Source of the DNA: Leptolyngbyaceae cyanobacterium MO_188.B28
Lineage (GTDB): Bacteria > Cyanobacteriota > Cyanobacteriia > Phormidesmidales > Phormidesmidaceae
Direction of reading: 5' to 3'
DNA length: 35,469 bases
Assembly: GCA_030065175.1 (NCBI GenBank)
Contig: JASJDH010000009.1
Span: forward strand, 1 to 35,469
Shown one piece after another: positions 1 through 35,469 of the stretch. How positions within the stretch are numbered: position 1 is the first letter of the stretch; the number at the start of each line of letters is the position of its first letter. The notes under the pieces were generated by a model that was given only the letters and a program-made list of their open reading frames with translations, was not told the origin of the DNA and made no database searches. Position numbers and translations under genes: made by a program.

Positions 1-1101
1 CAATCCCACAATTGCTAGCAGAGTGGTGTCCTGGAACAAACTAATAAACTGACCGACAATAGCCGGAATTGCAGTCTTCAACGCTTGAGGCAGGACAATC
101 AAAGCCAGTGTCAGCGGCTTATTCAAGCCCAAGGAAGCGGCTGCCTCCGATTGTCCCAGGGGAACTGCCTGTAAACCGGCCCTCACATTCTCAGCCAAAT
201 AGGCGGCGCTGAAAAGGGTCAGTCCTATTACAGCCCGAAATAACCGAGCTGGCCGCACCCCCTCTGGCAAAAACAATGGAATCATCACCTGCCCCATAAA
301 CAGAATGGAAATGAGGGGAACGCCTCGAATCAACTCGATATAAGCGGTTGATAATCCCTTGACAATGGGCAGCCGACTCCGACGTCCCAAGGCCAGAAAG
401 ACCCCTAGGGGAAAGCACATCAAAATACCGGCGATCGCCACCAATAAGGTCAGGAGCAGCCCCCCCCAGTCATTAGAGGAGACTGCTTTGAGGCCAAAAA
501 AACCACCGCCAATCAGTAACCCCGGAACCAAGGGAACATAAGGCAAAGGGACAAAGCCTGGATAAAGGGGAATAAAACTCAGCAACCAGATAAGTGAGAT
601 CCACTTGCCTACGCCCGGCAATTTTTGCCCTAACTGACGCCCCGCCCAGGCCATGCCCACGACCAAAGCGACCATGATCAGCAACTTGGGACTGTTAGGC
701 CGAGTTAGGGGAAATAGGATAACCGCGACGCAGATGACGCCAACGCCAATCAAAACATATCGATTAAACAGAGTAACGAAATTTCTGCCGATGACGCCCC
801 AGGATAGACCCGCCATCACACAGATAAAGCCCAATAGAATCCAAACCCGCCAGTAGAGGTCCGCAGGATACAGGCCAGTCATAAACAGACCCAAATTTGC
901 CGGCACAACTCTCCACTGGGCTGTCGTCAATGCCCAAGAGACCAGCCCTTTGGCGGCGAACAGGAGAATTGCGGCGACAATGACCGTTAGCAGGCTGTTG
1001 AACCAATCACTGAACAGATTTTTTCGCATCCAAGCGATGGGCCCAACTTGAGCGACCGGCGGCGGAGTTTCCGCAGAAGCGGGCGGCGTAGTTATCGTCA
1101 T
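1..1101 (-). CDS. natH: Amino-acid ABC transporter permease (NatH/BztC/AapM-like), 3' end truncated by window edge
   Basis: My own translation from ATG at 1101 on the minus strand stays open to position 1 (MTITTPPASAETPPPVAQVGPIAWMRKNLFSDWFNSLLTVIVAAILLF...). It has many TM segments and the EAA-like stretch ENVRAGLQAVPLGQSEAAASLGLNKPLTLALIVLPQALKTAIPAI. Starts 6 nt after the stop of the upstream permease. Not in the ORF track because it has no stop in the window. Confidence 0.88.
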   Translation of the reverse strand, partial: MTITTPPASAETPPPVAQVGPIAWMRKNLFSDWFNSLLTVIVAAILLFAAKGLVSWALTTAQWRVVPANLGLFMTGLYPADLYWRVWILLGFICVMAGLSWGVIGRNFVTLFNRYVLIGVGVICVAVILFPLTRPNSPKLLIMVALVVGMAWAGRQLGQKLPGVGKWISLIWLLSFIPLYPGFVPLPYVPLVPGLLIGGGFFGLKAVSSNDWGGLLLTLLVAIAGILMCFPLGVFLALGRRSRLPIVKGLSTAYIELIRGVPLISILFMGQVMIPLFLPEGVRPARLFRAVIGLTLFSAAYLAENVRAGLQAVPLGQSEAAASLGLNKPLTLALIVLPQALKTAIPAIVGQFISLFQDTTLLAIVGL

Positions 1102-1107
1102 GGCTGC

Positions 1108-2286
1108 TTAGCGCTCCTTGAACTGAACAGCTTGATTGAGTTGGTTCATGCCTAAAGAAATGAGCAGATTAATTGTCAGATACGTCGCCATTAATATTAG
1201 AAACACCTCAACCGGACGACCGGTTGGACTATAGGTAGTGGTGGCGACAGAATAGAGCTCAGGAAAGCCAATGGCGAACGCTAGGCTGGTGTTCTTAGCC
1301 AGGTTCATGAATTCACTATTCAGTGGCGGGATAATCACCCGTAAGGCTTGGGGAAAAACCACCAGCCGCATCACGACATTAGGGGCGAGTCCTAGGGAAC
1401 GGGCGGCCTCCCACTGCCCCAGAGAAACGGACTGAATTCCCGCCCGCACAATCTCTGCAATAAAGGCGGCGGTATAACACGTCAACCCTGTTAGGGCGGC
1501 GGCATATTCTCGGGAAAGTTTGAGCCCGCCGGTAGCGCCGCCGCCCTCTAGGCCTTGAGGCGCTTGCCAACCCAGCCCGAAGACCAAAATAATCAGGGCC
1601 GCCGCGCCAATAGCCATTAGAGCCATCCCCTGTGCTTTGCCAGAAGCGCCTTTTTCGACCATGACCTGGATTCGCCAACGCCAAATGATCAAGGCGGCAA
1701 TCCCAGCCACAATCAATACTCCTAGCGACGCCCAAGCAATCGAAGTGTTCGCTGGCCAGGGAATATAAACAGCGCGGTTATTCAGAAAAATTAGATTGGA
1801 GATGCTAAGCTGCGCTTGAGGTCTGGGAAGTAAGCCATAAATCGCGAAGTACCAGAAGAACAGTTGGAGGAGTAGCGGGGTGTTGCGAATGACTCCCACA
1901 TAAGCCCGACTGATCTTGTGCACCAGCCAATTCTGAGAAAAGCTGGCGACCCCAGCGGTAATTCCCACAATCGTCGCCCAGACAATGCCCGCCGTCATCA
2001 GGTTCAGGGTATTGAGCAAACCGACAAACAGCGCTTTGGCGTAGGAATCTTGGGGCCTATATTCAACGACGCTTTCACCAATACTGAAATTGGCCGGATT
2101 GGATAAGAAGCTAAAGCCAAACTTAATGCTTTGCCGGGCCATATTGCGGTTGAGATTACTAATCAGAAAGGCAAAGACCAAGCACACACCCATCAGGGTT
2201 AAGACCTGGAAAGCCGCTTTCCAAAAGCGATCATCCCGCAGAAGTTTACGCAGGCTGAAACCGTTGCCGCCACTCTCGCTTACCAT
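1108..2286 (-). CDS. natG: Amino-acid ABC transporter permease (NatG/BztB/AapQ-like)
   Basis: 392 aa, multiple TM segments, EAA motif EIVRAGIQSVSLGQWEAARSLGLAPNVVMRLVVFPQALRVIIPPLNSEFMNLAKNTSLA typical of His/Glu/Gln/polar amino-acid permeases. Confidence 0.9.
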   Translation of the reverse strand: MVSESGGNGFSLRKLLRDDRFWKAAFQVLTLMGVCLVFAFLISNLNRNMARQSIKFGFSFLSNPANFSIGESVVEYRPQDSYAKALFVGLLNTLNLMTAGIVWATIVGITAGVASFSQNWLVHKISRAYVGVIRNTPLLLQLFFWYFAIYGLLPRPQAQLSISNLIFLNNRAVYIPWPANTSIAWASLGVLIVAGIAALIIWRWRIQVMVEKGASGKAQGMALMAIGAAALIILVFGLGWQAPQGLEGGGATGGLKLSREYAAALTGLTCYTAAFIAEIVRAGIQSVSLGQWEAARSLGLAPNVVMRLVVFPQALRVIIPPLNSEFMNLAKNTSLAFAIGFPELYSVATTTYSPTGRPVEVFLILMATYLTINLLISLGMNQLNQAVQFKER

Positions 2287-2460
2287 TTATCTATCATCCG
2301 TTCATCAACCTCTAGCCAGCTAGCTCAATGGGAGCGAAAGAAGGGTAAAGGATTTTGCAGCTCGATAGCATCGGATTACCCTCTTACCTCCCGCCTCAAC
2401 TGAGAGGTGTCCCATCTCAGCGAAAATGCGAATGCCTCAACTAAAACCGACCCAGCCGTC

Positions 2461-3537
2461 TTAACGGAATGGCGGGGCATACATCAAGCCGCCCCGAGTC
2501 CAGAGGTCATTCAGCCCTCTTTCCAGCTTGAACTGGGAGTCTTTGCCCACATTGCGATCGAAAATCTCGCCGTAGTTGCCGACATGCGTGATAGCGCGGT
2601 ACATAAAATCATTCGGAATGCCCATATCCGCACCTAGCGTTCCTTCCCCTTCAACCCCCAAGAAACGCTTGATACTGGGATCTTTGCTAGTGGTAAACTC
2701 GTCCACATTTTCAGAGGTAATGCCAAATTCCTCGGCCTGGATCAAACCATAGGTAACCCACTTAACCACATCAAACCAAGCGGAGTCATTGTTGATGGTG
2801 ACGGGTCCCAGCGGCTCCTTAGACATGGTTACGGCCATCAAAACATGATCGCCTGGCGTGGGTAGGGTGCTGCGACGCGAAATCAGCGTTGATTTGTCAG
2901 AGGTTATCCCTTCGCAGCGGCCTTCATCATAAGCGGCGTAAGTCGCATCGCGATTCTGGTAGACGACTGGCTCAAAGCTGATGTCGAGCTTCCGCATTTG
3001 ATCGGTCAGGTTCAACTCGGTGGCCGTCCCAGATGTTACACAAATCGCCTTCCCTTCAAAATCTTCTAATTCGGTGATGCCGCTATCCTCGCGCACCATC
3101 ATCCCCATCCCATCGAAGAAAGTGGTGGGTGCAAACTCCAGACCCACTGAGGTATCCCGGGTAATGGTCCAGGTGGTGTTTCGAGAGAGCATATCAACCT
3201 CTCCCCCGGTCAACGCCGTAAAGCGCTCAGTGGTGTCAAGCCGCCGGTACTCTATTGCGTCTGGATCGTCAAACAAAGCGGCCGCCACCGCTTTACAAAC
3301 ATCCACATCCAAACCAGAATAGGCTCCGCTCTCGTCCAAAAAACTGAATCCAGGAATACTCCCCTCGACTCCACACACCAACCGCCCCCGATTCAAAACC
3401 ACTTGCAACCGGCTGCCGCCGACATTTGAGGATTGACCATCGGCGGAAGTATTAGTTGACGTTCCAGGTTCGCTACAGGCGGACAAGGGGGCAACCGCTA
3501 CCGTGAGCGCCATCAGTAGGAAACTCCAATTACGCAT
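2461..3537 (-). CDS. natF: Amino-acid ABC transporter substrate-binding lipoprotein (NatF/BztA/AapJ-like)
   Basis: ORF 2461..3567. The likely start is the internal ATG (MRNWSFLLMALTVAVAPLSACSEPG) with a lipobox-like LSAC. Contains family-typical GRLVCGVEGSIPGFSFLDESGAYSGLDVDVCKAVAAALFDD. Upstream of the two permeases on the same strand. Confidence 0.88.
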   Translation of the reverse strand: MRNWSFLLMALTVAVAPLSACSEPGTSTNTSADGQSSNVGGSRLQVVLNRGRLVCGVEGSIPGFSFLDESGAYSGLDVDVCKAVAAALFDDPDAIEYRRLDTTERFTALTGGEVDMLSRNTTWTITRDTSVGLEFAPTTFFDGMGMMVREDSGITELEDFEGKAICVTSGTATELNLTDQMRKLDISFEPVVYQNRDATYAAYDEGRCEGITSDKSTLISRRSTLPTPGDHVLMAVTMSKEPLGPVTINNDSAWFDVVKWVTYGLIQAEEFGITSENVDEFTTSKDPSIKRFLGVEGEGTLGADMGIPNDFMYRAITHVGNYGEIFDRNVGKDSQFKLERGLNDLWTRGGLMYAPPFR

Positions 3538-3952
3538 AATTAAACCTCTCTCACGTATTAAAACCACTTAGCTTTCTGCGAGTGTAACAATCGGCAGAAG
3601 ACTGCCCCGTTTTACTTGCTTAACATTCCGATGCTTTGGATTTTATTTTTGCATCAAAAACAACTTTCTCCTGGGCGGCGATCGGAACAACATAGATTTG
3701 AAGCTTCTCAGTCAAACAAAGGGGCGACAAACCCTCCATCTAGTTTTGGCGCCCCCGTTTAGGAGGCGTCTAGGATACATGGGAGTGTTTTATACATCGT
3801 TTTTTGCAGCAACGTACCGAATTTCTTTGAATATTAATGATTTAGATAGGTTGAATGATTCCACAATTGGAGCGCTGCAATGAGATAGGCTAGTTCGATA
3901 TCCAAATAATGCACTCATCTAGAGTTATCTAGCCTGAACCGTTCATAAACCC

Positions 3953-5242
3953 ATGAAGTTACTTTGCATCAGCAATGGACATGGAGAGGATGTCATTGCT
4001 GGCCGTATTCTCGACGCTATTCGACAACATCCTGCAGCGCCAGATATTTGCGCTCTTCCCATGGTGGGATCGGGGCATATCTACGCAAAGCTCGGCGTTC
4101 CGGTGATCGGCCCAACAAAAAAAATGCCCTCCGGGGGATTTATCTATATGGATAGTCGACAGCTAGCCCGGGATATTAAGGGGGGATTGCTGCAACTCAC
4201 CCTGGCGCAATTCAGGGCGGTTCGCGCTTGGGCGCGGTCCGGCGGGGCGATTTTGGCGGTGGGGGATTTAGTTCCCTTACTCTTCGCCTGGTTCAGCGGC
4301 GCTAAGTATGCTTTCGTCGGAACCGCCAAGTCTGACTATTATTTTCGAGATGAAATTGGACCGCTGCCGAAGCTATCCGGATGGCAGCGGTTGCAGAGTC
4401 GGGTCGGCTCCATTTACTATCCCTGGGAGCGATGGCTGATGTCGCGGCGACGTTGCAAAACGGTTTTTGTGAGGGATGAGCTGACAACAGAGCGCCTTCT
4501 ACGTTGGCCTATTCCGGCCATTTACGCCGGCAACCCGATGATGGATGGGTTGGCCCCCTCAGCCGCAGGCTTATCGTTATCAATTCTAGATCCCCCGGAA
4601 GAAGACGAGGAGCCTCTGACGGTGGTGCTTCTGCCCGGGTCAAGGGAACCAGAGGCGTATGAGAATTGGGAACGGATGTTGACGGTTGTCTCTGGCTTGA
4701 TTCAGACATTTCGCCAGCGTCGGGTGTTGTTATTGGCGGCGATCGCGCCCGGCCTTGATCTCAATATTTTTCAGAAACCACTGAAGAACCAGGGTTGGCT
4801 TCCCAAAACAACGGCTCAGCCCACGGATGCGGATATATCCGACGCCGTTCCGGCTCAGGCCCCTCTCAAATATCCAATTTTCACTGACCGCAACGCCACC
4901 TTGGCCCTGATTCAAGACGCCTACGCAGACTGTCTGCATCAAGCCCATTTTGCGATCGCCATGGCGGGCACCGCCACCGAACAGTTTGTCGGCTTAGGCA
5001 AACCTGCTATCACCCTAGCCGGACAAGGGCCTCAATTTACCCCCGCTTTTGCCCAAGCCCAAGCCCGACATCTGGGCTCCTCAGTTATCTTGGCGCAGCG
5101 CCCTGCGGACGTAGCGACAGCCATGGAGTCCCTTTTGGTAGACCCCGATCGCTTACAACTGATCCAAGAAAATGGTCGCCGCCGGATGGGAACCCCAGGC
5201 GCCGCTAACCGTATCGCAGACATCTTGATGGAGCGATTTTGA
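3953..5242 (+). CDS. Lipid-A-disaccharide synthase-related protein (LpxB-like glycosyltransferase homologue)
   Basis: 429 aa, N-terminus MKLLCISNGHGEDVIAGRILDAIRQ, internal VVLLPGSREPEAYENWERML and AMAGTATEQFVGLGKPAITLAGQGPQFTPAFAQAQ, characteristic of the cyanobacterial LpxB-related family. Confidence 0.8.
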   Translation: MKLLCISNGHGEDVIAGRILDAIRQHPAAPDICALPMVGSGHIYAKLGVPVIGPTKKMPSGGFIYMDSRQLARDIKGGLLQLTLAQFRAVRAWARSGGAILAVGDLVPLLFAWFSGAKYAFVGTAKSDYYFRDEIGPLPKLSGWQRLQSRVGSIYYPWERWLMSRRRCKTVFVRDELTTERLLRWPIPAIYAGNPMMDGLAPSAAGLSLSILDPPEEDEEPLTVVLLPGSREPEAYENWERMLTVVSGLIQTFRQRRVLLLAAIAPGLDLNIFQKPLKNQGWLPKTTAQPTDADISDAVPAQAPLKYPIFTDRNATLALIQDAYADCLHQAHFAIAMAGTATEQFVGLGKPAITLAGQGPQFTPAFAQAQARHLGSSVILAQRPADVATAMESLLVDPDRLQLIQENGRRRMGTPGAANRIADILMERF

Positions 5243-5454
5243 CTACTCCCTCTAGACCTATTACCCAACCCTTTTGTCAAGGATTTATCCTCTAACTTTA
5301 GAAAAGCATTACATTGCTATGTTTATTTAGTGAAGTTCCTTAGAACCCCATAAAGTTTTCGCTATTCCGCCAGAAACACTATTGAACGCCTCATCCGCAG
5401 AAGCGCCCGAGTAACTGCATCCAGAGGCGTTTTTGGTTTTAGCAACAAAGATAA

Positions 5455-5718
5455 ATGGAATTTCTGAGTCAGATCATCGTTTCAACGACGATCGCGGCAA
5501 CTATTGCAATTGGCGGTTTTCAGATCAGCGCGGAGGGACAGACATTTTGGACAATCCCGCAGTCGGACGCCATTGGATATACATGGTCTACATGGTCGAC
5601 CCAACTGGCTAAATACAGAAGCGGAAAAATTCCTGTTATTTTAACAAATCCCGATTTGGCGGTGGGACTACTCACCCTGGGGATCATTGGCGTTCGTCTA
5701 ACCCTTAAGAGAAAGTAG
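5455..5718 (+). CDS. Small hypothetical membrane protein
   Basis: 87-aa ORF with hydrophobic N-terminus and C-terminal hydrophobic segment ending LTLKRK. No family recognised. Confidence 0.45.
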   Translation: MEFLSQIIVSTTIAATIAIGGFQISAEGQTFWTIPQSDAIGYTWSTWSTQLAKYRSGKIPVILTNPDLAVGLLTLGIIGVRLTLKRK

Positions 5719-5809
5719 ACATTCACCCTAGCCGACAGAATGAGGGTGCTAACACGACACAGCAAAAAAATACTACGGGTGCATCACCGACAAAACCATT
5801 CTCTCCTGA

Positions 5810-6484
5810 TTACTCCCGCAAGACGTATCCTACCCCCCGCACAGTTTGAATCAGCCGTTTTTCGCCTTCCGCCTCTAATTTTAAGCGGAGGTAGCGGATA
5901 TAAACTTCAATGATATTGGAATCGCCCATGAAGTCGTATCCCCAAACTTCTTCGAGGATGCGATCGCGGGTAATCACCTGGCGAGGATGCAAGATCAAAT
6001 ATTCCAGCAGGTCAAATTCCTTAGCGGTCAGCTCAATACTGCGCTTGCCGCGAAAAACCTCTCGGGAAGACCGATTCAAGCTCAGGTCTTCGTACTGCAA
6101 AACATCAGTCTCTTGAGGCTGGGTGCGTCTTAAATGCGCCCTCACCCGGGCCAGTAACTCTTCAATGCTAAATGGCTTGACCACATAATCATCCGCCCCT
6201 GCGTCCAGGCCAGTCACCCGATCGGAAACATCATCCTTAGCGGTCATCATAATCACCGGTACTTGAGACCCGGTGGAGCGTAGCCGCCGACAGACCTCCA
6301 CCCCTGTGAGACCGGGCATTAGCCAATCCAGGATGATCAAATCAGGGTCAGAATCTCTGGCGGTCATTAACCCTGATAGCCCATCGTTCGCCACCGTGAC
6401 CTCATAGCCCTCATAGGTCAACTCCAGCTCCACAAATCGAGCCAGTTTTTCTTCGTCTTCCACTAATAGGATTTTGGCTGTCAT
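5810..6484 (-). CDS. OmpR/PhoB-family two-component response regulator
   Basis: REC domain (ILLVEDEEKLARFVE, DLIILDWLMPG, VVKPFSIEEL) and winged-helix output (ELTAKEFDLLEYLILHPRQVITRDRILEEVWGYDF...VRGVGYVLRE). Confidence 0.93.
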   Translation of the reverse strand: MTAKILLVEDEEKLARFVELELTYEGYEVTVANDGLSGLMTARDSDPDLIILDWLMPGLTGVEVCRRLRSTGSQVPVIMMTAKDDVSDRVTGLDAGADDYVVKPFSIEELLARVRAHLRRTQPQETDVLQYEDLSLNRSSREVFRGKRSIELTAKEFDLLEYLILHPRQVITRDRILEEVWGYDFMGDSNIIEVYIRYLRLKLEAEGEKRLIQTVRGVGYVLRE

Positions 6485-6575
6485 AGGGGATCCGTTACAC
6501 GCCTAAGCAATCGAAATCAGGGATAGCGAATTATAACGCGCCTAGCGCTCCCGATACTAGACCGCTTTATCATTT

Positions 6576-8039
6576 TTAGGGGGCTCCAGTAGTTTGCAAA
6601 ACCGGCAGCATCACGGTAAAAACACTGCCTTCTCCTAACTTAGATTGCACTTTAACTCTGCCCCCCATGCCTTCCACCAAGGTTTTCACAATGGATAGGC
6701 CCAATCCAGTTCCCCCCGTCGCCCGTGAGCGGTCTTCATCTACTCGGTAAAAGGGTTCAAAAATCACATTTTGATCGGAGAGGGGAATGCCGCGACCGCG
6801 ATCGCACACTTGAATCATCGCCCACTCTCCCTCCCGGGCCAATCGGGCTGTAATCGGCTGATCGGGTTCCGAATACTTGATGGCGTTATCCAATAGGTTA
6901 ATCAGGACTTGCTTCAGCCGATTGCGGTCCACCTGAGCTTCCACGGCATGATCGATTTGAGCCATGACGCGATCGCCGGAGTATTGGGCCATATCCATCA
7001 CCTCCAGCACTAAATCTTTGAGCATTATCGGCTCTTTCTGGAGCCAGAGGTTGCCGCTATCCGCCCGCGCCAAATCCAGCAGGTCTTGAAGCAATCGAAT
7101 AATTCTCTCGGATTCCGACGCCGCAATCTCCAAACCCTCCCGTTGGGGGTCGCTGAGATTATCGCTGCGGCGCAAGGTACTCTGCAAATAACCATGCACC
7201 AAGGTCATCGGGGTCCGCAGTTCATGGGAGACATCGCTGACAAATCGACGCTGATGCTCCCATGCCTTGGACAGGCGAGACAGCATCATATTGCAGGTCT
7301 GAGCCAATTCTTTCACCTCAGAGGGGGCCTGGTCCAACTGAAGACGCGCCTCTCCCAAATTATCGGCGGAAATATTCGCCGCCAAATGATTCATCCGACA
7401 AATAGGCTGGAGCGATCGCCGGACGTACATGGCGATGACAATGACAATCAGAAGTATCAATAAACTACTCGCGGCGGTCAGGCTGCGGTTCATCGCCCAA
7501 AAACTTTGCTGATCGGGCGTGATGTCCTCCACCACAAACACCTCTCCAATCACTTGATCGCCAATCTCCAGAGAATTGGCGCAAACCACTAAATATCGGT
7601 CTTGGATTGGGTAAATTGCGACCAAATCGGATTGTTCCAGACTCAGCAGTTGATCCGCAACGCCCTGATTCTGCCAGGACCCCATCGACAGGGTGTCAGA
7701 CTGGGCTAAAAGCCGATTTTCTGGAGACTTTACCCAAAGGATCAGGTTAGCCGTCGTACGATGGTCGATTACTCTTTGCAATGCCTCCTCCAAAGGCATT
7801 TGATCCATCAAATACAGTTCTACATCCTGATCAAACCGATCAGCAACATTGACGGTATTTTGCTTATGTCCTTCCAACAAAATCTGCTGCATCCGCCAGC
7901 TTGTCCACCCAGCAATGCCGCCAATGCCCAATACTGAAGCGAGTCCGATCCCAACTGTAAGACGAAACTGAATTGAGAATGGGTCAATGGGTTTGATCAC
8001 TGGGCCAATAGTCCGGAGGAAAGAGCGGATAAACTTCAT
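6576..8039 (-). CDS. HAMP-containing sensor histidine kinase (partner of the adjacent regulator)
   Basis: Two TM segments, H-box FVSDVSHELRTPMTLVHGYLQ, N-box VLINLLDNAIKYS, G-boxes DRGRGIPLSDQN and GGTGLGLSIVKTLVEGMGGRVKVQS. Located 91 bp upstream of the response regulator on the same strand. Confidence 0.93.
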   Translation of the reverse strand: MKFIRSFLRTIGPVIKPIDPFSIQFRLTVGIGLASVLGIGGIAGWTSWRMQQILLEGHKQNTVNVADRFDQDVELYLMDQMPLEEALQRVIDHRTTANLILWVKSPENRLLAQSDTLSMGSWQNQGVADQLLSLEQSDLVAIYPIQDRYLVVCANSLEIGDQVIGEVFVVEDITPDQQSFWAMNRSLTAASSLLILLIVIVIAMYVRRSLQPICRMNHLAANISADNLGEARLQLDQAPSEVKELAQTCNMMLSRLSKAWEHQRRFVSDVSHELRTPMTLVHGYLQSTLRRSDNLSDPQREGLEIAASESERIIRLLQDLLDLARADSGNLWLQKEPIMLKDLVLEVMDMAQYSGDRVMAQIDHAVEAQVDRNRLKQVLINLLDNAIKYSEPDQPITARLAREGEWAMIQVCDRGRGIPLSDQNVIFEPFYRVDEDRSRATGGTGLGLSIVKTLVEGMGGRVKVQSKLGEGSVFTVMLPVLQTTGAP

Positions 8040-8749
8040 GAACTACACAATCATAATCCTTAAAATTAGGCAGAAATTGACCACCGGGCAGGAATGAAGC
8101 AGACAAGAGAGAACCCTAGTCTGAATTCTCGATGCTGGCCCCTGATTTCTACCTCAGGTAAAAACTTTCCCTGCTAACCTGCGTCCGTTAAGGCGCATTT
8201 AAAGGCGTGTAATTAACCGGGGAATTTTAGGGGGAAAGGAATGGAAGCCTAAGGAATGTTTATATCACTTGCTTCTTGTCTTCTTGCTTCTAACTCCTAT
8301 CTCATTTTTCCCATGAGGATCGCCCGCCTTCAGTCCAAAACCCGCTTGAAAGTCACTTGAGTAAAGAAACTACGATCAAAATTTAACAGCTGAACCTGAG
8401 AAAACCCTGATAAATCAGCCATAACTTGCTTAAAAAAGTTGCCGATAACGTTATTCCCCTATCAACAAACACAAAACTGACTTCCAGCTGGAAATAGAAA
8501 ATTTTCCCTGACGGGGGAATACAGGAGTCAGGAGACAGAATTCAGTTCCCTACTGTTTCTGTCCTCTATCTTCTGTCTTCCTACCCCACTTGATTTTCCC
8601 GGCTTAAATTACAAGCTCCCAAACTTAATTTAGTTATCGGCCATTTCTCAGGAAAAATTCAGTAGCCCCCTCTTTAATAGACCCTATAACCCCTGGGAGA
8701 TACTATTCCATTAGACAATTACTTACGCTCCCAATCTGCAAGCAGAATT

Positions 8750-9760
8750 ATGGTTCAATCAAAAGATCTCGAAACTGTCTCAGAATCAATTACTCCGTTT
8801 AAGCAAAAATTGGGCGCGCCATTAATCAAGCATCCAATACGAGTGTTGCAGATTAATTTAGGGCGACGGTGCAATTTAACCTGCACCCACTGCCACGTCG
8901 AAGCCGGTCCTACTCGGATTGAGGAACTTTCACCCGAGGTTTGCAGCCAACTGATTGAACTCATCCAAAAATTCCCTCAAATCGAAACGGTGGATCTCAC
9001 TGGGGGGGCGCCCGAGATGAACTATGGATTCAAACCCATTGTTGAATCCGCCAGAGCTAGCGGTAAAGCGGTTATTGTCCGCTCAAACCTGACTATTTTC
9101 TTTGAACCTGGGTATGAAGATTTGCCAGAATATTTCGCCACCCAACAACTGCGGGTTGTCGCTTCGCTTCCCTGTTATTTAGAAGAAAATGTGGACACAA
9201 TGCGCGGCAAAGGGGTTTATGACGATTCAATCCGGGCGATACAGCGCTTAAATCAACTGGGTTACGGCGCCAATCCTGAGCTGCAACTAGATTTAGTCTA
9301 TAATCCCGCCGTTCCCACAACAGACTCCTTCTCCCTCACCCCCAATCAACAAACCCTAGAAAACAGCTATAAAACCTACTTGAGCGAACACTTTGGAATT
9401 GCCTTCAACAATCTATTTACTATCACTAACTTGCCCATTGGCCGCACCAAATTTCATCTAAACCACCGACATCTCCATCAGCCCTATCTTAAGTTCTTGG
9501 AATCCAATTACAACGCCAATACAGTTGAACATTTAATGTGCCGAGATCAACTCTCAGTTGATTATTTAGGCAACGTCTACGATTGTGATTTCAACCAGAT
9601 GGAAAATTTGTCGGCTAAAACGCCCGAGGGAGACAATCTGACCGTCTCCAAACTTCTCGAGGCGGGAACGCTGAATCAGATTGAGGAAATCGTGACGGCT
9701 CCATTCTGTTACGGCTGCACCGCAGGCAGCGGCTCAAGTTGCGGCGGTTCCCTGCTTTAG
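8750..9760 (+). CDS. arsS: Radical SAM protein of the ArsS (arsenosugar biosynthesis, DUF3641) type
   Basis: Radical SAM motif NLGRRCNLTCTHCHVEAGP, VDLTGGAPEMN, and Cys-rich C-terminus APFCYGCTAGSGSSCGGSLL typical of the ArsS/DUF3641 family. Confidence 0.83.
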   Translation: MVQSKDLETVSESITPFKQKLGAPLIKHPIRVLQINLGRRCNLTCTHCHVEAGPTRIEELSPEVCSQLIELIQKFPQIETVDLTGGAPEMNYGFKPIVESARASGKAVIVRSNLTIFFEPGYEDLPEYFATQQLRVVASLPCYLEENVDTMRGKGVYDDSIRAIQRLNQLGYGANPELQLDLVYNPAVPTTDSFSLTPNQQTLENSYKTYLSEHFGIAFNNLFTITNLPIGRTKFHLNHRHLHQPYLKFLESNYNANTVEHLMCRDQLSVDYLGNVYDCDFNQMENLSAKTPEGDNLTVSKLLEAGTLNQIEEIVTAPFCYGCTAGSGSSCGGSLL

Positions 9761-9863
9761 CCATAAGCGACACAAAGTATTCTTTTCCGCTCAAAATTCA
9801 ATTTCTGGATGATTGCTTACAGTTGGGTTAGCCCAACGTCAGACCAACCCAATGACCTCTGTT

Positions 9864-9895
9864 TGTTTTATCACCCTGCTGTTTTATCACCCTAC
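9864..9895. repeat. 16-bp tandem duplication (TGTTTTATCACCCTGC / TGTTTTATCACCCTAC)
   Basis: Two adjacent 16-bp copies differing by 1 nt, ending 9 bp before the ATG of TVP38 gene 1. Confidence 0.8.
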
Positions 9896-9903
9896 TGCGA
9901 ACC

Positions 9904-10689
9904 ATGATGCGTCCATTCAATCACCGAAGACCACTCCGAAAGACTTTGAACTACTTAGCCTTGATGATTGCAACCACAATTCTCTTGTCCACAGCTCCCG
10001 CCTTTGCCCAGGACTCAGCTAGCCAAGGGGCGGCTGGTCTCTTGCAAAGCCTTCAAGGAGCTCTGCTTTCGGCCTTAGCATGGATTGACAGCCTGGGCGC
10101 CCTGGGTCCCATTGCCTTTATCTTGCTCTATATCCTGGTTACTGTCGCTTTTCTCCCCGCCTCCATCGTCACTTTGGGCGCTGGAGCGGTATTTGGGGTC
10201 GTGGGCGGCTCGATCTACGTCTTCATTGGAGCCATGTTAGGGGCCACCGCCGCCTTCTTGATTGGCCGCTATGTGGCGCGGGATTGGATCGCCCAAAAAA
10301 TTGCCGGGAATATCAAGTTCAACGCAATTTATGAAGCCATTAGTCAAGAAGCCTTAAAGCTGATTTTCTTAATTCGCTTATCCCCTGCGTTCCCTTTCAA
10401 TGTGCTCAATTACGCCCTGGGTTTAACCAAAGCATCCCTGAAAGACTATGTCTTGGGCACAACTGGAATTATCCCAGGCACGATCATGTACGTCTATCTC
10501 GGCTCCTTAATTGGCGATTTAGCCATGCTCGGCGCTGGAGAACAACCCTCCAATCCCGTGATTGATTGGATTATCAAAATCTTGATATTTGCGACGGTGG
10601 TCGCCATTACGGTTTATATCACCCGGATCGCCCGCAAAGCGCTAAAGGAAGCGGTTCCCGACACAACACAAGCGGTTCCTGAAAACTAA
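9904..10689 (+). CDS. TVP38/TMEM64 (SNARE-associated/DedA-like) membrane protein 1
   Basis: FLPASIVTLGAGAVFGVVGGSIYVFIGAMLGATAAFLIGRYVARDWI...IFLIRLSPAFPFNVLNYALGLT...GIIPGTIMYVYLGSL: VTT-domain signature. N-terminal signal-like region ends AFAQ. Confidence 0.87.
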   Translation: MMRPFNHRRPLRKTLNYLALMIATTILLSTAPAFAQDSASQGAAGLLQSLQGALLSALAWIDSLGALGPIAFILLYILVTVAFLPASIVTLGAGAVFGVVGGSIYVFIGAMLGATAAFLIGRYVARDWIAQKIAGNIKFNAIYEAISQEALKLIFLIRLSPAFPFNVLNYALGLTKASLKDYVLGTTGIIPGTIMYVYLGSLIGDLAMLGAGEQPSNPVIDWIIKILIFATVVAITVYITRIARKALKEAVPDTTQAVPEN

Positions 10690-10799
10690 CTAGTTAGAAA
10701 GCTTAGGTGGTGATGTGGGTTGATCGAAGAGCCGCATTCTGACAGACCCTGGCACAGTGAATCGTGATCAACCCAATTGCTGACATCAAATCGTAGAGC

Positions 10800-11465
10800 A
10801 TGAAGTTTAGAGTTCCCCGAAAACATCTACTATGGGTGATTGCTGGTTTGATCACCTTCCTGGCGATTTGCTGTCGTGATCATATTAGCGTCTTCTTCGA
10901 CAAAGAGACGTTAGTTGACTTTCTATGTTGCTTAGGCCACTGGAGTGTCGCCCTGTTTATTGGCGGTCACATTGTGGCGACAGCGATGGGGGTTCCGGGC
11001 ACCGTACTGGTTGTGGTTGGAGGCATGCTCTTTGGCCTCTTTTGGGGAACAATTTGGTCTGTGATTGGGGCGACCTTTGGCGCGATCGCAGCCTTTTGGC
11101 TCTCCCGCTACCTGTTGAGGGATTGGTTTAAGCGACGGTTTAGCCGACATAAAGCGTTAGCTCGATTCAACCAAATCATGGACCATCAAGCTTTTCGGTG
11201 TGTCCTAACCATCCGCTTCGCCCCCATTTCCCCTTTCAATGTGGTCAATTTTCTATTCGGTCTGACTTCGGTTGATCTTAAGTCCTACGCCGCTGGCACC
11301 TTCTTGGGCATTATTCCCGGCACGCTGGCCTACACCTGGCTCGGGGTAACGGGCATGGAGGCGCTTGATGGGAAAAGTCTGATTCCCCTGTTCTTGGCCC
11401 TCAGTTTGCTGGTTTTGCTGTCTTTGCTTCCAATACTGGCTAAATGTAGAACGAAGAAAGCTTAG
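10800..11465 (+). CDS. TVP38/TMEM64 membrane protein 2
   Basis: VPGTVLVVVGGMLFGLFWGTIWSVIGATFGAIAAFWLSRYLLRDW...LTIRFAPISPFNVVNFLFGLTSV...GIIPGTLAYTWLGVTG: same VTT signature as the preceding gene. Confidence 0.86.
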   Translation: MKFRVPRKHLLWVIAGLITFLAICCRDHISVFFDKETLVDFLCCLGHWSVALFIGGHIVATAMGVPGTVLVVVGGMLFGLFWGTIWSVIGATFGAIAAFWLSRYLLRDWFKRRFSRHKALARFNQIMDHQAFRCVLTIRFAPISPFNVVNFLFGLTSVDLKSYAAGTFLGIIPGTLAYTWLGVTGMEALDGKSLIPLFLALSLLVLLSLLPILAKCRTKKA

Positions 11466-11784
11466 AGCAATTTTGGCCGGGTTAGTATTGGATAAAGGGC
11501 TGGTTCAGCAGATCTTGAGGAGGACATTTATGCAAAAGTCTGTAATTTATCAAGATATTAAGGCTGAAGGCATACAGGAGGGACTTCAGCAAGGACTTCA
11601 ACAAGAAGGAAAATTGCTGGTGCTCCGGCTGTTAAATCGAAAGGTGGGAACGTTGCCTGCAGAGTTAACTACTCAGGTGGAGGCGCTATCGCTGCAGCAG
11701 ATTGAGGCGTTGGGGGAAGCACTCTTAGATTTTGAGGGGCGGGAAGACTTGGTGCATTGGTTGGAAATGAATATGATCGAGTAG
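11466..11784 (+). pseudogene. 3' remnant of an Rpn-family/DUF4351-type putative nuclease (recombination-promoting)
   Basis: Residual frame LDKGLVQQILRRTFMQKSVIYQDIKAEGIQEGLQQGLQQEGKLLVLRLLNRKVGTLPAELTTQVEALSLQQIEALGEALLDFEGREDLVHWLE matches the C-terminal pattern of Rpn/DUF4351 proteins. The N-terminal catalytic region is absent because the upstream sequence belongs to TVP38 gene 2. Confidence 0.6.
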
Positions 11785-11807
11785 ACCAGTAGCCGCGATG
11801 CATCTGA

Positions 11808-13445
11808 ATGAAAGCCATCAAAATTAAGGGCGCTGTTGATCATCAGCGTCCTTTTTCGCTGAATAGTCAATTCCGTATTCGACGCCATCGCCAAGGTTTT
11901 CACAGGGCGGTTTGGCGGATAATTATCGTGACGATCGCGATCGCATTCAGCGGGCTCCTGATCACATCGGCATTTGCCCAGAACACCAAGATAGAATCGG
12001 CGTCCATTAGGGTAGACGGAGCCCCCCAATTTGAAGTGGCGGCAGACGCGTTCAAGACTACCGCAGAAAAAGTCGCCAACCTTGAAAAACTTGACGACTG
12101 GCTAGTCATCCAGGAGCACTCCATTTCAACTGGGTTTAAGTCACAAGAGGAAGATCCGATTGTCAGTCCCAACGACCACGAGTCGTTGACAGTCACTGCC
12201 CAAGCTGATGACTTGGGCGGTCATGATCCGCCCGCCTCCCAAGATCTTGAGCAAGCACCAGCCAGCTCCCTATGGCAGGCGGGCGTAAAGGCCTTAGGAA
12301 TTGCGCTAGCTGCACTTGTGGGGCATTGGCTAACAGGACGGCTTTGGCGACAATCCCTGCGTAATTTGTTGCGAAGAATTACGTTTTCCCATGACAGGCC
12401 TCAAGAACAGACGTCTATCGCCTTAAAGCTATTCTTCAAAATAACCCTGGTATTGATGCGCTTAGCGCTCTGGGGAGGAGCGGCGATTTATATCACCAAT
12501 CTCTTCCCCATAACGCAAAAGTTGAGCGCCAGCGTTATTGAAGCGCTGAACACCACTCTGTTTAAGCCAAACTTTACACTGGGCCAGAAAGAATTTTCGA
12601 TCTTGGGCTTGTTGCTGTTGTCGGGATTGCTGCTCGGGTTGGTAATTGGGGCGGGAACCCTGACTAACTTTCTGCGATCGCGCATCCTCCGAGTCACTCC
12701 GATTAACCGAGGGGCTCAGGAAGCCGTCGCTACACTGACCAAGTACAGCTTGATTTCCATCGGGACCATCGTCATCCTGCAGGTCTGGGGCTTAGATCTA
12801 AGTTCCCTTACATTACTGGCTAGCGCCTTGGGTATTGGGATTGGCTTAGGATTGCAAAACATTGCTAAGGACTTTGGCAGTGGACTTGTGTTGGTGTTTG
12901 AACGATCTATTCAGGTGGGGGAGTTTGTGGAATTTGGAGACTTTAGGGGCACGGTGGAGCGCATCGGCGCTCGCAGCACTGAAATCAGAACCCTGGATCA
13001 AATCTCCATCATCGTGCCCAATTCCCGTTTTTTGGAGCAGGAGGTGATTAATTGGAGTCATCGTAATCCACTTTCTCGCATTCGACTGCCGGTGGGGGTG
13101 GACTACCAATCGGAGCCAGAAACAGTCAAGCTGGCGCTCCTGGAAGCCGCCCAAACCAATGGCGACATTTTATCCGACCCACCGCCTCAAGTGTTATTTA
13201 CCGGATTTGGCGACAGTGCTTTAGAGTTTGAGTTGTTGGTTTGGATCACTGAGCCCAGCAAGCAACCCCAGATCAAAAGCAATCTGAATTTCGCGATCCA
13301 AGCGTGCCTGAACAAGCACAATATTGAAATTCCATTCCCTCAACGGGATGTGAATTTAGTGACCGGACGCTTGCCCATTGACCTTTCTCCTGATGCGATC
13401 GCAGTTCTCACAAAACTTTTAAAAACTTCCCTAAACAACAAATAG
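11808..13445 (+). CDS. MscS-family mechanosensitive ion channel
   Basis: Signal-like N-terminus, several TM segments, MscS core LLASALGIGIGLGLQNIAKDFGSGLVLVFERSIQVGEFVEFGDFRGTVERIGARSTEIRTLDQISIIVPNSRFLEQEVINWSHR. Confidence 0.93.
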   Translation: MKAIKIKGAVDHQRPFSLNSQFRIRRHRQGFHRAVWRIIIVTIAIAFSGLLITSAFAQNTKIESASIRVDGAPQFEVAADAFKTTAEKVANLEKLDDWLVIQEHSISTGFKSQEEDPIVSPNDHESLTVTAQADDLGGHDPPASQDLEQAPASSLWQAGVKALGIALAALVGHWLTGRLWRQSLRNLLRRITFSHDRPQEQTSIALKLFFKITLVLMRLALWGGAAIYITNLFPITQKLSASVIEALNTTLFKPNFTLGQKEFSILGLLLLSGLLLGLVIGAGTLTNFLRSRILRVTPINRGAQEAVATLTKYSLISIGTIVILQVWGLDLSSLTLLASALGIGIGLGLQNIAKDFGSGLVLVFERSIQVGEFVEFGDFRGTVERIGARSTEIRTLDQISIIVPNSRFLEQEVINWSHRNPLSRIRLPVGVDYQSEPETVKLALLEAAQTNGDILSDPPPQVLFTGFGDSALEFELLVWITEPSKQPQIKSNLNFAIQACLNKHNIEIPFPQRDVNLVTGRLPIDLSPDAIAVLTKLLKTSLNNK

Positions 13446-13448
13446 TGT

Positions 13449-13483
13449 CCCACCCATCCACCCATCCACTCATCCACCCATCT
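13449..13483. repeat. Simple tandem repeat of CCA(C/T)CCAT type
   Basis: tcccacccatccacccatccactcatccacccatc just after the MscS stop codon. Confidence 0.75.
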
Positions 13484-13515
13484 ATCTTCTCGGAACGGCG
13501 CCTGTAAAAAAAACC

Positions 13516-13542
13516 TCGGCCAGCCGACTGCAAACCGAGGTA
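13516..13542. terminator. Probable hairpin/terminator after MscS gene
   Basis: aacctcgg ... ccgaggt stem (acctcgg/ccgaggt) preceded by an A8 tract, about 70 bp after the MscS stop. Confidence 0.45.
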
Positions 13543-13658
13543 AGGGACAGCTTTGAGGCACACCCGGAAGGCTTTTTAATCGCACCTTCTATTCTCTTTC
13601 TTGCTTGGGGGGGGGGTAAGTATGCAAGTTGTTACAAAAAGATGCACGTGGGGGATTT

Positions 13659-13721
13659 AGGGACCGGGTTTCTGTGATAGGTTTATGCCCGATGAATGTC
13701 TTTGGCAGAAACCCGGTCCCT
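13659..13721. repeat. Inverted repeat, 16-bp perfect arms (AGGGACCGGGTTTCTG / CAGAAACCCGGTCCCT)
   Basis: Arms at 13659-13674 and 13706-13721, 31-bp spacer. Part of a palindromic repeat cluster extending to ~13887. Confidence 0.9.
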
Positions 13722-13753
13722 CGCAAGGGGGCGATGAATTTTCGCTGGGTATC

Positions 13754-16700
13754 TCATAGGGCTGGGAGGGGTTGGAATCTGGCGGTAAACGTGCGTGGGG
13801 AGGCGAGATCCCTGGGTTCTTGAAGAACCCAGGGATCTGGGGGCGGATATCTTTGGCAAAACTCGTTCCCTAATGAGGGGCGATTGAAGGCTTTGAAGTC
13901 GGCGATAGCCCCCTGTGTGTCCCCGGTAAGTGCGCGGGCCAAGCCACGACTATCCATGATGTTGCCATTACCAGGATCTAGAGAAACAGCCTTTTCGCAG
14001 GCAAACATAACTTTTTCTGCCTGAAGATTAATACTGCTATACCAACATAGAATATTCCAGCTCTCTACAGGAATACCATCGTCAAGTCCTATGCTTTCTG
14101 CTAACTGATAAGCTTGCACCGCACCTTCAATATCGCCCCTGTCAACTAACTTACGCCCCTCATCCACCAAACTTTCTGCAAGAAAATCAATTTTGAATTC
14201 CTCTTGACCCATTTTTTGCTGTTGCAACCACACAAAAACTCCCGCCCCAAGTGTCATTAAGGCGAGCCCCCCACAAAGCACTGCCACCCATTTCACCTGC
14301 CATTGCTTCTGCTCCGCCTCAAAACGCTTCTGTTGCTCTTCAAAACGCTTTTGTTGTTCCTCAATCCGCCTCTGCTGCTCCTCAAACCTTTCCTGCTCCG
14401 CCGTCGCCCTCAACCGCCGCTCCAGCTCCAGCTCCTCCATCAACGGCTGCTGCGACGAATGAATAAACGCCGCCAAATAATCATGCACCAGCTGATACCG
14501 ATCCGCTGGCGCTTCCGGCTCCTCCATCACCAGTCCCGACTCCGTCAAAATTCGCAGCACCAGCGACAACGCCGTCCCGTCCACCTCCCCTTGACTCGTC
14601 AACGTCCGCAGGTCATCCGCCAAATCAGACTCCGTTTTTAGCGGACGCACCCCCTTCTCATCCGTCAGCAAATACAGCACCCGATTCGCCAACTGCTGAT
14701 TTCCCTCCGGGCCGCAAGCCCTGACAATGTCCGCCAGATAGTTCTGCACCAGCAGTTCCTTTGTCGGCAGATTGGGGTCGCCCCACGCTTGGTAACCCTC
14801 CACCGTGGTAATCCCCTCCGCCTGCAGCTGCGCCCCCACAATCTGCAGCTCAATCGGGCGCACTTCCCCCGCCCCCGCCGCCAAATCCGCCACCACCTGG
14901 TCCACCAGCGCCGGGTCAGGGTGATAAGGCGTCGGGCCAGTCAGGTCATTGAAAACGGCTTTCGTGTCTTTCAGGGTAAAGTTGCCCAGGTAGTAGAGCC
15001 ACTTTTTATCCAGAATATTATTGTCAATAATGTCGAGCTTGGTGAGGCGATCGCACTCCAGCAGATGATGAATATAATCCTCCCGCATCGACAGCACCAC
15101 CTTCACATAGGGCATGGCAAGGCAGTCGCGCAGGAAATCATAGAACGGGCGGCGGGCCGCAGGCTGATCGAACTCAAAGAAAAACTCCTCAAACTGGTCA
15201 AAAATCAACACCATCACCCGATTGCGCTGAGTCTGTCGGTGTAGGAGGTCTAATACCGTTGCAATCTCAGCGGTGTTAGCGTCTTCTTTATCACCAGTAC
15301 TGTCTTGAATCGGTTGAACCCCCTCTAACTCCCCCTTGGCAAGGGGGAGGACCGATGTCTCCCCCCTTACCAAGGGGGAGTTAAGGGGGGGAGAAGATTC
15401 CACACCTCCTGGACCAGATATCTGTCCATGCACATTGCCAGAATGAAACGATGTACTGTCAGAAGCGGATATTAATGACTCCCTTTCCAAAAATTGGGAT
15501 GCAGAAGGATCTGCCTCACTCCCCGAAAGCACCCTGGCTAAATCCTCCACCCAATCTCGGTATCGCCATATATAGACCGGATCCACCCGCCGCACCCCAA
15601 ACCGTTCCTGCGCCAGCGCAGGGGTCAGCCCCGCCTCAATCAACGAACTCTTCCCCACCCCAGACGGCCCATGGATAATCGTCAGGACATATTCATCCTG
15701 AGCCAGCCGCTTCACCAGCCGCTCCACATCATGCTTGCGCCCCGAAGTGAAAATTAAATCCTGCGAATTTTCATCGGCAGGCAAGGCCGGATTGGTGATT
15801 TCTTGCTTCGGCTGCAGTCGCCCCGCCCCGACAAACGCCCGGTAATTGAACCGACTTTCGATCGCATCTTTATGGCGGCGGGTTTCAAACGCTTGCAAAT
15901 ATTTCCCCTGCTGAAAATAGCCCCGCCGCAGGGACTCCAACACACTGCTGTAAAGTTTGGGGTCATATTCCGGATGGGTAATCATCCGCGCCTGTTCAAG
16001 GGTTTGGACAGCAGCGTCAATGTGGCCCTGACCAAACTGGGCTTTTCCTAAAGAAAAGAGATACCAGCTGCAGTGAAAACGATTGACCCAGGCGTAAAAC
16101 ACAGCGTCATCCAGAGAAACTGACGTCGACGACGGGATAAGGCCCAGGGCGGCTTCGGCATGGCGCTGCGCAGTGGACCAATCCTCTTTGGCTAACGCCG
16201 CTTCTGCTAAAAAGCCGACGGCGCGGGCTTGTCGAATCGCATTTCCTTCACTTTGGTGGAGAGCCAGAGCTTTAGCAGCGACGGTTTCCAGCGCTTCCCA
16301 CTGATCTAAACGATGCAGCGCTTCCGCCCAGTAATTAATGTATTTAGCCGCCAGATGGGACTGCTGGACCGTTTCAAACATCTGCACCGCTGCTTCGAAG
16401 TAGTTCCGAGCTTGGTTGCAGGCGGCTTCAAATCCTCGGCGATCGCGTTCGGCCCGATTCCACCACCACCGCCCCAAATAAAACTGCACATGGCCCATAT
16501 TTTCCCGCCAACGCGCATCTGGTTCCGCTCGACCCTCCTCCTGACTTAACAGGGCTTTCCATTGGTCGAGGCTGCGTTCATAGTACTCACGGGCAATGGG
16601 TTTGTTGTTGTCGGCGATGCGTCCCTGGACAAAGGACAGGTCGGCGGATTGGGCTGGCGTCAGTTCAATCTGGTGGGCGGCCAAAACAGCGAGACTGGTT

Positions 16701-17287
16701 TCCAGTTCTCGACTGCGGGGGGAGCCAGGGGACAGTTGCAGCTCCTGAGTGCTGAGAAAACGATTTTCTCGGGACTGCAGCACCTGCCGCCAGACATCCT
16801 GAATCAGGGCATCCAAAAAAGAGAGAAAAAACTCAGGGGGCGTTTCGAAGGTAATGGAATTGCCCCAGGTGTAAAAGTCTGGCGCTGTGCGAATCAGTTG
16901 CTTCAAGCTATCGTCCGTTAACCACAGCACCAGAGGAAAGGGAAATTGGCGAAATTCTTCCCGAATCTGGTTGGTGGCGATGAGCACCTGATCCCGATTT
17001 TGCACGCCGTCTAATCCGTAGACCATCAACGCCTGGGGGGGCGGATCGGCGATCTGATGACGCAAGGTGGTGAATAAGGTGGGACTGGTGGGATTCAGGG
17101 TAATTTCGTCAAAGGGGACAGGACACCGCTGTCGCAACTGGTCCACTAGCGCCCGCCGATGCTGGGTGGAGTTGCACACCGCCAAAATTAGCTCAAACTC
17201 CCCCTGAGAAAACCGCAAGAGACGACAGAGTTCTTCCAAAGATTGCTGGTTGAGGCGATCTCGGTCGGGTGACGAGTCCTCAGACAT
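13754..17287 (-). CDS. STAND NTPase with N-terminal AAA-like/degenerate domain, TPR-like region, nSTAND NTPase, coiled coil, TM helix and C-terminal TPRs
   Basis: 1177 aa. Walker A IIHGPSGVGKSSLIEAG (15644-15670), Walker B VMVLIFDQFEEFFFEF (~15184-15216), winged-helix end YQLVHDYLAAFIHSSQQ, coiled coil EEQQRRIEEQQKRFEEQQKRFEAEQKQW, TM VAVLCGGLALMTLGAGVFVWL, C-terminal TPR GDIEGAVQAYQLAESIGL...DSRGLARALTGDTQGAIADF. ATG overlaps the stop of the upstream ATPase gene. Confidence 0.85.
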   Translation of the reverse strand: MSEDSSPDRDRLNQQSLEELCRLLRFSQGEFELILAVCNSTQHRRALVDQLRQRCPVPFDEITLNPTSPTLFTTLRHQIADPPPQALMVYGLDGVQNRDQVLIATNQIREEFRQFPFPLVLWLTDDSLKQLIRTAPDFYTWGNSITFETPPEFFLSFLDALIQDVWRQVLQSRENRFLSTQELQLSPGSPRSRELETSLAVLAAHQIELTPAQSADLSFVQGRIADNNKPIAREYYERSLDQWKALLSQEEGRAEPDARWRENMGHVQFYLGRWWWNRAERDRRGFEAACNQARNYFEAAVQMFETVQQSHLAAKYINYWAEALHRLDQWEALETVAAKALALHQSEGNAIRQARAVGFLAEAALAKEDWSTAQRHAEAALGLIPSSTSVSLDDAVFYAWVNRFHCSWYLFSLGKAQFGQGHIDAAVQTLEQARMITHPEYDPKLYSSVLESLRRGYFQQGKYLQAFETRRHKDAIESRFNYRAFVGAGRLQPKQEITNPALPADENSQDLIFTSGRKHDVERLVKRLAQDEYVLTIIHGPSGVGKSSLIEAGLTPALAQERFGVRRVDPVYIWRYRDWVEDLARVLSGSEADPSASQFLERESLISASDSTSFHSGNVHGQISGPGGVESSPPLNSPLVRGETSVLPLAKGELEGVQPIQDSTGDKEDANTAEIATVLDLLHRQTQRNRVMVLIFDQFEEFFFEFDQPAARRPFYDFLRDCLAMPYVKVVLSMREDYIHHLLECDRLTKLDIIDNNILDKKWLYYLGNFTLKDTKAVFNDLTGPTPYHPDPALVDQVVADLAAGAGEVRPIELQIVGAQLQAEGITTVEGYQAWGDPNLPTKELLVQNYLADIVRACGPEGNQQLANRVLYLLTDEKGVRPLKTESDLADDLRTLTSQGEVDGTALSLVLRILTESGLVMEEPEAPADRYQLVHDYLAAFIHSSQQPLMEELELERRLRATAEQERFEEQQRRIEEQQKRFEEQQKRFEAEQKQWQVKWVAVLCGGLALMTLGAGVFVWLQQQKMGQEEFKIDFLAESLVDEGRKLVDRGDIEGAVQAYQLAESIGLDDGIPVESWNILCWYSSINLQAEKVMFACEKAVSLDPGNGNIMDSRGLARALTGDTQGAIADFKAFNRPSLGNEFCQRYPPPDPWVLQEPRDLASPRTFTARFQPLPAL
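13806..13838. repeat. Near-perfect palindrome, 16-bp arms with 1-nt centre (AGATCCCTGGGTTCTT-G-AAGAACCCAGGGATCT)
   Basis: Directly readable. Lies inside the 3' end of the STAND ORF. Confidence 0.93.
14319..14381 (-). repeat. Three tandem 21-bp units encoding coiled-coil heptads (EEQQ(K/R)RF/I)
   Basis: tcaaaacgcttctgttgctct / tcaaaacgcttttgttgttcc / tcaatccgcctctgctgctcc in register. Confidence 0.85.
15319..15391. repeat. Palindromic interspersed element inserted in frame within the STAND gene
   Basis: Outer arms ccccctctaactcccccttgg ... ccaagggggagttaagggggg (inverted, about 1-2 mismatches) with internal tcccccttg-gc-aaggggga stem. Encodes SPPLNSPLVRGETSVLPLAKGELEGVQP. Confidence 0.88.
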
Positions 17288-18653
17288 CGGATTTTAGCTC
17301 CTTTGCGGCCAGCAATACCGGATTCACATCGAACCAGGTTTGTCCGGCGTCCCGATATTCAAACACAAACAGGCTGCGCAATAGCGCCTGATATTCCCCC
17401 TCACCCCTCACCGCTTTGGTGCGATGCACCTCCCGCAGTAATGTCCACTCATCCATATCAATCGCCTTGGTCAGGTCGCTCCGCCGCAGACTAATCACCT
17501 GATCCAGCAACGTCTGGGTTAAGGGAGGATCCGCCTTCTTCAGGCAATCGTTGACCAACACCAGCAAATTTCTCACGTGGCCGCCGCTGGACAGACACAG
17601 ACGATCCAGGGTTTCCACCGAATCAAAAATTTTCGTCGCCTGGGCCAGCCGCTGATCTTTCGGCAGGTCGGGAAAGGCGCGGGCCAGAATCATTTGCCGC
17701 AGGGCGGCAAGTCCAGCATCACACGGACTGCCGTCCCGATTTTGGGTGCGCACCATGGGCAACACCTGGGGGCTAGCCCCAAAACGGTTGGCTAGGCTTT
17801 CTTTTTCATTCGAAAACGACAGCACCAGAGGGATGGTGTAAACCAAATGGCAACGGAGCTTTTTCAACTGAGCGCCGCGATCCACAAATAGGTATTCCGG
17901 CTGTCGACGTCCCTGCACCCGGGGTTTATTGTCGATTCGGTCCAGATTGTCCACAATTACCACTAACCCCGCTTTCCCCTGGTCGCGCAGCTGCTGGTTA
18001 GCGGTGTCAATTAGTTCGGTGTTAATCACCTCCAGAATGGTATTAATCCGGGGCTCTAGGTGTTGGCGCAGCAGAGATCGCACATCCTTACTATCCTTCG
18101 CCTTAGTGGTCAACTCACCAATTCCAAAAGATAAGGAATAGACCCCATCTTCAGCACTTATGCCCACCGGATCGGCCACGTTCACCCCGCCGAATTCAGG
18201 CAGTTTCATTTTTAACCCCGTCACTTCCGAATTCAGCAGATCAGCCGCCCCCTGCAGCATCCGCTGAAACCGATTCGGCGCTAAACGGATATTCGACGCT
18301 TCTAAACTTTTGCTGACTTGTTTCGCGATCGCCAGCAAAATATCGCTGATGTCCACATCCCCCATATCCAGGTCGTCAGTGGACTCGAAATATACCACAT
18401 GGTAGCCTTCAGCCTCTAGAGTTTGCTGCAGTCGGGAAAGTTCAGTCGACTTACCGCAGCCAATATGTCCTGTAAATAGCTGACAGGTGGGTTCTTGGCC
18501 CGAGAAGGTAATGGTGCGTTTCAGCTCCCGCACCAGGTCACTGCCCCGCACCTTAGAAAAATCGATATAGAACTTCTCATCGTTGGGGGATTTCAGATTG
18601 AGGGTTTTGCTAGGGTTACACGCTCGGAAAAACCGACCTAGGTCAAATCCCAT
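17280..18653 (-). CDS. P-loop (AAA-like) ATPase paired with the STAND protein
   Basis: 457 aa. Walker A LFTGHIGCGKSTELSRLQ, Walker B LVVIVDNLDRI, C-terminal winged-helix-like region. Stop overlaps the STAND ATG by 8 nt (ATGTCTGA). Confidence 0.85.
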   Translation of the reverse strand: MGFDLGRFFRACNPSKTLNLKSPNDEKFYIDFSKVRGSDLVRELKRTITFSGQEPTCQLFTGHIGCGKSTELSRLQQTLEAEGYHVVYFESTDDLDMGDVDISDILLAIAKQVSKSLEASNIRLAPNRFQRMLQGAADLLNSEVTGLKMKLPEFGGVNVADPVGISAEDGVYSLSFGIGELTTKAKDSKDVRSLLRQHLEPRINTILEVINTELIDTANQQLRDQGKAGLVVIVDNLDRIDNKPRVQGRRQPEYLFVDRGAQLKKLRCHLVYTIPLVLSFSNEKESLANRFGASPQVLPMVRTQNRDGSPCDAGLAALRQMILARAFPDLPKDQRLAQATKIFDSVETLDRLCLSSGGHVRNLLVLVNDCLKKADPPLTQTLLDQVISLRRSDLTKAIDMDEWTLLREVHRTKAVRGEGEYQALLRSLFVFEYRDAGQTWFDVNPVLLAAKELKSDV

Positions 18654-18902
18654 ACGCCCTATTCCTGACTTTTAAACACGGGTCTACTCCCAAACTATGG
18701 CCCATATCGCTAAAATCAATCCCTAACTTTGGGAAAGTTAATGACCGTAGCATCTACCCACTCAACTGCTCATTCATGATTTACATCATCCGTAGCCGCG
18801 CTACCCCTGTTCAAATGTGTCAAGATCGTACAATCCTGTTTGGGCAACGCTCAATGGCAATAAATTGAGCCCAACACAAGCCTCTGACGGAAAAAACAGA
18901 CA

Positions 18903-19469
18903 ATGGTTCGAACCCACGAAAAACCAGCCAAACCAGCAATATGGACAGTGGCTCGTTATCACCGCGCCATTGAAGCTGGTATATTCACCGATTGGGCTGT
19001 CGAATTATTGAATGGGGTGATTTTTGAAATGAGTCCTGAAGGCCCCTTACATTCCGGGGACATTGGCTCAGCTGATCGGTATCTGCGAAAACTAATCGCA
19101 GAGAATCAAGCCTGGTTTCGCTTGGGGAATCCAGTCACCCTGGAGCGATCCGAACCCGAACCTGATATTGCCATTGTTAAACCGAGCGAGTCTGGCTATA
19201 AAGACCGACATCCATGCCTTAGCGATATCCTACTGATTATTGAATTTTCTGATTCCTCTCTAGAGCGGGATACTGAAGGAGAGAAATATCAAACCTACGC
19301 CATGGAAGGCATCCCAGATTATTGGGTGGTTAACCTCAGGGACAAAGTATTACAGGTAAATCGAGACCCTGATCAGACTGAATACAAAAGCCGACTAATT
19401 TGCGCCTCTGGTTCAATCAAGCCCTTGCTGTTGGATATTCAAATTGATGTTGAAAGGTTGCTAGCGTAG
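18903..19469 (+). CDS. Uma2-family (DUF820) endonuclease-like protein
   Basis: 188 aa. FTDWAVELLNGVIFEMSPEGPLHSGDIG...LERSEPEPDIAIVKP...DILLIIEFSDSSLERDTEGEKYQTYAMEGIPDYWVVNLRDKVLQV matches the Uma2 PD-(D/E)xK-like pattern. Confidence 0.9.
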   Translation: MVRTHEKPAKPAIWTVARYHRAIEAGIFTDWAVELLNGVIFEMSPEGPLHSGDIGSADRYLRKLIAENQAWFRLGNPVTLERSEPEPDIAIVKPSESGYKDRHPCLSDILLIIEFSDSSLERDTEGEKYQTYAMEGIPDYWVVNLRDKVLQVNRDPDQTEYKSRLICASGSIKPLLLDIQIDVERLLA

Positions 19470-19502
19470 CCCAAACAAGCAAAAACATCCCTGAAGCACA
19501 AT

Positions 19503-20249
19503 TCACTGCAAGGTTCTTAACATCCTTTCTCCCTGACCGACAAAATGGCGGTTTTGGCGATAGTAGTAGGGAGGCGAGCCTTTGACCTTGATAATCATGG
19601 TCTCCAGGGCTTCTCGTGCAGCCGGAATATTGCCTTGCTGATGATGAACCTTAGCCATCAATACATACGCTTCCGGACTGCCCCAGCTTTTGAAGTGCCC
19701 CTCCAAATGGGCTTTGGCCGCCTCTAAATCCCCCAATTCATATAAAACGCGGCCATAAATCACCGAGGCGTCGCCATACTTGAAATCTGGCTTCAGCTCC
19801 ATCAGGGTTTGGAGATGCGCTCTTGCAGCAGATAGTTTTTTCCGATCGATTTCTACTGTGCTATATCCCCACAGAGCGTCTAAATTCTCGGGTTCTTTCG
19901 CCAGAGCTTGCTGGTAAGCGTCTGCGGCTTTATCCAAATCACCAATCTGGTGGAGGATATTTCCTAATTTAATAAACTGAGTCGGCTTGCCAATATTCTT
20001 TGCGGCGGCCTCTGCTTGCCAGAGTTCGTCTCGCTTAGTCCAACGCCCCAATGAAGCCGGGACCGGAATAGAGGAGCGGGGTAACCAGCGGGCGACAAAA
20101 TAAATCGCCGCTCCAATCCCATGCAGGAAGATCAGCAGCCATAGCCAAATGTGGCGATCGCGCTCGTTTTGCACGCAGTCATAAATCATCCAAATCCAAA
20201 ATCCAGTCGCCAACAACCCCAAAGGCCCCAGTGCAGCGAAGAAACCCAT
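19503..20249 (-). CDS. TPR protein with N-terminal phospholipase-D-nuclease-N-terminal-like membrane segment
   Basis: ORF 19503..20300. The ATG at 20249 is preferred because GGAGG sits about 7 nt upstream (ggaggttgttctATG). N-terminus GFFAALGPLGLLATGFWIWMIYDCVQNERDRHIWLWLLIFLHGIGAAIYFVARWLPR, then TPRs. Confidence 0.8.
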   Translation of the reverse strand: MGFFAALGPLGLLATGFWIWMIYDCVQNERDRHIWLWLLIFLHGIGAAIYFVARWLPRSSIPVPASLGRWTKRDELWQAEAAAKNIGKPTQFIKLGNILHQIGDLDKAADAYQQALAKEPENLDALWGYSTVEIDRKKLSAARAHLQTLMELKPDFKYGDASVIYGRVLYELGDLEAAKAHLEGHFKSWGSPEAYVLMAKVHHQQGNIPAAREALETMIIKVKGSPPYYYRQNRHFVGQGERMLRTLQ

Positions 20250-20266
20250 AGAACAACCTCCAGGCG

Positions 20267-20303
20267 GATGATGAACCCCATTTATGATGATGAACCCCAT
20301 TTA
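20267..20303. repeat. 18-bp direct duplication (GATGATGAACCCCATTTA), 1-bp spacer
   Basis: Copies at 20267-20284 and 20286-20303, upstream of the TPR protein start. Confidence 0.85.
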
Positions 20304-20672
20304 GTTAGATTTCCCCATAGCCATGAGACACAAGTCAAGAGTCGCCTCGATTCGCCCTGACCACATAAACTGAATCTTCGACTCGCCATTTTCTCCCAGA
20401 TGGGGAACTATAAAGGCTAAGATTTTCACCCGGATTTGTCACGAGTCTTGTAGTTAAATTCATAAAGTCAATATCCAAAGTAAACATTGTCGTTTACTTG
20501 AAACCGAGCAACTTCGTTTGGGAAGGCATATAGAATATTGAGATTTCACAGCGTGTGTGGGGGAGTTGAGGTCAAAAATTCAGGTCAAAATCATGACTCA
20601 GAAAAAGAGAACTATCTTTACCCCCTGGCAGTCTCCTCCTCTAGAAGAGTTAGCATTACCTTTGAATAGGGG

Positions 20673-22499
20673 GTGCGCAACTTGAGCCAGCAGTCCGGGG
20701 CGGAAATTATGCAGGAAACTATCCTGGCGGGTCACTATCAGCTGGTCAAGCCCCTTGGTAAAGGCGGCTTTGGAGTGACCTTTCTCGCTAGAGACACCCA
20801 TTTACCCGGCACCCCATTATGCGTCGTTAAGCAACTCAAGCCCAAAGCAAACGACGACAGCACCCTTGAGGCCGCCAAACGCTTATTTGACCGTGAAGCC
20901 CAAATCTTATATCGACTAGGGAGCCATAGTCAGATCCCTCGCTTACTCGCCCACTTCGAACAAGAAGGCGAGTTCTACTTAGTTCAAGAATTTATCGAGG
21001 GTCTGCCCCTTAACCAAGAAATCACAACGGGAACCCAGAAGGGTGAAGCATATGTCGTCGCATTTTTGCAAGAAATTTTACAGGTGCTGGCGTTTGTCCA
21101 TCGGCAAAATGTCATTCATCGCGACATCAAGCCCGCTAACTTAATTCGTCGCAGTAAAGACAACAAAATCATCCTGATTGACTTTGGCGCGGTTAAAGAA
21201 GTCAGAAGTCAAACCAACAAATCTCACGATGACTACACTCAGACAGTGGTGGTGGGCTCACCGGGCTATATGCCCAATGAGCAAATGGCGGGAACTCCCT
21301 ACTTCAGTAGCGACGTATACGCCGTTGGGATGATCGCAATCCGAGCGTTAACCGGAGTTCACCCCAAAGAGATTGAAAGCGACAGTCAAACTGGCGAAGT
21401 GAGTTGGCGGATGCTGGCCCCGAATGTTAATCCAGAACTAGCCGACATGCTGGATTATATGGTGCGCTATGACTTCCGCGATCGCTATCCCACAGCAGTG
21501 CAGACTTTAGAAGCGCTGCAGAGTTTGCCGCTGGTGACAGCAGATTCCCTAATCGTCACATCTCGACAACCACAGTCAGCCTCTCCCACCGAAGCCCCCA
21601 CCATCTTACTGAAGGAGTCGCCATCCCTGACAAACTGGCGCCCCAAAGTACCGAAAAGGATATCAAAAGCGCCGTCGAGCGCCTCACCCCCCCTAGTAGA
21701 GACCTCCACCCCTCCCACCAGGCTGACCGGGAGCGCGCCTGAGGCGCCCCTGTCAGACAAACCAGTTTCTTCCCCAGCTAAACAGGAAAACACCACCAAG
21801 ATACAAGGCCGTGGATGGGCGCCCAGCCTTGCGATCATCAGCATATCCGTAGGGTTAACCTTTCTAGTCTCCTGGGCGTTACTACCTCGTCGGTCTGTAT
21901 ACCGAGATGTCTATCGAACCATCTATGAAGATCCCGTACTAATATCGCTTTTAGGCAAAGCCGATCGCTTACGCCAAGAAGGAAAGTACCAGGAATCCAT
22001 AACCGCTTACAATCAAGCGATCGCTCGCAACACCCAGGTCCCAGAAGCCCATTGGGGCAAATGTTACAGCCTCAACAAACTCAGTCAACCAGAAGCCGCC
22101 TTCGACGCCTGCGCCCAAGCGCTAAAACTAAACCCAAAGTATCCCGAAGCCTTTTCTAGCCAAGGTTACGCCCTCCATCAGATGGAAAAGTATACATCAG
22201 CGCTTGATCATTTTGACCATGCCCTTGAACTCAAACCAGAATTTGCTGAAGCTTGGACTAACAAAGGCGTCACATTACAAGCCTTAGGCAATCATACAGA
22301 CGCGCTTGACGCCTTCAAGAAAGCCATCGAAATCAACCCCAACCATGCCGAAGTCTGGGCGAATCAGGGCGCAGCGCTCTGGGGCTTAGGCCGCTATGAC
22401 GAAGCCGTAGATTCCATTGATAGAGCGTTAAAAATTGACCCCAATCACCTCAGTGCGACGAAATTGCGAGAGCAAGCTCGACAGGAACTTGGGCGCTAG
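20673..22499 (+). CDS. Ser/Thr protein kinase with TM helix and C-terminal TPR repeats
   Basis: YQLVKPLGKGGFGVTFLARD, VIHRDIKPANLIRR, ILIDFGAVKEV, GSPGYMPNEQMAG, TM SLAIISISVGLTFLVSWALL, four or so TPRs. The true start may be the ATG at 20709 (MQETILAGHYQL) rather than the GTG at 20673. Confidence 0.93.
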   Translation: MRNLSQQSGAEIMQETILAGHYQLVKPLGKGGFGVTFLARDTHLPGTPLCVVKQLKPKANDDSTLEAAKRLFDREAQILYRLGSHSQIPRLLAHFEQEGEFYLVQEFIEGLPLNQEITTGTQKGEAYVVAFLQEILQVLAFVHRQNVIHRDIKPANLIRRSKDNKIILIDFGAVKEVRSQTNKSHDDYTQTVVVGSPGYMPNEQMAGTPYFSSDVYAVGMIAIRALTGVHPKEIESDSQTGEVSWRMLAPNVNPELADMLDYMVRYDFRDRYPTAVQTLEALQSLPLVTADSLIVTSRQPQSASPTEAPTILLKESPSLTNWRPKVPKRISKAPSSASPPLVETSTPPTRLTGSAPEAPLSDKPVSSPAKQENTTKIQGRGWAPSLAIISISVGLTFLVSWALLPRRSVYRDVYRTIYEDPVLISLLGKADRLRQEGKYQESITAYNQAIARNTQVPEAHWGKCYSLNKLSQPEAAFDACAQALKLNPKYPEAFSSQGYALHQMEKYTSALDHFDHALELKPEFAEAWTNKGVTLQALGNHTDALDAFKKAIEINPNHAEVWANQGAALWGLGRYDEAVDSIDRALKIDPNHLSATKLREQARQELGR

Positions 22500-23017
22500 T
22501 TAGAAACGCAGTCGCAGATCAATAAAGTTCCAATAAAGATCCGTATATATGCTTGATTAGAGCCTAATGAATGTGGCAATCTAGACTCAGTGTTCCAGAC
22601 GTAGTAATAACGTCTCGTAGAGCAAAGTTACGATCTTGGCCGATTTAAATTAGGTTCCATCTCTCTTGCACCCTATGGTTTTCAACCACTCTCCTCTGCG
22701 AGAACGTCAAAAGCTTACTAGAAAAGCAAGCCTAGACGTCAAATCGCTCTACCGCTTTGGCTAAAGACTTTGACGGTCTGTCTTCTATCCCCTAAATGCG
22801 GCTAGACATAGTTGGAGGATAGTAGGCTTCACACTTTGTAGAGAGAAAGACTATCTATAGATCTAGGTAACAGATCTGTTAAAAGATCAAGGTAAAAACG
22901 ATAGGTCCCTAGATGGACTTAAGTAACGTTCACAAAAATGAACTTTAGTTAAATTTAGCCGTCTAACTTTTTGGGTAATCAATCTAATCCACTGCTATAA
23001 GCAAGAGGTGATCACCA

Positions 23018-23653
23018 GTGTTCCTTTACGGGCGTTTAGCGGTTTTCTTCGGACTTAGTTTATCAGCCATGACGCTATTTGCGGCCCCAAAAGCCCAGGC
23101 CCAAATACTCGAATTGGATTTGCTTCCGGGTCAAAAGCCCGCGTCTAATCCTTCAAAACCACAAGGCAATCTCAGCGGCATTAACCTGGATTTCAAGTCG
23201 CCCATAACTCCTCCTACCCTGTATACCGATACCCCCTTCAAATCCATGGATAGGAGCGCCTTTTCCCCCGAGGCCGATAATCTTTTATGGACTGTACCGC
23301 TCAAATCACTAGACCCCGAAAATTCTGTTGATAGTGTTCAATCGAGCGATCAGTCTGTGTGTTTACCTATCGCCAGTTCTCCAGATACGCCCCAGACTGG
23401 CATCTTACCCGATGATCGGAGCCATTTCAGCGTTAGCGCGTCTACTGTTTGTACGTTCGATGATGATGAAATGGCGGTCCTCGCCAACAGTATGGCGGGT
23501 TTGATGAACCTCTCTAACTCTGAGATAAAGAAAACCGTCCTCAACTTAAATGGAGGTTCAGAAAAAGTCCCTGAACCCACCATATCAGCAGCGATTTGGC
23601 TAGGAATCACTGCAATGGGAGTCTTATCGACTCAATTCAAGCCGAAAAAATAG
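23018..23653 (+). CDS. Exported protein with PEP-CTERM-like sorting signal
   Basis: GTG start; signal peptide MFLYGRLAVFFGLSLSAMTLFAAPKAQAQ. C-terminus KVPEPTISAAIWLGITAMGVLSTQFKPKK = PEP motif + hydrophobic stretch + basic tail. Confidence 0.62.
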   Translation: MFLYGRLAVFFGLSLSAMTLFAAPKAQAQILELDLLPGQKPASNPSKPQGNLSGINLDFKSPITPPTLYTDTPFKSMDRSAFSPEADNLLWTVPLKSLDPENSVDSVQSSDQSVCLPIASSPDTPQTGILPDDRSHFSVSASTVCTFDDDEMAVLANSMAGLMNLSNSEIKKTVLNLNGGSEKVPEPTISAAIWLGITAMGVLSTQFKPKK

Positions 23654-23685
23654 TAGGCGGATACGAGACGAATAAGAGACTCCGA

Positions 23686-23730
23686 AAAACTGTAGGGTGG
23701 AAGACGACAGGTCAACCACCCTACAGTTTT
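23686..23730. terminator. Bidirectional terminator-like hairpin between convergent genes
   Basis: Perfect 15-bp arms AAAACTGTAGGGTGG (23686-23700) / CCACCCTACAGTTTT (23716-23730), T-tract on both strands, between the PEP-CTERM gene and the metalloprotease. Confidence 0.85.
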
Positions 23731-23741
23731 AATACACTTTC

Positions 23742-26702
23742 CTAATACGGAGCATTCAGAATTTGCGTAATGCGATGATGGGCGTCTTCCAAGTGAGATT
23801 TGGCGGTAAGGTCTAATTCTGAGCCCTGCCTATCGAGGGAGCGAGCGATCGCTTCCTGCAGTTGACCCAATTGGTAACGAGCCAAAACCCGGGCGTCCTC
23901 GGGGGGGTTATAGGTATTAATCGCAACAATAAAGTCGAGCACAGTTCGAGCGTTCTCCACCGCATCGACATCTTTAACCACCATATTCGCAAGAATATTT
24001 AGATACTGGCGCTGCAGTCCCCGACGCAGGCTAGAAATGGTCATTGTTTCCGACTGATCTTGCATCACTTCAGTCCAAATCCCAGCTTGCAGGGCCTCAA
24101 ATAGCTCAGGCAACGTTAAGGCGTCCCCAGGAGAGGCTTTATATTCCTCGTCTCGGATTCGAGCCAACCGAGATGAGGTCAGCAATTCGCTTAACACAAG
24201 GCACCGATAGAACAGAATGCGATCATGAATGGGGTAGTCCAAGCCAAACACCACTGGGGCTTGCCCCCAATGGCTCCATCGATCAGGCGCCAACTGATTA
24301 AGCAGGTCAGAGGAAAATTCCAGGGAGTCGGCTGCAAAAACATAATCCTGGACGATTTCCAAGGCTTGCCGTTGCCGTTCAATCGCAATCGGTTCAAAGG
24401 GCAATCTGCCATTAGCTGTGCCGGGCCGTTGTCGATTGAACCGCCGTCCCCCGACATAATTGGCGATCGTCAAGGCTTGGGTGAAGTAATATCCCAGCAC
24501 CGTATCAAATTGCTGGCGGAGGTCGCCATAACTCTCGTTTGGAGATCGATATAAGGTGTCCAATCGTTCCCAAATAGCCAGGGCGTTATCCATTTGCCAA
24601 TGGCTGAATTGAATGGGATCCCGACCCATGTCCCACGGCTTCGCCTCTGGATCAAACGCATCAAAACTGTCTTCATCTGTAGCGTAGGCCAGTTCTGAGG
24701 TAGTGGCCCGCTGAGCGATCGTCGCCAGTGCGCGTTGTTCTAACTGAGGAATCAAGGTTTCAAGGGGTTTATAGCCATACTCAATGGCCCATAAATCATA
24801 GGGGCCCAACCGAGTTGGAAAATAATCTCCTTGGGGGGTATCCGGCGGCGCCAAGTTTACGGGGAAATAATCCATCACAGAACTAATCAGTCCCCGGCTG
24901 CGAGTAATCTCAGGGTTGTGTAATTCTTCCGCCGTCAACAATAAGCTGCCTCGAAAATTATGGCGAAGCCCCAACGCGTGCCCTACCTCATGGGCAGTCA
25001 GCGATCGCAAAAACTGTTGAATATACTCATCCAGCGCGGCGTCGTCGGGGCCGCCAAGTTGTAAAGCCCGTATCGCCAATGCACCGAACCCAACTTGCCT
25101 AGCAGCCTGCAAACTAAAACACTGCTTCGCATGAAACTCACGGCGATGGAACCCACCGCTTGAAAAGCCAGCAGAATGTCCCAGCAGCAAGTTAAATGGG
25201 TCGGCAGCGCCAGTTTGCAGCTCAGCCCAATTTTGGTATGCCCGCTGGAAGGGCGGATCACAAAATCGATAATGAAATGCGCCGTCGGTGGATTGTTCAG
25301 GCACAAGGGTTTGATATTGGCCTAAAAGCAGACGAATGACACTCGCGTCAATGATAATATCCGAATCCAAAATTTGCCCCGTTAGGGGATTAACGCGGGA
25401 GGGTCCCAGAGCGAGAGCCCAGGGTCTCAATGAGTGGGACCACCGAATCGTGTTGTAGCGGACGTCCGCCGGATCCCAATCAGCATTGTCGGGCATTTGT
25501 CGCACTTCAATGGCATTTAGGAAACCCGCCTGTTCAAATGCCTCGTTCCACAGTAAAGCTCCCTCCCGAATGGCCTGACGATACTCCAGCGGCACTGTAT
25601 TTTCTATCCAAAACACAATCGGCTCCTTAGGCGGAGACAACTCCACCTCAGAATTGCGCTTCTCTAGCCGCCAGCGCTGAATATACCGAACAAAGGGATC
25701 CCGACGGCGGTAATCCAGCGGCGTTTGATAGGCCGTAATGAAGTAACCCACCCGGTCATCCGCTAAACGAGGACGATAGCCATTGTTAGCAGGCAGATGT
25801 GAGAGGCTATAGCGAACTCGAATACTAAATCCTCGAGGGTCCGGCAAACTTGGAAACGAAAAATTGCCGAGGGAGAACAGCCCCATGTCTACCCCAGATG
25901 ACGTGAATCCATAGACAGATTCAATTTCAACATTCAGGGGAAAGGTCTTAATCTGCTCGAGATATGAGGTCTCTTGATTAGGGCTATAGCTGCCAAAAGC
26001 TTCGGGGAAATTTGATTTCAGACCCGCTAAATCCCGGTTGATAAACAGATCGCCCAAGTCAATCAACAGCGTCTCATCCTCGGGATGAATACTCACAATC
26101 CCAAGCGCATAGAGCACAGAATCGCTAAATGAGCGCTGCAGCAACTGCTGTGGAATGGATTGATTGGGTTCTGTACGGAAATAGATATTGGGAACGACTA
26201 AATGGAGTTTGTTATTGGGGCCGCGTCGAAACTGAAATACCAGGTCGCTGATCGGCCATCCACTAAAAAGTCCGGCTTCACCAATTCCAGCTTCCAGGGT
26301 AGCGACTAACAAAATATTCTGGTTCAGTTGCTCAGGCTTGATCGCAAGATAGGTTTTCCCCGTATCCGGCTTCCGATAAACCGTAAATAATCCAGTGTCT
26401 TTTTTTAGCCCTTTTACTGTTTCATCAAAAGGTTTAAGCGTACTAGCGTCCCCGTCGCCGTTGGTTTCATCATCGGATGATTTCGAGGCTTGGAGTTCAT
26501 CCTCCTCAGTCTTAACAAGACTCTGCAAAGGATAACTTAACGGTTGGTCAGCTCCAACCCGGTCGCCCCGAAGGAAATGTTGATCGATTGTTGAGGCAAC
26601 CTGGGATGTCAAAGACAAGGACTGGGCGTAAAGCGGACCTGAACCCCAAATAATTCCCCAAAAGTAAGCAATCAGGATTGGTAATTTTTTCAATTCACCC
26701 AC
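23742..26702 (-). CDS. Zinc-dependent metalloprotease (DUF5117/DUF5118-type)
   Basis: 986 aa, N-terminal signal-like region, metzincin motif LTAHEVGHALGLRHNFRGS, followed by SSVMDYFPVN (Met-turn-like). Confidence 0.86.
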   Translation of the reverse strand: MGELKKLPILIAYFWGIIWGSGPLYAQSLSLTSQVASTIDQHFLRGDRVGADQPLSYPLQSLVKTEEDELQASKSSDDETNGDGDASTLKPFDETVKGLKKDTGLFTVYRKPDTGKTYLAIKPEQLNQNILLVATLEAGIGEAGLFSGWPISDLVFQFRRGPNNKLHLVVPNIYFRTEPNQSIPQQLLQRSFSDSVLYALGIVSIHPEDETLLIDLGDLFINRDLAGLKSNFPEAFGSYSPNQETSYLEQIKTFPLNVEIESVYGFTSSGVDMGLFSLGNFSFPSLPDPRGFSIRVRYSLSHLPANNGYRPRLADDRVGYFITAYQTPLDYRRRDPFVRYIQRWRLEKRNSEVELSPPKEPIVFWIENTVPLEYRQAIREGALLWNEAFEQAGFLNAIEVRQMPDNADWDPADVRYNTIRWSHSLRPWALALGPSRVNPLTGQILDSDIIIDASVIRLLLGQYQTLVPEQSTDGAFHYRFCDPPFQRAYQNWAELQTGAADPFNLLLGHSAGFSSGGFHRREFHAKQCFSLQAARQVGFGALAIRALQLGGPDDAALDEYIQQFLRSLTAHEVGHALGLRHNFRGSLLLTAEELHNPEITRSRGLISSVMDYFPVNLAPPDTPQGDYFPTRLGPYDLWAIEYGYKPLETLIPQLEQRALATIAQRATTSELAYATDEDSFDAFDPEAKPWDMGRDPIQFSHWQMDNALAIWERLDTLYRSPNESYGDLRQQFDTVLGYYFTQALTIANYVGGRRFNRQRPGTANGRLPFEPIAIERQRQALEIVQDYVFAADSLEFSSDLLNQLAPDRWSHWGQAPVVFGLDYPIHDRILFYRCLVLSELLTSSRLARIRDEEYKASPGDALTLPELFEALQAGIWTEVMQDQSETMTISSLRRGLQRQYLNILANMVVKDVDAVENARTVLDFIVAINTYNPPEDARVLARYQLGQLQEAIARSLDRQGSELDLTAKSHLEDAHHRITQILNAPY

Positions 26703-27019
26703 TCTGTTACACCCAAGGTCATCAAGAATGAATCAACTTCGATTTGTCATACTCTAACCTGGGATACTTTCTAGTCGCCAAAGCTTCACAGAAAAACAAT
26801 GAAGACGATTAACCGACTTCAAGCCAGAAGTGATTTTTCTTCGACTCCTAGAGGTCTATAAGGATTCCTACAGGCCCTGATGAAACAGAAGGCAGGGTGT
26901 AAGAGAGGTGAGGAGGCGTCGCCGAAGGAGATCACAGGCGGTAGAGGATAGGCGCAGGAAGAAGCGCCCTCTGACTGGCTTCCCCCTACTTCCTCACTAT
27001 GCAGTATCGGAACATCACA

Positions 27020-27058
27020 CCTCATGACCGCAAGGGCCGAGCCCTAACGGTCATGAGG
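27020..27058. repeat. 39-nt hairpin downstream of the 78-aa ORF
   Basis: cctcatgaccg-ca-agggc-cga-gccct-aa-cggtcatgagg: 11-bp + 5-bp stems with a small internal loop. Confidence 0.75.
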
Positions 27059-27079
27059 CTGATCGTGTTTTGCAATCTC

Positions 27080-27316
27080 CTATGCGTGAGAAGCGGCAAT
27101 ATGGGAGACCGTGACATGATAATTGGGCTCAAGCCAGCACTGGGGCAAGGATTCACCCGATGGAAAAATCAACTCTGACTTCATAAAAGTTGACGGGTCT
27201 TGCATTTCTTCCCCTGCATGCAACCGTCCCGTGACCTCTTTTCGGCAAGGATCAAACAAATCGCCAACGGTTAAAACCTCTAACAACGTTCCATTGCGCT
27301 TGGACTTTAAGAACAT
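27080..27316 (-). CDS. Small protein resembling a conserved cyanobacterial short family (sometimes labelled acetyltransferase)
   Basis: 78 aa, soluble, composition unlike random ORF: MFLKSKRNGTLLEVLTVGDLFDPCRKEVTGRLHAGEEMQDPSTFMKSELIFPSGESLPQCWLEPNYHV. Confidence 0.6.
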   Translation of the reverse strand: MFLKSKRNGTLLEVLTVGDLFDPCRKEVTGRLHAGEEMQDPSTFMKSELIFPSGESLPQCWLEPNYHVTVSHIAASHA

Positions 27317-27533
27317 AAGGGCCTCCCGGATGAGGAAATAGTAAATTGGGCGACAGTCCTTGCTATTCCGTTGATACGCTGCCTTTCCGGCAACAAAACC
27401 ACTAGTGGGTTCAATCGTGAGCAGACTTATCTAACGAGGATTAGATACCCCTTTGCAAATATTCTTTACGCTTTAAAATGCGTTAGAGAATTCGATCGCC
27501 AGAACCCTATCAGATTTGCAAGGTGACTGTTGA

Positions 27534-27563
27534 TGTAGCGACAAATAATGTAGCGACAGATAA
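27534..27563. repeat. Tandem 15-bp repeat TGTAGCGACAAATAA / TGTAGCGACAGATAA
   Basis: Exact tandem register with one mismatch, in a gene-free gap. Confidence 0.9.
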
Positions 27564-28002
27564 ATATATTTTTATTATCGTCTTGAGCCCTTCTTTCTCA
27601 ACGCCCTCTTAATAGAAATTTAGCCAGTCAACCGATGACGGCGAATAACAATCTTGCACTCGCGTGTAATTTAAGTTGCTGGACAATACCTTGTATGACA
27701 ACTCATTCCGCTGTTGAAATTACAAGATATCTTAAAAATAGGGGATCTAAGAGCTGATTTATAAACAAAGGCTTAAGAGGACTATGTCTCAGGTCTCATA
27801 GGCAATCCGGCGATTGACTCAAGGAAACTGGCTCGCCAAACGCCTATTGGCTGAAACCATTGTAATAACTTGAATCGACGGCATTTAAGATTTCCTTTGT
27901 AAATCAGCTCTAATCGGTCTGGCGCGAATAACACCGTGCTTACACCGTAAGCATCCCTCAATTTACGCGTTAGCTAACCGCTCGCCCAATCAAAACCTAG
28001 GA

Positions 28003-28968
28003 TTGCTGGTGTCTATTGTTCTTCAAAGTCAAACCGTTAAACAAAAGGCCCGTGAAATCGGTTTCCATAAAGTCGGAATCGCCAGGGTGGAATCGACCAA
28101 AAACGGCTCAGAGTTATCGCCGTCGGAACAATCAACCCAGACGTCCCTACAAAGTTGGCTAGCCAAAGGCTATCAGGCGGATATGACCTGGATGTCAAAT
28201 GCTAAGCGTCAAAATATCCGCCAGGTCATGCCCGAAGTCCAATCAGTGATTTGTGTGGCCCTGAATTATTACACCTCCGACACCCGACTCCAGGGGAATC
28301 AATACGCCAAAATTTCCCGCTACGGGTGGGGGCGGGATTATCATCGCGTCATGCAGAAACAGCTGAAACAGCTTTCGACCTGGCTGAGATCGCAAGCCGA
28401 CGGTGTTTTAACCCGCTACTATGCGGATACTGGACCGATACAAGATAAATTCTGGGCGGAACAGGCGGGCATTGGCTGGATCGCCAAAAATGGCAATGTG
28501 ATTACCCGTGAATTTGGCTCCTGGGTATTTCTAGGTGAAGTGCTCACGAATTTGCCATTGCCCCCCGATCGTCCCCACACTCAACACTGTGGCGCATGCA
28601 CCCGCTGTCTAGAAGCTTGTCCCACCACAGCGATCACCCAACCCTTCGTGGTTGACGCCAACCGCTGTATCGCTTATCACACCATCGAAAACCGAGCTGA
28701 CACCCTGCCTAAAGACGTTGCCCAAAAACTCCAGGGTTGGGTCGCCGGATGCGACATTTGCCAGGATGTTTGCCCCTGGAATCAACGCTTTGCCCAGGCA
28801 ACCGACATTCCTGCCTTCAAACCTTATCCTTGGAACGTTAATCCGACCCTCAAGGAACTCGCCAGTCTCTCAGATCAAGAGTGGGAACAGCGATTCCCTG
28901 CATCAGCACTCCGGCGGATTAAACCGAAAATGCTGCGACGAAATGCAGCAGCGAATTTAGACGAGTGA
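28003..28968 (+). CDS. queG: Epoxyqueuosine reductase QueG
   Basis: Two 4Fe-4S motifs (HCGACTRCLEACPTTAI; CDICQDVCPWNQRF), YADTGPIQDKFWAEQAGIGWIAKNGNVIT. Start codon uncertain (TTG 28003 or nearby GTG 28009). Confidence 0.93.
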   Translation: MLVSIVLQSQTVKQKAREIGFHKVGIARVESTKNGSELSPSEQSTQTSLQSWLAKGYQADMTWMSNAKRQNIRQVMPEVQSVICVALNYYTSDTRLQGNQYAKISRYGWGRDYHRVMQKQLKQLSTWLRSQADGVLTRYYADTGPIQDKFWAEQAGIGWIAKNGNVITREFGSWVFLGEVLTNLPLPPDRPHTQHCGACTRCLEACPTTAITQPFVVDANRCIAYHTIENRADTLPKDVAQKLQGWVAGCDICQDVCPWNQRFAQATDIPAFKPYPWNVNPTLKELASLSDQEWEQRFPASALRRIKPKMLRRNAAANLDE

Positions 28969-29109
28969 GCCAAGGGAAGGAGGTAACCCAATCGGGGAAT
29001 CAGGACAGAGACATCACCAAATCTAAATTATTCCCAGACACTCTCTGTATTGCAATTACGTCAAAAATTTTACCCCTGTCTATACCCCGTATTCCAAACG
29101 CCAACCAGC

Positions 29110-30351
29110 ATGATACCTACCAAGCTAACTGAAGCGCTAGACAATCTGAATAGCCATAGCGATGGGGTGCTGATTTTGCAGGATCAGACAATTTTCTGGA
29201 CTCTCCATATCTCAAACGGCCAGTTGCTCTATGCTTCAGATAGGCTTCACCCAGTCAGGCGCTGGCATCGGACACTCAAGCAGAATTATCCCAAATGGGA
29301 CTGGTTGGATACCGCCTCTCAAATTTCAGACAATCACAATTGGGAATGCCAAATCCTCAACCAAGGCATTAAGCAAAATCAATTGAGCTTAATCCGAACC
29401 AAATTAGTCATTCGAACGGTGATCCAAGAATGTTTATTTGAGCTTATGGGGTGCTCAAACTTACAAAGCTATTGGAAACCCCAGCCCCATTTCTGCACCC
29501 CATTCTGCCAATCCGCCGCCTTGTCTGCCTGGGAGATTAAGACGCTACTGAGTCGGGCGATTAAAAACCGCCAGGAATGGCTAAGCGCTAATTTAGGCCG
29601 CCTCAGTCCTAACCTTTCTCCCAAGTTGAACCAAGAAGCTGAGCCCGAAACACTACCCGTATCACGACACTATCTGACAGGAGAATTGACCCTCTGGGAT
29701 ATCGCCTTACAACTCAAAAAGACTGTAGCGGTTGTAGCCCAGGCATTAAAGCCTTTAGCGGAGAACCATCTGTTAACATTCCAGTCAATTCCGGATTTAT
29801 CGCCGCCAAGAATTAACAAACCTATCAATAACAAATCGATAATATCAACCAACGTCTCTGTCGCCGCCATTAAACCCGCCGCTGTCGCCAAACAAAACGC
29901 CGGTTCCTTGACATCCTCCCTTCCAGCGCGGATACCTCCTATCCCTTTTTACGACAACACTGCATCCCCCCAAGGAAATCACAAACAACCCACCATTGCC
30001 TGTATCGAAGATAGCCCCGTCATCATTCACACCTTGAGACGAATCCTGGTGCCTGCTGGATATCGCATGATCAGTATTCCAGAACCGATGCGGGGGTTTA
30101 CGCAACTGATCGAATTCAAACCGGATTTAATTCTGCTTGATTTGCTGCTACCCAATGCAGATGGCTACAGCATTTGCAATTTCTTGAGACACACCCCTGT
30201 GTTTGCTAAGACGCCCATTATTATCCTAACCGGCCAAAATACCTTGCTCGACCGATCTCAAGCGATTAGTAACGGCGCCAGCGGGTTTCTGGTCAAACCG
30301 CCACAAGCAGCAGAATTATTACAAATCGTTGGGAAATTTCTTGAGCACTAA
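29110..30351 (+). CDS. PatA/PixG-like response regulator (N-terminal PATAN-type domain, C-terminal REC)
   Basis: ORF 29050..30351. N-terminal LTEALDNLNSHSDGVLILQDQTIFWTLHISNGQLLYAS resembles PatA N-termini. C-terminal REC TIACIEDSPVIIHTLRRIL, DLILLDLLLPNADGYSIC, PIIILTGQN, GFLVKPPQAAELL. Confidence 0.85.
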   Translation: MIPTKLTEALDNLNSHSDGVLILQDQTIFWTLHISNGQLLYASDRLHPVRRWHRTLKQNYPKWDWLDTASQISDNHNWECQILNQGIKQNQLSLIRTKLVIRTVIQECLFELMGCSNLQSYWKPQPHFCTPFCQSAALSAWEIKTLLSRAIKNRQEWLSANLGRLSPNLSPKLNQEAEPETLPVSRHYLTGELTLWDIALQLKKTVAVVAQALKPLAENHLLTFQSIPDLSPPRINKPINNKSIISTNVSVAAIKPAAVAKQNAGSLTSSLPARIPPIPFYDNTASPQGNHKQPTIACIEDSPVIIHTLRRILVPAGYRMISIPEPMRGFTQLIEFKPDLILLDLLLPNADGYSICNFLRHTPVFAKTPIIILTGQNTLLDRSQAISNGASGFLVKPPQAAELLQIVGKFLEH

Positions 30352-30419
30352 ATTCTTTGGCGGGATAGCCCCTATCCCCGCTCGCAAGCTCTGCCTGAAA
30401 TTGCTGAATCACAGGTTCT

Positions 30420-30492
30420 GCCTCCGGAGGCGGTACAGGCGGCTACAGAGGCAAAGCCGCCAGACAAGTTCCCCAGACAAAGCTTGGGGAAC
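30420..30492. repeat. Cluster of three consecutive hairpins after the PatA-like gene
   Basis: GCCTCCGGAGGC (30420-30431); GGCGGCT/AGCCGCC (30438-30461); GTTCCCCA/TGGGGAAC (30468-30492). Confidence 0.7.
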
Positions 30493-30925
30493 CAGAGCTC
30501 ATGAACTTATAATTCGCCAACTGCATTCGCCTTTCCTAAGGGAGTTGCGTGAAGATAAAGTCCCAGTAAAAGGCAATGGATGGGTAGATGGGATTTTGGA
30601 CATTTCCCGAGTTTATGCTTCAACAGCTTACAAGCGCTTCAAGGAAAAGTCCCTTAGTCTTACCGACCTCCACCGGAGTCTAATCTGCTAGGTTTACCGT
30701 TATTAGTGGGCCGATACGGGGGCTTACTAGCATGGCGATCGCGGCGGCGGCGGCGTTTGCTTAAAGTGTCAGCGTTATAGGAGTAAGCCATCTCAGTAAC
30801 CTCATGAATTAAAGCATTTCTTCAACCCGGCTAAAAAAAGAGCGTTTTGACAGCAGATAGAAGCAAAGCACCCAATTTTCAAACCCTCTATAGGAGTTAT
30901 TCAAATTCGTTTCCCAAAATTCCCA

Positions 30926-30979
30926 ATTAACCGCCACAAACAACCATAGGAATTTCTTATGGTATAGTTGGCGGCTAAT
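30926..30979 (+). promoter_or_regulatory. Structured 5' leader element upstream of ribD
   Basis: Outer arms ATTAACCGCCA (30926-30936) / TGGCGGCTAAT (30969-30979, 1 mismatch), inner ACCATA/TATGGT (30943-30948/30958-30963). Ends 23 nt before the GTG start. Confidence 0.5.
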
Positions 30980-31002
30980 GGCTTATTTCCATCCTTGAAA
31001 AC

Positions 31003-32091
31003 GTGGCGCAGCCCTCCCCGGAATATCATCAAACCCTAATGCAGCGGTGTTTAGAACTGGCTGAGCAAGCTGCTGGCAGGACCGCGCCTAATCCCCTGGT
31101 GGGAGCCGTCATTGTGCAGGAAGGCGAGATTGTAGGGGAAGGCTTTCATCCTCAGGCCGGTCAGCCCCACGCGGAAGTATTCGCCTTGCGAGAGGCGGGA
31201 AAGCGAGCCAAGGGCGCAACCCTATACGTAAACCTAGAGCCTTGCAATCACTATGGACGAACGCCGCCCTGCTCCGAGGCGGTCATCCAGGCGGGGATCC
31301 GTCAGGTCATTGTGGGCATGGTTGATCCTGACCAACGCGTATCCGGAGGGGGCGTTGAACGCCTCAGGCAGGCTGGAATAGAGGTCAGCGTAGGCATCGA
31401 AGAAGCCGCCTGCCAGCGCCTCAACGAGGCCTTTGTGCATCGCATTCGGCGTCAACGACCCTTCGGCGTCTTGAAATACGCCATGACGCTAGACGGCAAG
31501 ATCGCCGCCACCACAGGCCACAGTGCTTGGGTGACTGGGTCAGAGGCTAGAGCAGAGGTTCACAAGCTACGCTCCCGCTGTGACGCGGTCATTGTGGGTG
31601 GAAACACAGTGCGGCGAGATAACCCTCTACTCACCAGTCATGGAGTGAGCGATCACAACCCACTACGGGTAGTCATGAGTCGCCGCCTAGTCCTCCCTTC
31701 CCAGGCGAAACTCTGGGATACCACTGAATTTGCGACCTTGGTTCTGACCGAAGAAAACGCCAACCCAGAGTTTCAAAAAATATTGCGGGATAAAGGAGTG
31801 GAAGTCGTCGAATTCCCAACCTTAACGCCAGCCGCTGTGATGACTCATCTTTATGATCGCGGCTTCCTAACCGTCTTATGGGAATGTGGCGGTCAACTCA
31901 CCGCCGCGGCGATCGCCGATCAAGCCATTCAAAAAGTTTGGGCGTTCATTGCCCCCAAAATCATCGGCGGCGATCAAGCCCCTTCCCCAGTCAGCGATCT
32001 TGGGTTTGAAAAAATGACCCAAGCCATTCGTTTAGAAAGAACTCAGGTCACTCAGATCGGAAATGATTTTCTAATTGAAGGATACTTATAG
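31003..32091 (+). CDS. ribD: Bifunctional diaminohydroxyphosphoribosylaminopyrimidine deaminase / 5-amino-6-(5-phosphoribosylamino)uracil reductase
   Basis: HAEVFALREAG, YVNLEPCNHYGRTPPCSEAVIQAG, VSGGGVERLRQAGI, PFGVLKYAMTLDGKIAATTGHSAWVTG. GTG start. Confidence 0.95.
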   Translation: MAQPSPEYHQTLMQRCLELAEQAAGRTAPNPLVGAVIVQEGEIVGEGFHPQAGQPHAEVFALREAGKRAKGATLYVNLEPCNHYGRTPPCSEAVIQAGIRQVIVGMVDPDQRVSGGGVERLRQAGIEVSVGIEEAACQRLNEAFVHRIRRQRPFGVLKYAMTLDGKIAATTGHSAWVTGSEARAEVHKLRSRCDAVIVGGNTVRRDNPLLTSHGVSDHNPLRVVMSRRLVLPSQAKLWDTTEFATLVLTEENANPEFQKILRDKGVEVVEFPTLTPAAVMTHLYDRGFLTVLWECGGQLTAAAIADQAIQKVWAFIAPKIIGGDQAPSPVSDLGFEKMTQAIRLERTQVTQIGNDFLIEGYL

Positions 32092-32487
32092 GGTTCGATC
32101 CAACGTGGAAATCTCTCTAGCAGCAAGACGTTGAGTCGAAGCTGGTAGAGACCCATCGCTTTCACGATTATGCATGAATGAATTCAGCGCTATCCGGAGC
32201 TCATCCCGACCGCGAAATCCATCCCATCTCACACAAGTTTCTCCATTTTCAACGAAGAGCAGCGTGGGCAAGGTCGTCAGCCGATAAAGATTTGCTAGCC
32301 GCAAGTTTTCATCTGCGTTCACATCCACCAATTTGACCTTACCTTCCCAATCTTCCTGAAAGTGGTGCAATAGGGGCTTAATCATGCGGCAAAAACCACA
32401 CCAGGGAGCCCAAAAATTCACCAAGACAGGGACAGATGAGTTTACAACCTCTTGATTAAATGTCTGATCGTTAACAGATAAGGACAT
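32086..32487 (-). CDS. Thioredoxin-domain protein with atypical WCGFC active site
   Basis: ORF 32086..32667. The conserved domain begins at ATG 32487 (MSLSVNDQTFNQEVVNSSVPVLVNFWAPWCGFCRMIKPLLHHF...LVDVNADENLRLANLYRLTTLPTLLFVENG). Confidence 0.82.
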   Translation of the reverse strand: MSLSVNDQTFNQEVVNSSVPVLVNFWAPWCGFCRMIKPLLHHFQEDWEGKVKLVDVNADENLRLANLYRLTTLPTLLFVENGETCVRWDGFRGRDELRIALNSFMHNRESDGSLPASTQRLAAREISTLDRTL

Positions 32488-32696
32488 AGTTGCTTTAAAG
32501 GCGTCATCAATAAATTTTGCTTTGGGATCATTGTAGGGTAAGTCAGGCTCTAGATAAGAGAGGGGAAAGAACCATTGTGGGCTTCTTTTAAAATCCATAC
32601 GCTTAAACGCGAAAGAAGTAAATAAGCATTTACACTTAAATACTTCCATACTAATGAGAGCTGACACAGCGCCGGATCAACAGGTTGTCCCTGAAA

Positions 32697-33413
32697 TCAC
32701 CAGCCAGCCGATTGAGCCGCCTGAACCAAGGTTGGATGCCCCCACCAAAACAACAGAACAAAGAAAGCGACGCCGAGATACGCAGGCCGTATAAATTCTC
32801 CCAATTTCAGGGCTTGCCGACCTTGAATAATGGCTAGAAAAGGAATAATAGAGGTGCGAGCTTTGATCGCTTCAAAGGCTTCCCCATAGCGAGAGCCCCA
32901 ACGACGATCGCCATGCCAAACGGCAAATGCGTGGTGCAAAATTAATCCGAGGGACGTAACGATGGTAAACGTCGTCCCCAACCAAAGGGTATGAGCGATG
33001 CACCAAATTACCTGGCCGACCATTTGGGGATGACGAGTAATTCGGATAACGCCAGTTTCGTATAAATGAACCTGAGGTTTCTGAATAGCGGCTATTTCTA
33101 GCAGATTGAAGGTAGCCGGATAGAGAAACAAAAATGAAATCGCCGACAGCACCCAAACAGTTGTTTGCATCCCAGGCGTTCCTTGAAGATTCCAAAGTCT
33201 GAGACCATCGTAACGATGACCGATGAAGTAAGTAATCAAGATCACCGCCAGCGGGATACTCACCAGAGCAAAGAGGATCCGATATGCACGGGAGCCCATC
33301 AGTTTCTCTCCCTGTGGCCGCAAAGCCGCTAACCCACTGTGGGCGATCGCAAATCCCAGCAAAAGCCCCAGCATAACGAAGTGGCTAGACGTTAGCCAAT
33401 TAAGGTCGGTCAT
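32697..33413 (-). CDS. NnrU-family / Z-ISO-like integral membrane protein
   Basis: 238 aa, multiple TM; ETGVIRITRHPQMVGQVIWCIAHTLWLG and HAFAVWHGDRRWGSRYGEAFEAIKARTSIIPFLAI are NnrU-like. Confidence 0.82.
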   Translation of the reverse strand: MTDLNWLTSSHFVMLGLLLGFAIAHSGLAALRPQGEKLMGSRAYRILFALVSIPLAVILITYFIGHRYDGLRLWNLQGTPGMQTTVWVLSAISFLFLYPATFNLLEIAAIQKPQVHLYETGVIRITRHPQMVGQVIWCIAHTLWLGTTFTIVTSLGLILHHAFAVWHGDRRWGSRYGEAFEAIKARTSIIPFLAIIQGRQALKLGEFIRPAYLGVAFFVLLFWWGHPTLVQAAQSAGW

Positions 33414-33601
33414 GATGTAAACAAAATGAATTTAAGTATCTAGGTGTAAGCGTAAGCGATATTCGGCCTCCAAAATGCACTGTCAAACTCTGGCCAATCC
33501 AACTAAACTAGCTGGGTTGGGGATTGTTAGACGCATTCCTCTATTCCGAAAAGCTTCAAACACCTCAATGGGGCCAGGCGCAATACTCAGGTGAACCCAT
33601 A

Positions 33602-33635
33602 AAAAGCCAGAGGCGCGGTATGACCGCGCCTCTGG
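33602..33635 (-). terminator. Rho-independent-type terminator downstream of petE
   Basis: Perfect 13-bp arms CCAGAGGCGCGGT (33607-33619) / ACCGCGCCTCTGG (33623-33635), 3-nt loop. On the minus strand the stem is followed by CTTTTT. Confidence 0.75.
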
Positions 33636-33855
33636 AAAGAATAAAGCTTATTCAGAGCTAGAGAAAGCTAAATCCGATAAGTTGAAGCTGAAACAGCAAT
33701 TAAGACAAGAGACAAAGCGGAAATTAAGCTTTACCGTCTGATCTACGAACACCTTAGGATCAATACCCTAGAAATTAACCCATGGCTCGCCGCACAGCTA
33801 GTTGCTCAAATCAAGCAGGCGTTACCTATAACACCTTTGCGAAGTCGGTAGAGAC

Positions 33856-34239
33856 TTACTGGACAACGATTTTACCAACCATGCCAGCACCGCGATGAGG
33901 TTCGCAGTAGTAAGTATATTCCCCTGGAGTATCAAAGGTAGAAGAATAGGTCTCACCGGGTGAAAAAGACAAGTTGCTGTGGGACTTATCAGACGCCGAT
34001 GAATCTTCGAAGACGACATTATGGGGGGCCATCTTGTTGTTAACCCACTTGACGGTGTCGCCAGCCTGAATAGTTACTGAAGGTGGGTCGAACGCCAACA
34101 TGCCAGAATCAGATCCCATTTTTACTTCGACAGTGGCAGCCGAAGCTGGAGACATCCACAGCATAAATCCACCGATAACCAGAGCAACCGTTAGAAAAGC
34201 AGCTCCCAAGCTACGGGAAATCTTCGCAATCAATTTCAT
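33856..34239 (-). CDS. petE: Plastocyanin
   Basis: Signal/Tat-like thylakoid leader ending ASAA. Copper ligand motifs [10 protein letters not shown] and [20 protein letters not shown]. Confidence 0.96.
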
Positions 34240-34820
34240 AAGTTACCTCTGAAGGCTGAGTCTAAAATTCGTTCACTCATTAAATAGTTTATCTTGGATT
34301 ATTGTTTTTCCGAGCAAGTTAACGGTTTAATCAAAGCTATTTTCACTAAGTTTTGGCTAAGGACCAAATTTTGCCCTCTAAAGACAGAATTTAGCAATCT
34401 ACGACCCCATACTGAATGCTTGCCGGTTTAGTTCAAGACCATAACATTGCGCATCAATCAGGAAATAATCAGTCCCTAATGACTGCAGTAGACGCCGCTC
34501 ATCCGAAATGCTTGGAAGTCTGAATACAAACTATCCAATCCCAGACACAAATCTGACCCTAAATGCAAGGCAGACGCAGTTGGAAAGAATAGCTGTAGCA
34601 ACAATGGAGTCTTTGACCCACGGAATATGAATGTTTAAAAAATAAACGCCTGGTGAAAAGTCGCTCCGAGAGATAGAGGAGAACAAGCATAATTGTCGCT
34701 AATCAGCCAATCGCCTCTAATGATCTCTCGAAACATTATTTCCTAGCCAGAAGAACTCTATTTTGCTACAGCTAATCTCAGTTGATGAGGAAACGTAACT
34801 ATGCACTCATGAAAGTGAAT

Positions 34821-35321
34821 TTACGGAGCCGAGAACCGATACTTACCGGCGCCCCACTGATCGCCAACCACTTTAGGTTGAATCAGGATATAGCCCGCGA
34901 TCGCCACCAAGTCGTCATCACTTAAATTCCGCATCTTGGGGAAAACATCAGAACTCTTGGTGCTCGGGTGAATTTCAGAAATTTCAGTCAACCCATCATA
35001 GGTCGTTGGATTATTCATGAAATCCACAAGCGCTGCGACATTATCTCGGGCAGGAAGAGCGCCCGCCAACATATCAGTACCAAGACCCACACTATAATTT
35101 GTCTTAGTAACGCCGCCTGCATGGCAGGTGCCGCAGGTCGAGTTGAATAGTTTCTTTCCTTGGGTAACTTGTTTCAAACTTAAAATTAGAGTATCCCCTT
35201 GGGAATTAAGGGGGACAGTCCGGGTGGCTTCATCTAGCTCGGCGGCAAACGCACTCCCCCCAAACAGGTTACCGAGAAAAAATACAGTGGCTAAAACCAG
35301 CCAAATGTATCTCTTAAACAT
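34821..35321 (-). CDS. psbV: Photosystem II cytochrome c-550
   Basis: Heme site STCGTCHAGGVTKTN, DMLAGALPARDNVAALVDFMNNPTTYDG, IQPKVVGDQWGAGKYRF. Start ATG 35321 with GAGGAG Shine-Dalgarno (the ORF track starts 12 nt upstream). Confidence 0.96.
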   Translation of the reverse strand: MFKRYIWLVLATVFFLGNLFGGSAFAAELDEATRTVPLNSQGDTLILSLKQVTQGKKLFNSTCGTCHAGGVTKTNYSVGLGTDMLAGALPARDNVAALVDFMNNPTTYDGLTEISEIHPSTKSSDVFPKMRNLSDDDLVAIAGYILIQPKVVGDQWGAGKYRFSAP

Positions 35322-35469
35322 GGTTCTCCTCAAAAAAATTATGGCTTAAGTTATCAGACACAGATCACAGCCTGACTCAAATTCTTGGGAGTTCATAAAG
35401 TAGCCCTGAATAGAGGGACAACCACAAACAAGGCGAAACCTCGCCCCATTAGCGCTGCCTAATTTTCCC

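Follow-up and report, generated by a model that had tools for sequence, protein, structure and literature searches.

The question raised by this locus is what two overlapping genes for ATPase-like proteins do together. The window, by which we mean the whole stretch of 35,469 nucleotides that was analysed, is an entire contig, taken from a cyanobacterial assembly that is fragmented and totals 8.48 Mb. P1 (17280–18653, minus strand), a 457-aa AAA+ ATPase of the ORC/Cdc6-STAND type with a lid and a winged-helix region (ORF, AAA_22 match, AlphaFold/Foldseek), is followed by P2 (13754–17287, minus strand), its 1177-aa multidomain partner (ORF, Pfam domains). The coding regions share the 8 nt ATGTCTGA (17280–17287, minus strand), which constitute the end of P1 and the start of P2. 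The two minus-strand ORFs, their lengths and the overlap reported in a preliminary description of this DNA are all present, as are the motifs GHIGCGKST, VVIVDNLDRI, GPSGVGKSS and VLIFDQFEEFF. The arrangement goes beyond chance, since homologues keep the gene order and most members of the closest group of relatives (L009–L019) share the overlap. NCBIfam and PADLOC gave only weak matches for the two proteins, and an Rfam scan of the window gave none. A Uma2-family gene (putative endonuclease; window positions 18903–19469) is transcribed divergently from P1 and was not found beside orthologous pairs.

Pfam assigned an AAA_22 domain to P1 (E=8e-7), and its AlphaFold model (pLDDT 92) matched ORC1/Cdc6, CED-4, Apaf-1, RdrA and TnsC in Foldseek searches. 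Within the Walker A motif GHIGCGKST (18444–18470, minus strand), residues G62, G65, G67 and K68 are invariant in 71 homologues, and the same is true of D235 in the Walker B motif VVIVDNLDRI (17934–17963, minus strand); the homologue alignment also revealed a conserved SGGHVRNL region. Judged from its sequence, P1 is an intact ORC/Cdc6-STAND-type AAA+ ATPase in which every ATPase motif is present. Three other identities were considered and rejected: a KAP NTPase, for which the score of 18.1 bits fell below the Pfam gathering cut-off of 20; membership of RADAR, because P1 matches the RdrA fold but the next gene is P2 and there is no RdrB deaminase; and a role in DNA replication, which had fold similarity alone behind it.

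The N-terminus of P2, described earlier as AAA-like and degenerate, proved to be an AAA+ core resembling the inactive ORC2. This N-domain (residues 1–171; 16775–17287, minus strand) was delimited using AlphaFold, Foldseek and an alignment of homologues. The AlphaFold model of residues 1–184 (pLDDT 91) displayed a five-stranded AAA+-type core, and the best Foldseek matches were ORC2, ORC3, RFC, Hda and Sir3. The TM-scores of the Foldseek comparisons are moderate (0.4–0.55) and therefore place the fold but not the function. The alignment revealed that the P-loop has gone beyond mere mutation, a short CN[YD]xxLR-type loop standing in its place, and the N-domain is therefore a pseudo-ATPase. Residues C38, R109, W122, D137 and F147 are nearly invariant across N-domains; R109, which is kept in 69/73, sits between beta-3 and beta-4, off the usual arginine-finger position. 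Stand-alone N-domain proteins of about 170–200 aa, without a neighbouring P1, were also observed (L173–L177).

Downstream of the N-domain, a TPR-like helical region (residues about 180–500; 15788–16750, minus strand; TPR_12 at 314–381, E=1e-5) leads into an nSTAND1 NTPase (residues 515–941; 14465–15745, minus strand; Pfam PF20703, E=1.7e-26) that scored 94.2 bits against a gathering cut-off of 27.1. Its Walker A motif GPSGVGKSS (15644–15670, minus strand), located by sequence and alignment, is kept in all 61 of the 61 aligned family members, and the full nSTAND core claimed previously is indeed intact. The P1/P2 module thus comprises three AAA+-type domains, namely the active P1, the inactive N-domain and the active nSTAND1. 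A coiled coil evident from the sequence, EEQQKRFEEQQKRFE (residues about 950–995; 14303–14440, minus strand), precedes the single transmembrane (TM) helix that had been anticipated, found at residues 1001–1019 (14231–14287, minus strand; KD19 = 2.23). The C-terminal TPR-like part (13886–14158, minus strand) aligns to residues 1717–1817 of the L011 and L013 proteins. Relatives of P2 measure about 1600–2040 aa and carry a WD40 array of 7–18 blades between the TM helix and this C-terminal part, so that the window protein is a shortened member of its family. WD40 repeats were recognised by Pfam in 42/46 partner C-termini.

An equivalent TM helix follows the nSTAND domain in 49/60 relatives, with 4.5 Lys/Arg residues on the nSTAND side of the helix versus 2.2 on the other. 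The helix between nSTAND and WD40, and the charge bias towards the nSTAND side, are what would be expected if the module were a physiological hub of large-genome cyanobacteria, engaged in envelope or stress sensing or in filament or cell-type regulation, in which the WD40 array lies across the membrane and senses an envelope cue. We consider this explanation unlikely; the variable C-termini are among the properties that fit an accessory module better. The C-terminal part is replaced altogether in the Adonisia P2 orthologue (L018:9367-14913), in which a DUF3352 C-terminus follows a short WD40 array. One variant, L190, has a NACHT-like NTPase with TPRs, and the partners in L128–L147 possess TPRs only. 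In the P1 tree, the P1 genes with TPR-only partners grouped in a clade of their own with full support, as partner-specific co-inheritance would lead one to expect.

The window copy of P2 departs from this architecture. Its TM segment runs directly into the part that L011 and L013 carry behind their WD40 arrays, which indicates that the array was deleted; L009, the closest relative, has WD40 repeats up to the end of its contig. The missing array could be a real deletion or an assembly jump across WD40 repeats in a fragmented assembly. In addition, a palindromic dispersed repeat, identified by genome matches and alignment (15314–15393, no strand assigned), has been inserted into the nSTAND coding sequence with the reading frame preserved. 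Its matches in the host genome number 34, and several copies align on both strands, as palindromes do. The insert falls between Walker A and Walker B and adds residues such as PPLNSPLVRGE without introducing a stop; this stretch counts 52 residues in the window copy versus 8–30 in 24 relatives. A second dispersed repeat (13640–13880), arranged around a 33-bp palindrome (13806–13838), has dozens of genome matches; the last ~40 residues of P2 are read from it, and it extends downstream of P2.

These features raise the possibility that the window copy is a decaying, non-functional pseudo-module that has lost its sensor array, gained repeats and had its tail exchanged, a proposal that concerns this copy and is compatible with any of the readings of the family. 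The missing array, the palindromic insert and the tail overlapping a dispersed repeat all point that way, as does a paralogous P1 in the same genome (C11) that is broken by stop codons. However, the P1 and P2 frames are open, all Walker motifs are intact and the 8-nt overlap is kept, and the deletion itself could be an assembly jump; we therefore regard a dead module as possible but lean against it. The window copy is probably a sensor-less derivative, either decaying or repurposed for another input. Since its WD40 sensor is deleted, a family function deduced from the window copy alone would mislead.

To count pairings, a phylum-wide cyanobacterial sample was searched independently with the P1 alignment and with the P2 N-domain alignment. 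For 60/65 P1 genes, an N-domain gene in the same orientation lies downstream, in most cases no more than about 100 bp away; the spacing ranges from the 8-nt overlap of close relatives to gaps of up to 1.8 kb in others. Conversely, 29/88 N-domain genes were found without a neighbouring P1. Distant P1 relatives occur in 7/120 sampled genomes of Pseudomonadota, the starting genome excluded, and in 5/5 assessable loci, meaning those with enough downstream sequence, the overlapping next gene encodes an N-domain (E 2e-12 to 4e-7), followed by TPRs where scanned. The adjacency of homologues, on which the preliminary description had staked its proposal of an obligate two-NTPase unit, is hence evident in both phyla. 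The pairing stands, and only the word obligate is slightly too strong, because so many N-domains lack a P1 and because a Microcoleus/Kamptonema clade has a lone P1, mostly beside the shikimate dehydrogenase gene aroE. In a MAG labelled Thiomargarita, which may hold misbinned contigs, an N-domain/nSTAND1/WD40 protein (L256:2970-9181) has a 4-nt overlap with a gene for a metallo-beta-lactamase fold, not with P1.

P1 matches number 11 in the host genome and were present in 44/59 genomes of the sample of relatives; at a strict threshold, P1 occurs in about half of 195 sampled cyanobacterial genomes, often in several copies. Among filamentous cyanobacteria the pair is a recurrent unit. P1-bearing genomes have a median size of 5.8 Mb, larger than the 4.3 Mb of the others. 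Genome size, the ordinary genes that flank the pair and the stable position of P1 beside aroE in one clade would again suit a physiological hub, but the patchy presence, the cassette-like movement and the plasmid copies are better explained by an accessory module. When 18 flanking genes of the window were compared with the surroundings of orthologous pairs, none was shared, apart from a single weak hit close to two of the more distant pairs; the pair therefore moves as a cassette. Plasmid copies in Acaryochloris and Nostoc retain the pair, and one of them is located between two recombinase genes.

Mobility of this kind, with orthologous pairs in unrelated flanks and expanded paralogues, is also what an Avs-like antiviral STAND receptor might display, one that would recognise a phage product through its C-terminal repeats and respond, as a complex, with death or arrest of the cell. 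The STAND core with its repeat sensor is in keeping with that proposal, and fusions of P1 or a P1-like domain offer links to conflict biology. The L188 operon (L188:2865-10168) encodes a plain P1, then a P1-TIR_2 fusion (698 aa; TIR_2 E=1e-31) whose tail resembles an effector-associated domain (EAD) by eye only, and then an N-N-nSTAND1 protein in which no WD40 was detected; no other TIR or EAD-like fusion was seen among the loci examined. On the Nostoc sp. C057 plasmid p057_J (L172:4361-8233), a P1-like ATPase is C-terminal to SAV_2336, with a MoxR ATPase adjoining. A further fusion, in L151, joins P1 to a second nSTAND1-like ATPase.

The neighbourhood of the pair speaks against an antiviral receptor. 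We used PADLOC to compare 140 flanking proteins of 20 pairs with 137 control proteins encoded 300 kb away on the same contigs. Defence families were not enriched in the flanks over the control (mad3, 6 versus 5), and the control regions were the richer ones (Dpd, ZorD, Cas10 and others). PADLOC returned no strong match for P1 or P2, and P1 had no match in phage records. A nuclease, TIR or other effector is absent from the window pair, as the preliminary description had observed, and from nearly all members. The suggestion made there that the pair is a candidate conflict module thus draws no support from its flanks, from PADLOC or from phage records. We regard a conflict role of P1/P2 as plausible and the specific Avs-like receptor as rather improbable; between immunity and physiology, immunity is slightly ahead.

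The reading that we favour, with a little better than even confidence, is that P1 and P2 form one AAA+/STAND signalling machine, a mixed active/inactive AAA+ complex that is linked to the membrane and equipped with a replaceable C-terminal sensor. ORC2 is an inactive AAA+ subunit that assembles with active partners, and by analogy the pseudo-ATPase N-domain would dock on P1 to give a mixed assembly of this kind. The WD40 or TPR part at the C-terminus of full-length relatives would sense a ligand, whereupon the nSTAND domain would switch and oligomerise and the P1/N-domain part would relay the signal at the membrane. Downstream, recruitment of an effector, such as the TIR domain of one relative, and a role in conflict or cell fate would be the most likely outcomes. 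Evidence for the signalling machine comes from the pairing in both phyla and on plasmids, the fold evidence, the nSTAND Walker A motif kept in all aligned members, the prevalence of WD40 repeats, the P1 clade with TPR-only partners, the fusions in L151, L188 and L172, and the abundance of P1 in the host genome. Weighing against it are the lone P1 beside aroE, the N-domains without P1, the effector-less window pair, flanks that lack defence enrichment, and TM-scores that are only moderate.

How the module relates to known machinery can be judged from several systems. Like ORC/Cdc6 and the clamp loaders, which supplied the best Foldseek matches, it has both active and inactive AAA+ subunits, whose sharing of one assembly is inferred for P1/P2; identity is only about 8–16%, and the likeness of P1 and the N-domain is one of fold. 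In Apaf-1, a STAND switch is followed by a WD40 array. The same order is seen in P2 relatives, and P1 matches CED-4 and Apaf-1 by fold, but the TM helix between STAND and WD40, the separate ATPase partner and the fact that no CARD was found set the family apart from the Apaf-1/CED-4 apoptosome. As in Avs systems, which guard against phage by recognising a phage protein, a STAND NTPase is combined with a C-terminal repeat sensor in the P2 family; unlike Avs, the P2 N-terminus is a P-loop-less AAA+ domain and not an effector, the second ATPase is encoded by a separate gene, and the PADLOC scan of P1 and P2 detected no Avs family at E<=1.

The closest precedent, compared by its description in the GT4 section and Fig. 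6C of PMC8195603, is the nSTAND2 active-plus-inactive two-gene system. In that operon, an active STAND/AAA+ module is paired with one whose nucleotide-binding motifs are eroded and which is fused to variable modules, mostly GT4 or HEPN, and a hetero-multimer was proposed (PMC8195603). The combination of one active and one inactive STAND within an operon of two genes has therefore already been described there. The nSTAND2 modules both keep an arginine finger; the conserved arginine of the N-domain, R109, lies between beta-3 and beta-4. P1/P2 likewise is a two-gene operon with AAA+/STAND modules in both proteins, one of them inactive (the N-domain without a P-loop), but P2 adds an active nSTAND1, and the variable modules of its family combine nSTAND1 with WD40/TPR or are limited to TPRs; the reported Pfam matches of the P2 family include nSTAND1, WD40, TPR and DUF3352, with no GT4 or HEPN among them. 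In the iSTAND/iSTAND2 MoxR-vWA ternary conflict systems, as set out in the relevant sections of PMC7159879 and PMC8195603, an inactive STAND domain is found beside an active AAA+ protein; these systems are enriched in multicellular bacteria, including cyanobacteria, and some are membrane-proximal. They share with P1/P2 the pairing of an inactive domain with an active AAA+ protein, and a P1-like domain occurs in the MoxR/SAV_2336 locus L172, but here the partner ATPase is P1 and not MoxR. No MoxR or vWA was recognised among the Pfam-scanned window genes, and the L172 locus, next to its P1-like domain, was the one place where a MoxR gene was seen. The P1/P2 pairing is not described in those sections of PMC8195603 or PMC7159879, and the N-domain and the pairing are unnamed in Pfam, NCBIfam, PADLOC and the open-access text that was searched, which comprised articles without their supplements.

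Taken further, the signalling machine may exemplify a widespread, undescribed class of membrane-linked receptors, in which a constant two-gene core of active and pseudo-AAA+ proteins is combined with pluggable STAND switches, WD40 or TPR sensors and occasional TIR effectors, giving a bacterial machine that resembles the apoptosome and has expanded in filamentous cyanobacteria; we put this forward tentatively, as a proposal with less than even prospects. P1 and the N-domain represent a defined and testable pair of active ATPase and pseudo-ATPase upstream of a STAND switch whose sensor can be exchanged. This pair would help to settle whether immunity or physiology is served by the large STAND/WD40 repertoires found in filamentous cyanobacteria.
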